Source: Methylophilaceae bacterium (GTDB lineage: Bacteria > Pseudomonadota > Gammaproteobacteria > Burkholderiales > Methylophilaceae). From it: a stretch of 64,000 bases of DNA. The stretch lies in the NCBI GenBank assembly GCA_028355955.1, contig JAOMTQ010000001.1:171705-235704 (forward strand), written 5' to 3'. The notes under the pieces are model-generated. The model saw nothing but the letters and a program-made list of their open reading frames with translations, made no database searches and was not told the DNA's origin. Both the position numbers and the translations under genes were made by a program. Positions 1 through 64,000 of this stretch are shown one piece after another; positions within the stretch are counted from its first letter, which is position 1; every line of letters starts with the position of its first letter.

Positions 1-1214
1 AAATTTATTGAATGAAAAATATCCTTATTAGTAACGTTACCCGAAATGACTTCAGTAGCAATTGAATCAAAAACTAGCTTTCTATTTATAATATATTTTC
101 CACCAAAAAGATTTGTAATAAACCAAAAAATAACAATACTAAGAAAAAGAAATTTAAATTTTTTAATAGACCTAGAACTAAAATGAAATAAATTAAATTT
201 TTGTTTAAAAAATAAGACTAGGCCAACATAAATATATAAATTAAATATACTATAGCGGTGACCATGCCAAACAAGATTTTGGTATTCATCATATCGGAAA
301 AATGCAACAAGAAGAATTGAAAAAAAACCATATAAGATGATCCCCATGGAGAATATATTTTCAGAATTATATTTCTTTAGGGAAAAGAATTCTTTCAAAT
401 ATACAAATAAAATTAGGAGTGTTAGGTAACTTATAATTTTACCAAAAAAAGTAGTCCCCAAAATACCAGTAAAAGGTAAGCCTAAAACATTAATAAATAA
501 ATTGAATATCTTTAATAATTCATACTTATTAAAAAATAATATTATAAAAAAAATTAAAGAAAAACTACTACCTAAAAAAAAGGAAAATAATTTTTTAGAA
601 CCAAAAACGTTAGGATAATTTTTAATAATATAAAGAAAAGGAATTATTAAAAATAGTAAAAAACCGTTTGAAAAAGTTAAGCAAGCAAGTATCAAAAAAA
701 TTGAACTTGCAGCCATATTAATTATTTTTTCTTTTAACCTTGGCCCCCGTTCAAATGAATAAAAATAGATTGATAAGAATGAAAAAAAACCTACTAAATA
801 ATGGGCACCGTTTGCAGAGTTACTTAAATTATTTAATCTATAATTAGTAAAAAATAAAATAAATAATATCGCTAATACCCAATAATTTAATTTTGTTTGT
901 TTCTTAAAAATAATATTCTTCATAATAATAAAATTTATTAGATAGCATCCCAAGAAAATAAATGCCAAAAATTTTAGCGATCCATTAAAAATATATAATG
1001 AAATATAATCTAATAAATGAGGAAGGATAAGTATATGGTTCGCGTATGTTTGAAATATAAACTCACTATTCGAGAGAATTAAATAATCAGTGGAATTTAA
1101 TAAAATATCTCCCCATGGAACTTCAATTATTGAAAGGTAAAAGGAGAAGATAAAAGAAATAAAACCTAAAAGTAAAAAACAATTTACAAAAAATTTTAAC
1201 TTTAAATTAATCAT
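1..1214 (-). CDS. Multi-spanning membrane protein, C-terminus cut by window edge
   Basis: Absent from the ORF track because it runs off the left edge. Reading from the ATG at 1214 gives about 404 codons without a stop, starting MINLKLKFFVNCFLLLGF. It is dominated by hydrophobic stretches separated by short basic loops, about ten predicted membrane spans. Its ATG overlaps the TGA of the upstream Wzy/WaaL-like gene (ATGA), so the two are probably translationally coupled. The neighbour suggests a role in surface polysaccharide assembly, for example a lipid-linked sugar transferase or flippase-like protein. I recognise no catalytic motif, and that role is inference from context only. Confidence 0.75.
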   Translation of the reverse strand, partial: MINLKLKFFVNCFLLLGFISFIFSFYLSIIEVPWGDILLNSTDYLILSNSEFIFQTYANHILILPHLLDYISLYIFNGSLKFLAFIFLGCYLINFIIMKNIIFKKQTKLNYWVLAILFILFFTNYRLNNLSNSANGAHYLVGFFSFLSIYFYSFERGPRLKEKIINMAASSIFLILACLTFSNGFLLFLIIPFLYIIKNYPNVFGSKKLFSFFLGSSFSLIFFIILFFNKYELLKIFNLFINVLGLPFTGILGTTFFGKIISYLTLLILFVYLKEFFSLKKYNSENIFSMGIILYGFFSILLVAFFRYDEYQNLVWHGHRYSIFNLYIYVGLVLFFKQKFNLFHFSSRSIKKFKFLFLSIVIFWFITNLFGGKYIINRKLVFDSIATEVISGNVTNKDIFHSIN

Positions 1215-2551
1215 CTTTTACTAAGTTTTATCAAACACTTAAGGTTTTTTTTATTATTTGGGATAATTAAATTATCTGTAATCTTGTTTATGCTCAACAT
1301 TGTTCCCACCAATAACCAAATAATAGCTCCATATTTATTCGAGAAAAAACTTGTGCTTGAAGCAATTGGCAAAAAACAAGTAAATATCACACTAAATATT
1401 AAAGAAAAAGATAGCCAGTCACGCTTAAGAAAGTAGTTTTTTAAGTTTGATATTAAAAGACTTATTACCATAAGATAAAAAAGTAAAAAACCAAATATCC
1501 CAGTTTCTGATAATAACTCTAATGAAATATTATGTGGGTGAAAACAGACTCCACCACCAATTGAATTTAGGTGAGAAGTTCCATAGATACCTAGATTTAC
1601 GCAAGCCTCTCTATATTTATGAAGTCCAGCTCCAAAAAAAGGTGATTGCATCCAAACATCATATGCGCTTTTCCAAACTAGTCCATAATCTGAAGTTTTC
1701 CAATTTGTAATTTTATCTATTGTTGAAAAAATTGCTCTTTGAGTAGATTCAGGAAATAAATTAGCAAATATCCCAATACAAAAAACAGTTAATGTAAGAA
1801 TAATTAATACTTTGTATTTAGAAATTTTCTTATCAGAAATTAAACCGCTAAAATAAAATATTATGCAGGCAAGAATTAAAAGAAGTGCCATCCTCTCTCC
1901 AGAAATAAAAATAGTTAAAAATAGAATTGTTGCTGTAACAAAGGAAAGAAATATTAAAAAATTTTGATTGATTGATAATTTAAAATGATTGTATATTACT
2001 AATATTAGAGGTGGTAACAAAGCAAGTTTTGCTAACCATGCTCCAACATAAGGATTTCCTTTAAATGGGCCAGTTAGCCTTTCAGGAGACCAAGCCTCAA
2101 ACCCAAATAAGTCTCTAGTAAAGAAAAACTGCCACCACGTATCGAAAATAATAAAGAATAAAACTATGGTCATTGAAAATAGAAATCTTTTTAAATCCTT
2201 TAGATCTTTAAATATCCAATATGCTAATGCTATTGCAAAAAGTGGCCATCTTATAAAAAAGATTGAATAAGCAAGAGATTCAAGCGGAGCAATACTCAGA
2301 TACGAATTAATTATTATGCAATACAACCAAAAAATTAATGCGAAAATAAACCATCTATTTTTTACCCATTCCCAGTTTTTTTCTTTGAAGGATTTATATA
2401 AAAATAAACTACTTATAAGTACAATGGTAATATCTGCAATGCTTCTTGAGAATATAAGAAGAAAAGGAAGAAGGTAAGGTATAAATACCCTAATATCTTT
2501 CCTAAATTCAAATTTGTTATTATTTAAAAAATTGTTAGATTGATTACTCAT
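1211..2551 (-). CDS. O-antigen ligase/polymerase-like membrane protein (Wzy_C family)
   Basis: 446 aa with about ten to twelve hydrophobic segments and one large periplasmic loop (about residues 270-350). The loop carries the family hallmark: a short HPHN motif followed by LELLSETGIFGFLLF, as in the Wzy_C/WaaL group (PF04932). Family members join glycan chains to lipid A core or undecaprenyl-linked acceptors, or polymerise repeat units, on the periplasmic face of the inner membrane. Sequence alone does not separate ligase from polymerase. Its stop overlaps the start of the downstream membrane gene by 4 nt, indicating an operon. Confidence 0.85.
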   Translation of the reverse strand: MSNQSNNFLNNNKFEFRKDIRVFIPYLLPFLLIFSRSIADITIVLISSLFLYKSFKEKNWEWVKNRWFIFALIFWLYCIIINSYLSIAPLESLAYSIFFIRWPLFAIALAYWIFKDLKDLKRFLFSMTIVLFFIIFDTWWQFFFTRDLFGFEAWSPERLTGPFKGNPYVGAWLAKLALLPPLILVIYNHFKLSINQNFLIFLSFVTATILFLTIFISGERMALLLILACIIFYFSGLISDKKISKYKVLIILTLTVFCIGIFANLFPESTQRAIFSTIDKITNWKTSDYGLVWKSAYDVWMQSPFFGAGLHKYREACVNLGIYGTSHLNSIGGGVCFHPHNISLELLSETGIFGFLLFYLMVISLLISNLKNYFLKRDWLSFSLIFSVIFTCFLPIASSTSFFSNKYGAIIWLLVGTMLSINKITDNLIIPNNKKNLKCLIKLSKR

Positions 2552-2647
2552 TTAGAATAGATGATAAACTAGAAATCACAACAGTAAAAAAATAATTCAT
2601 AAGTTTAGTCGTGAATAAACTTAGCAATAGAATGTTTAAGTTGAATT

Positions 2648-2860
2648 TTACAAATCTAAATCTTGATTATCAATGAAATCTTGTGCCTTTTGTTGTTGAG
2701 CTATCCAGTTTTCAATCACCGCATAACTCCATAAGGTTGCTCTATCTCCCACTCGAACAGAAGTTGGGAACTTACCTTCTTTAATCCATTGCTTAAGGGT
2801 ATCTTTGTCTATCTTTAGTGAATTTGTAATGTCATCAATATTTAAGTAACTATCTTTCAT
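2648..2860 (-). CDS. AlpA-type helix-turn-helix protein
   Basis: 70 aa. Residues about 5-55 read as a MerR/AlpA-like winged helix: LNIDDITNSLKIDKDTLKQW is the HTH, followed by the family-typical FPTSVRVGDRATLW strand and the VIENWI helix. AlpA-type proteins are small DNA-binding regulators or excisionases, usually next to integrases. No integrase or phage gene lies nearby, so this one is an orphan. It is divergent from the ROK kinase remnant, with an inverted repeat in the shared spacer that could be its operator (inference). Confidence 0.7.
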   Translation of the reverse strand: MKDSYLNIDDITNSLKIDKDTLKQWIKEGKFPTSVRVGDRATLWSYAVIENWIAQQQKAQDFIDNQDLDL

Positions 2861-2898
2861 ATTTAAAATACTAGCAAAAAAAGTGACTTACCTTTATT

Positions 2899-2943
2899 TA
2901 TTAACCAGTGTATGTATGGCACTTAATTTTATTATGGTTAATA
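2899..2943. repeat. 9-bp inverted repeat, candidate operator
   Basis: TATTAACCA (2899-2907) and TGGTTAATA (2935-2943) are exact reverse complements separated by 27 nt. They lie in the 136-bp spacer between the divergent AlpA-type regulator and the ROK kinase gene. A second smaller inverted pair, CCAGTG and CACTGG, brackets the same area. Position suggests an operator for one of the flanking genes; there is no direct evidence. Confidence 0.4.
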
Positions 2944-2996
2944 AGAAAATTTTTAAGTATGTTGAGTATTGCACTGGTCAGAGTTAAAGTAAGGTT

Positions 2997-3891
2997 ATGA
3001 AAATACATTTTGGCATAGATTTAGGTGGAACCAAAATTGAATTGGTAGCCATTGATGATAAATTTAATATTTTACATAGAGAACGAATTTCAACTGAGAG
3101 TGAAAAAGGATCTGATCATGTTTTAGATCAGATAGATTTTTTTGTATAAAAAATCTATCCAGATGTTTTATGATAAAGAGCACACAGTAGGTATCGGATC
3201 TCCAGGATCTATTTCAAAACATACTGGGTTATTAAGAAACTCTACTATCTATTGTCATAATGATCTGCCGTTGAAGAGTTTAATAGAAAATAAAATTAAC
3301 CACCCAATTGTAATCGAAAATGATGCAAATTGTTTTGCGTTAGCTGAATCAAAATTAGGCGCCGGAAAAGACTATCAAGTTGTATTTGGTGTTATTTTAG
3401 GTACAGGTTGTGGGGGTGGCATTGTTTTTGATAATAAACTATGGTCAGGACTTCATGGAATATCCGGAGAATGGGGACATAGTATTATTGATGTAAATGG
3501 CTATCCATGTTTTTGTGGGAAAAATGGCTGTATCAACACATTAATTTCTGGAACTGGTTTACAAAATATATTACAAAAAAAACTTAAAAAAGAAATTACG
3601 GCTGAAAAATTTTTAAATCAAAAGGTATACACAAGTATTGAGCAAGAAATACTAAATAATTTTTATAGTGATTTTGGTAAAGCAATTTCGAATATTATTA
3701 ATATCATTGATCCAAATATTATTATTGTCGGTGGAGGCTTATCTAATCACGATGAACTTTATAGCAAAGGTGTAGAAAAAGTTATATTAAGCTCTTTAAA
3801 TTGCGATAAAGAAATTACTCCAGTAGTTAAAAACTCACTAGGGGATTCAGCAGGTGTGCTTGGTGCTGCAATTCTTCCTATGCAACTATAA
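2997..3891 (+). pseudogene. ROK-family sugar kinase (fructokinase-like), frameshifted
   Basis: The N-terminal 50 codons start at ATG 2997 and contain the ROK ATP-binding motif GIDLGGTKIE, then stop at TAA 3147. The rest continues in another frame (tracked ORF 3142-3891, TTG start). It has GIGSPGSIS, the ENDANCFALAE catalytic-Asp region, GTGCGGGI, the zinc signature CFCGKNGC and a C-terminal IIVGGGLS. Removing one T from the run of seven Ts at about 3137-3143 fuses the frames into about 299 aa, close to the length of E. coli Mak (302 aa). As read, neither half is a complete kinase. A homopolymer sequencing error, a recent mutation or programmed slippage would all look the same. Confidence 0.85.
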
Positions 3892-3909
3892 TTGCTATTT
3901 AATTAATTT

Positions 3910-4551
3910 CTAAAGGTTATTTTTAGATAATAAAACAATAGTTGCTATATGTTCCAATCTTTCAACATGTTCAAATGCATCATAGGCATTAGAGCCTATC
4001 GATACAATACCATGATTAGGAATCCCAACAATATCATTAGTAAATTCATGTCGATTATCATCAAATTGAAGCATTGATTTGCACTGAAGAGCCAAATCTT
4101 TGGATAAGGGAGGGACATTTTCTGTATTATTAGCGACTTGCGTATATCTACTTAACTCTGGAAAAGATGCCGCTAATGTTGGTAAATTTAGGCCTGCGTA
4201 CATGGCCGATATTATATGAGTTGGATGTAAATGGATTACACAAATATCACTCTTAATAGATTTTAATATTTCGTAATGTAGCTCAATCTCACCGCTAGGC
4301 TTTTGATCAAAGTTATTAAGCTGCTTCCATCCCTTGTCAGAAATTTCAATTTCTATGAAATCTGATTCCTTTAAATCTTGTTTTCTTAATCCACTTGGGG
4401 TGATGATGAATTTATTAGAATCTGAAGATTTATATGAGATATTTCCATCTCTTGGCGTAATCCAATTTTTTTTATAAGAATCTTTAAGAATATTTATTAT
4501 GTCATTAATCATTTTTATTATCTTTTGATGAGGTTGGGATATACCAAACAT
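3910..4551 (-). CDS. Class II aldolase/adducin-family protein
   Basis: 213 aa. Features seen: N-terminal WITPRDGNISYK, ITPSGLRKQDL (substrate phosphate region), a PSGE acid, the metal-binding VIHLHPTHIISAM histidine pair, and a third histidine in GIPNHGIVS. These match the zinc-dependent class II aldolase/adducin fold (PF00596), which includes fuculose-phosphate aldolase, ribulose-5-phosphate epimerase and methylthioribulose-1-phosphate dehydratase (MtnB). MtnB is a reasonable guess on length, but no other methionine-salvage gene is nearby. It converges on the ROK kinase with an 18-nt gap. Confidence 0.75.
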   Translation of the reverse strand: MFGISQPHQKIIKMINDIINILKDSYKKNWITPRDGNISYKSSDSNKFIITPSGLRKQDLKESDFIEIEISDKGWKQLNNFDQKPSGEIELHYEILKSIKSDICVIHLHPTHIISAMYAGLNLPTLAASFPELSRYTQVANNTENVPPLSKDLALQCKSMLQFDDNRHEFTNDIVGIPNHGIVSIGSNAYDAFEHVERLEHIATIVLLSKNNL

Positions 4552-4674
4552 GTATTTTATAATGTTTAGTGTGATCTATGTGACTTTTCAAAAACCTAAA
4601 ATTTTATAAACCCTTCTCTTGTATTCTCACATAACCTCTAATTGAAGCCAATTCTAAAGTAGTTTCGAATTTGT

Positions 4675-4860
4675 TTACGAATTTTTCCCACAACATCTTT
4701 TAAATTTACGTCCGTTACCGCAAATGCATGGGTCATTACGCCCTATCTTTGGCGTATCTCGTGTAATTGGAGTTTTTGAGGGACAGCAGGTTGTATCGTT
4801 GCAACAAGCTTCATTGTTTTCAAGCACTTCGTTAGGTAATTTATCACTTCTTTCATTCAT
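4675..4860 (-). CDS. SEC-C motif mini-protein
   Basis: 61 aa. The C-terminal third is a SEC-C zinc-binding motif, [19 protein letters not shown], as found at the SecA C-terminus and in many small stand-alone proteins. The N-terminal part holds a second cysteine cluster, ACCNDTTCC, which is not part of the motif. It lies 120 nt downstream of the metallothionein-like gene on the same strand, so two metal-binding mini-proteins sit side by side. Its biochemical role is unknown. Confidence 0.75.
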
Positions 4861-4980
4861 TTTTTAACTTTATGCCAACATTTACCTAAATTTAAATTGT
4901 AGAAAGTAGTGATAGGCTTCAGATTAGTTTTACAAAAAAATCTCTAAAAGACCAAAAAAATAAATAGTAAGATTTAATAA

Positions 4981-5079
4981 TTAATTCTTACAACAGCATT
5001 TGTCTTTGCAACAAGAACAAGTTTTGTCTGTACAACATTTTGAAGCTTTACAATTACATTTACATTTATCTTGTGTCAT
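4981..5079 (-). CDS. Metallothionein-like 32-aa cysteine-rich peptide
   Basis: Too short for the ORF track. ATG at 5079, TAA at 4983-4981. The 32 residues hold 11 cysteines: MTQDKCKCNCKASKCC, then TDKTCSCCKDKCCCKN. The pattern of CxC, CC and CCC motifs with lysines between and no aromatic residues is metallothionein-like. A good Shine-Dalgarno (GGAG, 7 nt before ATG) and a near-consensus promoter precede it, supporting a real gene. Likely role is soft-metal binding (Cu, Zn or Cd) in the cytoplasm; that is inferred from composition. The SEC-C gene follows on the same strand. Confidence 0.75.
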   Translation of the reverse strand: MTQDKCKCNCKASKCCTDKTCSCCKDKCCCKN

Positions 5080-5102
5080 AAGTTTCTCCAATATTTTATA
5101 TT

Positions 5103-5131
5103 ATATTAATTACTTATTTTGAAAATGTCAA
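5103..5131 (-). promoter_or_regulatory. Near-consensus sigma70 promoter of the metallothionein-like gene
   Basis: On the minus strand TTGACA (5131-5126) is followed after exactly 17 nt by TAATAT (5108-5103), giving a predicted start about 15-20 nt before the ATG at 5079. It is one of the best promoter matches in the window and gives the mini-gene its own start downstream of tmRNA. Confidence 0.7.
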
Positions 5132-5171
5132 AAAAAACCCTTTTATAATCATGGATTTATATTAAATAAAT

Positions 5172-5526
5172 TGGTGGAGCTGGGGGGAATCGAACCCCCG
5201 TCCGCAAATCCTCTGCAGACAGTTCTACATACTTAGCTATGTTGTTTATGTTTAACTTTTACTTCACCAACAAGCAAGCAAATGTAAAAGCGAGCTACCT
5301 TAAGTTTAAGAAATTACTAAGTAACCCAATAATTTCCGAGTCTCTCTTTATGACGCTGTAACCTGAGCGAGTGACCCATCAGGACAGCGTTTAGCTGGAA
5401 TTAAGCAGCTAAAGCGTAGTTATCGTCATTTGCGATTACTGTTTTTCTAGTTTATTAACGAGGTACCTAGAAGCCTCGGTATGCACTGATCTGTTTTGTA
5501 ACCCACGTCGAAACCGGGTCAGCCCC
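5172..5526 (-). ncRNA. ssrA: tmRNA (ssrA)
   Basis: The 5' end GGGGCTGACCCGGTTTCGACG and 3' end GGGTTCGATTCCCCCCAGCTCCACCA form the tRNA-like domain, with encoded CCA at 5174-5172; length is about 355 nt. The internal reading frame, read from the resume codon GCA, is ANDDNYALAA followed by TAA. It differs from the E. coli tag ANDENYALAA only by Asp for Glu. tmRNA rescues stalled ribosomes and tags products for ClpXP with the SmpB partner, whose gene lies 18 nt upstream on the same strand. One-piece (unpermuted) type. ORF-track entry 5436-5660 is a shadow. Confidence 0.97.
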
Positions 5527-5538
5527 AAACAAGTATCT

Positions 5539-5544
5539 ATTATA
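5539..5544 (-). promoter_or_regulatory. -10 box for ssrA
   Basis: TATAAT on the minus strand lies 12 nt before the 5' end of tmRNA, squeezed into the gap between the smpB stop and ssrA. No good -35 is visible (GCGCAA at 17-nt spacing). tmRNA is probably made both from here and by processing of smpB readthrough transcripts. Confidence 0.5.
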
Positions 5545-6000
5545 CTACTTTCCTTTGTTTGTTGCGCTGAGAATCTGTTTCTTCTCTCTATTCCAGTCTT
5601 TTTCTTTCTCAGCCTGTCTTTTATCGTATTGCTTTTTACCCTTAGCAAGCCCAATTTCACACTTAATTTTTCCTTTACTGAAGTGCATATCTAGTGGAAC
5701 TAAAGTAAATCCTGAACGTTCAACTTTCCCAATTAATTTTGCAATCTCATCGTGATTTAAGAGTAGCTTGCGAGTCCGAATATTGTCTGGATTGATATGG
5801 GTGGAAGCACTTCCTAAGGGAGTAATATGGCATCCGAGAAGATAAATCTCTCCTTTTTGAATAATGACGTATGCCTCTTTAATGTTAACCCTATTATCCC
5901 TTATCGCCTTGACTTCCCATCCTTCTAAAACAATGCCTGCTTCGTATTTGTCTTCAACGAAGTAGTCATGATAGGCTTTTTTGTTTTGTATAATGCTCAT
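5545..6000 (-). CDS. smpB: SsrA-binding protein SmpB
   Basis: 151 aa, normal length. The OB-fold core shows [20 protein letters not shown] near the start, then [15 protein letters not shown] and [16 protein letters not shown]. The C-terminal tail is basic, [20 protein letters not shown], the part that mimics the mRNA-side codon-anticodon helix in the decoding centre. SmpB binds the tRNA-like domain of tmRNA and delivers it to stalled ribosomes. It sits directly upstream of ssrA and divergent from ratA. Confidence 0.96.
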
Positions 6001-6057
6001 AAGGAATGTTAAATTTTTTATCTTTTAATTGTACGCTATAAGTAATATTATCACCTC

Positions 6058-6492
6058 ATGGTCTCCATCAAAAAAAGTGCACTAGTTTTATACTCAAGAG
6101 AAGAAATGTTCGCCTTAGTCGATAATGTTGAAGAGTATGAAAATTTTCTTCCCTGGTGCGGGGGGACTGAGATTATAAAAAAATCCGATAAAATTACAAA
6201 AGCATCAATTAAAATTAATTATCATGGGGTTAAACAAACCTTCACTACAGAGAACAATAAAACCTTTCCTGAAAAAATGGTGATCAAACTGATTAACGGT
6301 CCATTTAAAGAATTAAGTGGTGAATGGAGATTTAAAGCACTTGAAAAAAATGCGTGTCGAATAGAGCTTGAATTACATTACCAATTTAGCAACATTATTT
6401 TAGAAAAACTGATCTCACCTGTATTCAACATGATTGCAAATACGTTCATTGATAATTTCGTAAAAGAGGCCAACAGGAGAAATGATGCCTGA
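6058..6492 (+). CDS. ratA: RatA-type START/polyketide-cyclase protein
   Basis: 144 aa, a complete START-like lipid-binding fold: EEMFALVDNVEEYENFLPWC at the N-terminus, KITKASIKINYHGVKQTFTT, LINGPFKELSGEWRF, and a long C-terminal helix LISPVFNMIANTFIDNFVKE. This matches the RatA/CoQ10-binding family. E. coli RatA was reported to interfere with ribosome association, whereas homologues such as Coq10 bind ubiquinone, so the true role may be quinone related. Its end overlaps rnfH by 11 nt. Confidence 0.88.
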   Translation: MVSIKKSALVLYSREEMFALVDNVEEYENFLPWCGGTEIIKKSDKITKASIKINYHGVKQTFTTENNKTFPEKMVIKLINGPFKELSGEWRFKALEKNACRIELELHYQFSNIILEKLISPVFNMIANTFIDNFVKEANRRNDA

Positions 6493-6769
6493 TGAAATAT
6501 TAGTTGAGGTCGCCTATGCGTTGCCTGAAGAACAAGTCATCATCTCCATTGAAGTCCCAAAAAAAATTAATATCAAACAAGCAATTGAAAAATCAGGTAT
6601 CCAAAAAAAATTTCCTGAAATAGATTTATCTAAAAATAAAGTCGGTATTTTTGGGAAACAAACCACTCTTGATCATCTTCTAAGTGACAGAGACCGTATT
6701 GAAATTTATCGACCATTAATTTTAGACCCTAAGGAAATGAGGAGAAAAAGAGCATCTAAAAAAAAATAA
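6482..6769 (+). CDS. rnfH: RnfH ubiquitin-fold protein
   Basis: 95 aa, typical length. N-terminal ILVEVAYALPEEQVIISIEV is the first beta-hairpin of the family, followed by KVGIFGKQTTLDHLLSDRDRIEIYRPLILDPKEMRRKRA, the conserved RnfH tail. Adopts a ubiquitin-like fold; function unsettled despite its name from the Rnf cluster. Start ATG 6482 lies inside the end of ratA, so translation is coupled. The ratA-rnfH pair is conserved widely in Beta- and Gammaproteobacteria. Confidence 0.92.
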   Translation: MMPDEILVEVAYALPEEQVIISIEVPKKINIKQAIEKSGIQKKFPEIDLSKNKVGIFGKQTTLDHLLSDRDRIEIYRPLILDPKEMRRKRASKKK

Positions 6770-6801
6770 AGACTTGATATTTTTAGGTCTAAGTTTTTTT
6801 T
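6770..6801 (+). terminator. Rho-independent terminator after rnfH
   Basis: Immediately after the rnfH stop, AGACTT pairs with AGGTCT (one wobble) around a short AT loop, then AAG and a run of eight or more Ts. The stem is short, so strength is moderate. Confidence 0.5.
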
Positions 6802-6834
6802 AAAAATTTCCATCGATTTTTTTTTTCGATTCTG

Positions 6835-6860
6835 TATAATTCCCTTTTGCGCGATGAGGA
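6835..6860 (+). promoter_or_regulatory. guaB -10 box and ribosome binding site
   Basis: A perfect TATAAT at 6835-6840 is followed by AGGA at 6857-6860, 7 nt before ATG 6868. This fixes the guaB start at 6868, not the TTG at 6847 used by the ORF track. The TTG would lie at about the expected transcript start. An ATCGA/TCGAT pair around a T-run lies just upstream of the -10. Confidence 0.6.
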
Positions 6861-6867
6861 AAATAAT

Positions 6868-8328
6868 ATGCGTCTACCCAATAAAGCTTTAACATTCGAT
6901 GATGTTCTTCTTGTTCCCAATCATTCTAGCGTGCTCCCAAAAGACGTTTCATTAGAAACAAAATTAACTAAAAAAATTAGCCTAAATATTCCAGTCATTT
7001 CTGCAGCGATGGATACAGTGACAGAAGCCAACATGGCAATTGCCCTTGCAGAACAGGGTGGTATGGGCATTATCCATAAAAACTTAACGCCTCAGCGACA
7101 AGCAAATCGTGTCGATAAGGTAAAACGATTTGAGTCAGGCGTTGTAAGTGACCCCATAACGATTGACCCTAACATGTCAGTTGACGAGGTCATGCAAATT
7201 ACTCGTAAGAATAAAATATCAGGACTTCCTGTAGTCGTGAAAGATAAAATCGTTGGTATCGTTACAAATCGTGATTTACGATTTGAAACAAACCTTACCC
7301 AACCGATTAAAAATGTAATGACACCGAGAGATCGGCTTGTGACTGTAAAAGAAGGGGCAAGTAAAGAAGAGATTACAAAACTACTTCACCAACACCGAAT
7401 TGAACGCTTACTTGTAATTAATGACGAAGATACACTGACAGGATTGATTACAGTCAAGGATATTCAAAAATCAACAGATCACCCGTTTGCTTGTAAGGAT
7501 GAGCATGGAAGATTAAGAGTCGGTGCAGCCATTGGTGTCGCGAATGATACTGAATTACGAACAGAACTTCTAGTTGAGGCTGGAGTAGATGTTCTAATTG
7601 TCGATACAGCACATGGGCACTCTGAGGGTGTTTTAAATCGTATTAAATGGATTAAGAAAAATTATCCTAAGGTTGACATCATTGGTGGGAATATTGCCAC
7701 CGCTGAGGCTGCAATAGCGATGGTAGATCATGGGGCTGATAGCGTAAAAGTTGGTATAGGACCGGGGTCAATATGTACAACACGAATTGTTGCAGGTGTT
7801 GGAGTACCTCAAATCACTGCAATTAATGAAGTTTATAAAGTATTAAAAAAGAAAAATATCCCCTTTATTGCTGATGGCGGTATCAGGTTCTCAGGTGATG
7901 TAGCCAAAGCTATTGCTGCTGGAGCAAGCTCAGTAATGTTAGGTAGTATGTTTGCAGGAACTGAGGAGGCGCCGGGTGAAGTGGAATTATTTCAAGGTAG
8001 GTCTTATAAATCATATCGTGGCATGGGCTCCATTGGAGCAATGAAAAAAGGTTCCAGTGATCGTTACTTTCAAGATGGTGAAAGCAATACAGATAAATTA
8101 GTCCCTGAAGGTATTGAAGGACGAGTTCCGTTCAAAGGAACAGTAGTCAATGTCCTTCATCAGTTAATGGGTGGGCTCCGTGCATCAATGGGATACGTCG
8201 GTGTGGATACAATTCCTAATATGCATAAAAATGCAAAATTTATTGAAATTACGAATGCCGGGATTAAAGAATCACACGTTCATGATGTTCAGATCACAAA
8301 AGAAGCGCCTAATTATCGAGTGGACTAA
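6868..8328 (+). CDS. guaB: IMP dehydrogenase
   Basis: 486 aa from ATG 6868. The (beta/alpha)8 barrel is interrupted by two CBS domains (about residues 90-205: [20 protein letters not shown] and [19 protein letters not shown]). Catalytic Cys is in [13 protein letters not shown]; the NAD/IMP site includes [13 protein letters not shown] and the flap [10 protein letters not shown]. It oxidises IMP to XMP, the committed step to GMP, in the cytoplasm. guaA follows after 40 nt and performs the next step, so they form an operon. Confidence 0.97.
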
Positions 8329-8368
8329 AGTCACTCAATTTTAAAACAATAGCAACTTGAATTCTTTA

Positions 8369-9928
8369 ATGGATAAAATTTTAATTATTGATTTTGGTTC
8401 TCAATACACTCAGCTTATTGCAAGAAGAGTCAGAGAGCTCAATGTCTATTGCGAGATTTTTCCCTATGATGCTTCTATCGAAAAAATTAATTCATTTGAA
8501 GCCAGCGGAATCATTCTATCCGGTGGTCCTAATTCAGTTTATGAAAATGAAACACCGAATGTCAGCTCACATATTTTTGAACTGGGCATCCCAATTTTAG
8601 GTATTTGCTATGGGATGCAAACGATGGTGAATCAATTAGGAGGTACCGTTGTAAATAGCAAAGAAAGAGAATTTGGTTATGCAGAAATTAGGGCTCACGG
8701 ACATTCTGATTTATTAAAGGATATTGAAGGTAAAACAAATGAAGAGGGTCATGGATTACTCGATGTATGGATGAGTCATGGTGACAAAGTCAATCAATTG
8801 CCTGATGGTTTTGAAATTATCTGCAGTAATCAATCTACCCCGATAGCTGGTATTGCAAATAAATCAAAACATTTCTATGGATTACAATTTCATCCTGAAG
8901 TTACCCATACAAAAAAAGGGTTTGAAATAATCAAAAAATTTGTAATTGATATTTCAGGATGTGAGCCTAAGTGGAATATGCCAAATTACGTTGAAACGGC
9001 AGTTAAAAAAATACAGGAAACCGTAGGTTCAAATGAGGTTATTTTGGGGCTTTCTGGTGGTGTAGATTCATCTGTCGCAGCAGCGTTAATTCATAAAGCG
9101 ATTGGTGATCAATTAACTTGTGTTTTTGTTGATCATGGCTTACTTCGGCTAAATGAAGCCGAGATAGTTATGAAAACATTTAAAGAAAACTTAGGTGTTA
9201 GAGTGATTCACGTCAATGCGGAAGGTAAGTTTTTAAAAGATTTGGAAGGAATCACTGACCCCGAAGAAAAAAGGAAAATAATTGGTCGCGATTTTGTAGA
9301 AATTTTCCAAGAACAATCAAAAGAATATCCTGAGGTCAAATGGTTAGCGCAAGGCACTATATATCCTGATGTCATTGAATCTGCAGGAGGAGACACAAAA
9401 AAAGCGCATAACATCAAAAGTCATCACAACGTAGGGGGTCTTCCTGATACCTTAAAATTAAAATTACTTGAGCCCTTAAGAGATCTTTTTAAGGATGAGG
9501 TCAGAAAACTAGGTGTTGAGATTGGTCTTCCAAAGGATATGGTTTATAGACATCCCTTCCCCGGTCCAGGATTAGGAGTCAGAATTTTAGGTGAAATAAA
9601 AAAAGAGTTCGCTGATTTATTAAGAGGTGCGGATGCTATTTTTATCGAAGAATTAAAAAAATCAGGTTGGTATGAAAAAACCTCACAAGCATTTGCAGTT
9701 TTCTTACCCATTAAATCAGTGGGAGTCATGGGGGATGCTCGTACTTATGAATACGTTGTATCTTTGAGAGCGGTAGTAACTTCAGACTTCATGACTGCAA
9801 ATTGGGCTGAACTCCCATACGATTTATTAGGAAAAGTCTCAAACAGAATTATCAATGAGGTCAAGGGTATCAATCGAGTTGTGTATGATGTTTCAGGAAA
9901 GCCACCTTCTACAATCGAGTGGGAGTAA
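8369..9928 (+). CDS. guaA: GMP synthase (glutamine-hydrolysing)
   Basis: 519 aa from ATG 8369 ([19 protein letters not shown], the canonical start; the TTG at 8357 in the track is four codons upstream). Class I glutamine amidotransferase domain with nucleophile in GICYGMQ and HPEVTHT histidine/glutamate; ATP-pyrophosphatase domain with P-loop [12 protein letters not shown]-terminal dimerisation domain ending KPPSTIEWE. Converts XMP to GMP using ATP and glutamine. Directly downstream of guaB. Confidence 0.97.
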
Positions 9929-9947
9929 TAACAATAAAGACTAGCTA

Positions 9948-10913
9948 ATGGCAAATTTTGATACTCAAGTTGATATCGTTTATTTGTGGGTGAATTCCAA
10001 TGACAAATATTGGCAAAAAAAAAGACGCAAGTCATTTGAGGCTTTTTTAAAAACTAATAAAGATGATATTGCTCTTTACGCTAACACCGATGGAAGATTT
10101 CGTGATAATGGAGAGCTAATATTCAATTTAAGATGCCTAGAAAAGTTTTTTCCAGATCATGGGCAGATTTATATTGTGACGGATGAGCAACGACCGGCGT
10201 GGTTAGCGAATAATAAGCGAGTAACAGTCATTGATCATAAAAGTATTATCCCAGAAAAAATAAACCCAATTTTTGCCTCAGCTCATATTGAATCTTATAT
10301 CCATCACATACCCAACTTGTCTGAAAATTTTTTCTATTTAAATGATGATATTTTTTTTGGAATGCCAGTAGATAGAGACTGGTGGTTTGATAAGGAATTG
10401 AAATATTTTTATGATAACGAACCACATGATGAATATAGCGAGTTGCAGCCAATGCTTTTATCCCCAATCAATTCATCCATTCAATCAAAGTTATGGCTAA
10501 AAGAAAAATATAAAAACTATAAACATCGAAATAAAGCATTAGCTCATGCACCAAGACCATACAAAAAATCTCTACTCCTTGAAATAGAAAAAGAGGCTAT
10601 AGATTTATTTAATAAAGTTAGATCAACTAATTTTAGATCGTGGAAAACACCAGCTGTATTAGTAGATTTTGTTCCAAGATGGCTTGAGCATCATAGATAT
10701 GCCAAAATAACAAAAACAGACTCACTGTATATTGAAAGTGGTTCATATGAAATTAAAATAGAATTAGAACTGCTAAGGCAAAAATTTGGTAAAATTTCTT
10801 TTTTTTGCATTAACGATACGTGTGATGATGCAGATGATATGGACAAAAGATTGCAGTTAGTTAGAGAAGAAATGGAAATACTGTTACCAAATAAATCTAG
10901 TTTTGAAATATAA
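9948..10913 (+). CDS. Stealth-family sugar-phosphate transferase
   Basis: 321 aa. Shows the Stealth conserved regions in order: CR1 VDIVYLWVNSNDKYW, CR2 with GRFRDNGELIFNLRCLEKFFPDHGQIYIVTDEQRP and FFYLNDDIFFG, and a histidine region LEHHRYAKITK toward the C-terminus. Stealth proteins transfer hexose-1-phosphate to build phosphodiester-linked glycans such as meningococcal group A or X capsule, and include the human GlcNAc-1-phosphotransferase. No capsule cluster adjoins it, so it may decorate another surface glycan. It starts 19 nt after guaA and may be co-transcribed. Confidence 0.85.
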   Translation: MANFDTQVDIVYLWVNSNDKYWQKKRRKSFEAFLKTNKDDIALYANTDGRFRDNGELIFNLRCLEKFFPDHGQIYIVTDEQRPAWLANNKRVTVIDHKSIIPEKINPIFASAHIESYIHHIPNLSENFFYLNDDIFFGMPVDRDWWFDKELKYFYDNEPHDEYSELQPMLLSPINSSIQSKLWLKEKYKNYKHRNKALAHAPRPYKKSLLLEIEKEAIDLFNKVRSTNFRSWKTPAVLVDFVPRWLEHHRYAKITKTDSLYIESGSYEIKIELELLRQKFGKISFFCINDTCDDADDMDKRLQLVREEMEILLPNKSSFEI

Positions 10914-10965
10914 ATAAGTTGCCCTATTTTTTTTACAAGCAACATCCCTTAAGTTTAATTTAAAT

Positions 10966-11961
10966 ATGGATCCTATAACACAAGGTACGATCGGAGCTGT
11001 GCTCCCTCAATCGCTAGGTAAAAAAAATCTGGGGATTGTTGCTATGCTTGGATTTTTATCCGGAATGGCACCAGATTTAGATATTTTCATTCGCTCAAGC
11101 ACTGACCCACTCCTCTCCTTGGAATATCACCGTCAATTTACACACTCCATCGTATTTATACCTTTTGGTGGACTAATATGTGCTGTTTTTTTATACCTAC
11201 TATTTAAAAAAATAAGTCCATTTAATTTCAAAAAAACTTGGTTGTATTGCACTTTAGGTTATGGGACACATGGATTAATTGATGCGTGCACAAGCTATGG
11301 AACCCTACTCTTTTGGCCCTTCAGTGACATGAGGGTTTCATGGAATAATATTTCAATAATTGACCCGCTATTCACCCTACCAATAATATTATTTGTAATT
11401 CTCGCAACCATAAAGAAAAAAAATATTTATTCAAAAATTGCCATAGCGTGGGCGATCACGTACCTTTTAGTAGGTATCTATTTGCATAATAAGGCAATAA
11501 ATGTAGGGGAAGAGATTGCTAAACAAAGGGGACACGTTATAACAAGGATAGAAGCAAAGCCGAGCTTTGGAAACATAATACTGTGGAAAACAATATATGA
11601 AACAAAGGATCAGTTTTATGTTGATGCTGCAAATTTATTCTTTAGCAAAATAATACATGGAGAAAGCATTAAGAAATTGAGTCTCAAAAAAGATTTTCCA
11701 TGGCTAAAAGAAGAATCACAACAATATAAAGATGTAGAAAGATTTAGATGGTTTAGTAACAACTTTCTTGCGATTCACCCACAAAATAAAAATCAAATTA
11801 TTGATATTAGATACTCAGGTATTCCAAATGAAATAGGAGGTCTTTGGGGTGTACAATTAGACCCTCACAAACATAATCAGGAACATGTTGAGTTTGTAAG
11901 TATGCGGAATGCATCTACAGAAAGATTAAAAATTTTAAGAGATATGATTGTAAAATATTAA
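10966..11961 (+). CDS. YdjM-type membrane metal-dependent hydrolase (DUF457-like)
   Basis: 331 aa. N-terminus MDPITQGTIGAVL with GMAPDLDIF and YHRQFTHSIVFIP carries the His/Asp residues expected for the LexA-regulated YdjM/YfhO-like membrane hydrolase family (PF04307). A second cluster, GYGTHGLIDACTSYGT, adds metal ligands. Four or five membrane spans in the first 175 residues, then a soluble domain of about 150 residues that I do not recognise. Substrate unknown for the family. Start ATG 10966. Confidence 0.75.
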   Translation: MDPITQGTIGAVLPQSLGKKNLGIVAMLGFLSGMAPDLDIFIRSSTDPLLSLEYHRQFTHSIVFIPFGGLICAVFLYLLFKKISPFNFKKTWLYCTLGYGTHGLIDACTSYGTLLFWPFSDMRVSWNNISIIDPLFTLPIILFVILATIKKKNIYSKIAIAWAITYLLVGIYLHNKAINVGEEIAKQRGHVITRIEAKPSFGNIILWKTIYETKDQFYVDAANLFFSKIIHGESIKKLSLKKDFPWLKEESQQYKDVERFRWFSNNFLAIHPQNKNQIIDIRYSGIPNEIGGLWGVQLDPHKHNQEHVEFVSMRNASTERLKILRDMIVKY

Positions 11962-12026
11962 CAATATAATCAGTTATTTAAAGTATTTTTTTAATTAAAA
12001 GGATTAAATAAAAGGATAGATAAAAA

Positions 12027-12638
12027 ATGATTGCATGTCTAGATTTAGAAGGTGTATTGCTACCAGAAATATGGATTAAATTCGCAGAGAAAACAGGAGT
12101 AGAAGCCCTAAAATTAACAACTCGAGATATCCCTGATTACAACGAATTAATGACCAAAAGACTTAGTATCCTAAAAGAAAATAATTTCAAACTAGAAGAT
12201 ATTAAAGATGTCATAAGTACACTTAAGCCACTAGACGGAGCGATTGATTTTCATAAGTGGCTCAGGTCAGAGTTTGAAGTAATAATACTTTCAGATACCT
12301 TCTATCAATTTGTCAATCCATTAATGATGCAATTAGATTATCCAACACTGTTTTGCCATCAACTTCTGATTGATAGAAATGATTTGATTGTCGGATATAA
12401 GCTAAGGCAAGCAAACGGAAAACAAGAGGCAGTAAAAGCTCTCCAAAGTTTAAACTTTAAGGTTGTTGCAGCAGGTGACTCATATAATGATATTGGAATG
12501 CTTAAACAAGCTGATGAAGGAATTTTGTTTGATCCTCCGAAGAATGTTATCAGCGATTATCCACAATTTCCTGTTTCAACCAGCTATGCTGATTTTCAAA
12601 AAAAACTAGAGGCATGTAAAATTAAGTTTGAAATGTAA
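12027..12638 (+). CDS. thrH: ThrH bifunctional phosphoserine phosphatase/homoserine phosphotransferase
   Basis: 203 aa HAD-superfamily enzyme matching Pseudomonas ThrH in length and sequence style: MIACLDLEGVLLPEIWI (nucleophile Asp motif in ThrH-specific DLEG form), IILSDTFYQF (motif II), a Lys in GKQEAVKAL and GDSYNDIGMLKQA (motif IV). ThrH dephosphorylates phosphoserine and can move the phosphate to homoserine. Suggests a bypass or supplement to serB or thrB. Single gene with its own upstream spacer. Confidence 0.88.
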   Translation: MIACLDLEGVLLPEIWIKFAEKTGVEALKLTTRDIPDYNELMTKRLSILKENNFKLEDIKDVISTLKPLDGAIDFHKWLRSEFEVIILSDTFYQFVNPLMMQLDYPTLFCHQLLIDRNDLIVGYKLRQANGKQEAVKALQSLNFKVVAAGDSYNDIGMLKQADEGILFDPPKNVISDYPQFPVSTSYADFQKKLEACKIKFEM

Positions 12639-12754
12639 ATTAAAATTTTGCTAAGATTACAACTAATTAATTATGCATATTAAGTTAAAGTCTTAAATTA
12701 TAAAATATAATTTACTTTATAAATATTGTTTATAATACTGATTTAAAACAAAAA

Positions 12755-13255
12755 ATGAGTAGAGCTTTCGTAAAAGAAAATGATTTAGAGCATGCAGGTG
12801 TAGATGTACCAGAACGCCCTATAAGTCCCGAAAAAAACTACGTAACCCCTAATGGACATAGAGAGCTAGAAGCAAAAATTTTAATCTTAGAAGAGGATAG
12901 AGCAAAATCATCACTTAATACAGACTCTATTCATAAGCAAAAAAAATTACAATTGGAACGAGATTTAAGATATTTTGTTAATCGTCTTGAATCAGCAATT
13001 TTAGTAAATCCCCAAGAGCAAGACAAAAATAAGGTGCTTTTTTCTGCCTTGGTTGATGTCGAAAATGAGTTAGGAGACATTCTAAATTTTCAAATTGTTG
13101 GTGAAGATGAAGCCAATGTAAAAATAAATAAAATTGCTTATACCTCACCTCTAGCAAAAGCTTTAATTGGAAACGTGGTAGATGATGAAGTTGTTTGGAA
13201 GAAACTCTCAGGAAGTGAAATTTTAACTATCGTAAACATACAGTACAAGCTATAA
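12755..13255 (+). CDS. GreA/GreB-family factor with shortened coiled coil
   Basis: 166 aa. The C-terminal FKBP-like domain is clear: VLFSALVDVENELGDILNFQIVGEDEA and SPLAKALIGNVVDDEVVW. The N-terminal part starts MSRAFVKENDLEHAGVDVPE and has PNGHRELEAKILILEEDRA. It forms a coiled coil about 15 residues shorter than GreB and lacks the GDxxENA tip, whose acidic residues support transcript cleavage in GreA/GreB. It therefore probably binds the RNA polymerase secondary channel without cleavage activity, like DksA/Rnk-type regulators (inference). This form is known in other proteobacteria. Confidence 0.8.
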   Translation: MSRAFVKENDLEHAGVDVPERPISPEKNYVTPNGHRELEAKILILEEDRAKSSLNTDSIHKQKKLQLERDLRYFVNRLESAILVNPQEQDKNKVLFSALVDVENELGDILNFQIVGEDEANVKINKIAYTSPLAKALIGNVVDDEVVWKKLSGSEILTIVNIQYKL

Positions 13256-13332
13256 TTCGTAAAAATTTTAACTCGCACAAGTTTAAAATCTTAATTTTCT
13301 AACTATTATCAAACAATTAAAGGTCATTAGAT

Positions 13333-14928
13333 TTGCTTATAACTAATAATATTACAATGCAATTTGGATCAAAACCCCTTTTTGAGGACATCTCAATAAA
13401 GTTTGGAGACGGAAACCGCTATGGTCTTATCGGTGCGAACGGTTGTGGAAAATCTACATTTATGAAAATTCTTGCTAAAGAGCTTGAACCAACCTCTGGT
13501 TCAATTGCCGTAGACTCAAATGAAAGAGTTGCTTGGTTGAGACAAGACCAATTTGCATATGAAGACCTGAAGGTTCTTGATGTGGTCATGATGGGTCATG
13601 AAGAAATGTGGAATGCCAATGAGGAAAAAAATAAGCTTTATGCTAACCCAGATGCGACTGATGAAGATTATATGAAAGCTGCAGAACTAGAAACAGTTTA
13701 TGCGGAATATGATGGATATACGGCTGAATCAAGGGCTGGAGAGCTACTAGATGGCGTTGGTATTGAAAATAGCTTTCATGATGGAGTCATGAGTGCAATT
13801 CCTCCTGGATTGAAACTTAGAGTTTTGTTAGCCCAAGCGCTATTTGCAGACCCAGATATTTTGTTACTTGATGAACCTACGAACAATCTGGATATTAATA
13901 CAATTCGATGGCTTGAGAAAATTATTAATTCTAGAAACTCAACCATGATTATCATTTCTCATGACCGTCATTTTCTTAACCAAGTATGTACCCATACAGC
14001 AGATATGGATTATCAAAAGTTAACGGTTTACCCTGGAAACTATGATGATTTTATGGCAGCTAGTGCAACTGTAAAATCACAACAACTCAAGGCAAATGAA
14101 AAAGCTAAAGCACAAGTTGCCGAACTTCAAGAATTTGTCAGAAGATTTTCAGCAAATGCATCCAAAGCTAAGCAAGCAACGTCAAGAGCAAAACAAATTG
14201 ATAAAATAAAAATAGAGGATATGAAGCCATCCAGCAGGCAATACCCCTATATCCGCTTCGAATATGAAGAAAAAGATAAGTTATATCGCCAAGCACTTAC
14301 AATAAATAAATTAAGTCACGCTTATGAAAAGCCTTTATTTGATAATGTGAATTTTATGGTCGAGGCTGGAGAAAAAGTTACCATAATTGGTGAAAATGGA
14401 ATCGGTAAATCTACCTTACTCAAAATACTTGCAAATACAGTTAATCCTAACGATGGCTCAGTCAAATGGGCAGAAAAAGCTAAAATAAGTTACTTTGCTC
14501 AAGACCATAATGACGAATTTGATAAGAATACTTCGATATTTGATTGGATAAATGACTATAAACAAGTCCAAGATGATGACCAATCTATCAAAGGCATTCT
14601 AGGTCGATTATTATTTTCTGGAGATGATTTTAAAAAGAAAGTGAATGTATTGTCTGGAGGAGAGCAAGGTCGAATGTTATTTGGCAAAATTATGCTTGAA
14701 AGAAATAATGTATTGTTATTAGATGAGCCCACCAATCATATGGATATGGAATCAATTGAATCATTAAATACAGCGTTAGATAAATACAAAGGAACAGTAT
14801 TTTTTGTAACACACGATCGTGAATTTGTAAGCTCTGTAGCTACTCGCATTTTTGAAATAAAATCTGACAAAATTATTGATTACACGGGGAACTATGAAGA
14901 TTATATTGCAACGCAGGAACTAGATTAA
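13333..14928 (+). CDS. ybiT: ABC-F translation factor, YbiT type
   Basis: 531 aa, same length and N-terminus as E. coli YbiT. I accept the TTG start (TTG CTT ATA) because it reproduces the family start and has AGGT 8 nt upstream. Two ABC domains: Walker [10 protein letters not shown] and GENGIGKST, Walker [12 protein letters not shown] and [11 protein letters not shown], second signature LSGGEQGR, linker (P-site tRNA interaction motif) about residues 240-310. No transmembrane segments: it acts on ribosomes. Its TAA overlaps the TAA of convergent typA through a shared TTAA. Confidence 0.9.
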
Positions 14929-16736
14929 GCTTCTCTAGACGCCCTCTTTCTTTCATGCTCAATAAGATATCGTTTTCTCATCCTGATTGATTCAGGCGTA
15001 ATCTCAACAAGTTCATCGTCATCAATGAATTCAACTGCATATTCTAAACTCATTTGAATTGGTGGAACTAGCCTAACTGCCTCATCTGTCCCAGAAGATC
15101 TAACATTTGTAAGCTGCTTTCCTTTGATTGGGTTTACTATTAAATCATTATCTCGAGAATGAATGCCAATGACCATGCCTTCATAAAGCTTATCTCCGGG
15201 GCTTACAAACATTCTGCCTCTGTCTTGTAATTTCCATAAAGCATATGCCACCGCCTCACCTTTCTCAGAGGAAATTAAAACGCCATTTCTTCTTCCAGGA
15301 ATTTCAGTCTTAACAGGTAAATATTCCTCAAAAACATGAGACATAATGCCGGTCCCTTTTGTCATAGTAAGAAATTCACCCTGAAACCCAATAAGCCCTC
15401 TTGCAGGGATTGTATACTCAAGACGAGTCCTTCCGAGGCCGTCAGACTCCATATTAGTCAATTCACCTTTTCTTCGTCCTAACTCCTCCATCACACCGCC
15501 TTGTGTTTCATCTTCAATATCTACGGTAAGGTTTTCATATGGCTCACATTTATTTCCATCAATTTCTTTGTAAACAACCTGAGGCTTACCAACTGCAACT
15601 TCATAACCTTCCCTTCGCATATTCTCTAAAAGAATTGTTAAATGGAGCTCTCCTCTGCCTGAAACTCTAAAAACATCTGCATCTTCAGTATCTTCAACTC
15701 TTAGTGCAACATTAACTAATAATTCTTTTGTGAGCCTTTCTTTGATTTGCCTACTAGTCACAAACTTACCCTCTTTACCAGCCAGAGGTGAAGTATTAAC
15801 CATAAAGTCCATATTTAATGTTGGTTCATCAATAGGAATTATTGGAAGACCAGTAGGATTATCAAGTTGAGCAATCGTAACACCAATGCCGATTTCCTCA
15901 ATACCAGTCACAATAACAATATTGCCTGCTTCAGCTTGCTCTACGCTAACTTTTTCAAGTCCTTCATAGCCAAAAACCTCATTGATTTTTCCTTGACCAA
16001 CTTTTTTATCTCCCATCATAATTGCCACAGGGCTTCCGGGCTTTAAAATACCGTTTCGAATGCGGCCAATCCCCATTCTCCCAGTATAAGAGGAGTAATC
16101 AAGAGCAGAAATTTGAAACTGTAAGGGAGCTGTGGTATCGCCGTCTGGTGGTTCAACATGCGATAAGATAGTCTTGAAAAGGGCGGTCATATCTGTTGTT
16201 TCATCTTCTTCTTTCATTTTTGCATAGCCATTTAAAGCTGATGCATAGACAACAGGAAAATCAAGCTGTTCATCAGTAGCGCCTAAATTAGCAAACAGGT
16301 CAAAAGTATGGTTAATTACCCAATCCGCCCTAGCTCCTGGACGATCTATTTTATTGATGACAACAATAGGTTTTAGGCCAAGTGCCAATGCCTTTTTAGT
16401 GACAAAACGTGTTTGAGGCATTGGACCATCAACAGCATCTACAAGCAAAACAACCCCATCAACCATGCCCAAAACTCTCTCAACTTCACCCCCAAAATCA
16501 GCATGCCCAGGTGTATCTACAATATTAATATGATGATCTTCATAATTAATAGCAGTATTTTTAGATAAAATGGTAATGCCACGTTCTTTTTCAAGATCAT
16601 TTGAATCCATTACGCGATCACTCACCTGCTGATGCTCAGCAAATGTGCCTGATTGTTGCAATAATTTATCGACAAGTGTCGTTTTACCGTGATCAACATG
16701 GGCAATAATTGCAATATTTCTTAGCTTTTGATTCAT
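14925..16736 (-). CDS. typA: Ribosome-associated GTPase BipA/TypA
   Basis: 603 aa, normal length. G1 [15 protein letters not shown]2 region [14 protein letters not shown]3 [10 protein letters not shown]4 NKIDRPGAR, then EF-G-like domains and a BipA-specific C-terminus ([35 protein letters not shown]). A translational GTPase needed for 50S assembly at low temperature and stress growth. Convergent with the ABC-F gene, sharing 4 nt. Confidence 0.96.
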
Positions 16737-16813
16737 TGATGAATAACCGTTTTTAATATTAGACGCGCGATTTTAGCACAAAGAAGTTGGATTATTTTTT
16801 TGCTTTCTAAGTA

Positions 16814-17689
16814 TTAGAATAAATCTTTGAGATTATTGATAATTTTTTGATGGTCAATCTTTTCATTCTCGGAATTATCTTTGTTTCCTCCTTTTAATTT
16901 ATCTAAAATTTTATTTACATTCTGTTTAATGTCTTTCTTAAGCGATTTAAAGTCAATATTGCTTTCTAAATTATTATCTATATTTGATATTACTATTTCT
17001 AAGATCTTCTCGGGGGATACTCCATTTGATTTAGACCCAATATCATTGATCACAAATAGTGGAATTTTTTTACTTAAAAAATCTTTTTTGATCGAGCTTA
17101 TTCTTGCAGTTATTTTAAGATCTACAATTTTTAATTCCTTAATAAAAAATGTTTTTTCACTTATTCCTTTAGTTTCTTTATTTTCTTTATTTTCTATTTT
17201 GCTTCTTGATTGATTGGTTTTACCTAGCTCACTATCAGCCAACTTTCTTACATTTTTAATAGTAGTTTTCACATTTTTTGTAGATGTTAATTTAATATAG
17301 CTTTCGACATTCTCTTTGAGAACATTAAAGTTTGTTTTTTTTCCATTATATTCATAGACAATTTCAGGATTTTTTATTAAAACTAGAGGTATTTCTATAA
17401 TATCCTGATCCCAAGTATCTTTATTTACAGTGACTATAATATTTTCTGCCTCAAAGGCTTCGCTGTTACTAAAACTTTTCGGATTTTCAATACCTAGTCT
17501 ATTAATTATGATCTCACCTTTATTTAAATCTGTTTCAACTAAGTCAATCTCAACATCTGTCTTAGTCATCTTTGATCCATAATTCATCATATAGTCTTTA
17601 ATAAAACCATCTAAATTACCAAAAAACCAATAAGTTGCTCCACCAAACACAGTGATAAGTAAGAGAATAACTAATAATATTTTTTTCAA
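16814..17689 (-). CDS. AsmA-like periplasmic/inner-membrane protein
   Basis: 291 aa. N-terminal signal-anchor MKKILLVILLLITVFGGATYWFF, then beta-rich sequence with AsmA-like pattern (VDLVETDLNKGEIIINRLGI, FEAENIIVTVN, IIEIPLVLIKNPEI) and a Lys/Asn-rich C-terminal half. AsmA-family proteins span the periplasm and help move phospholipids or outer-membrane components; this one is short and only resembles the N-terminal AsmA repeat. Starts 4 nt after the purT stop, so same operon. Function not assigned. Confidence 0.6.
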   Translation of the reverse strand: MKKILLVILLLITVFGGATYWFFGNLDGFIKDYMMNYGSKMTKTDVEIDLVETDLNKGEIIINRLGIENPKSFSNSEAFEAENIIVTVNKDTWDQDIIEIPLVLIKNPEIVYEYNGKKTNFNVLKENVESYIKLTSTKNVKTTIKNVRKLADSELGKTNQSRSKIENKENKETKGISEKTFFIKELKIVDLKITARISSIKKDFLSKKIPLFVINDIGSKSNGVSPEKILEIVISNIDNNLESNIDFKSLKKDIKQNVNKILDKLKGGNKDNSENEKIDHQKIINNLKDLF

Positions 17690-17693
17690 TTTA

Positions 17694-18896
17694 TTAAGCC
17701 TTTATTTTTGTTTTAATTTTCGAAAAAGCTTTTTTTGCATTTTCAACTGCAGCTTCCACTGTCTCTGATGATGCCAGTATTACACCCATTCGTCTTTTTT
17801 TGAATGATTTCGGCTTACCAAATAATCTAATATCAACCCCAGGAATTTGAAGAGCCTGATCCACTCCCTCAAAATAGATATCATCTACATCATAATCACC
17901 ATAAATAACTTTGCTCGCGCCGGGTCTTGAAAGAGATGTATCAACTGGTAAGCCGAGAATTGCTTTTGCATGTAATTCAAATTCAGATTGTATTTGAGAT
18001 GCCATAGTAACCATCCCAGTATCATGTGGCCTTGGGCTGACCTCTGAAAACCATACATCATCTTTTTTAACAAATAATTCAACACCAAACATGCCGAGAC
18101 CACCTAAAGCATTAGTTATTAATTTAGCGATTTTTTTTGATTTCTCAAGAGCTTTTTTACTCATAGGTTGTGGTTGAAAACTTTCTATATAGTCTCCATT
18201 TTCTTGAATATGTCCAATTGGATCACAAAATTTAGTACAAGTATGTCCTTTAGAATCTTTTGATCTAACCGTCAGCAATGTTATTTCATAATCAAAATCA
18301 ATTAAGCTCTCAGCAATGACAATACCTTGATCTACCCGTCCCCCAGTTGCAGCATAATTCCATGCAGATTCAATTTCACTTTCAGACTTTACTAACGATT
18401 GACCTTTGCCCGAAGAAGACATGGTTGGCTTAACAAAGCATGGGAAATTAATTTCTTTTAAAATTAGATTTTTTAAATCTTTGCAGCTTCTTGCAAAACC
18501 GTAATTTGAGGTAGGTAAACCAAGCTCTTCGGAAGCAAGTTTCCTTATCCCTTCCCGATTCATAGTTAATTGGACTGCCTTTAAGCTAGGGACAACTTTA
18601 ACTTGTCCTTCTTCAACTACCTCAGATAAAAGTTCTGTATTTATAGCCTCTATCTCTGGAACAATATAGTCTGGTTTCTCTTTTTGGATAACTTCTCGCA
18701 ATTCACTCTCATTCGTCATATCAATAACATAAGATCGATGTGCAACTTGCTGACCTGGTGCGTTGTGATATCGATCAACTGCAATGACCTCAATACCAAG
18801 CCTTTGAAATGAAATGATTACTTCCTTACCTAATTCACCTGCACCTAATAGCATAACTTTTGTTGCAAACGGACTTAAGGGCGTTCCAATTTTCAT
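17694..18896 (-). CDS. purT: Formate-dependent GAR transformylase
   Basis: 400 aa ATP-grasp enzyme from ATG 18896 ([26 protein letters not shown]); the track starts at TTG 18902. Shows [42 protein letters not shown] (ATP loop), and [12 protein letters not shown]. Makes formylglycinamide ribonucleotide from GAR, formate and ATP in purine synthesis. The use of free formate fits a C1-oxidising lifestyle but is also common elsewhere. Confidence 0.95.
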
Positions 18897-18955
18897 AAAC
18901 AAACCGATAGTGATGTTAATAAATTATAACAATAGATTTTTAAAAGAATATTCAA

Positions 18956-19564
18956 TTATAAAACTTTATTTTCTTTAGCTAAATTATAAAAATCTAATGT
19001 ATTTTTGATATTTAACTTTTGTTTAATCGATGTTTGATAGTTTGCTGCAGTTTTATAACTAATATTAAGTTTTTTTGCAATTGATAATAGCTCTTCACCT
19101 GAAGCGATAGACTTAAATATTTCAAATTCTTTATTATTCAAATCTTTAATTTTTGAATCATCGAAATCATTTCTATCTACTGAAGCTGAAATAATGATTT
19201 CATTGTTCATTACTTTTTCAATTGCATCAAGCAAATCATCTGATAAATCATTCTTTAGAATATATCCATTAGCTCCTGCCTTCATGGCCTTATCTATAAT
19301 CATCGAATTATCATGCATCGAGAGCATGAGAACTTTAATTTTAGGAAATCTTTTTTTTATTTGATTCGTTGTCTCTATACCTCCTTTTCCAGGCATAGAT
19401 ATATCCATAATTACTAAATCCACTGTATTTTTCTGTAGAAAGTGATATGCCTCTTCTCCAGAACCTAAATCAGCAACAATGTTTAATTTTGCATTGTTTT
19501 CTACCAGTCGTTTAATTCCAGATCGGACAATTTCATGATCATCTACAATTAACAAATCTGTCAT
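18956..19564 (-). CDS. NarL/FixJ-type response regulator
   Basis: 202 aa. Receiver domain with acidic pair DDHE near the N-terminus, phospho-acceptor Asp in LVIMDISMPGKGG, switch Ser in LMLSMHD and Lys in ILKNDLSDD. LuxR-type HTH at about 145-200: LLSIAKKLNISYKTAANYQTSIKQKL. Expected to be phosphorylated by the histidine kinase encoded 4 nt upstream. Target genes cannot be told from sequence; the TonB receptor gene is next to the pair. Confidence 0.92.
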   Translation of the reverse strand: MTDLLIVDDHEIVRSGIKRLVENNAKLNIVADLGSGEEAYHFLQKNTVDLVIMDISMPGKGGIETTNQIKKRFPKIKVLMLSMHDNSMIIDKAMKAGANGYILKNDLSDDLLDAIEKVMNNEIIISASVDRNDFDDSKIKDLNNKEFEIFKSIASGEELLSIAKKLNISYKTAANYQTSIKQKLNIKNTLDFYNLAKENKVL

Positions 19565-19568
19565 CTAA

Positions 19569-20885
19569 TTACCCTTTATTAATAATTATTTTAAAAAATC
19601 TTTTTTTAATAATTTCTAAACTTCCATTAATTTGATCAACACGCTCAGCAATACCTATTAAACCAAGTCCATCCTTATTAGATAATTCTGTCTTAATACC
19701 ATCATTTCTTATCAAAATTCTAATTTTACCTTTCTCATCTAGAGACTTTATAGCAATCTTAATATTTTTAGGTTCTGAATGCTTAGCAATATTAGTTAAC
19801 GCTTCTTGAAAGATTCGATATAAATGTGCTGTTTCTTGTTTTGTTATTTTTCTTAAGGCCTTTTCATCAATTTTGTATTCAAATTTAACGCCCTTAAATC
19901 GCCTTTTCCAATTTTCGAATAATTCAATTAACGCAGATTCAAGACCTAAGTCTTCAATCAAGCCTAAATTCAATTTTTTTATAATTTCTCTTGTAGAAAG
20001 CATCATATTTTTTGATAACTTAATAACATTAAAAATAGCATCATCGCGTGATGATTTTTTTGTAGATTTTGAGATTGAAGCTGCTTCTGCTTGAAGAGCT
20101 GTTAAAGATTGTCCAAGCTCATCATGAAGGTCTCTAGCTAACTCACTTTTTTCTTGCTCTTGCACATTAATAAGGTTTTGACTTAGCTTATGAATCTTGT
20201 CATTACTTTGCCTTAGATTTTTAATCATACTATTAAATTTTTTACCAATAATATCAAGCTCAAGGATATTTGATTTATTAATTTTTGACTTGAAGTTTCC
20301 AGCTTCAAGTTTCTCAAAACTCTCAATAATTTTATTTATCGGTTTTATCATATGAAAAAAAAGAATTAAGACGACGATATTTATCAGAACAAGGAAAGCC
20401 CCTATGATCCACAAACCAACTTTTATTTGTTGCCATATCTCTGCATACTCATAGATTGGTTCAGGTTTAATCAATATATACCCTGTCATCTCTCCTCTTT
20501 GATCAATATTAATTTTTGAGTAATAAATTTCCTGAGATAATTTTTCAATTAAGAAAATAAACCAATAAGGTGGTGGCTTGATATCATCAAAAGTGTTTAA
20601 TGTTTCTTCAAGTAAAATATCTTGATTATTAAAAAATTGAATCTTTAAGTGACGAATTTCTGATAATTCTGAAATACCTAATTCATGGCCTTCTCTTTGA
20701 AATAAGTAAAAATCAGGATTTTTTTTCACACCTTGCTCAATCGCAAATTCAGCAAGTGTCATTGTTGACAAAACCTCTTCTCTCACATTTTTTTGGGTAA
20801 CCATAACGATAGTTAAAAGGCCAACCAATGTTGCAATCAGTAAGAGTGAGTTTATGTAAATAAGAAGTTTAGATTTAAGGCTCAT
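19569..20885 (-). CDS. HAMP-HisKA_3 sensor histidine kinase
   Basis: 438 aa. TM1 about 8-28, a periplasmic sensor region of about 125 residues with no recognisable fold, TM2 about 160-182, HAMP (IKPINKIIESFEKLEAGNFKS), HisKA_3 H-box ARDLHDELGQSLTALQAEA and an HATPase domain with EALTNIAKHS (N box) and KDGLGLIGIAERVDQ (G box). The NarQ/UhpB-type kinase partners the downstream response regulator. The periplasmic ligand is unknown. Confidence 0.92.
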   Translation of the reverse strand: MSLKSKLLIYINSLLLIATLVGLLTIVMVTQKNVREEVLSTMTLAEFAIEQGVKKNPDFYLFQREGHELGISELSEIRHLKIQFFNNQDILLEETLNTFDDIKPPPYWFIFLIEKLSQEIYYSKINIDQRGEMTGYILIKPEPIYEYAEIWQQIKVGLWIIGAFLVLINIVVLILFFHMIKPINKIIESFEKLEAGNFKSKINKSNILELDIIGKKFNSMIKNLRQSNDKIHKLSQNLINVQEQEKSELARDLHDELGQSLTALQAEAASISKSTKKSSRDDAIFNVIKLSKNMMLSTREIIKKLNLGLIEDLGLESALIELFENWKRRFKGVKFEYKIDEKALRKITKQETAHLYRIFQEALTNIAKHSEPKNIKIAIKSLDEKGKIRILIRNDGIKTELSNKDGLGLIGIAERVDQINGSLEIIKKRFFKIIINKG

Positions 20886-20928
20886 TTCTGAATATATTTT
20901 AAAATATTAATATACACCTGATAATAAT

Positions 20929-20953
20929 AAAAAAGGGCTTATAGCCCTTTTTT
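20929..20953 (-). terminator. Strong bidirectional Rho-independent terminator
   Basis: AAAAAAGGGCT, TAT loop, AGCCCTTTTTT: a perfect 11-bp stem whose A/T flanks work in both directions. It sits 22 nt after the TonB receptor stop and ahead of the histidine kinase start, so the receptor and the two-component genes are separate transcripts. Confidence 0.9.
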
Positions 20954-20974
20954 ATAATTTATATTAGCTTATAT

Positions 20975-23299
20975 TTAGAATTCGTAGCGTAAACCTACCC
21001 AGCCCGCTCTTGGCGAACCAGCAACCATAGAGGAAGTTGCTATTTCTTCCTCGCTGAATGAACGATTAGCATTTACTCTTGATTCAGCGATTCGTCCACC
21101 TGTGTAATAACTATTATCGAATAAGTTAGTTACTTTGGCATAAATTTTCCAACCCTCCAACATGTTTGAAAATCTATACTCTGAGTCAAGATTAACAACT
21201 GCGTATCCTGGAACCTCACTTCTAACAAAAGGGGATTGTGATCGATCATTCTCTTGGTTTTCGTTACCCATCATGTATGATTTGCTGAAAGCTGTCATTG
21301 TTGCTCCTAAGTACCAAGCTGGATCTGGTTTATATACAGCTCTAACTTTAAAGCTATGCTTTGGAATATTAGGGAGATAGTCACCATCCTCAACGCTAAT
21401 TGCACCCTCTGGGTCATCAGATGCTGATGAATTATTTTCACTAATTAGAGTAAGGTCAGTACCATATTGCGCTTTAATATAGTTATAGTTCATGCTCAGT
21501 GACCATGTTTCAAAAACAGTATTAAGTCCTAAATCGACACCCTTTCTTGTTGTTTCCTCGACATTGTCAAAATAGCCTGCAGTGGTATTTGACTCAGTGT
21601 ATAAAAATAAAATGTCATCATGATTTGTAGCACTATAGCCCGAGATATTCCAGGTCATTTTACTGTCAAACATGCCTGCAAATGCACCACTCGCACCAAG
21701 TTCATATGTTTTTGCAACAACTTGCTCAAGAGGAGGATCATCTGCCATTTGTGTTGGCAGCGTACAAGGGTTTGCTGGGTTTGCGCAACCAAGTTCAATG
21801 CTTGTAGGCGCTCGATTAGCCTCATTATAAGATGCGTAAGTACTTAAATTATCATATGGATTAAACGTGACACCAACCGATGGATTTAATCTGTCAAAAT
21901 CGTGTGAGCCAGTAAGTGATGCTCCACTTCCAGGAGCGTTAAATGTATCCTGATTATTAATGTCCACGTAGTTATAACGTGCTGCAGTATTAATACTCCA
22001 TTGGTCATTTATGGCATGATTATTTGAAAGAAAAGCACTGGTTGTATAAGTTTGACCTGTTAATCCTGTCGTTTGTTCTTTAGCTCCTAAAGCACCAGAA
22101 AAGAATCCAGATGGATCAAGCGTTGCAATATCTGTGGAATTTTGTGTAAATTTGACTTTCGAGTATTCAAAAGAAGCACCTACAATCAATTGATTTCTTC
22201 TTGCCTGCCAATCATCATCGAATGTCAATTGCCCGTTAACACCGTATGCATTCTGATGTGTTTTAGATCGATTAATAACACCCTCATTTTCATTCCTCTC
22301 AGCTTCTGTACACTCACCTTCTTCAATCGCATCATCATCACAAAATTCATCGTTCAAGTCACCGTTGTAGGTACTTTGATCAATGTTTCTCCAATACATA
22401 TTTCCTGAGGCCATTAATGTATCACTAATAAATTCAGTACCGTTTAATTGAACTTGATTATATGAATTCCTTGTTTTATCTATCAGTGTATGAACTCCTT
22501 CCATATCGCTACTTAATAGATAATCAGGCACCATGCCGTTACCCACAAGACTGTTGTGAGCGCCTGTATAGCTTAAATCATATCGACTACTATCGTCTTC
22601 AAAGCCAATTTTACCAAACCACTGATTCACGGTTGTTGGTGAAGGTTTTCTCCAACCATCCTCATTAAAATATTCATAGCCCACATAGTAATCAAAACGA
22701 TTATCTTCAGATACCCCACCCGATTCTATAAGCCCAATCTTTCTTCCCCATGAGCCTGCTTGACCTTCAATAGCTGATTTATTAAAAGTGCGTCCACTCT
22801 TAGTTTGCATGCTTAATGACCCACCCAATGTATTAAGACCATAAACTGGATTTGAGCCACCCACGAGCTGCATATCATCTATTGCAAAATCAGGGATCGT
22901 ATCCCATAAGACATTATTACTAAACGGCATATTTTGTCTAACGCCATCGACATAAATTGACAACCCTTGTGGGTTACCAACAAGCGGAGTGCCGTTGTAA
23001 CCCCGATAATTTATTTCTAACTGATAGGGATTACCACCCACTTCATTCACGGTAACGCCTTCAAGATTATTAACCATATAGTCAGCAATACTGACACCAG
23101 GCTGCTCTCTAATTTCTTCACCCGTAGCTGTTTGGACAGCATATGGTACATCTTTAACAGGTAAACCAATTGAAGGAAGAGCTGTCGGTGAATAAACCTC
23201 AATACTATCTACTTTTAGTGATTCTCCAGCAATAACGCTAGTTGCAAAAAGTGAGCTTGTGATAGCAATTAAGCCAGTGGATTTAGATATACTCTTCAT
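20975..23299 (-). CDS. TonB-dependent outer-membrane receptor (FecA-like)
   Basis: 774 aa. Signal peptide to about residue 24 (SSLFATSVIAGE), plug domain with ADYMVNNLEGVTVNEVGG, INYRGYNGTPLVGNPQGLSIYVDGVRQN and VGGSNPVYGLNTLGGSLSM, then a beta-barrel ending WVGLRYEF with terminal aromatic. The plug resembles FecA-type receptors, but there is no N-terminal signalling domain, so it is not an ECF transducer. Substrate not evident: ferric chelates, vitamins or lanthanide chelates are all possible for this group. No Fur box seen upstream. Confidence 0.9.
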   Translation of the reverse strand: MKSISKSTGLIAITSSLFATSVIAGESLKVDSIEVYSPTALPSIGLPVKDVPYAVQTATGEEIREQPGVSIADYMVNNLEGVTVNEVGGNPYQLEINYRGYNGTPLVGNPQGLSIYVDGVRQNMPFSNNVLWDTIPDFAIDDMQLVGGSNPVYGLNTLGGSLSMQTKSGRTFNKSAIEGQAGSWGRKIGLIESGGVSEDNRFDYYVGYEYFNEDGWRKPSPTTVNQWFGKIGFEDDSSRYDLSYTGAHNSLVGNGMVPDYLLSSDMEGVHTLIDKTRNSYNQVQLNGTEFISDTLMASGNMYWRNIDQSTYNGDLNDEFCDDDAIEEGECTEAERNENEGVINRSKTHQNAYGVNGQLTFDDDWQARRNQLIVGASFEYSKVKFTQNSTDIATLDPSGFFSGALGAKEQTTGLTGQTYTTSAFLSNNHAINDQWSINTAARYNYVDINNQDTFNAPGSGASLTGSHDFDRLNPSVGVTFNPYDNLSTYASYNEANRAPTSIELGCANPANPCTLPTQMADDPPLEQVVAKTYELGASGAFAGMFDSKMTWNISGYSATNHDDILFLYTESNTTAGYFDNVEETTRKGVDLGLNTVFETWSLSMNYNYIKAQYGTDLTLISENNSSASDDPEGAISVEDGDYLPNIPKHSFKVRAVYKPDPAWYLGATMTAFSKSYMMGNENQENDRSQSPFVRSEVPGYAVVNLDSEYRFSNMLEGWKIYAKVTNLFDNSYYTGGRIAESRVNANRSFSEEEIATSSMVAGSPRAGWVGLRYEF

Positions 23300-23393
23300 A
23301 ATTAATATTCTTTATAATTTTTATATATGTAATTGATAACGTGGGATTTTACAGATTTTTTTTTGAAATAGTTTAGGAAATATTCCTGATGTA

Positions 23394-24728
23394 CTACTCT
23401 CTTAGCCAATTAATTTCATAGCCTATCTCTCCCTCGCTTGATCGATATTCGTGATGAATACCTAAATTAGGAACAGCAACGAGTTGTTTTTTTGCAAATA
23501 TCAATGGGATCTGATCTCTTTCCCAAAGGGGGATATCAGCATTCTGAAATAAATATTTAAGACTTCTGCTGGGTTGATCAGAAAAAGGCTTTAATTTTTC
23601 ACCCCCCGTTCTACTTTTAATTTTTAAACTTTTAACGCCAAGCTTTGATAAACAAAGCCCTCCACTATTTTTTTTGATGAATTGAAGTTTAGTGTTATTC
23701 GGAAGATGTAATTCATCTTCACCGGACCAGTTTAAATTAAAAGTACTTGGCTTAATTGTAGAATTGACAATAAATAATTTATCGTGATGTGCGCGAGCAG
23801 ATTTATCCTTTGAAATTTTTAAGTTTAACGCAGAGTCTTTTTTTATACACTTAAGCTGCCTATAGAGTTCATCCATATTTTTTTTACTGGGCATTAACAA
23901 ATTACCTAATGACAACCACCAACGAATTAAATTGATTGCTCTTAATTTTGGAAGTTTTTTTAAGCCACCTATAGAAAGATATGTACCATCAACAGACATA
24001 TGGTTCTTACTGTCATCTATCGCAATTAAATTATTTAAGTTATGACCTTCAGCAATGTTAATTGCCGAGCGGCTGATTGTTTCAATTGATGCAGGGTATC
24101 TTGAGTGAATTAAAGGTAGCACTTTTTGGCGAATAAAGTTTCTATCGAATTGTTCATCCTGGTTACTCTCATCTTCAATATATTCAATTCCATATTCTTT
24201 TGCATAAACTTCTAACGTATCTCGCTTAATATTCAACATAGGTCGCCAAAAGTTTTTTTTCAAATCAAACTCTGACATAGCAGACAATCCCTTTAACCCC
24301 GAACCTCTCAGTAATTGGAGTAATAAGGTTTCTGCTTGGTCATTTTGATGGTGTCCTAGAACGACAATCCCTTTTTGTCTTTTCTTGATTGCTTCGTATC
24401 TTAATTTTCTAGCTTCCCCTTCTAAACCGAGCGAACTATCACGATTTATTTTTATTTTTTCACTTAAAAAAATAACACCTAACGATTCACACTTTTTCTT
24501 ACAGAATTTTAACCAATCATCTGCTGAAGAATTAATACCATGATGAACATGAATCGCTTTAAGATTAAAACTAAATTTGACTTGCATTTTTGCAAGCAGG
24601 AATAACAAAACAGAGGAGTCTAAGCCACCACTCAATCCAAGCAATAGTTCAGATTGTTCGTATGGTTGTTTTAGATTGGCATAAAAGGATTGGTTAATTT
24701 TATCCTGAATTTTATCTTCATTTTCCAC
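23394..24728 (-). CDS. tilS: tRNA(Ile)-lysidine synthetase
   Basis: About 444 aa from GTG 24728 ([13 protein letters not shown]); the track uses TTG 24746. PP-loop [56 protein letters not shown] and [20 protein letters not shown] are all hallmarks of TilS; the C-terminal domain [22 protein letters not shown] is also present. It makes lysidine at C34 of tRNA-Ile(CAU), allowing AUA decoding. Its start overlaps the end of accA, as in many proteobacteria. Confidence 0.95.
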
Positions 24729-25686
24729 TATGACTGTGTTGTCCAAAGCTTGTTAAACGCTTATATCTATTATCAAGTAATTCATCAATTGATACTTGCT
24801 TTAAATGCACCAACTTTTCTTTCAAAGATTTTTTTACATTTTCCATAGTTAATCCATAATCTCTATGGGCACCACCTAGTGGCTCTGAAAGGATTTCGTC
24901 AACAAGGCCTAATTTTTTTAATTTAGAAGACGTAATACTTAAACTATCCGCAGCGACTTCTGCCATTTCTGCTTTTTTCCATAGTATCGAAGCACATCCC
25001 TCAGGTGAAATAACTGAATAGGTTGAAAATTCTAGCATGGCTAAATAATCCGAAACCCCAAGCGCTAATGCGCCTCCAGAACCACCTTCGCCAATGACAA
25101 TTGTGATGATAGGAACTTTTAACTCAGTCATCACATAGAGGTTTCTTGCAATCGCCTCAGACTGTCCTCTCTCTTCTGCACCGATACCAGGATAAGCGCC
25201 GGGTGTATCAATCAAAGTCACTATTGGTAACGAAAATTTTTCTGCAAGCTTAAATAATCTGAGTGCCTTACGGTAGCCTTCCGGTCTAGGCATTCCGAAA
25301 TTACGATATTGTCGTTCTTTAATATCACGACCTTTTTGGTGCCCAATCACCATGACAGATTGACCCTCAAAATCTGCAAGACCTCCAATAATTGCTGGAT
25401 CATCTGAATAAGTCCTATCTCCATGCAACTCCTTAAAATTATTAAAAATAGCTTCTACATAATCTTGGGTATAGGGTCTTTGAGGATGTCTGGATACTTG
25501 GGAAATCTGCCATGCAGTCAGGTTATCAAAAATTTTGTGCTGCAGCACCTCAAGTTTTTCTTGAAGAGAATTCAGCTCCTTATTGATATCTATGGTTGGA
25601 TGATCATCATGCGCGGCCTTTAGGCTCGAAATTTTAGCCTCAAGAGTTTCAATAGGTTTTTCAAATTCTAGGTAGGTGCGCTTCAT
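24718..25686 (-). CDS. accA: Acetyl-CoA carboxylase carboxyltransferase alpha subunit
   Basis: 322 aa (E. coli 319). N-terminal helical part [17 protein letters not shown], then the carboxyltransferase crotonase fold: [68 protein letters not shown] and [10 protein letters not shown]. Works with AccD to form malonyl-CoA. Lies between dnaE and tilS on the same strand, the common order. Confidence 0.97.
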
Positions 25687-25715
25687 AATCCAATCAAGAT
25701 ATTAATTTAATTTTG

Positions 25716-28700
25716 CTAATTATAGAGTATTTTGACGTTGTCATCTTCGTATGATGCCACAAGACCAAAAATTAAATCCTCATGAAGTGCCACAGACCAC
25801 TCTGGACCTAACATTAATTCAACCTTTCCTTGTTGGTTTTGATACTCAACTTTTACTCGACATTTTTTAATATCAGCACCAAAAGCACCGTTACAAAAAG
25901 GCTTGAGTAAGCTTTTAAGGACATCTGGATTCGCCTGCTTATCAAGAGTGATTTTTAGTAGTTGGGCTTTTGTGCTTTGTATGCTCAAGAGATCAAAGGC
26001 TTTAATAACATTAATTCTATTTCCCCCAGTGAAGTCGTCATGACTGACTCTACCTTCCACAAATAGCAATTGATCTTCTTTGATCAGCTCATAATAGTCA
26101 TTAAGTACCTTACTTCCCACTACCATATCCATCCTCCCCTCGGAGTCATCTAATGTGATGATAGCAATCTTCCCTCGACCCGTCATTTTAAACCTCACAT
26201 CAGAAATAATGCCTGAAACAAGATAGGGCGATTCCCTTGGGGTGAGTTCCGATAATTTTGTTGGAATAAACTCTCTAATCATTTTCTTATAATACGTAAA
26301 GGGGTGTCCACTAAAATAAAAACCTAAAGCTTCTTTTTCCTCTAATAACTGCTTCTGGGTATCCCAAATTTCAACAGAAACTAACTCAACTGGCTGCTCA
26401 TCAGAAGCTTCAAAAAGATTGTTTTGACCGATATTTGCATTAGCTTGGTCAGCAAAATTTATTGCCAAACCAATGCTGGCTAAAAGTGATGCTCTATTCT
26501 TTTCAATTTCATCAAATGCCCCAGCTTTAATTAATGAATCAATAACTCTCCGATTAACCTTTCTTAAATCAAGCCGCGATGTGAAATCAAAAAGAGATTT
26601 GAATGGTCCATTACCTTCTCTTTCTTGCAGAATTTCTTCAATGGCAATTTGTCCTGAACCTTTTAGCGCCCCCAATCCATATAAAATTTGATTTTGGTTG
26701 ATGGTGACAAACTTATATTGGCTTTGATTTATATTGGGTGGAAGCAACTCGACTTTATTTCTCATGCAGTCATCAAATAATAAATGCACATTGTCGGTGT
26801 TATTCATATCCGCTGACATCGAAGCAGCTATGAATGAAGATGCGTAATGTGTTTTAAGGTAGGCGGTTTGATAGGCAATCTTTGCATAGGCTGCAGCGTG
26901 TGATTTGTTAAAACCATAACCTGCAAATTTTTCTAATAAATCAAATAAATCATTGGCCTGCCTTTCATTTAAATTATTTTTTGTAGCGCCATTGATAAAG
27001 TTTGCCCTTTGAGCATCCATTTCCTCAACTTTTTTCTTACCCATAGCTCGTCTGAGCAAATCTGCACTACCTAGCGTGTAACCTGCCACCACTTGGGCAA
27101 TTTGCATCACCTGTTCCTGATAAACTGCAATGCCATAGGTCTCTTTTAAGATTTCTTTTGTCGCAGGATGTGGGTAAGAAACAGCATCAATCCCATGCTT
27201 TCTTCTACAAAATTCTGGAATCAAATCCATCGGACCGGGACGATAAAGTGCTACTAAAGCAATAATATCTTCAAAGCAATCAGGTTTTGCTTGTTTTAAC
27301 ATATCCTTCATGCCTCTGGATTCAAGCTGAAATACCGCTGTTGTATTTGAAGTCTTCAACAAGTTATAGGTAGCCTCATCATCAATCGCAATTTCTTCAA
27401 GATCAAGCGGCTCTAAATTATCTTTTTGTCTCAATGAATTCGAATTTTCTAACGCCATTGACAAGATAGTGAGTGTTCTCAGACCTAAAAAATCGAACTT
27501 GACTAAGCCCAAGGCTTCAACATCGTCTTTATCAAACTGACTCACCACACCCTCACCCTCAGCCTGGCAATAGATGGGAGAAAATTTAGATATTTCGCTT
27601 GGTGCAATTAATACACCACCAGCATGCATACTCACATTTCTAATTAAGCCTTCGAGCTTTAATGCCAAATCAAAAAGCTCTTTGACCTCCTCTTCCTTTT
27701 TAATCCTATCTCTAATTTGACTCTCTTTTTCAATAGCATCCTTTAATGTGATACCGAGCTCCATCGGAATTAATTTAGCAATACTATCTACGAATAAAAA
27801 AGGGAGATCAAGGACACGCCCCACATCACGAATAACCGCCTTTGCCGCCATGGTGCCAAATGTTGCAATCTGTGAAACAGACTCAGATCCATACTTTTCC
27901 TTCACGTAATCAATTACTCGATCCCGCCCTTCCTGACAAAAATCGATATCAAAATCAGGCATAGATACCCTATCTGGATTCAAAAATCGCTCAAAAAGTA
28001 GGTTGTATTCAATGGGATCTAAGTCAGTAATACCCAAGCTATAAGCCACCACTGAGCCTGCACCAGAACCTCTTCCAGGCCCAACGGGAATATTGTTTTG
28101 CTTTGACCAATTGATAAAATCAGAGACGATTAAAAAGTAGCCCGCATAGCCCATTTGATTAATCACATCGACCTCAAAATTGAGTCGGTCGAAGTATATT
28201 TTTTCGTCAATGGCTTTTTTGTTTAGTAACCCTTCTAGCCTTTGTTTAAGGCCTTTTTCTGCCTCTAATTTTAAAAATTCGTCTATCTTCATACCCTCAG
28301 GAATTGGAAAATTTGGGAGGTAAGTTTCACCTAGATGAAAACTAAAATTACATCTTTTGGCAATTTCTACAGAATTTTTTATTGCTGATGGAATATCTTT
28401 AAAGAGATCTGCCATCGCCTCACCATCTTTGAAAAATTGATTGTGTGAAAATGTTTTAGGTCTTCTGGAATCAGACAAGACATAACCTTCAGCAATACAG
28501 GTTTTTGTCTCATGCGCTCTGAAATCATCGGCCTGCATAAATTGAATGGGGTGGGTGGCAACCACAGGTATCTCATTTTGAGAGGCTAAGTGGAGTGCTT
28601 GTTGGATATAGCGTTCCTGATCTTCTAATAACTTTCCTTCCGCATATCGTTGGAGCTCCAAATAAAATCGATCACCAAATTTCTGTTGCCACTTTAAAGC

Positions 28701-29174
28701 TACCTCTGATGCCTCTTTGACTTTGTCATTCAGTATTAGCTGGGCGACTTCACCTTGAAGGGCGCCTGACAATACAATTAAGCCGCCATTAAAATCTTCT
28801 AGTAACCATTCAGACTTGACTTCGGCTCGCCCTTTATATTGATTTTCTAAAAAAGACTTAGAAATCAGGCGCGATAAATTTAAGTATCCTTCCTGAGATT
28901 GGCACAATATGAGCATTCGGTAAGGTTGCTCTCGATTTTTTTCGTTTTGCAGCCAAACATCACAACCGATGATGGGTTTTACTTTTTTATCAATGGCCTT
29001 TTTATAAAACTTAACAGCGCCAAAAAGATTGCTCAAATCAGTTAAAGCCAATGCTGGCATATCTACTTCTAATGCTTGGTTGAGGTACTCTTCTATTTTG
29101 ACAATACCATCCGTAACTGAATATTCGCTATGGCATCTGAGATGAATAAATTTTGGTTGTTCTGCGTCTTTCAT
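25716..29174 (-). CDS. dnaE: DNA polymerase III alpha subunit
   Basis: 1152 aa, full length. N-terminal PHP domain (FIHLRCHSEYSVTDG), polymerase core with PVGPGRGSGAGSVVAYSLGI and the catalytic aspartates in MPDFDIDFCQEGRD, GYGFNKSHAAAYAKIAYQ, helix-hairpin-helix region, and an OB domain (YLVSGIISDVRFKMTGRGK, FVEGRVS). Replicative polymerase of the chromosome. The small ORF-track entries inside it are shadows. Confidence 0.97.
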   Translation of the reverse strand: MKDAEQPKFIHLRCHSEYSVTDGIVKIEEYLNQALEVDMPALALTDLSNLFGAVKFYKKAIDKKVKPIIGCDVWLQNEKNREQPYRMLILCQSQEGYLNLSRLISKSFLENQYKGRAEVKSEWLLEDFNGGLIVLSGALQGEVAQLILNDKVKEASEVALKWQQKFGDRFYLELQRYAEGKLLEDQERYIQQALHLASQNEIPVVATHPIQFMQADDFRAHETKTCIAEGYVLSDSRRPKTFSHNQFFKDGEAMADLFKDIPSAIKNSVEIAKRCNFSFHLGETYLPNFPIPEGMKIDEFLKLEAEKGLKQRLEGLLNKKAIDEKIYFDRLNFEVDVINQMGYAGYFLIVSDFINWSKQNNIPVGPGRGSGAGSVVAYSLGITDLDPIEYNLLFERFLNPDRVSMPDFDIDFCQEGRDRVIDYVKEKYGSESVSQIATFGTMAAKAVIRDVGRVLDLPFLFVDSIAKLIPMELGITLKDAIEKESQIRDRIKKEEEVKELFDLALKLEGLIRNVSMHAGGVLIAPSEISKFSPIYCQAEGEGVVSQFDKDDVEALGLVKFDFLGLRTLTILSMALENSNSLRQKDNLEPLDLEEIAIDDEATYNLLKTSNTTAVFQLESRGMKDMLKQAKPDCFEDIIALVALYRPGPMDLIPEFCRRKHGIDAVSYPHPATKEILKETYGIAVYQEQVMQIAQVVAGYTLGSADLLRRAMGKKKVEEMDAQRANFINGATKNNLNERQANDLFDLLEKFAGYGFNKSHAAAYAKIAYQTAYLKTHYASSFIAASMSADMNNTDNVHLLFDDCMRNKVELLPPNINQSQYKFVTINQNQILYGLGALKGSGQIAIEEILQEREGNGPFKSLFDFTSRLDLRKVNRRVIDSLIKAGAFDEIEKNRASLLASIGLAINFADQANANIGQNNLFEASDEQPVELVSVEIWDTQKQLLEEKEALGFYFSGHPFTYYKKMIREFIPTKLSELTPRESPYLVSGIISDVRFKMTGRGKIAIITLDDSEGRMDMVVGSKVLNDYYELIKEDQLLFVEGRVSHDDFTGGNRINVIKAFDLLSIQSTKAQLLKITLDKQANPDVLKSLLKPFCNGAFGADIKKCRVKVEYQNQQGKVELMLGPEWSVALHEDLIFGLVASYEDDNVKILYN

Positions 29175-29255
29175 ATATTAATTTATTTTACCTGATAAGC
29201 TTTGATAGAATATTAGTAAATAAGAAATATTTTAAATTATTTTGGAGAATAGATA

Positions 29256-29759
29256 ATGTCGCAAGTTACGCTCAAAGGTGACCCAGTTCAAATCGGTGGA
29301 AGCTTTCCTAAAGCTGGAGACACCGTGAAAGATTTTAATTTAGCAAACAATAAACGTGAAAACGTGAATCTAGAAAGCTATGCCGGTAAAAAGAAAATTT
29401 TAAATATTTTTCCTAGTGTCGATACACCAACCTGCGCTCTATCCGTCAAACGCTTTAATGATGAGGCGTCAAATTTAGATAACACAGTTGTGTTATGTAT
29501 TTCAGCAGACCTGCCTTTTGCACAAAAAAGATTTTGTGGTGCAGAAAAAACAGAAGCTGTAGAAACACTCTCTGCCTTTCGTAACATTAGTCAGTTTTCA
29601 AATGACTATGGGGTGGCCATTGAAGATTCCAGTCTGCAAGGCCTGACTTCAAGAGCAGTGATCATACTCAATGAATCTAATGAAGTGATTTATAGTGAAT
29701 TGGTCAATGAAATTACTGAAGAACCTAACTATGATCAAGCGCTCAGTGCATTACGTTAG
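29256..29759 (+). CDS. tpx: Thiol peroxidase Tpx
   Basis: 167 aa. Peroxidatic Cys60 in SVDTPTCALSVK and resolving Cys94 in AQKRFCGAE match the atypical 2-Cys Tpx family (Cys61/Cys95 in E. coli). N-terminal VTLKGDPVQIGGSFP and SRAVIILNESNEVIY are also typical. Reduces hydrogen peroxide and alkyl peroxides with thioredoxin. Has its own spacer with GGAG before the ATG. Confidence 0.95.
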   Translation: MSQVTLKGDPVQIGGSFPKAGDTVKDFNLANNKRENVNLESYAGKKKILNIFPSVDTPTCALSVKRFNDEASNLDNTVVLCISADLPFAQKRFCGAEKTEAVETLSAFRNISQFSNDYGVAIEDSSLQGLTSRAVIILNESNEVIYSELVNEITEEPNYDQALSALR

Positions 29760-29799
29760 ATTTTAAGAATTTTAAAATTTGATTTATAATCCTGGGCTG

Positions 29800-30156
29800 A
29801 TGAAAAAAAAGAATCTTATTAAACATTACTTTGCGTTAATAACAATGTTGTTTGTTGTGTCGGGTTCTTTTGTTTCAAATGTGATGGCAGCAGACGTTGA
29901 CTATCAAGTCATCTGCTCAGGAAATACCGTTAAACTTGTCGCTTTAACAGATGAGGGAAACAATACTTCAGCATCGAATGCCTTAACGAACTGTTCATTT
30001 TGCAATCTTGGTGAGAATGAAGATTTTTATAACGTATCATCCATCACTGAAACATTCGCTGGCAAATCACTTACCCTTAGGAAAGTTTATCTTTCCTTCA
30101 TTAGTAACAAAACAGCATCTAACTTTTATTCACAAGCACCCCCGCACTTTTCTTAA
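29800..30156 (+). CDS. Small secreted DUF2946-like protein next to copper receptor
   Basis: About 118 aa from ATG 29800 (MKKKNLIKHYFALITMLFVV); the track starts seven codons earlier at TTG. Signal peptide, then VMAADVDYQVICSGNTVKLVALTDEG and a paired-cysteine NCSFCNLGE. The VDYQVICSG...VKLVAL and CxxC layout resembles DUF2946 proteins, which often accompany copper TonB receptors. A TATAAT ends only 9 nt before the ATG, so the leader would be very short. The receptor gene follows after 86 nt. Copper role is inference from the neighbour. Confidence 0.6.
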   Translation: MKKKNLIKHYFALITMLFVVSGSFVSNVMAADVDYQVICSGNTVKLVALTDEGNNTSASNALTNCSFCNLGENEDFYNVSSITETFAGKSLTLRKVYLSFISNKTASNFYSQAPPHFS

Positions 30157-30242
30157 AAATCTATATTAAAAAGTAGTTCCTAAATTCGTTTTTTTAACTA
30201 AGGCGAATTGTTTAAATTTATAAATTAGAGATTAAAAGAAAA

Positions 30243-32426
30243 ATGAAAAAAATAATTGCGGGTGTATGTACAAATTTATTAATTACCAGCTTCGCGTTGG
30301 CAGAAAATCGCTTAGAGGGTATTGATATCACCAAGGAGTATGAGGTGCCATTTTCAGATAACAATCTGGGTACAGGCGTCACTAGAAATGAAAAAATCAT
30401 GAGTAATGATTCGGGTAAGCTCATCAATAATTTCCTAGGCGGTAATAGTATTAACAATGGCGGTTTTTCAAGTTTGCCTATGATCCAAGGTCTATCGGAT
30501 GATCGAATAAAGATCAAAATCGATGGCATGGATTTAATTGCTTCATGTGCGAACCATATGAATGCACCCCTTTCTTATTCGGACCCTGTCAATATTAAAA
30601 ATATCTCCGTATTGGCTGGCCTATCTGCTGTGGATCAAGGGGGAGATAATATTGGTGGTGTAATCAAGATTGATACCGTACAGCCGATCTTTGCTGTAGA
30701 TGAAAACCCAATTTTCTTCGGAGAGGTGGGAACAAAATATAAATCAAATAATAAAGCGATGAGCGCAAATGTGTCTCTCAATTCATCAAACAAAGATACC
30801 GCGATAAGTTATTTTGGTTCTTATGTAAAAGCAGATAACTATTACGCAGGCGGCACATTTAAAGAGGCAGGCCTTGCTGCACCTGACCGAGGTTACCTAG
30901 ATGGTGATGAAGTCGGTTCATCGGCTTATAAAAACCAAAATCATCAACTCTCAATTTCTAAAGCTATTAATAACGAAATTTATCAAGTCATCGCCGCCTA
31001 TCATGACAGTCCTTATGAGAACTTTGATAACCAAAGAATGGATTCGGTGGGCAACAAAAACTACCAACTTAATTTAAGTCAGAAAGGTGAATATTACTGG
31101 GGTAATTTAACCTCCCGTATTTATATTGATGACACCAATCACAAGCACAACTTTGGCCCTGATAAGCAATACACTTATACCAATATGGGAAATACCAGCT
31201 TTGGTATGCCAATGAAGGCTGACGGTTTTACTGCAGGATTAGCTGTTGATTCTGAAATTTTTCTGAATGATCAAGATAGCTTAAAAGTGGGTTCAGAAAT
31301 TCAATACTATCAACTTGATGATATCTGGGATTCAAACTCAGGTGCCGGCATGATGACGGGTAATGATTTTTTAAATGTTAATAACGGAAAGCGTAATCGA
31401 TTTGATGTTTACGGTCAGCTCGATAGTTTATGGACAGAAAATTGGATTACCTCTATCGGTGCAAGATTGGGCATTGTGCAAACAGATGCCGATGATGTGC
31501 ACGGCTATAACCAAACGAATATGATGGGCTCAAATCAAAAGGCTGACTCAGATGCTTTTAATGCATCCAAAAAGAAGCAGACAGATGAGAACATCGATAT
31601 TAGCTTACTGACCAGATACAATATGGAGGAAGACAGTTCTGTTGAATTGGGTTACTCGATGAAAACAAGAAGCCCGAATCTTTACCAACGCTACACTTGG
31701 TCAACATGGACTATGGCAGCCAATATGAATAACCTCTATGGCGATGGGAATGGCTACGTGGGTGATATTGATCTAAAACCAGAAACTGCGCATAAGGTCG
31801 GGTTGGTGATAAACCACGAAGACCCAAACAAAAACTGGCGAATTAAAGTAAACCCTTACTATACTTACATCAATGATTACATTGATGCGAATGTGATTGC
31901 TGATCGAACTGATGGTTATCGAAACTTAAAATTTGATAATCAAACAGCCACTATCTATGGGTTAGATGTGGGTGCTGATATACATCTATTTCAGACTTCA
32001 AACTTTGGTAACTTTAATTTACTGAGTAAATTCAATTATCAAAAGGGACGCAATACGGATGCCGATACCGATCTTTATAATATGATGCCACCCAACTTAA
32101 CAGTAGCAATTAACCAAAATGTCGGCAGCTGGAGTAATAACTTATCTATGATCTTAGTGGATGAGAAGGATGACGTGAACAGCACCAGGCAGGAAAGAGA
32201 AACGGCTGGTTTCACTAAATTTAATTTTATCAGCTCCTACCAATGGAAATCAGTTTCCATTATTGGTGAGGTAGAAAATATCCTAGATAAGAGTTATGCC
32301 GACCCACTGGGTGGTGAATACTTGGGTCAAGGTGCCACTATGTCAACAGGTATCAATAGGGCTAACGGCACCCAAGTCTATGCGATGGGACGCTCCTTTA
32401 ATGTTGCACTAACTTATTCTTTTTAA
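30243..32426 (+). CDS. OprC/NosA-like TonB-dependent copper receptor
   Basis: 727 aa. Signal peptide to about residue 20, plug with MIQGLSDDRIKIKIDGMDL, barrel ending FNVALTYSF. The plug motif SCANHMNAPLSYSDP matches the OprC/NosA group, where the CxxxM pair (here Cys102, Met106) binds copper. The second half of the known OprC site, HxM, appears here as His300-Lys-His302 (TNHKHNFGPDK), followed by GMPM. So this receptor probably imports copper, with a possible ligand change. Preceded by a DUF2946-like gene, followed by a transporter after 42 nt. Confidence 0.85.
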   Translation: MKKIIAGVCTNLLITSFALAENRLEGIDITKEYEVPFSDNNLGTGVTRNEKIMSNDSGKLINNFLGGNSINNGGFSSLPMIQGLSDDRIKIKIDGMDLIASCANHMNAPLSYSDPVNIKNISVLAGLSAVDQGGDNIGGVIKIDTVQPIFAVDENPIFFGEVGTKYKSNNKAMSANVSLNSSNKDTAISYFGSYVKADNYYAGGTFKEAGLAAPDRGYLDGDEVGSSAYKNQNHQLSISKAINNEIYQVIAAYHDSPYENFDNQRMDSVGNKNYQLNLSQKGEYYWGNLTSRIYIDDTNHKHNFGPDKQYTYTNMGNTSFGMPMKADGFTAGLAVDSEIFLNDQDSLKVGSEIQYYQLDDIWDSNSGAGMMTGNDFLNVNNGKRNRFDVYGQLDSLWTENWITSIGARLGIVQTDADDVHGYNQTNMMGSNQKADSDAFNASKKKQTDENIDISLLTRYNMEEDSSVELGYSMKTRSPNLYQRYTWSTWTMAANMNNLYGDGNGYVGDIDLKPETAHKVGLVINHEDPNKNWRIKVNPYYTYINDYIDANVIADRTDGYRNLKFDNQTATIYGLDVGADIHLFQTSNFGNFNLLSKFNYQKGRNTDADTDLYNMMPPNLTVAINQNVGSWSNNLSMILVDEKDDVNSTRQERETAGFTKFNFISSYQWKSVSIIGEVENILDKSYADPLGGEYLGQGATMSTGINRANGTQVYAMGRSFNVALTYSF

Positions 32427-32468
32427 GAAAAATTTAAGAGAGTTAATTGCTAGGCTATAATAATTTCA

Positions 32469-33701
32469 ATGGCTTCAACTAATAAAAAAACTATTGCTTC
32501 AGCGTTGATTGGGAATGTTCTCGAATGGTATGACTTTGCCATATATGGGTATTTTGCTTCAGCCATTGGGCTAGCATTCTTTCCAAAATCAGATCCTACA
32601 GCTCAACTCCTTATGGCATTTAGCATCTTCGCCGTTGGATATCTTATGCGCCCTATTGGTGCTATCATTTTTGGGCATGTTGGAGACAAATATGGGAAAA
32701 AAGTTGCCCTTAATTTGTCGGTCGCAGCTATGGCAATCCCGACTTTTTTTGTTAGCATCTTGCCTGACTATAATGCCTGGGGTGTTTGGGCAGCTTACAC
32801 ACTCGTATTATTAAGGATGATTCAAGGTTTGTCTGTCGGTGGTGAATTTACTACTTCTATAATTTATTTAGTCTCACATGCACCAAAAAATAAGCAGTCG
32901 CTCATGGGAGCAACGATTACCTGTGGTGCTATCGGTGGCATTTTGCTGGGTTCTTTTACGGGTGATTTAATGAATCATCTGATGTCGGAAGAAACAATTA
33001 ATGCATGGGGTTGGCGTGTACCTTTTTTATTCGGGCTTGTGATTGGAATCGTCGGTCTATTTTTAAGACGTCACTTAGTTGATGAGGTACCCGCTCCAAC
33101 ATTGAAACCTCCAGTAGTTGTTGTTTTTCAAAAGCACCTACCTCTATTATTTAATATTAGTGGCCTAGTCTTTCTCAACGCAGTCGGCTTTTATTTAATC
33201 TTTGTCTACCTAGTCACCTGGTTTGAAGTGGCAGAAAAATTCACACCTTCACTTGCTTTAAATATTAATTCTATCTCTATGGTCATCCTAATTGGTGTTG
33301 TGCTTTTATCAGGTTACTTTACAGATAAGGTAGGAAAAAAATTAATGTTGAAGATAACTTCCATACTTATGCTTTTATTTGTCGTACCTTTGTTTTATCT
33401 TATGAATCATCATGATGTGAATTTAGCTTTCCTTGGGCAGTTAGGACTTACCATTATCTTAGGATCCTACCTTGCACCACTCAATGCTTTTATGGTCTTA
33501 TCAATCCCAGAAGCCGTTCGCTGCACAACCATTGGGCTTGGTTATAATTTAACATTAGGTATTGCAGGAGGACTTTCGCCTTTGGCAGCGACATGGATTT
33601 TTGAAAAAACAGGAAACCCTATCAGCCCATCTTATTTGATTGTAGTCGCCTCAATGATTACTATTTTTACTTTATATAAAAACAAATCAAATATAGATTA
33701 A
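32469..33701 (+). CDS. MHS-family major facilitator transporter
   Basis: 410 aa with 12 predicted membrane spans. Signature of the metabolite:H+ symporter subfamily: GNVLEWYDFAIYGYFA at the N-terminus, RPIGAIIFGHVGDKYGKK between TM2 and TM3, and LRMIQGLSVGGEFTTSI. The family imports proline/betaine, alpha-ketoglutarate, citrate and other small organic acids. Substrate cannot be fixed. Close spacing after the copper receptor allows co-transcription but does not prove a shared role. Confidence 0.85.
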   Translation: MASTNKKTIASALIGNVLEWYDFAIYGYFASAIGLAFFPKSDPTAQLLMAFSIFAVGYLMRPIGAIIFGHVGDKYGKKVALNLSVAAMAIPTFFVSILPDYNAWGVWAAYTLVLLRMIQGLSVGGEFTTSIIYLVSHAPKNKQSLMGATITCGAIGGILLGSFTGDLMNHLMSEETINAWGWRVPFLFGLVIGIVGLFLRRHLVDEVPAPTLKPPVVVVFQKHLPLLFNISGLVFLNAVGFYLIFVYLVTWFEVAEKFTPSLALNINSISMVILIGVVLLSGYFTDKVGKKLMLKITSILMLLFVVPLFYLMNHHDVNLAFLGQLGLTIILGSYLAPLNAFMVLSIPEAVRCTTIGLGYNLTLGIAGGLSPLAATWIFEKTGNPISPSYLIVVASMITIFTLYKNKSNID

Positions 33702-33706
33702 GAAAA

Positions 33707-34852
33707 CTATTTTTTTCGATTACTTCCCGCAACCATTTTAATCTCAAATAAACGGCAATCTAGCGCGCCATTATATAGTGGTGTTTTTTTTGATGGTGAT
33801 AAGCGCATCAATTTTGGTAATCGAAAATCACTGGTTAAAAAATAAGTTCGCCAACCTGAGAATTTATTTTTGAGACAACTTGCCCATAACGGATAGGCTT
33901 CTGCTAGCTCTTCATCCTCACCTATCCTGATGCCATAGGGTGGGTTGGTAATCATCACGCCCTCATTAAATGGGGGGGTGATCTCAGTTATTTTTTTACA
34001 GACTAATTGAACGGCATCTTCTAAACCTGCTTCAACTAAATTTCTTTTAGCAACACGGATAGCTCGAAGGTCTTTATCCGAACCGTAAATACGTGAAAAA
34101 GTGAGTGGTTTTTTATCTGATTCGTAGGCTGACTTAATTTGCTTTAGAAGTTTTGAATCAAGATTCTTCCAATTTTCAAATCCAAAATTTCTTCTTAATC
34201 CTGGCATTTGATTCAGTGCCATCATGGAGGCTTCAATTAAAAATGTACCACTGCCGCACATGGGATCAAGCATTGCTTGACCAGGCTCCCAACCGCTTAA
34301 TAAAATAATACCTGCCGCTAGATTTTCCTTAATCGGCGCTTCCACACTCGATTTTCTAAAACCTCTTTGATAGAGCGGATCGCCTGAGGTATCTAAGTAA
34401 ATGAAATATTCATTTTTTTCCAAATAAAGATGGATGCGTATATCAGGATTTCTAATATCTACATCGGGTCGCTTATTCATTTCTTTTCTAAAGCTATCGC
34501 AAACCGCATCTTTAATTCTAAGCGTCATGAAATCTAAACTTTTTAATGGGCACTTCACACCCGTGGTACTGACCTTGATTGAATTTGCAAGATCGAAATA
34601 ATCAAACCAATTAATTTCTAATGCAGCTTGATAAAGTTCATCCTCAGTTTCATAAGTCCCTTTCTTAATTCTCATCATCACACGAGTGGCCACTCGGCTG
34701 GTGATATTCACACGGTACATCTGCTCCATTGAGCATGAGAACTCGACACCCCCATCGACTTGATTAGGTGACTCGATGTTAAGTGCCTCTAATTCTTTAA
34801 CTAATAACGCCTCAAGTCCTCGTGGGCATGATGCAAAATAATTTGATTTCAA
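33707..34852 (-). CDS. rlmL: THUMP-domain 23S rRNA guanine-N2 methyltransferase (RlmL-type)
   Basis: 381 aa. N-terminal ferredoxin-like/THUMP domain (YFASCPRGLEALLVKELEAL), then a Rossmann methyltransferase with PLYQRGFRK, MLDPMCGSGTFLIEASMMA and catalytic MITNPPYGIRIGE. Corresponds to the N-terminal half of E. coli RlmKL (m2G2445 activity); the RlmK half is absent, as in many Betaproteobacteria where RlmL is stand-alone. Convergent with the MHS transporter. Confidence 0.85.
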   Translation of the reverse strand: MKSNYFASCPRGLEALLVKELEALNIESPNQVDGGVEFSCSMEQMYRVNITSRVATRVMMRIKKGTYETEDELYQAALEINWFDYFDLANSIKVSTTGVKCPLKSLDFMTLRIKDAVCDSFRKEMNKRPDVDIRNPDIRIHLYLEKNEYFIYLDTSGDPLYQRGFRKSSVEAPIKENLAAGIILLSGWEPGQAMLDPMCGSGTFLIEASMMALNQMPGLRRNFGFENWKNLDSKLLKQIKSAYESDKKPLTFSRIYGSDKDLRAIRVAKRNLVEAGLEDAVQLVCKKITEITPPFNEGVMITNPPYGIRIGEDEELAEAYPLWASCLKNKFSGWRTYFLTSDFRLPKLMRLSPSKKTPLYNGALDCRLFEIKMVAGSNRKK

Positions 34853-34867
34853 GATGGGTTCCTAATG

Positions 34868-35683
34868 TTAAAGAAAAAGATGATTCGTTTTATTCTTTTG
34901 GTTTTTTAAAATTTTGTTGAAATATACCATCAAATCGAAGTCAATTTGTTTTTCCATGGTTAATATTTTTCTTTTCAAATTATTAATACGATTCTCATTG
35001 GGTATCGAATTAAATGCAAACACAATAATGTTGCCTGAAGTAGTGGATTTTAGATGAAGTACTCTGTCATCAAAGGTTAACTTTATCCGGTCAATATAGG
35101 CTTTTGTTCTCGGGTCAGATCCCCATAGGTTAATCATAAAAATACCCTTTTCAGTCAGCCTCGCCCTACAACTTTCAAAATAAGGAATTTCACAAAATAC
35201 TTCGGGTAAGCCATACTCCTCGAATGCATCGGACAGTATGAGGTCATATTCATCTTCCGAATTTTTAATATAATCAATTCCGTCATCTTGGATAATTTTA
35301 AAACGCTTCGAGCGTTGAGGTATTTTAAAAAATTGCTTCGCTACATGGATAGCGCTCGGATTAATTTCTATGGTGAGGCAGTTGGCTTTAGTAAACCATT
35401 TATAAAAAAATTTTTGTATGGCCGCACCCCCCAGTCCTACAAATAATAAGTCCTTTGGTTTGTCTAGAAAAATAGTAGCTAAGGCCATAATTTGCGTATA
35501 ACCTAGTTCTAGGTGGTAAGGATCGCTGATTCTCATTGAGCTTTGGATTGTCGGTGAACCAATATGCATCGATCTCACATCGTTCGACTCACTCATGTCC
35601 ACCGTCATTTCATCAAAGCTGCCTTCGCGCTTTGGTTTTTTCTCACTGACCAAGCCAATCATTTTTTTTATCTTATTAATCAT
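34868..35683 (-). CDS. Spermidine-synthase-like methyltransferase-fold protein
   Basis: 271 aa. Rossmann fold with LLFVGLGGAAIQKFFYKWF (cofactor loop), LTIEINPSAIHVAKQFF (acidic strand end), IIQDDGIDYIKNS and YDLILSDAFEEYGLP. This matches the SpeE/polyamine aminopropyltransferase-like group. It lacks the clear N-terminal substrate strand of true SpeE, so aminopropyltransferase activity is uncertain. Overlaps hrpA by 4 nt (ATGA) and is translationally coupled to it. Confidence 0.65.
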   Translation of the reverse strand: MINKIKKMIGLVSEKKPKREGSFDEMTVDMSESNDVRSMHIGSPTIQSSMRISDPYHLELGYTQIMALATIFLDKPKDLLFVGLGGAAIQKFFYKWFTKANCLTIEINPSAIHVAKQFFKIPQRSKRFKIIQDDGIDYIKNSEDEYDLILSDAFEEYGLPEVFCEIPYFESCRARLTEKGIFMINLWGSDPRTKAYIDRIKLTFDDRVLHLKSTTSGNIIVFAFNSIPNENRINNLKRKILTMEKQIDFDLMVYFNKILKNQKNKTNHLFL

Positions 35684-38600
35684 TTCAACATCATCTCATG
35701 CCATTGCTTCTCAAGTCTTTTCAGTGAGATGGGATATAAGGTTTTTAATTCTTGAGCAAATAAGGAAACTCTTAATTCTTGTAATGCATATTGAAACTCC
35801 ACATACATATCGGGTACTTCTTCGTCATTTTCAACAAAATCAACCACCTTCTCAATCCATTTATCTTGTAAACGCCTTATTCCTTTAAGTGATTCAGCAT
35901 CTTTGTCTTGTCGTTGTGAATTTTTTTCAATGCGTATCTTTAGTGCTGCCAAGTATCTTGGGAAATGCTTTATCTGATCGTAGACAAATAAAGGCTTCTC
36001 GTAAGCGGGTAATAAAAGTTCTAACTGCTCATCGATATCTTCCCTTACTATCGCAGTTAAATGTTTTTGTTTTTTTAAGGCAAGCGTGATGGCATGGTAA
36101 CTCGCAGCAACCGATGTCAAAGAATTTGAAAGTTCAATAATCACCTCCCCAATTCTTTTCTTAGCAAAGGTGACCAGTAGTTCGAAGTTACTTTTTGTCC
36201 TCGGCACAGGCTCACCCCAGTTCATTGATTCATTCAAAACAATCTCAATAAAGTTTTCTTTTAGGGAATCGGTTTCAATATAGGTTTTCAGAGACAGTCC
36301 ATAGCGATCAAATTGAGGGGGTATTTTTTTTAATATTTTTATGCGATCTTTTAATTGAAGTGTGAGTAACATTCTCACACCTAAATGATGTAAGGACCTT
36401 GCCTCAATCTCATTGTCTAACACCTTTAGGTCAACATTATTTTCATTTGGGATCAGTGCCGGGTACCCTACAATCTCCTCACCCTGTCTTTCAGCGCTCA
36501 CCTTTCCAGGGACATCATGCTCAGGCCAAAAAGTCAGTCCCTCTTTTTCAATATCGAAGGCGACCTCCTCAATAACCTCCGTTACCCTTTCCTTATGTTC
36601 AGTTTGCAATTCAGATAATTCTTTTGATGAATCAATTTCAACTCCCTCATCATCTGTGATCATAAAATTAACCTTGAGGTGCGTAGGTAAATTTTTAACC
36701 AAATTGGCATCGACCCTCAACGTTGACTTGGTTTTCTCCCTAATAAATTGTGTGAGCTCATTATTAAAATTTTTGGTTGTGTCGGCCTGCACTAAGAATT
36801 CTGTGATCGTTTTAGGTAATGGCGTGAGTTGGTTTCTGACCGGCTTGGGGAGTAATTTAAATACATTTAATACCTTCTCTCGAATCATTCCGGGCACAAG
36901 CCAATCAAATGATTCTTGCTTAACCTGACTTAAACCATGATAAGGAAAGCTAGCAGTCAAACCATCCATGGGGTGGTTGGGCTCGAAGTGGTAGTTTAAA
37001 TTTATATCCACATTATTTCGTTTCACTTGATCTGGGAATTGAACGTCATCAATTTGATCAGCATTCTTTTGCATCAAGTAATCTTTGGATAGGAATAAAA
37101 ATTGTGGCTCATCTTGCTCAATACCCTTTCGCCAAAATTCAAAACCGGCCCCATTCATGATTTCATTTGAGATTTTGCTGTCATAAAAATCAAATATGAT
37201 GTCATCATTAATTAAAATATCTTGCCTTCGAGACTTATGCTCAAGCTGCTTAATTTCATCAATGAGCTTTTGATTATGCGTCCAAAAGGAAGCCGGTGAC
37301 TCATATTGATTTTCAACAAGACCTTGTCTTATAAAAATACCCCTCGACTCCTCTGTGTTGATCGAACCATAATGAATCGTTTTGTTTGCATTGATGACCA
37401 GGCCATAAAGTAATGTTTTTTGGCTGGCATCCACTCTACTCAGCTTTGTGTTCCATCTTGGATTGCTATATTCATAATCCACGAGATGCTTGGATAACCT
37501 TTCAATCCAATCCACCTCAATTTTGGCAATGCATTGGGCATACAATCTACCCGTATCAATAATCTCAGCGGCCATCACCCACTTATAATTTTTCTTTCTA
37601 AATAAGGTAGGCCCAATTAGAAATTTAATCCCTCTCGTGCCAGAGTATTCATTACTATCAATAATTTTAGTACCAATATTCCCTAACAAGCCTGTGAGGA
37701 GTGATATGTGGATTCTTTCATAAGTAATTTTCTTTTGACTCGTTTTAAAATCAAGCTCCTTCGTCATCTCAGCTAACTGTTTATAGAGTTCTTGCCACTC
37801 TCTGATCCTTGTATAGGAAACAAAATATTGCTGACAAAAATTCCTCAAACCTTTGCCACTCTTAATACTTATTTTTTCATCCAATAGTTTCCATAACTTG
37901 ATGAAACTCATAAAACCCGAGTCGGAGTCATGAAATAAAAGGTGAGCCTGATCTGCTTTTTCAGCTTTGTCTAAGGGTCGCTCCCTAGGATCTGAAATAC
38001 TCAGTGCGCTGATGATAATTAAAATTTCATTCAGACAGGCTTGTTTATTAGATTCAATTAAGATTCTCCCCAAAGAGGGATCAAGCGGAAGCTTAGCTAA
38101 CTGATGGCCCATGGGTAAGATTTTAAAGTCTCGATCAACCGCATCAAGTTCGTAAAGCAATTGATAGCCATCCTGAATAAATTTATTGATGGGAGGTTGC
38201 AGGAAAGGAAACTCATGCACCGGCCCTAAATCAAGTGAGGCCATTTTTAAAATCACAGAGGCGAGCGAGGTCCTCATAATTTCTGGATCGGTGAAAGTGG
38301 GTCTTAGATCAAAATCTTCCTCATCATAAAGCCTAATACAAACTCCCGGTGCTATCCGGCCACATCGCCCTGATCGTTGATTAGCGGAGGCTTGAGATAT
38401 TTTTTCAATGAGAAGCTGCTCGATTTTGAGTCTTGGGTTATAGCGTACAATTCTAGCAAGACCGGCATCGATGACATATTTAATGCCAGGGACGGTGAGT
38501 GATGTTTCTGCAATATTAGTTGTTAAGATAATTCTTCTTGTTGTCCCCTGCTTGAATATTTTTTGTTGTTCCTTGACGGGCAACCTTGAGAAAAGTGGCA

Positions 38601-39357
38601 AAATTTCAAATTTGTTTTTAAGCTGATCAGTTAAGAATTTTTTGATGTCATGGATATCTCGTTCACCCGGTAAGAAAATTAAAACATCGCCTTTATTGCC
38701 AGGAGGTAGATCCTTAATGCTCGACAACACAGCATCCTCAATATTTTCAACCACATCTTGGCTAAGCTGTTTTAATGGTCTATAAATTACATCGACTGGA
38801 AATGTTCGACCAGAAACTTGAATGATGGGGGCTTGATTAAAATGCGCTGAAAATTTATCGACATCAATCGTCGCACTCGTAATAATGATTTTTAAATCAG
38901 GTCGCTTAGGTAATAAGTTTTTAATATAGCCCAGCAAAAAATCGATATTTAAACTGCGCTCATGGGCCTCATCAATAATGATCGTATCGTATTGAATAAG
39001 TTTTGGGTCTTTTTGAGTTTCAGCAAGCAAAATACCATCGGTCATCACCTTAATCGATGTCCCCTTAGAAGTTTTATCTGCAAACCTGACCTTGAAACCT
39101 ACCTGCATGCCGAGGTCAACATCCAATTCACTAGCAATTCTTGTTGCCACTGACCTTGCTGCAATCCTTCTTGGCTGTGTGTGGCCAATGAATTTATCCT
39201 GCCCTCTCCCCATTGAAAGACATATTTTAGGAAGTTGAGTTGTTTTTCCAGAGCCCGTCTCACCACATAGTATGGTGACTTGATTGTTAGCTATCGTTTT
39301 TTTTATTTTTTCAACCTGTTGACTGACAGGTAGCGCAGCTGGGTAATGAATATTCAT
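35680..39357 (-). CDS. hrpA: DEAH-box ATP-dependent RNA helicase HrpA
   Basis: 1225 aa (E. coli HrpA about 1300). Walker A CGETGSGKTTQLPK, DEAH box IIIDEAHERSLN, SAT motif IITSATIDVDKF, motif VI ANQRSGRCGRIAPGVC, then HA2, OB and the long DUF3418 C-terminal region typical of HrpA. Acts on mRNA and has been linked to stalled-ribosome processing. Upstream of the SpeE-like gene in the same operon. Confidence 0.95.
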   Translation of the reverse strand: MNIHYPAALPVSQQVEKIKKTIANNQVTILCGETGSGKTTQLPKICLSMGRGQDKFIGHTQPRRIAARSVATRIASELDVDLGMQVGFKVRFADKTSKGTSIKVMTDGILLAETQKDPKLIQYDTIIIDEAHERSLNIDFLLGYIKNLLPKRPDLKIIITSATIDVDKFSAHFNQAPIIQVSGRTFPVDVIYRPLKQLSQDVVENIEDAVLSSIKDLPPGNKGDVLIFLPGERDIHDIKKFLTDQLKNKFEILPLFSRLPVKEQQKIFKQGTTRRIILTTNIAETSLTVPGIKYVIDAGLARIVRYNPRLKIEQLLIEKISQASANQRSGRCGRIAPGVCIRLYDEEDFDLRPTFTDPEIMRTSLASVILKMASLDLGPVHEFPFLQPPINKFIQDGYQLLYELDAVDRDFKILPMGHQLAKLPLDPSLGRILIESNKQACLNEILIIISALSISDPRERPLDKAEKADQAHLLFHDSDSGFMSFIKLWKLLDEKISIKSGKGLRNFCQQYFVSYTRIREWQELYKQLAEMTKELDFKTSQKKITYERIHISLLTGLLGNIGTKIIDSNEYSGTRGIKFLIGPTLFRKKNYKWVMAAEIIDTGRLYAQCIAKIEVDWIERLSKHLVDYEYSNPRWNTKLSRVDASQKTLLYGLVINANKTIHYGSINTEESRGIFIRQGLVENQYESPASFWTHNQKLIDEIKQLEHKSRRQDILINDDIIFDFYDSKISNEIMNGAGFEFWRKGIEQDEPQFLFLSKDYLMQKNADQIDDVQFPDQVKRNNVDINLNYHFEPNHPMDGLTASFPYHGLSQVKQESFDWLVPGMIREKVLNVFKLLPKPVRNQLTPLPKTITEFLVQADTTKNFNNELTQFIREKTKSTLRVDANLVKNLPTHLKVNFMITDDEGVEIDSSKELSELQTEHKERVTEVIEEVAFDIEKEGLTFWPEHDVPGKVSAERQGEEIVGYPALIPNENNVDLKVLDNEIEARSLHHLGVRMLLTLQLKDRIKILKKIPPQFDRYGLSLKTYIETDSLKENFIEIVLNESMNWGEPVPRTKSNFELLVTFAKKRIGEVIIELSNSLTSVAASYHAITLALKKQKHLTAIVREDIDEQLELLLPAYEKPLFVYDQIKHFPRYLAALKIRIEKNSQRQDKDAESLKGIRRLQDKWIEKVVDFVENDEEVPDMYVEFQYALQELRVSLFAQELKTLYPISLKRLEKQWHEMMLK

Positions 39358-39452
39358 TTACTTACAAAACCCCTGATTGATTTTTAAATAGCAACTTAAC
39401 TGTTTTTTTATATTTGAAAATTTGATGATCCATAGCCATATGAGAGAAAAAT

Positions 39453-40262
39453 TTAAATGATAAATTTTGATTCTAATTCTTGCAAATTAAACAGCTTCAA
39501 AATCTCTAAACCACGCTCACGCGCATTGCCTTTTTTTACACCAACATACTCAGCAATAATCAACTCATTTTTCATAGAGTGTTCCCAACCGACTAACTCG
39601 GTAACAGTAAGTTTGTATCCTTGAGACTCAAGCAGTAGACATCGTAAAACATTTGTCAGATGGCTTCCGACTTCCCTTGTGTGTATCGGATGCCGCCATA
39701 GCTCAGCGATAGGCTCAGTAAGAGAGGTTGACTTATTTTTCCTCATCAACTTAGCCACCTCTGCCTGGCAACAAGGAACCAGAAAGAAATATTTAACCTG
39801 TCGCTTTAGCCCAAAAAAAATAGCGTCATCGGTTGCAGTATCACAGGCATGCAGCGCTGTGATCATATCTACATCGTTAGGTACTAAATTTTCAGCATCT
39901 GTGATGGCAGTGTTAATAAAACTCATACGATCAAATTTTAATTTTTCCGCTAATTCTATAGATTTTGTAACAAGCTCGGATCGAGACTCAATGCCAATTA
40001 CCTTACCTAAATTTGATTTTATGAAAAGGTCGTATAAGATAAATCCAAGATAAGACTTACCGCAACCATGATCCACAATAGAATAATGTTCATTTTCCTG
40101 ATTAATCTTTTCTAAGATTGGCTCAATAAAATTGTAAAGATGATAGACCTGCTTCAACTTTCTTCGTGAATCCTGATTAATTTTTCCATCTCGGGTTAAA
40201 ATATGTAAAGATTTGAGAAGTTCGGGTGACTGTTGTGGTTTCATTTCATCGAGTGTTTGCAT
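39453..40262 (-). CDS. SAM-dependent methyltransferase (Methyltransf_32-like)
   Basis: 269 aa. Motif I SIVDHGCGKSYLGFILYDLF, motif II VIGIESRSELV, then MITALHACDTATDDAIFFG and FFLVPCCQAEV, a pattern of the Methyltransf_32 (PF13679) group that includes RNA and protein methyltransferase-like proteins. Target unknown. Divergent from ylqF with an 80-bp spacer. Confidence 0.75.
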   Translation of the reverse strand: MQTLDEMKPQQSPELLKSLHILTRDGKINQDSRRKLKQVYHLYNFIEPILEKINQENEHYSIVDHGCGKSYLGFILYDLFIKSNLGKVIGIESRSELVTKSIELAEKLKFDRMSFINTAITDAENLVPNDVDMITALHACDTATDDAIFFGLKRQVKYFFLVPCCQAEVAKLMRKNKSTSLTEPIAELWRHPIHTREVGSHLTNVLRCLLLESQGYKLTVTELVGWEHSMKNELIIAEYVGVKKGNARERGLEILKLFNLQELESKFII

Positions 40263-40341
40263 AGCTATTAGTTTACCTCAATCTCAATTCACTCATTAGC
40301 ATTAAAAGAATTGCTAACAAGAAAAATTTAAAGGCAGAGTT

Positions 40342-41205
40342 ATGAGTATTCAATGGTTTCCAGGTCATATGACCGCGGCAAAAAATAATGCAGAAAAAGG
40401 AATGAAAATTAATGATGTCATTGTCGAGGTTCTCGATGCAAGAATTCCCGGGAGTTCCGTCAATCCAGTTATTAAAAATATTCGAGCAGGTAGACAAAGG
40501 CCTCACCTTAAAATCTTAAATAAATCGGATTTAGCTGATCCTATGGTGACAGAGCATTGGGTGGATTATTTTAATGCACAACCAAAAACGCAAGCGATAC
40601 CTATTTCCGCTAAAAATAAAAATGAGGTAAAAAAAATACTGCCTTTGTGTCAAAAGTTAGCACCTCACCGTGACTCTTCGATTAAGCCATTAAGGATCAT
40701 GATCATGGGTGTGCCTAACGTCGGTAAATCAACTATTATTAATGCTTTGTATCACAAAAAAATTGCTAAGGTCGGTGATATACCAGCTGTGACCAAAAGT
40801 CAGCAAAGAATAGAGATTAATAAACAAACCATCCTAACTGATACGCCAGGGATGATGTGGCCAAAAATTAGCTATGAGCTTGATGGATTTTTTTTAGCTG
40901 CCTCAAATAATATTGGCTCAAACGCTTATGATGAAATTGAAACGGCTTTGGAGTTAGCTGATGTAATTAAGTTGAGGTATCCGGAATCTATATCAAAAAA
41001 ATATAACTTTAAATCTCCCTTCCCTGAGGATGAATTTTTCTTAGATGATATTGCAAGGCAGCGGGGTTTTGTTCTCAAGAAAGGCAAACCAAACCTTGAG
41101 AAAGCAGCGATTAGTTTTATTAACGATTATAGGCAAGGACTTTTAGGAAGAATCACTTTAGAGACCCCAGCCTCCAGAGAAAAAATGATTAAAGAAAATA
41201 CTTAA
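40342..41205 (+). CDS. ylqF: Ribosome biogenesis GTPase YlqF/RbgA-like
   Basis: 287 aa circularly permuted GTPase: G4 LNKSDLAD precedes G1 GVPNVGKSTIINAL, G3 is DTPGMMWP. N-terminal SIQWFPGHMTAAKNNA is the family signature and the C-terminal helical domain is present. RbgA assists late 50S assembly in Bacillus; proteobacterial homologues are less studied. Ends with a 4-nt convergent overlap with the next minus-strand gene. Confidence 0.9.
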   Translation: MSIQWFPGHMTAAKNNAEKGMKINDVIVEVLDARIPGSSVNPVIKNIRAGRQRPHLKILNKSDLADPMVTEHWVDYFNAQPKTQAIPISAKNKNEVKKILPLCQKLAPHRDSSIKPLRIMIMGVPNVGKSTIINALYHKKIAKVGDIPAVTKSQQRIEINKQTILTDTPGMMWPKISYELDGFFLAASNNIGSNAYDEIETALELADVIKLRYPESISKKYNFKSPFPEDEFFLDDIARQRGFVLKKGKPNLEKAAISFINDYRQGLLGRITLETPASREKMIKENT

Positions 41206-41891
41206 TTTATTAGCACCCAAGTTTCTTTTGAAATAAATCTTTTAGAAGGAACACAATCATATTTAGTAAAAATTTGCTTTAGCAATTTACTATCGCTTAC
41301 TGAATGCCAAGTTTCAACAAAAATTTCACCAATAGAATTTGAAATTCCTATTCCCCTTGGTTTACAGTTTGTTGTGCTAGTGGGTCGAGAGCCCCATAAT
41401 TTAGAATGCATTACTTGATGAGCTTGTCCGTTAATTTCAAGATTCTCTTTGCTTTCTGCTTTAAATTTAAATATCCAATCGAAGTCACTAAAATCAGGAT
41501 GCCTGTCTTCATCTTTGATAATTTTTTTTGTTTCATAGCCAACGGGGTAATCTTTAACTTGGATATGCCTTGCAAAAACACTGTAACCTTTTTTTTGGTC
41601 TCCCTCGACAATGTCATAGAGCACTAAGCCATTTTTTATTTCTTTTTTTTGAATAAAGTCATCAGTAATGCTTGATTTAAAAAAACTCCCTTTCCATTTT
41701 ATATTCACGTAAGCATACTCAAAAATAACGTCATTATCTTCATGTGTACGGAAGGTCACATCACCCGTTGCATCATTTTTATCCCCTAAGCTGTCATGTT
41801 CATAACTATATCTTAAGTCCTCTGATGTTCCGCCAACAGTAGGGAGTAGCAGAATAAAAATAATGAATACTAATTTGTGGAAATCAGCCAT
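41202..41891 (-). CDS. Secreted protein of unknown function
   Basis: 229 aa from ATG 41891 (MADFHKLVFIIFILLLPTVGG), which starts directly with a signal peptide; the tracked start 24 codons upstream would bury it. The mature part is beta-rich, with WKGSFFKSSITDDF, RHIQVKDYPVGYETKK and two cysteines (TNCKPRG and KYDCVPS). I do not recognise the family. It begins 1 nt after the stop of the next small secreted gene, so they form a pair. Confidence 0.7.
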   Translation of the reverse strand: MADFHKLVFIIFILLLPTVGGTSEDLRYSYEHDSLGDKNDATGDVTFRTHEDNDVIFEYAYVNIKWKGSFFKSSITDDFIQKKEIKNGLVLYDIVEGDQKKGYSVFARHIQVKDYPVGYETKKIIKDEDRHPDFSDFDWIFKFKAESKENLEINGQAHQVMHSKLWGSRPTSTTNCKPRGIGISNSIGEIFVETWHSVSDSKLLKQIFTKYDCVPSKRFISKETWVLIN

Positions 41892-41892
41892 A

Positions 41893-42174
41893 TTATTCCT
41901 TAATAAATTGAGTGATACCCAGGCAACCCTCGGGGTCCATACAAGGCCAATCTGATTGAACACCGCATGAGTTAAGTGGGATCAGAGATTCTTTGACGCA
42001 ATATTTCTTCCCCTCAATTACCTCATAAGATTGACATGCCTGATTATTAGCAAAATAATTTTCAGATGTCAGCTTCAGCTTTTTATCTTCAGATGCAATA
42101 ACATAATTACAAGTTAAGATTGCTACGACAGAAATAATATTTTTCAATATTTGCATGCATTTCATACGGTTCAT
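41893..42174 (-). CDS. Small secreted cysteine-containing protein
   Basis: 93 aa with a signal peptide (ILKNIISVVAILTCNYVIAS) and a mature part of about 65 residues with five cysteines: NNQACQSYEV, KKYCVKES, NSCGVQSDWPCMDPEGC. Family not recognised. Lies downstream of the Fur-box porin/FMN/PepSY genes on the same strand, and its stop is 1 nt from the next gene. Candidate redox or metal-binding periplasmic protein (inference). Confidence 0.65.
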   Translation of the reverse strand: MNRMKCMQILKNIISVVAILTCNYVIASEDKKLKLTSENYFANNQACQSYEVIEGKKYCVKESLIPLNSCGVQSDWPCMDPEGCLGITQFIKE

Positions 42175-42216
42175 ACATGAAATACTAGATCAAAACTTAC
42201 AAAAATGGAATAAGGC

Positions 42217-42957
42217 TTAGTAGCGCTTTTTTCTTAACCAAATCCAAACACCAGAGATTGAGATTAGCAATAAAAAGATAGCGATAATGTCTAGTAACCA
42301 CTTACCAAAACCTTTAATAATATTACCATTATGAAGGTCAAGAAAAAATTGTTCTAATGAGATGCCCTTTCCTAAAAAATAAGATTCTACCTGTTGCGTC
42401 TTTTCATCTGGCATTACAACCTCATTACTCCATTCATTAAAGTTTGAGTCGGACACCCTCCACTCTTGCCCTTCATCATTTGATTCCCATACTTGATTGC
42501 TAGTTTTAAGGAATAATAAATTGTTCAATGCGCCTAGCTTTTGAATGTTTACAGGGACTCCCGTTGAACCTGTGAGCTTTTCAATCAACTCACCCTCTTC
42601 AGTTAATAGAACAAGTCCATTTTCAATGGCTATAACTAACATTTGGTTGAAGATTACCACGCCAATGATTGGAACCTCGCTCTTAAAAACAGGTTGATTA
42701 TCTAAAAATACCTGATTGCCAAACCTTGATATGAAATGATTATCTACAGAAAATGATTCTTCCTTATTTGGCATAGATATATTGTACAAAGCTAAGATCA
42801 TAGGTGAGGCGGTATACTTTTCATCTAAACCTAAATCCTCTGTGTGATTTAGAAATATTCCGGTGATTGATAGATGGATTAAGAAAACACAAACCGCAAT
42901 GCCCGTAAACTTATGGACTTGATTAATAGATTTTAAGGTAATTCTTATTTTTTTCAT
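42217..42957 (-). CDS. PepSY-associated TM-helix protein, putative electron-transfer/ferric reductase component
   Basis: 246 aa. N-terminal membrane helix with basic/His start INQVHKFTGIAVCVFLIHLSITGIFLNHTEDLGLDEKY, typical of PepSY-TM proteins, a periplasmic domain of about 155 residues, and a C-terminal helix WLLDIIAIFLLLISISGVWIWL. Such proteins partner flavinylated domains in moving electrons across the membrane. ATGA overlap with the upstream FMN-binding gene ties the pair together. Under the Fur-box promoter region, so iron reduction is the likely job (inference). Confidence 0.75.
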   Translation of the reverse strand: MKKIRITLKSINQVHKFTGIAVCVFLIHLSITGIFLNHTEDLGLDEKYTASPMILALYNISMPNKEESFSVDNHFISRFGNQVFLDNQPVFKSEVPIIGVVIFNQMLVIAIENGLVLLTEEGELIEKLTGSTGVPVNIQKLGALNNLLFLKTSNQVWESNDEGQEWRVSDSNFNEWSNEVVMPDEKTQQVESYFLGKGISLEQFFLDLHNGNIIKGFGKWLLDIIAIFLLLISISGVWIWLRKKRY

Positions 42958-43466
42958 TTATTTTTTACATATTGATCAAGAAAGAGTGAAAGCTCAGCAA
43001 TGGATGTCATTGCCCATACCGACAGCGTAGCTCCTGATATACCATCTACCTCTCGATTTAGCTTCATTCCATCTAAGCTCGCCCCTTCGAACTGCTTTCT
43101 AAAGGCAGGATATCTAACTTCCCAGCCTCTAATCTCTCTAAATTCTAACACTTTAATGTCTTGAATTTGATTGTCTTTGATTTCAACACCAAACGTGATG
43201 GGTTCTACTTTTCCAATTTCCTGTAATATCCAAGCTGTTCTACCATCTTTTTTCCAATATCTAATTCTTAATGAGCCATAAGGATGTTCAAGAATTTTCT
43301 CAACTGATTTTCTTAGTTTACCCACGAGCATAATCTTCTTACTTTTGGGCGGAGCATTATCAAAAACCTCATCCAGAAAATCTTTATCAGTTTGATATAC
43401 GCCGCGCGCATGCAAAGATGATGCTAACAAAATTACCATTAGCATCATCCATGTAAGGGAAAACAA
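42954..43466 (-). CDS. Periplasmic FMN-binding (flavinylated) protein
   Basis: 170 aa with a signal peptide (MLMVILLASSLHARG). The track start is a TTG; an ATG a few codons in is an alternative. Near the C-terminus REVDGISGATLSVWAMT carries the flavinylation motif (S/T)GA(S/T), where ApbE attaches FMN to the threonine. With the overlapping PepSY-TM gene it forms an electron-transfer module like those that reduce extracytoplasmic Fe(III). No apbE in the window. Confidence 0.85.
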   Translation of the reverse strand: MFSLTWMMLMVILLASSLHARGVYQTDKDFLDEVFDNAPPKSKKIMLVGKLRKSVEKILEHPYGSLRIRYWKKDGRTAWILQEIGKVEPITFGVEIKDNQIQDIKVLEFREIRGWEVRYPAFRKQFEGASLDGMKLNREVDGISGATLSVWAMTSIAELSLFLDQYVKNK

Positions 43467-43486
43467 AAAATTTTTATTTAAATTAT

Positions 43487-43615
43487 CTATAAATGGGTTT
43501 CTTTCTTCTGTTGGATTAATTTTACAGCATAACCCAATTCATCCTTCCATAGGCTATCGCTTTTTTGAATTTCTTTTAAAAGCCACAGCAAATAATTTTC
43601 ATCTAAACTCGTCAT
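43487..43615 (-). CDS. 42-aa mini-protein in the Fur-box operon
   Basis: Below the ORF-track cutoff. ATG 43615 with a strong SD (GAGGGG, 4 nt before ATG), TAG at 43489-43487. MTSLDENYLLWLLKEIQKSD then SLWKDELGYAVKLIQQKKETHL: soluble, amphipathic, no signal or cysteines. Sits between porin and FMN-binding gene on the same strand with spacers under 30 nt, so it is very likely co-transcribed. Function unknown. Confidence 0.6.
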   Translation of the reverse strand: MTSLDENYLLWLLKEIQKSDSLWKDELGYAVKLIQQKKETHL

Positions 43616-43641
43616 TTTCCCCTCTAATATTTATTTAAAAT

Positions 43642-44892
43642 TTAGAACTGGTATCCAATTCCTAAGTTAAGACCATCAAGCGTTTTTGTAATAGCAGAAC
43701 CATTATCTTGTATTTGCCAATCCATCTTTACAACGACGTCTTTATCAATCCACCAGTTAACTCCAGCATTGTATTGAGAATATTCATATTCTGATCCCCC
43801 TCCACTGCCATCTTGATTATTCCATACGGCATAACGCCCAAAGATTCCGATATCTTGATTCATAGTCAAAAGATTATTAAATCGATATGAAGGCTCTACG
43901 TAGTAACCATACTGCTGATCTGCGCTAACAGCTTTTACTGCAGATCCATCAATATCCCACCAAGCATATAATGCCCTTAAGCCAAAATTAGCTCTGTTAT
44001 AAACTACATGACCTTCATAAAGTGTGGCTGCACCACAACCGTCAATCTCATCTTGACAGAAATTATCTTGATAATTAATTGTTCCGGCTAATTCCAAGCC
44101 CGGTACCGCTGTATATTTAAGATTTCCTGTGTATGCCAACGTACTCGCATCAGCTTCGGCTACTTTTTGGCGAGCCTTTCTAACAGCATAATTAGAACTG
44201 CCTGTGGATTTTAAGCCTGAAGTTATTGCTACTTTTGCGTTAAGTCCATCCATAAACTCATGCTCTACCATGGCACCCCCTTCCCACCAGGTAGTCGGGA
44301 TGATATTTTTTTCTACATCATTTCTTTCAACACCATAAAAAGTCGGCGGCTCATGTGTTTCGTTCATGATTCCCACTGGGATAAGAAATAATCCACCGAC
44401 TACGTTAGTTTTTTGCGTTAAATCATATTGGATGTAGGCTTGTTCTAGTTCAACCTCACCTGGCTGACCTTCACCTGAGAGACTGTGTTCTAGTTCAAGC
44501 TCTGATACAAATCGCATCTTGTCATTAAATTCATGATTGACGAATAACACAAAACGATGGAAATCTATTTGGCTTTTATGGTTTTCGCTATTATCGTCAT
44601 CTCTATGCGCGTTATAGTGTAATTCGCCATAACCACCAATGGTTGTTTTATTGGATAACTTAACTTGCGCCTTAATTGCTTCGTCTGTCGCATCTGCAAC
44701 TGCGTCCACTGAACCAGCAACATCTTCGACCTCTCCTTTCAGAGATTCGTTTTCTTTCTTAAGGTCGGCCATCTGTTCTTTCATTTCTTGCATCATTTGC
44801 ATGATTTCTGCATTCGTAGGATCAGCTGCCATCGCAGATACGCTTAATGCTGATAGAACAGCTAAAGTTAAAACACTCTTCTTAATATTCAT
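43642..44892 (-). CDS. Outer-membrane porin with N-terminal coiled coil
   Basis: 416 aa from ATG 44892 (MNIKKSVLTLAVLSALSVSAMA), preceded by a GGAG-like site; the track's upstream start reads through a hexamer repeat. Mature N-terminus is a coiled coil (IMQMMQEMKEQMADLKKENESLKGEV), then KTTIGGYGELHYNA and a beta-barrel ending LNLGIGYQF with terminal Phe. The layout recalls OprP/OprO-like and other coiled-coil porins. First gene of a minus-strand operon whose promoter region carries a Fur box, so iron-controlled expression is expected. Confidence 0.85.
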   Translation of the reverse strand: MNIKKSVLTLAVLSALSVSAMAADPTNAEIMQMMQEMKEQMADLKKENESLKGEVEDVAGSVDAVADATDEAIKAQVKLSNKTTIGGYGELHYNAHRDDDNSENHKSQIDFHRFVLFVNHEFNDKMRFVSELELEHSLSGEGQPGEVELEQAYIQYDLTQKTNVVGGLFLIPVGIMNETHEPPTFYGVERNDVEKNIIPTTWWEGGAMVEHEFMDGLNAKVAITSGLKSTGSSNYAVRKARQKVAEADASTLAYTGNLKYTAVPGLELAGTINYQDNFCQDEIDGCGAATLYEGHVVYNRANFGLRALYAWWDIDGSAVKAVSADQQYGYYVEPSYRFNNLLTMNQDIGIFGRYAVWNNQDGSGGGSEYEYSQYNAGVNWWIDKDVVVKMDWQIQDNGSAITKTLDGLNLGIGYQF

Positions 44893-44924
44893 TGCTATAA
44901 AAACTCCTTTAAAAAAATTATTAT

Positions 44925-44948
44925 TAAATCTAAATCTAAATCTAAATA
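44925..44948. repeat. Short hexanucleotide tandem repeat (TAAATC)
   Basis: Three TAAATC units followed by TAAATA lie 33-56 nt upstream of the porin ATG, in its leader or promoter. A tract this short may be stable, but length changes would alter promoter or leader spacing. Confidence 0.6.
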
Positions 44949-44967
44949 AGAACTGTTTACAATTGTA

Positions 44968-44986
44968 AATGAGAATCATTCTCATT
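44968..44986. promoter_or_regulatory. Fur box in divergent promoter region
   Basis: AATGAGAATCATTCTCATT is a perfect 9-1-9 inverted repeat, the architecture of the classical Fur box GATAATGATAATCATTATC. It lies 76 nt before the porin ATG (minus) and 120 nt before the barrel gene ATG (plus). A TATAAT at 44998-45003 on the plus strand is placed so that its -35 falls inside the box. A second perfect palindrome, TTTACAATTGTAAA (44956-44969), abuts it. Repression of both divergent units under iron sufficiency is the expected effect. Confidence 0.8.
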
Positions 44987-45105
44987 ACAAGAATATTTAT
45001 AATATATTTATCAATAGGTTAAAAATTTGTTGTATAAAAACAACATAAAAGGAGAGAATTCTGAAATTTAATAGGTAAAATAGGAGATAAAGTATAAAAT
45101 AAAAT

Positions 45106-46125
45106 ATGATCGATTTTAAAAGCCCAAAATTTATTCTACTCACCCCCCTTGTTCTTGCTACCACAGTTGCATTTGCTAACTGGGGTGCTGAGTCCGAAGA
45201 AACACCTATGAATAATGTCACTACCAACGACGAAGATCGCTCTGCCTTTATCGATCTAACTAAGATGGTTGCTGCCGGAGATCTTGAGGGTGCGCAAAAT
45301 CAAGTGATTGAAGCTGCGACAGATCAAGGAGTGGGTTTTACGAAAAGTTTTTTAGAAAAATACTTCCCTACTGTAGAACTCAGTTTTGATACACAAGGTG
45401 GTTCAAAACCAACCAGTGGTATTTTAGTTGTCGCACCACTTTCAGATGAAAGTGATATTCAAAATACCGTCTTCACTCAACTGAGTGCTTTTTATCAAGA
45501 CAATCGAACAACCTTAAATGTTGGTCTAGGATATAGAAGGCTAGCATTTGATAACACATTGATGCTTGGTGTAAATGCTTTTTATGATCATGAATTTCCT
45601 TATGATCATGGTCGAACCTCTCTTGGGCTTGAGGCAAGAACGACTATGGGTGAAATAAATGCCAATAAATACTGGGCGACTACTAAAGATAAAATAGGGA
45701 AAAAAGGTTTCACTGAAAGAGCGCTTGATGGATACGACATCGAAGGGGGTTTAGCGCTTCCATACATGAACTGGGCGACCGTATTTGTTAAACACTCAAA
45801 ATGGAATAGCGAGATTGCAGGCGCGAGTGACCTAAGAGTAAATGAAGTTAGTTTAAGAGCTCGGGTGCCAGTACTTCCAGGTTTGGAAATAGAAGGTGGA
45901 CGAAAATATAATTCTGGAGCTGTCACAAATGATGAAAACTTCTTTATGATTCAATATAATCTCACCGCCGCTCTGTCTGAAAAACCAAAGAGAAGAGGTT
46001 GGACAAGCAAAAATGCCTACGAACTATCAAGCATGGAAGATCGAAGGTATGAAAAAGTTAGACGCCAAAACTTAATTGTTAAACAAATCAGTGCACCGGG
46101 TTCAGTCACTGTTACAGGATTTTAG
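45106..46125 (+). CDS. Passenger-less inverse autotransporter beta-barrel (copy 1)
   Basis: 339 aa. Signal peptide 1-24 (TPLVLATTVAFA), a helical stretch (DLTKMVAAGDLEGAQNQ), then an intimin/invasin-type IAT_beta domain (PF11924): FTQLSAFYQDNRTTLNVGLGYRR and TLMLGVNAFYDHEFPYDHGR parallel the intimin sequences FTQFGWRRKDDRNTLNLGLGYR and MLGVNAFYDYDL. SSMEDRRYEKVRRQNLIVKQ is the linker that normally precedes the passenger, but the protein ends 12 residues later. The next gene starts 7 nt downstream and encodes a secreted protein, so the passenger appears to be a separate polypeptide. Preceded by AGGAGA. Confidence 0.88.
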   Translation: MIDFKSPKFILLTPLVLATTVAFANWGAESEETPMNNVTTNDEDRSAFIDLTKMVAAGDLEGAQNQVIEAATDQGVGFTKSFLEKYFPTVELSFDTQGGSKPTSGILVVAPLSDESDIQNTVFTQLSAFYQDNRTTLNVGLGYRRLAFDNTLMLGVNAFYDHEFPYDHGRTSLGLEARTTMGEINANKYWATTKDKIGKKGFTERALDGYDIEGGLALPYMNWATVFVKHSKWNSEIAGASDLRVNEVSLRARVPVLPGLEIEGGRKYNSGAVTNDENFFMIQYNLTAALSEKPKRRGWTSKNAYELSSMEDRRYEKVRRQNLIVKQISAPGSVTVTGF

Positions 46126-46132
46126 AATAGAT

Positions 46133-47083
46133 ATGAAAAAATTATTCTCACTAATCATTGTTAGCTTTTTAAGTGTAGCTTTTTTTAATAGTGCTCTAGC
46201 AGGTGAGGATACATGCTTAAAAACTGGTGATGCAATTATCACCGTTTCCGGCAATACTGCGACCCAAGTAGGGACGTTAGCCGATAGCACGCTGGACTCA
46301 TGTTCAGATATTCCTGATGAATATAAACTTGAATTTCATGCTTTATCTTTATGCGCTGATGACCCAAGAGAATTAGATTTTTCCAGCTGTCAGTATATGT
46401 TAGCGCCCTCAGATACAACCGTATCACATATTATTAGCTACCCTGCTTCAGGTGCACTTGATATCCCTAAATTTTCAATTGTACCGGGCACTTATCCATA
46501 CATGATGGCAATTTTGAGTAATAAACTAGGTATAAAAGATACTATAACGGTTACCAATGCGGTGACCGGTGCCGCATCCTCAACCGGAACCACATGCTGG
46601 ACATCAAATGCTGGTCCAACAGGTTATACCAATGAGCAATATACCAGTGCTCATGGCGCAACAGTCGCAGGAGGTACTCAGATGCTAACCTGTTCAAATA
46701 CGGCAAGTGACGCCGCTCCTATTTTTTCATATGAGATTATCGCACCCCTAGGCGAGGAAGATTGTCTTGATGGTGCAGCTGGCTGGGAAACTTTTGGGGC
46801 TAGAGGGGGTTATGGTTCTGTGGGTGATGTCGGCAATGGAGAGGGTTTTGGAAGTTTATTACAAAGCAATACTGCTTATGCAACAAATTGTGGAAACGCA
46901 GATAGACTATTGTGGACTATTGTATTAGATGCTCCTGTCACAACTACACTTACATCGTCCTTTGATATGAGGATGCGCACTGTTGATGCGGTATCAGTGG
47001 ATTTCAGTGGTGAATCAGATAACAATGATATTGTTAAGATGGGGGCCGATCCCATTCAAGCCTTTCTAGTTGTTACTAACTAG
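46133..47083 (+). CDS. Secreted six-cysteine-family protein, putative split passenger (copy 1)
   Basis: 316 aa from ATG 46133 (MKKLFSLIIVSFLSVAFFNSALA), a clean signal peptide; the track start inside the barrel gene is not needed. Six cysteines are in the same order as in the proteins at 61143 and 63067: DTCL, DSCSDIPDEY, LSLCADD, SSCQ, TCWTSN, LTCSN; two more (EDCLDG, TNCGNA) are specific to this copy. The C-terminus MGADPIQAFLVVTN corresponds to FGSGPFSAFITVE in the others. No known domain recognised. Inferred partner of the adjacent barrel. Confidence 0.75.
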   Translation: MKKLFSLIIVSFLSVAFFNSALAGEDTCLKTGDAIITVSGNTATQVGTLADSTLDSCSDIPDEYKLEFHALSLCADDPRELDFSSCQYMLAPSDTTVSHIISYPASGALDIPKFSIVPGTYPYMMAILSNKLGIKDTITVTNAVTGAASSTGTTCWTSNAGPTGYTNEQYTSAHGATVAGGTQMLTCSNTASDAAPIFSYEIIAPLGEEDCLDGAAGWETFGARGGYGSVGDVGNGEGFGSLLQSNTAYATNCGNADRLLWTIVLDAPVTTTLTSSFDMRMRTVDAVSVDFSGESDNNDIVKMGADPIQAFLVVTN

Positions 47084-47088
47084 AAACT

Positions 47089-47895
47089 TTAGTCATAATT
47101 TTTTCGTTGTTTCGCGTATGCGCAGTTTTCACAACTGAGATGACTATCAGGAAGGTTCTCTGAATTTAGGCAATCAATCATATTATTCACTTCATGATCA
47201 ATCCATGAAAAATCATGCTCGTACGGTATAAGTGTCTCAGAAAACTTCATTTCACCGAAAAAGCCTTCAGCATAACGATCGGCATTCACGACTAAAAAGT
47301 AAGAAGTCTTACCTGTTTTAAATCCCATCAAATTAAGCAGGTAATTATAAAAGTCCATCTGGATTTTGTAGGCCTCGTGATAGGCCGAGCTTAAATAAGA
47401 CTTTGGATTGACCTCGTAATTACTGGCTTGAGATTTGTAATCAACAACAATCAGCTCTTCAGTTTGCGTATCAAGCCATATATCATCCACACCGCCAGAG
47501 AGAATAATATTCGAGTCATCATATCTTACCATCAACCCCTTTCTCAATGAGTCACGCCAATCATCCATGGCTTCATGTTCAAAAGGAACAATGTGATCTA
47601 ATCCATATTTAGCAAAAAGACGGTGGGGTATTTGTTGCTCACGACAGATATCAAATTCTTTTTTTAGTAACAAATCGGTTGTCTCATTTAATGTCCAGCC
47701 AGGCATTCCCGGCTCAGCTAATCCAACTACTCTATCCAAATAAAAGCACCTAGGGCAGGTGATAAAAGTACTAAATTTACCTCGACTGATTTTAAAGTCG
47801 TCTAATTGGCCTGGTGTATAAATTGAAGAGGCTCTGGTTCTTCTTCCCTTCGCCTCCACTAGCTCTAATTTGCTATTTCTTTTGAGGCTGACCAT
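47089..47895 (-). CDS. Cas4/RecB-like PD-(D/E)XK nuclease
   Basis: 268 aa. Core: GGVDDIWLD (active-site Asp), ELIVVDYKSQA (D-x-K of the nuclease motif). Cysteine pairs at both ends, FITCPRCFYLD and LSCENCAYAKQ, could hold an iron-sulfur cluster as in Cas4/AddB-type nucleases. No CRISPR array or cas genes nearby, so it is an orphan of the PDDEXK_1 group, likely acting in DNA repair. Converges on the secreted-protein gene with a 5-nt gap. Confidence 0.75.
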   Translation of the reverse strand: MVSLKRNSKLELVEAKGRRTRASSIYTPGQLDDFKISRGKFSTFITCPRCFYLDRVVGLAEPGMPGWTLNETTDLLLKKEFDICREQQIPHRLFAKYGLDHIVPFEHEAMDDWRDSLRKGLMVRYDDSNIILSGGVDDIWLDTQTEELIVVDYKSQASNYEVNPKSYLSSAYHEAYKIQMDFYNYLLNLMGFKTGKTSYFLVVNADRYAEGFFGEMKFSETLIPYEHDFSWIDHEVNNMIDCLNSENLPDSHLSCENCAYAKQRKNYD

Positions 47896-48093
47896 TTTTA
47901 TAAATCTCCAATTTTATATAAATACGTTACTTCAATATTAACAATAAAAGATATGTGTATGTTAAAACTGAACTTTTAAAAAGAGTGGCTTGTCATAAGT
48001 GAGTATTGGTAGGGTAAGACGTAAACCTCCTGTTGATTAAACAACGCTCCTATCAGTACATGTGTTATTTTAAATTTGATAAATAGGCGAGAT

Positions 48094-49032
48094 ATGAGTT
48101 CAAAAAATCCAATCCGTCCCTCTGAAATTACCCCCGAACATATTTACAACGATAGAAGAAAATTTCTTAAATCAATTGGCATTGGTCTAGGTGCGACTGC
48201 ATTATCCTCACTCGCCTTTGGCAAGGTTCAATCGCTTGATAATATTGTTGGTAGTGATTTATCAATAGGTGATGAAAAAACTTCCTATAAGGACATCACG
48301 ACCTACAACAACTACTATGAATTTGGTACAAAAAAAACAGATCCAAGTGAGTATGCAGATAAGCTTACTACCAATCCTTGGTCAGTAAGTATTGAGGGTG
48401 CTGTTAAGAAAAATAAGGTGTTATCAGTTGAGGACATCATAAAGCTCAGCTCTCTAGAAGAGAGAGTTTATCGACTACGTTGCGTTGAGGGATGGTCCAT
48501 GGTGATTCCTTGGGTGGGCATCCCATTAAAGTCGTTACTTAATCATGTCTCTCCAACCAATAACGCAAAATTTGTCAAATTCACTACGCTCAATCGACCC
48601 AGCGAGATGGTTGGTCAGCGCTATAAAGTGCTTGATTGGCCCTATATTGAGGGATTAAGGATGGATGAGGCGATGCATCCACTTACTATTTTAGCGGTTG
48701 GTCTATACGGAAAAGTGCTACCCAATCAAAACGGTGCCCCGATTAGGCTTGTTGTCCCATGGAAATATGGCTTCAAGAGTTCCAAAGCTATTACAAAAAT
48801 TTCATTAGTCGAGAAGATGCCTGAAACAAGTTGGATGAAAGCAGGCCCCTCAGAGTATGGTTTTTACGCTAACGTCAATCCTGCCGTTGACCACCCAAGA
48901 TGGACACAGGCAACAGAGAGGCAAATTGGCAAGGGATTATTCGCTCCCAGAGTGAAAACCAAAATGTTTAATGGCTATGAAGATGATGTAGGTTACATGT
49001 ACAAAAATATGGATTTAAAAAAATATTTTTAA
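48094..49032 (+). CDS. msrP: Methionine sulfoxide reductase catalytic subunit MsrP
   Basis: 312 aa from ATG 48094; the TTG at 48076 is less likely. Twin-arginine signal DRRKFLKSIGIGLGATALSS for export of the folded molybdoenzyme. Molybdopterin-binding domain with Cys ligand in YRLRCVEGWSMVIPWVG, then VLPNQNGAPIRLVVPWKYGFK and WMKAGPSEYGFYANVNP. Repairs methionine sulfoxide in periplasmic proteins. Its stop abuts the msrQ ATG (TAAATG). Intergenic 47896-48093 holds no further gene that I can see. Confidence 0.95.
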   Translation: MSSKNPIRPSEITPEHIYNDRRKFLKSIGIGLGATALSSLAFGKVQSLDNIVGSDLSIGDEKTSYKDITTYNNYYEFGTKKTDPSEYADKLTTNPWSVSIEGAVKKNKVLSVEDIIKLSSLEERVYRLRCVEGWSMVIPWVGIPLKSLLNHVSPTNNAKFVKFTTLNRPSEMVGQRYKVLDWPYIEGLRMDEAMHPLTILAVGLYGKVLPNQNGAPIRLVVPWKYGFKSSKAITKISLVEKMPETSWMKAGPSEYGFYANVNPAVDHPRWTQATERQIGKGLFAPRVKTKMFNGYEDDVGYMYKNMDLKKYF

Positions 49033-49647
49033 ATGATAAAGCTACTTCGCCCTCCCCTCAAGCCAATCATTTTTCTTATCTGCTTGTGGCCATTGTTTTC
49101 TATTGGCTATACGATTTATATTGATAATTTAGGGGCTAACCCCATTGAATATATCGAAAAACATTTTGGGCTTTGGGCACTTATTTTCTTATGCCTAACA
49201 CTCAGCCTAACTCCTTTAAAAAAAATTACCCATTCTGTAAAATGGATTTTATATCGCCGTATGCTTGGCTTATTCGTCTTTTTTTATGCATCCATTCACC
49301 TTCTTATGTATCTAGGGCTGGACTATCAATTTGCATGGTCTGATATAAAAGACGACATTGTGAAGCATAAGTACGTTTTGGTTGGGTTTCTTGCTTGGCT
49401 TTTGCTTATCCCACTCACTTTCACCTCAACGAATAAAATGATCAAACGATTAAAGAGGCGCTGGAAGTCACTGCATCAACTCATTTATATTGTTGCGGTT
49501 CTAGCCATATTACATTTTGTATGGTTGGTAAAAAAAGATATGACTGAGCCAATTATCTATGGGTCGGTGGTAGCGGCACTATTATTAATTCGTATTTATT
49601 TTTATTATTTGAAACGAAGTCAATCAAGGACTAAGAGGGATAAATGA
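49033..49647 (+). CDS. msrQ: MsrQ heme membrane subunit
   Basis: 204 aa with five to six membrane helices. Histidines for heme coordination in FVFFYASIHLLMYLGLD, KRRWKSLHQLIYIVAV and LAILHFVWLVKKD match the MsrQ/YedZ family. Transfers electrons from the quinone pool or flavin to MsrP. Overlaps the downstream DCC gene by 4 nt (ATGA). Confidence 0.95.
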   Translation: MIKLLRPPLKPIIFLICLWPLFSIGYTIYIDNLGANPIEYIEKHFGLWALIFLCLTLSLTPLKKITHSVKWILYRRMLGLFVFFYASIHLLMYLGLDYQFAWSDIKDDIVKHKYVLVGFLAWLLLIPLTFTSTNKMIKRLKRRWKSLHQLIYIVAVLAILHFVWLVKKDMTEPIIYGSVVAALLLIRIYFYYLKRSQSRTKRDK

Positions 49648-50015
49648 AGGTCAAGCAAGTTTTATTTGATGGCAAGTGCGGTCTATGCAACAAAGAAATA
49701 CTTTACTACCAGTCAATCGCACCTAAAGGAAAATTCCAGTGGATTGATATCACTGTTCCTAAAAATTTAGCTCTCTACCCTTCAATCAATCTTCGAGATG
49801 CTTTGATGAATCTTCACGTAGTAGAAGGTAAAAATATAAAGTCAGGCGTAGATGCATTCATATGCATTTGGTCTGAGCTCAGCTATTTTAAATTACTAGG
49901 CTTATTTGTCAGGCTCCCTATCATTTATCAATTTGCATGTATTATTTATAGGTTATTTGCAAACTATCGCTTTAAAAATTTGTCACACTGTAAGATTGTT
50001 GATAAACAAAAATAA
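49644..50015 (+). CDS. DCC-family thiol-disulfide oxidoreductase-like protein (DUF393)
   Basis: 123 aa. N-terminal VLFDGKCGLCNKEILYYQS is the DxxCxxC motif that names the DCC family (PF04134). Also typical: FQWIDIT and YQFACIIYRLFANYRF. Likely a thiol redox protein of uncertain partner. Fourth member of the msrP-msrQ-DCC-photolyase group; its TAA lies in the same frame as the photolyase that follows. Confidence 0.85.
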   Translation: MKVKQVLFDGKCGLCNKEILYYQSIAPKGKFQWIDITVPKNLALYPSINLRDALMNLHVVEGKNIKSGVDAFICIWSELSYFKLLGLFVRLPIIYQFACIIYRLFANYRFKNLSHCKIVDKQK

Positions 50016-50045
50016 TATTTAAACACAAGGCTTTTTAAAATCCTC

Positions 50046-51482
50046 ATAAAACCAAAAACCAATATAGTCTGGCTTAAAAGAGATTTGAGGCTAACAGACC
50101 ATGCTCCTCTGTATGAAGCAACTTGTAGGGATGAGCAATTTTTAGTGCTATATATATTCGAGCCTTCACTTATGGATGATAGTCATACTGATAATCGTCA
50201 TTGGCGGTTCATTCAACAGTCACTTTCAGATATAGAAGTAATATTAGCCAAACAAAAAAAGCAACTTTCAATCGCCTACGGAGAGGCAGTTGGTATTTTT
50301 TCAGAGCTTACAAATAAGTATGCCTTAGAAAACGTTTTCAGCCACGAAGAAACTGGACTTAAACTTACTTTTGAGCGGGATAAAAAATTAAAAAATTTTT
50401 TTAAAACTAATAAAATTCAATGGCATGAATATCAAACCAATGCTGTAATACGTGGTTTAAATAATCGCAAGACATGGGAAAAGCATTGGGATACGGTGAT
50501 GCGTGAAGAAATAAAGCCCATCAATCTTGCTAAAGCCAATATTGTCTTTCATCCATTTAGGCAATCTGAAACTCCACAATTCGACAGTGATATTCATCAT
50601 CAAACCGGTGGATGCTTATCTGCACAAAATGAAATGAATGATTTTTTTGAAACCCGTGGTCAAGATTATTTTAAGTTTATTTCCAAACCGGATAAAAGTA
50701 GAACAAGCTGTAGTCGACTATCACCCTATATTGCTTATGGAAATCTAAGTATGAGGCAGGTATATCAGACACTTCTAAAGTCATGGAATAAGCCTGGCTG
50801 GAGAAGATCAATGGCAGCCCTTTCCTCAAGGCTTCATTGGCATTGTCATTTTATTCAAAAGTATGAAAGTGAAATAGATATTGAAGACTTACCAATAAAT
50901 AGAGGTTATAAAAACTTTCCTTACAAAGTAATTAATTTAGACCATCAAGATTTTTTGACCTGGGCGAATGGGGAAACAGGCTACCCTTTAATTGATGCCT
51001 CAATGCGCGCGTTGAAAAAAACAGGGTATCTTAATTTTAGGATGCGAGCGATGGTAGTGAGTTTTGCCTGTCATTACTTTATGATTCATTGGAAATTAGT
51101 GGCACGACATTTAGCCACCCTATTTTTAGATTTTGAGCCTGGCATTCATTACCCACAAATTCAAATGCAGGCAGGCGTGACAGGCATTAATACTATAAGG
51201 ATTTATAATCCGATCAAACAATCACAAGATCATGATCCAGACGTAAAGTTTATAAAGAATTGGGTTAAAGAGCTATGTGATCATGACAAAGAATATATAT
51301 TGGGGTTACCTGATAATAATTTTGATTTGTTCTCTAAAGACCAAAATTCTTACCCAACCCCTGCTTATGATTTTTATGAAAGAACAAGATATTCAAAAAA
51401 TCTTTTATGGCAATGGAAAAAAAGTTCTCAAGTCAAATCGTATAATTCAAAAATACTCTCAAGGCATGTGAAGGTAAAATAA
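50046..51482 (+). CDS. DNA photolyase/cryptochrome-like flavoprotein with non-canonical start
   Basis: The track starts at TTG 50085 ([11 protein letters not shown]), which would delete the first beta-strand. The frame is open upstream and encodes [18 protein letters not shown], the canonical photolyase N-terminus, but no ATG, GTG or TTG lies between the preceding in-frame stop (50013-50015) and 50085. ATA at 50046 sits where the ATG should be; ATC 50040 is the alternative. Total about 478 aa: alpha/beta antenna domain, then FAD domain with [29 protein letters not shown] and [19 protein letters not shown]. Light-driven repair of pyrimidine dimers is likely. Confidence 0.8.
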
Positions 51483-51559
51483 TGATAGAAGCCATTTATT
51501 TGAACTAATCACTCAACAGCTAGACTAAAATCTTTTAATTAGGATGAGAGCATAAAAAT

Positions 51560-52072
51560 ATGAAAAAAACATTATTAGTACTATCAGTAATTGCAGCCGC
51601 AACTGCACAAGCAGAACATCATAAGAAAGTTGAATTAAGCGATGTAGATAAATGCTACATGAATGCAGTTGAAAAATATCCAGGGCACGTGCTATCAATG
51701 GAATCTGAAATTGAAAATGATCGTCTTATTTATGAATTCGATATCATGACAAAAGATGGAAGAGAGGTGGAGATTGAGTGTGATGCAAGAAACCATACGC
51801 TTCACGATTATGAGGTTGAATATAAGAAAGGTGATAAAACTTTCACTAACGCTGCAAAAATTTCTGAAAGTGAAGCTGAAAAAATAGCCTTAGAAAAGTA
51901 TAATGGTAAGGTTGTTGACCGTGAATACTCAATGGAAAATGGAAAGCCTGCCTACGAATTTGATATTTATGTTGCTAAAAAAGGTCACGAATATGAGGTT
52001 GAAGTTGATGCTGTAACAGGCGAAATATTGGAAGTAGAAATGGAATTGTATGATATTGGTTCTGAAGACTAA
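51560..52072 (+). CDS. Tandem PepSY periplasmic protein
   Basis: 170 aa. Signal peptide LLVLSVIAAATAQA, then two PepSY repeats: about 25-95 (VDKCYMNAVEKYPGHVLSMESEIENDRLIYEFDI) and about 100-165 (SEAEKIALEKYNGKVVDREYSMENGKPAYEFDIYV with VDAVTGEILEVE). Highly acidic. PepSY repeats occur in protease inhibitors and metal or redox-related proteins. Monocistronic: a strong terminator follows. Confidence 0.85.
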   Translation: MKKTLLVLSVIAAATAQAEHHKKVELSDVDKCYMNAVEKYPGHVLSMESEIENDRLIYEFDIMTKDGREVEIECDARNHTLHDYEVEYKKGDKTFTNAAKISESEAEKIALEKYNGKVVDREYSMENGKPAYEFDIYVAKKGHEYEVEVDAVTGEILEVEMELYDIGSED

Positions 52073-52089
52073 TTACTTAATTGCTATTT

Positions 52090-52117
52090 AAAGGGGATAT
52101 TTATCCCCTTTTTTTTT
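52090..52117 (+). terminator. Strong Rho-independent terminator
   Basis: AAAGGGGATA, TT, TATCCCCTTT forms a perfect 10-bp stem, followed by six more Ts. It ends the tandem PepSY transcript. Confidence 0.92.
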
Positions 52118-52144
52118 ATCTACTTAGGATAAGATTGCACTTAG

Positions 52145-52795
52145 ATGAAAAAAATAAATATAAATTCAGATCAGCAAAATTATTCATTTCTTTTGCTAGC
52201 AATAATTGTCCTTGTTTTTATTATGGCAATACTTCCTTGGGTAAATATTGATACCCAAAAAAAACTGCTTATTGAGGGAGGTCTATTTGAAAGCTTAACC
52301 GTCTATGGTTATATCATATGCCTAATTATTATTTTTGCTACCTGGTCTTGGCAACAAATACTATCAAAATGGTATTTCTCAGCTCTCATTATTATTTTTG
52401 CACTCCGTGAACTTGACTATGATAAAACTTACTTCACTCATGGTGTTCTAAAATCGAAACAGTATTTTTCTGATCTTGTCGGCTTTCCAGAACTTTTAAT
52501 ATCTATCGGCGTGCTCTTTTTTATCTTAGCTGTATTAGCTTTAATTATATTTAAGGAAAAAAATAGTTTCATTAGAGGTGTTAAAAACTTAAAACAAAGT
52601 CAGCTTGCTGTTTTATCCAGTATTATTCTCGTCATCTTTACAAAGACTATTGATGGTGCAGAAAGAAAGTTTGGAATTGAATTCTCGCCATCAGGAGAGC
52701 GGTTTGCTCTAATTGTTGAAGAGGTTGGAGAGATGGGTATCCCTATTATGTTTTCTATTGCAATACTTTCATGGCGGAACAAAAACCAGACTTGA
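52145..52795 (+). CDS. Five- to six-helix membrane protein of unknown function
   Basis: 216 aa. Hydrophobic segments at about 14-35, 50-68, 72-90, 118-140, 155-172 and 195-210. Conserved-looking charged spots lie inside or next to helices: ALRELDYDKTYFTH, GAERKFGIEF and RFALIVEEVGEMGIP. Membrane-embedded Glu/Asp clusters hint at a cation or signalling role, but no family is recognised. Stands between a terminator and the ABC exporter. Confidence 0.65.
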   Translation: MKKININSDQQNYSFLLLAIIVLVFIMAILPWVNIDTQKKLLIEGGLFESLTVYGYIICLIIIFATWSWQQILSKWYFSALIIIFALRELDYDKTYFTHGVLKSKQYFSDLVGFPELLISIGVLFFILAVLALIIFKEKNSFIRGVKNLKQSQLAVLSSIILVIFTKTIDGAERKFGIEFSPSGERFALIVEEVGEMGIPIMFSIAILSWRNKNQT

Positions 52796-52915
52796 GAGTC
52801 AATCCTTTTTAAGAAATTTTCTTCTTTTACTTAAAACATTTTATATTAAGTAATTTTTAGTTCAGTTAAAATACATAACATCTATCATTAACTTTGATAT
52901 AAGAAAAAGGTTTGC

Positions 52916-54739
52916 ATGTTTCAATGGTTTGAAAATTTAATTAACCCCTTCCCAAAGGACTTAATAGAGACACCCCCTAAATCTTTATTAAAATTTGCTT
53001 GGTTGTGCATTAAAGATATTAAAGTTTATGTTGGTTTGATGGCCATTTTAACTGCCGTTATCGCAAGTTTTGAGGCTATTCTTTATGCTATTTTAGGTAA
53101 ATTAATTGACCTAATGGTGACAAGTGGTCCTAGTGAATTTTTTAATAATCACATGTCCTTTCTTTTTTTAATTGCCGCAATCATAATTGGTAGCACGCTT
53201 TTTGTTGCGCTAAGAACTATGGTAAAACACCAAACACTAGCGGGTACCTTTCCAATGAGGTTGCGATGGAACTTTCATCGACTACTTTTAAATCAAAGTA
53301 TTAATTTTTACAATAATGAGTTTTCTGGGAGAATAGCTGCCAAAGTAATGCAGACGACAATTGCCTTAAGAGATATGTGGTTTATATTATCTGATATTTT
53401 AGTTTTTGTAATTGTTTACATTGCTACCATGATTATTTTGGTTGGAAGCTTAAATACCTTACTATATTTTCCTTTTCTAATTTGGCTTACTGCTTACATA
53501 ATAAGTCTCTTTTATTTTATTCCAAAACTTGCAAAGCTCTCAAAAAATCAAGCAGATGCTCGGTCCATGATGACTGGCCGAATAACTGATGCCTATACCA
53601 ATATAAGCACCGTTAAGCTTTTCTCTCACGCAGGCCGCGAGTCAAGTTATGCTAAAGATTCAATGAAAGATTTCCTTCATACCGTCACATTGCAAATGCG
53701 TAAGATAACAGCCATTCAGATTATTAATCACTTTTTGAGTATGTTTTTAATTTTAGCAACGACTGGAACGGCTATTTTTTTATGGTCTAACAACGAAATT
53801 GCTATTGGTGTTGTTGCTGCTGCCTCTGCCATGTCGCTTAGATTGAATGGCATATCACATTGGGTGATGTGGGAAATGACATCGCTTTATGAGCAAATAG
53901 GTATTGGTCAAGATGGACTTAATATGCTCTCGAAAAAACAAATAGTAAATGACAAAACCAATGCCTCTACTATTAATATTAAGAAAGCATCTATTTCCTT
54001 CAAGAATGTTTATTTTTCATATCACACAAATGATAGTTTTTTTTCTGATTTTAATTTAAGTATAAAGAATGGTGAACGAGTTGGCATCGTTGGCAGATCA
54101 GGTGCTGGAAAATCATCCTTGGTAAATTTATTACTTAGATTTTATGAGTTAGATAAGGGTGAAATCTTAATTGATAATAAAAATATTAATTCAATAACCC
54201 AAGATAGCTTGAGATCTAATATTGCAATGGTCACCCAAGATACGTCTCTACTTCATCGATCCATTGAAGATAATATTGCCTACAGTAAACCAAGCTCTTC
54301 AGATAAGGAAATTATTGTAGCTGCTAAAAAAGCGCAAGCTCATGAATTTATTATGAGCCTCAAAGATCAGTACGGAAATATTGGTTATAAATCGTTAGTT
54401 GGGGAGAGAGGCGTCAAGCTTTCTGGTGGTCAGAAACAAAGAATTGCAATAGCAAGAGTGATTCTTAAAAATGCACCTATTTTATTGCTTGATGAAGCGA
54501 CAAGTGCATTGGATTCAGGAGTAGAAGCGATTATTCAAGAAAGTTTAGATATTCTTATGCGGGGCAAGACTGTAATTGCCATAGCTCATCGATTATCTAC
54601 TATTGCCGCAATGGATCGACTCATTGTCATGGATGACGGAAAAATTATTGAAGATGGAAATCATAAGGCACTCTTGAAGAAAAAAAGTCTTTATTACGAT
54701 TTGTGGCAACACCAGAGTGGTGGATTTATTGGTGATTAA
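52916..54739 (+). CDS. ABC exporter, fused membrane and ATPase domains
   Basis: 607 aa. Six membrane spans in residues about 30-320, then an ATPase: Walker A GIVGRSGAGKSSLVNLLLRF, Q-loop AMVTQDTSLLHRS, signature VKLSGGQKQRIAIARV, Walker B LLLDEATSALD, switch His in AIAHRLST. MsbA/multidrug-type half-transporter that works as a homodimer. Substrate unknown; lipid or drug export are the usual roles. Own promoter region, no operon partner. Confidence 0.9.
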   Translation: MFQWFENLINPFPKDLIETPPKSLLKFAWLCIKDIKVYVGLMAILTAVIASFEAILYAILGKLIDLMVTSGPSEFFNNHMSFLFLIAAIIIGSTLFVALRTMVKHQTLAGTFPMRLRWNFHRLLLNQSINFYNNEFSGRIAAKVMQTTIALRDMWFILSDILVFVIVYIATMIILVGSLNTLLYFPFLIWLTAYIISLFYFIPKLAKLSKNQADARSMMTGRITDAYTNISTVKLFSHAGRESSYAKDSMKDFLHTVTLQMRKITAIQIINHFLSMFLILATTGTAIFLWSNNEIAIGVVAAASAMSLRLNGISHWVMWEMTSLYEQIGIGQDGLNMLSKKQIVNDKTNASTINIKKASISFKNVYFSYHTNDSFFSDFNLSIKNGERVGIVGRSGAGKSSLVNLLLRFYELDKGEILIDNKNINSITQDSLRSNIAMVTQDTSLLHRSIEDNIAYSKPSSSDKEIIVAAKKAQAHEFIMSLKDQYGNIGYKSLVGERGVKLSGGQKQRIAIARVILKNAPILLLDEATSALDSGVEAIIQESLDILMRGKTVIAIAHRLSTIAAMDRLIVMDDGKIIEDGNHKALLKKKSLYYDLWQHQSGGFIGD

Positions 54740-54909
54740 ATTAAAATCGGGAAAAATTCATTTTTAATAATTTTTCGAACTTTAATGAAAATCCTTACTC
54801 ATTATGATGGATTATTTGTGTATATTAATTATTAAGTCTTAAGAATTTTTTTTTGAGATTGTATTTTTTTAGTTTTGTATTTTTTATTAATTTTGTTAGG
54901 TGATTGCAA

Positions 54910-55242
54910 TTGAAATATTTTAGTATTACTAGCTTTTTTGGCATTTTGTTTTATTTTTCAAGTTTCCAGGTTTTAGCAGGCAATATAGAGGCTGGTAAAA
55001 TTCGATACGATAAAACATGTATTAATTGTCATGGTCCTGCAGGTAAAGGCGCTGCTAGTTATCCAAAAATTTCCGGAAAAGAAATCCCATACATAACTGA
55101 TAAGCTTGAGACTTATCGATCTGGAACTAAGATCGGTCCGAATTCAGGGTTAATGATTATGATGGCGAAACCTCTTACGGATGCAGAAATTGCTGATTTA
55201 GCAGCATATTTAAAGGATGCAAAATATGAAGTTAACAACTAG
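54910..55242 (+). CDS. Small periplasmic c-type cytochrome
   Basis: 110 aa. No ATG start; TTG 54910 is preferred (TAGG 9 nt upstream) over TTG 54904. Signal peptide FFGILFYFSSFQVLA, heme site CINCHGPAGKGA, methionine ligand in MIMMAKPLTDAEIADLAAYL. Class I cytochrome c. The PQQ dehydrogenase gene begins 12 nt later, so this is its likely electron acceptor. Confidence 0.88.
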   Translation: MKYFSITSFFGILFYFSSFQVLAGNIEAGKIRYDKTCINCHGPAGKGAASYPKISGKEIPYITDKLETYRSGTKIGPNSGLMIMMAKPLTDAEIADLAAYLKDAKYEVNN

Positions 55243-55254
55243 GAGAAAAGTAAC

Positions 55255-56568
55255 ATGAAATTATTAAGTAAATTTGGCTTAGTATTTTCTGCATTAATCT
55301 CTGCTGCAACATTTACGTCAACAGCAGTTTATGCAGATGATCACGGCTCTAAGGGAATGAATGTTCCTAAGATCGGATCTATGGTAGTAATGTCTGGGTT
55401 GGAAAATCCATGGGATATGGCTTTTACTGCAGATGGTTCTATGTTTTACACTGAAAAATGTAAAGGTCTTTCAGTAAAAACAGCATCTGGAAAAGTTAAT
55501 GCACTATATGGCATGAAAGATTCGAAAGGATATGCTAGTGCTGGTAACGATCTATTTTGTAGTGGTCAGGCTGGTATGTTAGGTGTTGTTCTAGACCCTA
55601 ACTTTAAGAAGAACAATACAATTTTTGTGTATTCAACTTCATCGAAGTACCATGGATCTGGCTGTAAAACTAACTTTGAAAAATGTGATGGTAACATTGT
55701 CATGAAATTCAAAGTGAATAAAGATCTAACAAAAGTGTCTGGTCGTACTGATATTGTGAAAGATATTCAATATAAACCATTTGAATCTAACCAACCTTTT
55801 GGTGGTCCAGGTGCTCACAATGGTGGAAGAATGGCCTTTGGCCCAGAAGGATATCTTTGGGTAGGTACAGGCGATCGTCATAGAGGTGTATGTCCTCAAG
55901 ACAACTCTTTAGTTTGTGGTGTTGTTTTAAGAATTGATGCTGATGGTAAAGGGCATCCAAAAAACAAAATCAAAGGCGATAAGCGTTTTTATACATACGG
56001 TCATAGAAATGTCCAAGGTATTGATTTCCGTCCTAGCGATGGTCAAGCATTTACTGCTGAACACGGACCATGGCATAACGATGAAATTACTGCTTTAGTA
56101 AATGGTGGTAATGGTGGTTGGGATCCACATGAAAAAAGAGCTGGAAGAGGTGCATGTCCAGATCAATATTGTGGGTATGAGCCAAATCAAATGGAAGGTA
56201 TGACGCCAGCAGTTCGTGCTGCATACACTCCAATGAGTGATACTCGTTTTGATGATCTTATGTTCCCTGCTTGGCAAAATAATGGCTACTCACAAGGAAC
56301 TGGTTCTGCTGCTTTCTTAACAGGAAAGAACTGGGGTATTTATGAAGGTCGTCTAGCAACTGGAATTATGGGTATTGGTTTTGGTGGAACACCAGGTGGT
56401 ATGCGTATCGACATTGTTGATATAGCACCAGATGGATTATCAGTTAAGAGTGTTATCCATATGCCTGTTGGTGTTTCAAAGAGATTTCGTGGTCTAGAAA
56501 TGGGTCCTGATAGTGCTCTTTATGCTACAACTGACGAAGGTGAAATTTATAAAATTTCAGCTATGTAG
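55255..56568 (+). CDS. PQQ-dependent sugar (aldose) dehydrogenase
   Basis: 437 aa. Signal peptide (ALISAATFTSTAVYA), then a six-bladed propeller of the GSDH family (PF07995): VVMSGLENPWDMAFTADG, GVVLDPNFKKNNTIFVYS, GAHNGGRMAFGPEGYLWVGTGDR, YTYGHRNVQGIDFRP, FTAEHGPWHNDEI. Oxidises aldose sugars in the periplasm and passes electrons to the cytochrome encoded just upstream. Extra cysteines (EKCKG, DLFCSGQ, GACPDQYCG) suggest disulfides. A strong bidirectional terminator follows. Confidence 0.88.
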   Translation: MKLLSKFGLVFSALISAATFTSTAVYADDHGSKGMNVPKIGSMVVMSGLENPWDMAFTADGSMFYTEKCKGLSVKTASGKVNALYGMKDSKGYASAGNDLFCSGQAGMLGVVLDPNFKKNNTIFVYSTSSKYHGSGCKTNFEKCDGNIVMKFKVNKDLTKVSGRTDIVKDIQYKPFESNQPFGGPGAHNGGRMAFGPEGYLWVGTGDRHRGVCPQDNSLVCGVVLRIDADGKGHPKNKIKGDKRFYTYGHRNVQGIDFRPSDGQAFTAEHGPWHNDEITALVNGGNGGWDPHEKRAGRGACPDQYCGYEPNQMEGMTPAVRAAYTPMSDTRFDDLMFPAWQNNGYSQGTGSAAFLTGKNWGIYEGRLATGIMGIGFGGTPGGMRIDIVDIAPDGLSVKSVIHMPVGVSKRFRGLEMGPDSALYATTDEGEIYKISAM

Positions 56569-56612
56569 TTTTAAAATATTTATGTAGTCTTTACGCTACA
56601 GAAATAAACTAA

Positions 56613-56647
56613 AAAAAACCCTCATCATTTTTTGATGGGGGTTTTTT
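56613..56647. terminator. Bidirectional Rho-independent terminator
   Basis: AAAAAACCCTCATCA pairs with TGATGGGGGTTTTTT (one G-U) around a T loop. It serves the PQQ dehydrogenase on the plus strand and overlaps the stop of the convergent minus-strand gene. Confidence 0.9.
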
Positions 56648-56942
56648 ACATTTGACTATTTACAAAACATTTAAAGGTACCATTTAGTATATTTTTCTTA
56701 GCTCCCTCTTTACTTAAATGATTCATTTTAATGCTTATTATTTCGAAACGAGTTCCGCAAATCTCATTAACTTTATTTTGGAAAATATCTCTTAATTTTT
56801 TTTCATTAGATTTATCACCACCTATAATTAAAAAATTATATTTATCTGATCCTTGAGGTGATAATTTTGTTTCAAAGCTACCAACCTTATTGGTTAAAAC
56901 CAAAGTTAATATTAACAATAAAATCTGACTCATTTTTTTCAT
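56646..56942 (-). CDS. Small secreted protein
   Basis: 98 aa. Signal peptide MKKMSQILLLILTLVLTNKVG, mature part about 77 residues with two cysteines (NEICGTRFEI, FKCFVNS) that may pair. Not recognised. Its stop lies inside the bidirectional terminator hairpin. First of a run of tiny exported proteins on this strand. Confidence 0.6.
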   Translation of the reverse strand: MKKMSQILLLILTLVLTNKVGSFETKLSPQGSDKYNFLIIGGDKSNEKKLRDIFQNKVNEICGTRFEIISIKMNHLSKEGAKKNILNGTFKCFVNSQM

Positions 56943-57013
56943 ATGATTAATTAAAATAGAAGAAATAAATTGGAGTATTACGCTAAATTTAGCAGTATTT
57001 TTATGCTTACTTA

Positions 57014-57424
57014 TTACTTACACTTACCTATAAATTTTGATGAAGTGGTAAAGCTACTTCCGTCACAAGCCCCTATTCTTTTAGAGGTGGATTCAATCAT
57101 ACCGGAAGAGCGATTCAGTTTAACGCTTAATAAAGCTGTATCGCATTCATTGCTAACCTGAGTGGTTTCTACAACGACCTGAGCATCGTTTTTGACATAT
57201 TTTGACGATCCTTTGATGGCACCGTAATCGAATATTTTGTTTTTGTAGGTTACAGAATCTATAACCATAGAATCGTCTTTGACTTGAAGTGATCGTGAAG
57301 CTTTAGAAGTATCTTCTAGCACATCATTTCTAAAAGTGCTTACCTCTCCTTGACACACTAATTTAAAATCTTCTGCTAAAGCAAAGCTTGGAACCGTTAA
57401 TGCGATTAATAATAATTTTTTCAT
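57014..57424 (-). CDS. Small periplasmic protein
   Basis: 136 aa. Signal peptide MKKLLLIALTVPSFALA, then FKLVCQGEVST, NECDTALLSVKLNRSSGMIES, GACDGSSFT and IGKCK: four cysteines and a beta-strand-rich pattern, reading like a small beta-barrel or lipocalin-like fold. Family not recognised. Own spacer upstream. Confidence 0.65.
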   Translation of the reverse strand: MKKLLLIALTVPSFALAEDFKLVCQGEVSTFRNDVLEDTSKASRSLQVKDDSMVIDSVTYKNKIFDYGAIKGSSKYVKNDAQVVVETTQVSNECDTALLSVKLNRSSGMIESTSKRIGACDGSSFTTSSKFIGKCK

Positions 57425-57533
57425 AACAACATTCTACCTGATATTATCGATTTAGCTCTGAGCATTCATCTAAAGAAATATCCTTTTCACAAACCAAACA
57501 TTGATGGACAGAACCTCGACAACAGACTTAAGA

Positions 57534-57821
57534 TTATTGATTACTTTTTGCTGACCAATGCAAACTGCATTTATATTCACATATCACCATTGATTGTTGG
57601 CTTTGTTGTTTACATTTTGTTTGTGCAGTATCTATACCCGTATAAGGCTCACAAAGTTTAATCATTTTATCTATCGGGTAATCTTCTTTACTAGAGTCAT
57701 ACATCAATCTTCCTTCATAGGCATTTGACTTACTAGGCTCATAAAAATCTAAGCCTGTGTCATCTGCCATGACACAGGTGGTAATTGCAATAATAAAACA
57801 CATGAGTATTAAATATTTCAT
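57534..57821 (-). CDS. Small secreted cysteine-rich protein
   Basis: 95 aa with signal peptide (LILMCFIIAITTCVMA). Mature part has LCEPYTG, TKCKQQSQ and VICEYKCSLHW: four cysteines packed in the last 40 residues. Function unknown. Confidence 0.6.
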   Translation of the reverse strand: MKYLILMCFIIAITTCVMADDTGLDFYEPSKSNAYEGRLMYDSSKEDYPIDKMIKLCEPYTGIDTAQTKCKQQSQQSMVICEYKCSLHWSAKSNQ

Positions 57822-57962
57822 TAGAATTTTAAGCCTTTTTATTGATTATATCTAATCTAAAGAGTCAAACCAAACTGCGAAGGCATGCCAATCAATTAAT
57901 GAGTAAATTCCAAACGGAACACCAAAAAAGGTTGCGGGCCTATTTAATAATTTTTCACTTCT

Positions 57963-58229
57963 TTATTCAACTTTCTTTGCTTTTTTTTGTAACTTTTTAA
58001 TCATATTATTATCTCCACAGATATAATTTTCATATTTTGTTTGTGCGCAAGTTTCGTAATTAGGCAACATTAAGCAGGTATTTAAATAACCTTCATAAGC
58101 TTCTTTATCATAAAAACATGAAACGGATGGCTTGACATATTCAATCTTTAAGCCTTGGTCATTAGTAAAAACTTCTTTACTCTGACCTAATATTGGGATT
58201 ATTAACAATAATAGAAACAGTTTTTTCAT
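57963..58229 (-). CDS. Small secreted protein
   Basis: 88 aa. Signal peptide MKKLFLLLLIIPILGQSKE is almost the same as those at 58230 and 59999. Four cysteines (SCFYDKEAYEGY, TCLML, TCAQTK, ICGDN), basic C-terminus KKLQKKAKKVE. Its ATG abuts the upstream stop (TAAATG), making one operon with the lipoprotein gene. The same frame stays protein-like for 37 codons after its stop (see findings). Confidence 0.6.
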   Translation of the reverse strand: MKKLFLLLLIIPILGQSKEVFTNDQGLKIEYVKPSVSCFYDKEAYEGYLNTCLMLPNYETCAQTKYENYICGDNNMIKKLQKKAKKVE

Positions 58230-58640
58230 TTAATCACCTAAAATACATCTTCCTTGCTCAGGCGCGTTTACAAATGTCTTAAGGGTTACTGAGTACTTTA
58301 TTCGTACATTTGGATTGCTGGATTCCCATAAACAACCTATATCTTCATCCCCATAAATTAAGTAATAGTACATAGAAAGCCATTTATTATTTGACATAAA
58401 ATGACAACCGTATGGCTTTGTATGCCAATTTGAAATTCTTTGTTTGTTAGAATCCTCTTCGCCCTCAAGTTGCCAATACATGTCTGCTAAGCATTCATCT
58501 CTTGTCTTATAGGATGTAAACCAAAATTCTTGTTTTTGAGTCTCTTTATGCGTTGCATAACTTCCCCAACTATTATTTGTTTGATGGTCAGAACAAGAAA
58601 TTAGTGGCACTAATAAAAACAATAAAAAAAGTTTTTTCAT
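58230..58640 (-). CDS. Small lipoprotein
   Basis: 136 aa. Lipobox PLISC places the mature Cys at residue 16. The mature part has EFWFTSYKTRDECLADMYWQ, KPYGCHFMSNNK, DIGCLWES and GRCILGD. No known family. Its ATG abuts the upstream TGA, and the stop abuts the next ATG, so three genes (58641, 58230, 57963) form a tightly coupled operon behind the duplicated intergenic element. Confidence 0.7.
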   Translation of the reverse strand: MKKLFLLFLLVPLISCSDHQTNNSWGSYATHKETQKQEFWFTSYKTRDECLADMYWQLEGEEDSNKQRISNWHTKPYGCHFMSNNKWLSMYYYLIYGDEDIGCLWESSNPNVRIKYSVTLKTFVNAPEQGRCILGD

Positions 58641-58916
58641 TCAGTTTATTTTAACTTTGCAAGCATTTCTAATAGCAGCTGTAAGATTGTTTTCAGCAGT
58701 ATCTATTATTTTCTCCAAGACTCTTACATTCTTATCGATGATATTTAAATTCTCTTGCATTCTATCAATCTTTACATTGCTTTTATTTAGCTCTACTACG
58801 ACATCCCAATTATTGGCATATACCTTACTTATAATTACATTACTTAAATTTAAGAACAAACCTAATGCAATAACTCCTAGCAATAATTTTGTTGTTTTAT
58901 CTAGTTTTAATTCCAT
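58641..58916 (-). CDS. Single-pass membrane protein with coiled coil
   Basis: 91 aa. TM helix about residues 10-30 (LLLGVIALGLFLNLSNVII), then a heptad-like segment VELNKSNVKIDRMQENLNIIDKNVRVLEKIIDTAENNL. Strong SD (AAGGAG, 7 nt before ATG). First gene of a three-gene operon whose leader is element A of the duplicated intergenic repeat. Family unknown. Confidence 0.65.
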   Translation of the reverse strand: MELKLDKTTKLLLGVIALGLFLNLSNVIISKVYANNWDVVVELNKSNVKIDRMQENLNIIDKNVRVLEKIIDTAENNLTAAIRNACKVKIN

Positions 58917-58940
58917 ATTATTTCTCCTTATGATGGGAGT

Positions 58941-59050
58941 GTACTACCCCTAAATATCAATCTAACCTATTGTTTTAATGACACTTTAATTAATGTTTAA
59001 TGTCTATCAATTAGTTTAATTTAGAGTTAGATTGTAGTCAAGTGAGATGT
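58941..59050. repeat. Duplicated intergenic element, copy A
   Basis: The core 58963-59050 aligns without gaps to 61013-61100 at about 70 of 88 positions by eye, including TAACCTATTGTTTTA and TAGTCAAGTG. A CCCC-bearing hairpin segment adjoins the core in both copies. Here it sits directly before the RBS of the 58916 operon on the minus strand, so it may be a promoter plus structured leader. The rest of the 58917-59172 spacer shows nothing else. Confidence 0.7.
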
Positions 59051-59172
59051 TTTTGTCCTCATAATGAGGCGATGATTTAACGCTTTTCTTTTTTGTCAAA
59101 GGTTACAAATAATAAAGAAGATCTATTGTTAAATGTTAAAATCAGCACTCAATAATAACTAAGTAAAACAAT

Positions 59173-59538
59173 ATGCGCTTACTAAGATGGTTTGTAGGAA
59201 AAGTAATACTATTTATAAATGCAATAACACTCCCAAAGCCTATAAAGAGAGATAATATTATTCAACATAAACTGGATAAGAAAACAAAAGACTTAACTAT
59301 CTATCAATTTGAGGCCTGTCCCTTTTGCGTAAAAGTCAGAAGATTTATAAGGAAAAATAATCTTAAAATCAACCTAAGGGATGCAAAAAATAATGAGATT
59401 TTTAAATCTGAATTAATCATTGATGGTGGTAAGCATAAGGTGCCATGCTTAAAAATAGAAAAAACAAATGCTAAAACTGAATGGCTGTATGAATCAAATG
59501 AGATTATTCTTTTTTTAAAAAAAATTATTGCATCATAG
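59173..59538 (+). CDS. Membrane-anchored glutaredoxin-like protein
   Basis: 121 aa. N-terminal hydrophobic anchor (LLRWFVGKVILFINAITL), then a glutaredoxin/GST-N thioredoxin fold: LTIYQFEACPFCVKVRRFI with the CPFC active site, KVPCLKIEKT (cis-Pro) and WLYESNEIILFL. Likely reduces disulfides or glutathione adducts near the inner membrane. Divergent from the 58916 operon across element A. Confidence 0.85.
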   Translation: MRLLRWFVGKVILFINAITLPKPIKRDNIIQHKLDKKTKDLTIYQFEACPFCVKVRRFIRKNNLKINLRDAKNNEIFKSELIIDGGKHKVPCLKIEKTNAKTEWLYESNEIILFLKKIIAS

Positions 59539-59558
59539 ATAGTCAATTATTTTAGCAT

Positions 59559-59933
59559 CTAAGGGTGTAGGTAAAAAACCTTGTTCATTACCTGCCACTT
59601 TCCATCTACTTTAAGCAGATTAAGAAAATCAGTAAAACGCGCACCCTTCCAATTATCTAACTCTATTCTCACATTTGCTGTCGACCCTACGATATCTATT
59701 TTTGAAATAACATAAACTAAATCTGTAGCCGCACCATTACCATCATGCCAATCATATAAACTTTGGATTGGGCCTGCAATTAAATCTGGTCCCACATAGC
59801 CATACCATGTAGCTAAGTCATGAAATGTGGGTTTCATTTCAGCACTTATGCCTGAAATTGCACCTTTAAGATAATTGGATGCGAGTAAATCAGTTATCGT
59901 TTCATAGTCATTAAAGTCTGAGTTTGTTGTCAT
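59559..59933 (-). CDS. NTF2-like/lumazine-binding-like protein
   Basis: 124 aa from ATG 59933 (MTTNSDFNDYETITDLLASN), with GGAG 6 nt upstream; the tracked TTG start is less likely. Fold shown by YLKGAISGISAEMKPTFHDLA, VRIELDNWKGARFTDFLNLLKVDGKWQVMNKVFYLHP, the SnoaL/lumazine-binding-like (NTF2) pattern. Ligand or activity unknown. Confidence 0.75.
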   Translation of the reverse strand: MTTNSDFNDYETITDLLASNYLKGAISGISAEMKPTFHDLATWYGYVGPDLIAGPIQSLYDWHDGNGAATDLVYVISKIDIVGSTANVRIELDNWKGARFTDFLNLLKVDGKWQVMNKVFYLHP

Positions 59934-59998
59934 ATTAATCTCCAATATTAATTAATTAGTTTACTCCCAGACAATAGAGTGGAAATATTTTCTTTATA

Positions 59999-60445
59999 TT
60001 AAATAACAGGCTTTACTTTAATCTTACAGGTTGATAAATCACTTTTTATATCGCCATGAATCATCTCATCATAAGTATTAATGTTATTTACTAACCCTTC
60101 TTTGTAGATTAATGCCCATTTTTTTACTTTTTCTTGAGATGCTTTTTTTTCAACTTTAATGCAATCAAAATTAATGCAGCTCGTTTTATAAATATCTGAC
60201 GAGACCCTAAAAAAATTTGTCGCATTCTTTGATAAAACTTTATAATCCTCCTGTGATTCAGCTCCATTTTTATAAAAATTAGAAATCTGCTCAAATAGAA
60301 CTCCGCACCTCAATGTTATATATGAAAGAGATACTCTATCTGATGTGTTCCAAGATGGATTTTTAGACATATAGTCATCAAGGGTAGCTGATAATGCAAA
60401 TATAACATTCGGTATTAAGAGTAAAAGAAGGAATAGTTTTTTCAT
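59999..60445 (-). CDS. Small secreted protein
   Basis: 148 aa. Signal peptide MKKLFLLLLLIPNVIFALS. Mature part mostly helical with four cysteines: TLRCGVLFEQIS, SCINFDCIK, LSTCKIK. Not recognised. Shares its signal-peptide sequence with the 57963 and 58230 products, suggesting duplication or module reuse. Confidence 0.65.
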   Translation of the reverse strand: MKKLFLLLLLIPNVIFALSATLDDYMSKNPSWNTSDRVSLSYITLRCGVLFEQISNFYKNGAESQEDYKVLSKNATNFFRVSSDIYKTSCINFDCIKVEKKASQEKVKKWALIYKEGLVNNINTYDEMIHGDIKSDLSTCKIKVKPVI

Positions 60446-60482
60446 AAAATCAGTTTACTTTCCAGACAATTAAGTAGACAAA

Positions 60483-60563
60483 TTAAGTTGGTATTAGCCA
60501 TGGGACTATGCCCAGGATTATTAAAACAAGAGCCAACACTAATAATAGTTTATTAAGTTTAAT
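60483..60563 (-). CDS. Possible 26-aa membrane peptide with ATT start
   Basis: Reading from ATT 60563: KLNKLLLVLALVLIILGIVP and WLIPT, a single hydrophobic helix, stop TAA at 60485-60483. GAGGG lies 5 nt upstream, within the end of the preceding mini-gene. ATT starts are rare, so this is tentative. It looks like the third gene of the 60826 mini-operon. Confidence 0.3.
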   Translation of the reverse strand: MKLNKLLLVLALVLIILGIVPWLIPT

Positions 60564-60564
60564 T

Positions 60565-60681
60565 TCAACCCTCTAATTCTTTCTTATTTGATTGTTTACT
60601 TAAGAAAGCGATAAGACATATCAGTATAAATATGGCAATCAATATAACAAAGACTGATATATATATCATTGACGATTCCAT
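60565..60681 (-). CDS. 38-aa single-pass membrane peptide
   Basis: ATG 60681, TGA at 60567-60565. MESSMIYISVFVILIAIFIL then ICLIAFLSKQSNKKELEG: one membrane helix with a short charged tail. Size and tail are loosely like CcoS-type peptides, but the match is too weak to name it. Starts 1 nt after the stop of the 47-aa gene. Confidence 0.55.
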   Translation of the reverse strand: MESSMIYISVFVILIAIFILICLIAFLSKQSNKKELEG

Positions 60682-60682
60682 T

Positions 60683-60826
60683 CTAGCCTTTATCAACTTC
60701 TTCGATTTTTTTGATGTTTGAATTTGCTGAAATCATTTTTTCACCATCCCATCTTTGTCCACACCAACAGATACCTTCAGCATTTATTATACAAGTACCA
60801 CTTCCACAACAACGTTTATCTTCCAT
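60683..60826 (-). CDS. 47-aa cysteine-rich mini-protein
   Basis: ATG 60826 with AAGGA upstream, TAG at 60685-60683. MEDKRCCGSGTCIINAEGIC followed by WCGQRWDGEKM and a charged tail. Five cysteines in the pattern CC-x4-C-x7-C-x-C suggest metal or cluster binding. The WCGQ.WDGEKM segment looks like a conserved proteobacterial mini-protein, but I cannot name it. Confidence 0.65.
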   Translation of the reverse strand: MEDKRCCGSGTCIINAEGICWCGQRWDGEKMISANSNIKKIEEVDKG

Positions 60827-60892
60827 AACGTATTTCCTTGGTAATTAATAACAAACATTATTGTCGCATATCATTAGAATCTCAGCCATAAC

Positions 60893-60946
60893 CTAAGTAC
60901 CACAGCTAACAGATATCATTGTTATAATAATTAATATGAATTTCAT
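60893..60946 (-). CDS. Possible 17-aa lipopeptide
   Basis: ATG 60946: MKFILIIITMISVSCGT then stop. It is a signal peptide with a lipobox-like SVSC and only two residues after the Cys. No good SD. Might be a micro-lipoprotein, a leader peptide for the mini-genes downstream, or chance. Confidence 0.25.
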   Translation of the reverse strand: MKFILIIITMISVSCGT

Positions 60947-60990
60947 TAGCTATTCTAGATTGTTCCGACCCTCCCCTTAGGAGGGGGATG

Positions 60991-61100
60991 CTCTATCCCC
61001 TGATAACTACCCTAACCTATTGTTTTAGTTACACTTTAATCAATGGTTAATGTGTACTAATCAGTGTATTTTAGCTTGGAAATTTAGTCAAGTGGGATGT
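60991..61100. repeat. Duplicated intergenic element, copy B
   Basis: Core 61013-61100 matches copy A (58963-59050) over 88 ungapped positions at about 80% identity by eye. The adjoining hairpin is better formed here: GGGGAT, GCTCT, ATCCCC, and next to it CCCTCC pairs with GGAGGG. It precedes the minus-strand mini-gene operon (start 60826), like copy A before 58916. It also lies downstream of the barrel/secreted operon, where the hairpins might act as its terminator. Confidence 0.7.
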
Positions 61101-61142
61101 AATTATGCCCAAATTTGGAGTAGTTTTTTTTAAGAACTTTTT

Positions 61143-62042
61143 TTATTCAACCGTGATAAATGCTGAGAAGGGACCACTACCAAATGCGATCACATCATAA
61201 GTATTAGCAGATCCTTCATCACTCATATGCGTACTTGTTGCCTGATTAACCCCAAAACTAACAACAAATGAAGATGAAGTGCTTGTAACCTCGGCGGCGG
61301 TATTTAAAGTCTGCTTACCAAATATCCTATCAGCTGTTTTAACCGCATTAACAAGACGGTCATTTGAATCTGTTACTAAATAAGCCGTAAGATTTCCGCT
61401 TTCTACACTAACTGGACCATAGTTGTAAGTATCAGTATCAAAGTGATCAAGGATTTCTGTGTATGTTGCAGGGGCTGCATCTTCTTCATCGCCGCAATTT
61501 GCAAAAGTAGTTGGGTTTGCAGGAGTGCCGCTCCAATCAGAATTGTGTTCTGTACCACTCGTTGTCCAACAAAAGTTTCCACTTGTCGCCGTATTATACC
61601 TGTGCATGGTATTTGTAAATTGTTTAGTGACCGTAATACCAAAAGAATTGCCAAGAACCATATAGGCATGGGTATATATTCCATTTGTTGGTCGAGTAAC
61701 ATCTGTTAAAGTCAGTTCAGAGCCTGCCGCCAAATTGATCGTTTGACCAGATGGGCTATTAATAACAGTTGAGCATGTATCCACTGCATAAGCGCTACTT
61801 GTAGTTGGTGCAGTTGGTTCTGAGGTGCATAAACCCATCTCATAAATTGTCACCTGATACCCATCAGGGGCAAAGGCACAATCTCCAATGGCATTTTCAT
61901 TACCTTGGTATGTAATCACGCCTGCCTCACTTTCAATAGCATTTTCTGAACTTAGGGACCCTTCACAGAATCCGTCAGCATAGCTACTAAAAGAAAACCC
62001 TAGGGATATTAGAAATAAAATAATGATACTGTTAAATTTCAT
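61143..62042 (-). CDS. Secreted six-cysteine-family protein, putative split passenger (copy 2b)
   Basis: 299 aa. Signal peptide LFLISLGFSFSSYADG. Six cysteines in the family order: GFCEG, DCAFAPDGY, MGLCTSEP, DTCSTV, FCWTTS, ANCGDE. C-terminus AFGSGPFSAFITVE is a predicted strand ending at the last residue. Closely related over its full length to the 63067 product and more distantly to 46133. ATG abuts the barrel stop (TAAATG), so translation is coupled. No known domain. Confidence 0.8.
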   Translation of the reverse strand: MKFNSIIILFLISLGFSFSSYADGFCEGSLSSENAIESEAGVITYQGNENAIGDCAFAPDGYQVTIYEMGLCTSEPTAPTTSSAYAVDTCSTVINSPSGQTINLAAGSELTLTDVTRPTNGIYTHAYMVLGNSFGITVTKQFTNTMHRYNTATSGNFCWTTSGTEHNSDWSGTPANPTTFANCGDEEDAAPATYTEILDHFDTDTYNYGPVSVESGNLTAYLVTDSNDRLVNAVKTADRIFGKQTLNTAAEVTSTSSSFVVSFGVNQATSTHMSDEGSANTYDVIAFGSGPFSAFITVE

Positions 62043-63047
62043 TTAAACCCCTTTTGCCTTCGCAGTGAAACCGCTACCTACCTGCTTCACAATAATATTT
62101 TTACGTCTAACTTTTTCGTATCTTCTATCTTCCATGCTTTCTAACTTATATGCGGTATCGTTAAACCATTGAATTTGTTGTTTTGGTTTATTACTGAGTG
62201 CTTCGGTAATATTGTAAGAGGCTATGAAGTAATTGGAATCTTTATCATCATCTTTGAAGGTTCGACCTGCTTGAATCTCAAGTCCAGGTAAAATCGGGAC
62301 ATATGCTCTCAATTGTGCATCATTGCCCTTGGCATCCTTACCACCTTCAACCGCATCCCACTTATAACGTTTTACAAATACAGTCGCCCAGTTTATATAG
62401 GGAAGCGGTAAACCTGCTTCGATATCCCAACCATCGAGTGCACGTTCTTCTAGTCCATTTTTACCTGTCTTCCACTTAGTAGTCGCTTGATACATATTGG
62501 CGTTAATTTCACCGACGGTCGACCTGGCTTCTAAACCAACACTGTATCTTCCGTGGTCATAAGGGAACTCATGGTCATAAAAAGCATTTACACCGAGCAT
62601 TAAGGTATTATCAAATTCCATACGACGGTAACCTAAACCGACATTCAATGTGGTTCGGTTGTCTGTATAGAATGCACTGACTTGGGTAAATAACGTATTC
62701 TCAATATCTTTTTGATCAGAGAGTGGTGCCACAACCAAGATCCCTGTTGTTGGTTTGGAACCTTCTTTTGTTTCGAAGCTTATCTCCACTGTGGGGAAAT
62801 ATTGCTCTAAAAAACTTTTTGTAAAGCCTACCCCTTGATCCGTTGCGGCTTCAATCACCTGACTCTGTACCCCTTCTAAATCACCTGCGGCTACCATTTT
62901 GGTGAGATCAATAAAGGCAGCGTGATCTTGATCATCTGTTGTTGATTCAGCTGCGTTAGATTTCCAGTCAGCAAAGACAGCTGTGGTAGCAAGAAAAAGC
63001 GGAGTTAGTAAGAGTAGTTTTGAATTTAAATTCTTCACAACTTTCAT
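62043..63047 (-). CDS. Passenger-less inverse autotransporter beta-barrel (copy 2)
   Basis: 334 aa. Same build as the 45106 product: signal peptide (LTPLFLATTAVFA), DLTKMVAAGDLEG helix, IAT_beta barrel with FTQVSAFYTDNRTTLNVGLGYRR and TLMLGVNAFYDHEFPYDHGR, post-barrel linker SMEDRRYEKVRRKNIIVKQ, and a 12-residue tail. The N-terminal two thirds are nearly identical to copy 1; loops and C-terminal strands differ (GGKDAKGNDAQL). Genes for secreted proteins lie on both sides: 19 nt upstream and 0 nt downstream. Confidence 0.88.
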   Translation of the reverse strand: MKVVKNLNSKLLLLTPLFLATTAVFADWKSNAAESTTDDQDHAAFIDLTKMVAAGDLEGVQSQVIEAATDQGVGFTKSFLEQYFPTVEISFETKEGSKPTTGILVVAPLSDQKDIENTLFTQVSAFYTDNRTTLNVGLGYRRMEFDNTLMLGVNAFYDHEFPYDHGRYSVGLEARSTVGEINANMYQATTKWKTGKNGLEERALDGWDIEAGLPLPYINWATVFVKRYKWDAVEGGKDAKGNDAQLRAYVPILPGLEIQAGRTFKDDDKDSNYFIASYNITEALSNKPKQQIQWFNDTAYKLESMEDRRYEKVRRKNIIVKQVGSGFTAKAKGV

Positions 63048-63066
63048 TATATATGTTTTTAGCGCT

Positions 63067-63960
63067 TTACTCTACGTTCATAAATAAAGAAAATGGGCCG
63101 CTACCTATTGCAAAAACTTGATACTCATTGGCTCGACCGGAGTCTTGAAACATCCATATAGTTGCCGCTTGATTGACATCAAAACTAATGGTAAATAAAG
63201 TTGATGAGGAATTCACTTCAACTGCCGTTGTAAAAGCTTGCATTCCAAAAACTCTATCCGCTGTGTTACTTCTATTCACCAGTAATTCATTAGCGTCAGT
63301 AATTAGGTCTAAAGATAATGTTCCATTTCCAACATCGAATGCCGCCATCGCAAAGGTAACCATATCACCATCAAATACGTCTAATTTTTCATAATAGGTT
63401 TCAGCTGAACCATCTGCCCCTCCGCATTGAACTAGGATGGATGGGTTTGACCAAGCACCAGAATTTTGTACAGAATTATCATTATTGCCGTCCAATGTCC
63501 AACAATAATTGCCACTCTCTCCATTTAGATAAGTGTGCATAGTATTTGTAAACTGCTTTTTTGCTTTGAAGCCAAAATTATTACTCATCAAAATGTAACC
63601 GTAATTATAGGTTCCATTCGGAGGTTTGCTAGTATCATTAAGCACTAGCTCTGAACCTGCTGCTATATTTACTACCTGTCCATTTGGGCTAACAATCACC
63701 TCTTCACAAGAACTTACATCGTATACTGTGGAAAAAGTTGGCCTTGTTGGTTCTTGCGTACACAATCCTATTTTGTAAATAGTAACTATATATTCGTCAG
63801 GCGCAAATGAACAATTAGCCATAGTCGGATTGCCTGTAAATGTTATAACGCCATTATCATCTTCACTTGCTCCAGTTGTATCACAATATCCTAAAGCACT
63901 AGCGTTGGTTATAAAACTTAACCCCATTAATATTATAAATATCTTAATAATTTTCTTCAT
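63067..63960 (-). CDS. Secreted six-cysteine-family protein, putative split passenger (copy 2a)
   Basis: 297 aa. Signal peptide IIKIFIILMGLSFITNASA. Family cysteines: GYCDTT, NCSFAPDEY, IGLCTQEP, SSCEEV, YCWTLDG, VQCGGADG; C-terminus AIGSGPFSLFMNVE. Shared blocks with 61143 include FTNTMHxY, AAGSEL, ADRVFG/ADRIFG and VNQA. First gene of the three-gene operon at this edge of the window; its promoter would lie at about 63961-64000 or beyond. Confidence 0.8.
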   Translation of the reverse strand: MKKIIKIFIILMGLSFITNASALGYCDTTGASEDDNGVITFTGNPTMANCSFAPDEYIVTIYKIGLCTQEPTRPTFSTVYDVSSCEEVIVSPNGQVVNIAAGSELVLNDTSKPPNGTYNYGYILMSNNFGFKAKKQFTNTMHTYLNGESGNYCWTLDGNNDNSVQNSGAWSNPSILVQCGGADGSAETYYEKLDVFDGDMVTFAMAAFDVGNGTLSLDLITDANELLVNRSNTADRVFGMQAFTTAVEVNSSSTLFTISFDVNQAATIWMFQDSGRANEYQVFAIGSGPFSLFMNVE

Positions 63961-64000
63961 TTTTAAATAACACTTAAAAAAATTTCCTATTTTTACATAA

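Follow-up and report, generated by a model that had tools for sequence, protein, structure and literature searches.

Duplicated arms beside tRNA-Arg(CCT) fragments in a Methylophilaceae bacterium: probable promoter-bearing attachment scars of serially integrated elements

Introduction

Cargo elements that target tRNA genes in streamlined aquatic bacteria and carry a tyrosine recombinase include the tycheposons, which were described in Prochlorococcus. Tycheposons have also been reported in Methylophilaceae, at tRNA-Met (PMC10872708). The same study (Layoun et al. 2024, PMC10872708) describes fGI-1 and fGI-2. The former is bounded by tRNA-Ser(gga) and tRNA-Arg(cct), has a tmRNA in its middle and is treated as a replacement island flanked by tRNA; the latter is additive, and partial tRNA-Lys repeats stand ahead of it. 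The main text of the study makes no mention of promoters or of a serial tRNA-Arg array. Outside this family, tRNA-targeted islands with displaced tDNA fragments have been defined for Islander (PMC4383910), and promoters at the ends of ICEclc, ICEKp1 and ICEEc1 have been found by experiment to drive int in the excised circle (PMC13023037).

Here we analyzed a 64,000-nt stretch of DNA from a Methylophilaceae bacterium (the window), which shows the same tmRNA/tRNA-Arg(cct) context as fGI-1. The hotspot is already published; the literature searched yielded no description of serial, promoter-bearing scars at tRNA-Arg(CCT). In function, the system resembles a tRNA island array equipped with an end promoter of the ICEclc type. 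Like an Islander-type island, the complete relative G019 has an intact tRNA at one end, same-orientation 3′ fragments beyond it and a tyrosine integrase by the tRNA, but here integrase-free cassettes are set apart by numerous partial fragments inside the island, and the same arm with its putative promoter stands before each full fragment. As in ICEclc, ICEKp1 and ICEEc1, an outward putative promoter precedes the attachment core at the end opposite int, and int lies close to the tRNA and points away from it, whereas most units here are without int, the promoter would read into the next cassette, and no conjugation genes were recognized among the proteins tested. Tycheposons show a general likeness in the tRNA targeting, the cargo, the presence of a tyrosine recombinase and the streamlined aquatic hosts but use another tRNA.

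Results and Discussion

Duplicated Element and Its Surroundings

An initial annotation had placed a gapless duplication of about 80% identity at 58963-59050 and 61013-61100, and 70 of these 88 positions are identical, far above shuffled sequences (mean 27.8 ± 4.1, maximum 49, n = 20,000). The 88 nt are not the limit of the repeat, however, as the ungapped match runs to 115 nt at 74% identity (58947-59061 against 60997-61111) and a gapped BLAST alignment within the window spans ~190 nt (E = 3e-23). The hairpin that had been set on the gene side, next to the element, is present in both copies but falls inside this homology. On the minus strand each copy reads TTGACT, 17 nt, TAAACT or TACACT, ~60 nt, the G-rich/C-rich hairpin and then small genes (Table 1). 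The copies do lie just 5′ of small exported or membrane genes on that strand, as first noted, and the downstream genes vary among copies.

Table 1. Features of the window discussed in the text (positions are those of the window).
Feature	Position	Strand	Evidence or remark
tmRNA, landmark within fGI-1	5172..5526	-	Rfam; PMC10872708
91-aa gene, in the direction of the copy 1 putative promoter; first of the distal small-gene cluster (56646-58916)	58641..58916	-
Copy 1, whole probable attachment-site scar (promoter arm, leader, decayed tRNA-Arg core)	58924..59044	-	model match 58925-59044, 80.8 bits
Copy 1, decayed tRNA-Arg(CCT) D/anticodon-arm fragment	58924..58951	-	alignment of copies
Copy 1, imperfect palindrome just past the predicted transcript start; possible integrase arm-binding site	58980..59004	-
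Copy 1, putative promoter	59013..59041	-	-35 TTGACT (59036-59041), 17-nt spacer, -10 TAAACT (59013-59018)
Cassette between scars: glutaredoxin-like, lumazine-binding-like and small exported proteins; without integrase	59062..60965	.
Candidate 17-codon ORF (MKFILIIITMISVSCGT), directly downstream of copy 2	60893..60946	-
Copy 2, whole probable attachment-site scar (promoter arm, leader, tRNA-Arg core)	60966..61094	-	model match 60973-61094, 116.4 bits
Copy 2, tRNA-Arg(CCT) fragment, D loop to variable region; core site	60966..61002	-	37 nt exact, 100%
Copy 2, imperfect palindrome TACACATTAACCATTGATTAAAGTGTA past the predicted start	61030..61056	-
Copy 2, putative promoter	61063..61091	-	-35 TTGACT (61086-61091), 17-nt spacer, -10 TACACT (61063-61068)
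Next cassette, truncated by the contig end: inverse autotransporter beta-domain protein amid two related ~300-aa exported proteins	61112..64000	-	PF11924

The 91-aa gene has a homologue, 81% identical, at the same place in G019. Its protein had no Pfam match, and the protein downstream of copy 1 had none in a scan of IMG/VR. Parts of the cassette between the scars are common to contig C42 of the relative G017 (89-94%) and to the G019 cassette between copies e and f. The window ends where contig C1 ends (position 64000). At 61143-63960 an inverse-autotransporter beta-domain protein (62043-63047) is flanked by a related pair of ~300-aa exported proteins; all three have relatives that are grouped in G015 (L082:9848-11708), near the tRNA-Arg(CCT) genes of that genome. 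Separately, neighbouring small genes have a near-identical signal-peptide start (MKKLFLLLLLIPN... and variants) with unrelated mature proteins, both in the window (57963-58640, 59999-60445) and elsewhere (L007:232-1248, L031:15118-16563), and these gene starts also surface as DNA repeat family D2.

The Hairpin and tRNA-Arg(CCT)

Judged by its sequence, the G-rich/C-rich hairpin is the D/anticodon arm of tRNA-Arg(CCT). A search of the window's own genome found a third copy on contig C6 (88% identity) that continues directly into CAGGGGATAGAGCATCCCCCTCCTAAGGGGAGGGTCGCACGTTCGAATCGTGCCGAGGGCACCA, the 3′ 64 nt of tRNA-Arg(CCT), and this fragment is identical to the matching part of the intact tRNA-Arg(CCT) called by ARAGORN in G019. 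The first 37 nt of the fragment are retained unchanged in window copy 2 and in decayed form in copy 1. A further apparent copy is truncated by the end of C6. The copies share tRNA nucleotides 12 to ~43 and then diverge, the exceptions being those with a whole 3′ end; no arm holds a whole tRNA, as the 5′ acceptor strand is absent and ARAGORN finds none. Displaced 3′ fragments that reach CCA lie downstream of the intact gene and in its orientation in four relatives (G019, G003, G016 and G008), and the window's own genome has a displaced 3′ fragment on C6, with no intact tRNA-Arg(CCT) found in its 78.6% complete assembly. In G008 the 5′ half of the tRNA is broken directly after CCCCCTCCTAA, within the anticodon loop.

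Two genomes have tRNA-Arg(CCT) genes that are possibly element-borne. In G008 an intact gene lies ~1.3 kb past the interrupted 5′ half (L079:5755-5829), and G015 has two genes 2.8 kb apart (L082:4547-4622 and 7453-7526).

Serial Array and Cassette Junctions

The relative G019 is complete (1.336 Mb, one contig) and has an island of 43 kb. Its intact tRNA-Arg(CCT) (1264903-1264978, ARAGORN) is followed 125 nt downstream by a phage-type tyrosine integrase (PF00589) that starts at 1265104 and reads away from the tRNA. A gene-rich stretch of 23 kb separates the integrase from the first of copies a to f (1288855, 1291649, 1298153, 1305108, 1306687 and 1308038), which all have one orientation, and past copy f are the same genes as those following window copy 1. 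By eye, the a-b cassette encodes exported proteins and the b-c cassette an RND efflux pump; c-d combines an RND-like exporter with a short-chain dehydrogenase and a MarR-type regulator, and d-e has a second MarR-type regulator together with a globin-like protein. No capsid or conjugation gene was recognizable in the large first element of G019 (ten proteins tested per library).

The boundary of a shared cassette falls at the core. G019 1305200-1306815 and positions 1-1616 of contig C60 in G023 are 99.4% identical; the match starts at the G023 contig start and stops at AAGGGGA, the end of the tRNA core, after which the cassettes differ. The start of contig CAJXQA010000060.1 (L037:1-36) resembles a Nextera adapter (TCGTCGGCAGCGTCAGATGTGTATAAGAGACAG), and whatever lies left of the arm on that contig is probably artefactual. 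Over 6.8 kb of distal sequence the window and G019 share 86.7% identity, with synteny starting at the copy 1 arm (59044). Since copy 1 sits at the distal edge and is the most decayed, we infer that it is the oldest scar of the island. These junctions, together with the break in the anticodon loop of G008, are the pattern expected from serial integration by a tyrosine integrase that crosses over in or near the anticodon loop.

Integrase and Distribution

Three PF00589 proteins were found in G019, the integrase beside the tRNA and two high-scoring kinds that are present in every genome searched and are taken to be XerC and XerD, meaning the cassettes are without an integrase of the PF00589 family. 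Arms and integrase occur together only in G019. The relative G011 has an integrase 45% identical to that of G019, adjoining its tRNA-Arg(CCT), and no arm; the window's own assembly (78.6% complete) yielded no close relative of the G019 integrase. Two other genomes (G003 and G016) have arms and no tyrosine recombinase beyond the two found in all genomes, so their integrase would have been supplied in trans or lost.

BLAST matches to the element were found in 6 of 61 genomes, all within the window's genus. For a wider search we built a model from 16 copies, kept sequence-only since no base pairs were supported, and ran it on 150 family genomes. It returned 21 strong copies (above 60 bits), all in the same genus. 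Among the weaker matches (34 bits or less) are intact tRNA-Arg(CCT) genes whose places were known; the top match outside the genus is likewise an intact tRNA-Arg(CCT) gene. Scanning GTDB with the arm pattern gave seven stretches, six from Methylophilaceae-type MAGs and one from Vibrio owensii; the latter (NZ_JPRD01000011.1, L072:5810-5833) is a single exact 24-nt match that may be chance. No free element with the exact arm patterns of either lineage (see below) was found in IMG/VR. A parallel tRNA-Lys array was looked for with the 20-mer quoted in PMC10872708, which had no match in seven genomes of the window's genus.

The window's own genome also has, near recQ and flanked by two arm copies, a gene for a 1679-aa protein (L007:2784-7823) that by eye joins RecQ-like and UvrD-like helicases, possibly a defence gene.

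A Probable Promoter in the Arm

The initial claim of a shared promoter is well supported, with -35 box, -10 box and 17-nt spacer kept in 16 copies from two lineages and nine genomes. The pattern TTGACW-N17-TAHACT is present in 16 of 16 full arms from these two diverged lineages, and the spacer length is constant, with much of its sequence variable. When combined with the leader start, the pattern had 16 matches in 31 genomes, all of them in arms; the reversed control had zero matches in the same genomes. In lineage 2 (G003, G006, G008 and G016) the boxes read TTGACA-N17-TATACT, which is near-consensus and fits sigma-70 more closely than those of lineage 1; their distance to the tRNA fragment is about the same. 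Three copies with short arms (G019_d, G017_c and G017_d) have a TATACT box at nearly the same place and a different region upstream. It is likely, then, that the arm carries an active sigma-70-type promoter.

The next ORF follows the promoter direction in 11 of 15 arms; in the remaining four the gene faced by the arm is on the opposite strand. Within the copy 1 tRNA remnant, AAGGAG (58924-58929) resembles a Shine-Dalgarno sequence and stands 7 nt ahead of the following ATG. The AAGGGG of the anticodon stem has become AAGGAG at copy 1, G019_f and G017_d, each 7 nt before the ATG of homologous genes, and at copy 1 the tRNA remnant has apparently been re-used as a ribosome-binding site. From the orientation and this re-use, we consider it reasonably probable that the arm promoter drives the genes of the neighbouring cassette.

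Alternative Explanations

The initial annotation had proposed that the two small-protein operons share a promoter followed by a structured RNA leader (riboregulator), or that a small RNA is embedded in the element and controls them, and had named further copies and compensatory changes as a check. A probable promoter is present, the conserved block begins at about the expected transcript start, and one leader of lineage 2 folds better than its shuffled versions (z -2.36), but the main hairpin is the anticodon arm of a tRNA, neither window copy outdoes its shuffles in folding (z -0.86 and -0.39), and the palindrome past the predicted start has compensatory change in 0 of 9 pairs across the 16 copies, with 500 of 500 shuffles pairing at least as many cells. 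Furthermore, an Rfam gathering scan of the window returned the tmRNA only, with no family at the copies, and the genes downstream differ from copy to copy. More copies were indeed found, but as tRNA attachment sites, in all probability, and not as regulatory RNAs. A weaker form of the same idea is that the copy 1 remnant was kept since its CUCC can pair with the Shine-Dalgarno GGAG; by eye a short C-rich/GGAG pairing is still possible at copy 1, G019_f and G017_d. We regard control by a structured leader or small RNA as very unlikely.

Promoter and tRNA fragment follow each other in transcriptional order, as they would in a decayed duplicate of the tRNA-Arg(CCT) gene that kept its own promoter and had nothing to do with the end of a mobile element. 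This is scarcely credible given the missing 5′ acceptor strand and the lack of any ARAGORN call in the arms, the upstream regions of the intact tRNA-Arg(CCT) genes, which are unlike the arm and contain no arm in the genomes examined, and the shared-cassette junction at the core. A less remote explanation accepts the attachment site and makes the arm an integrase-binding P arm only, in which TTGACT and TACACT are integrase or accessory sites resembling a promoter by chance. Sites of that kind would be expected where the boxes sit, namely in an attachment arm, and ACTAA recurs by eye in the arm and after the core of some copies. The spacing of exactly 17 nt in every full arm despite a variable spacer, and the closer sigma-70 match of lineage 2, speak against it, and we think it improbable.

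Proposed Mechanism

The core's tRNA identity, the serial array, the cassette boundary at the core, the adjacency of integrase and tRNA in the complete relative and the architecture of the promoter can all be read from the DNA itself. From three copies in the window's own genome, taken with those of the relatives, we are highly confident that the two window copies are attachment-site scars of mobile elements integrated serially at tRNA-Arg(CCT), and promoter-bearing scars of this kind are, as a whole, our strongly favoured explanation. Mobile units would integrate one after another at the tRNA-Arg(CCT) of this Methylophilaceae bacterium, each leaving a scar. The 88 nt would be the outer end of the element (its P arm), consisting of an outward-facing sigma-70 promoter and a conserved segment of ~55 nt that probably binds the integrase or accessory proteins. 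The core would be the D/anticodon arm of the tRNA, and crossover by the tyrosine integrase would take place within the anticodon loop or beside it. Within the array, the arm promoter would transcribe the neighbouring cassette, with the decayed tRNA stem acting as ribosome-binding site at copy 1.

In the excised circle, the promoter of the far end would be placed upstream of the integrase gene and could drive it, by analogy with ICEclc and ICEKp1. The geometry in G019 is of this kind, with the outward promoter at the end opposite int and oriented to read int after circularization; we give even weight to this role being real and to its absence.

The locus also resembles an integron, where cassettes are stacked at one site and expressed from an attachment-linked promoter, but here the integrase is of the phage type, a tRNA core replaces attI/attC, whole operons serve as cassettes and every scar has a putative promoter. 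An integron proper was rejected, since the integrase scored 24.7 bits against the integron integrase model TIGR02249 (cut-off 265), and Pfam and PHROGs identify it as a phage integrase. Integron-like accretion is a tentative reading that we consider rather unlikely. Under it, a phage-type integrase would act in trans to stack cassettes without an integrase of their own at tRNA-Arg(CCT), and each cassette would bring, in its attachment arm, an outward promoter for its neighbour. The cargo stacked in this way would include the RND pump, a Tad-like pilus cluster, metal-resistance-like genes and lipoproteins.

Conclusions

The reading of these copies as probable attachment scars carries a warning that tRNA attachment scars can be mistaken for riboregulators. 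The promoter arm and tRNA-Arg anticodon core together would provide a nearly base-precise junction signature for whole operons stacked at one tRNA gene, in the setting of streamlined aquatic methylotrophs with tiny genomes. With this signature one can delimit cassettes, follow them from species to species and test whether the attachment site drives their expression. If integron-like accretion were true, every insertion would supply expression to its neighbour.
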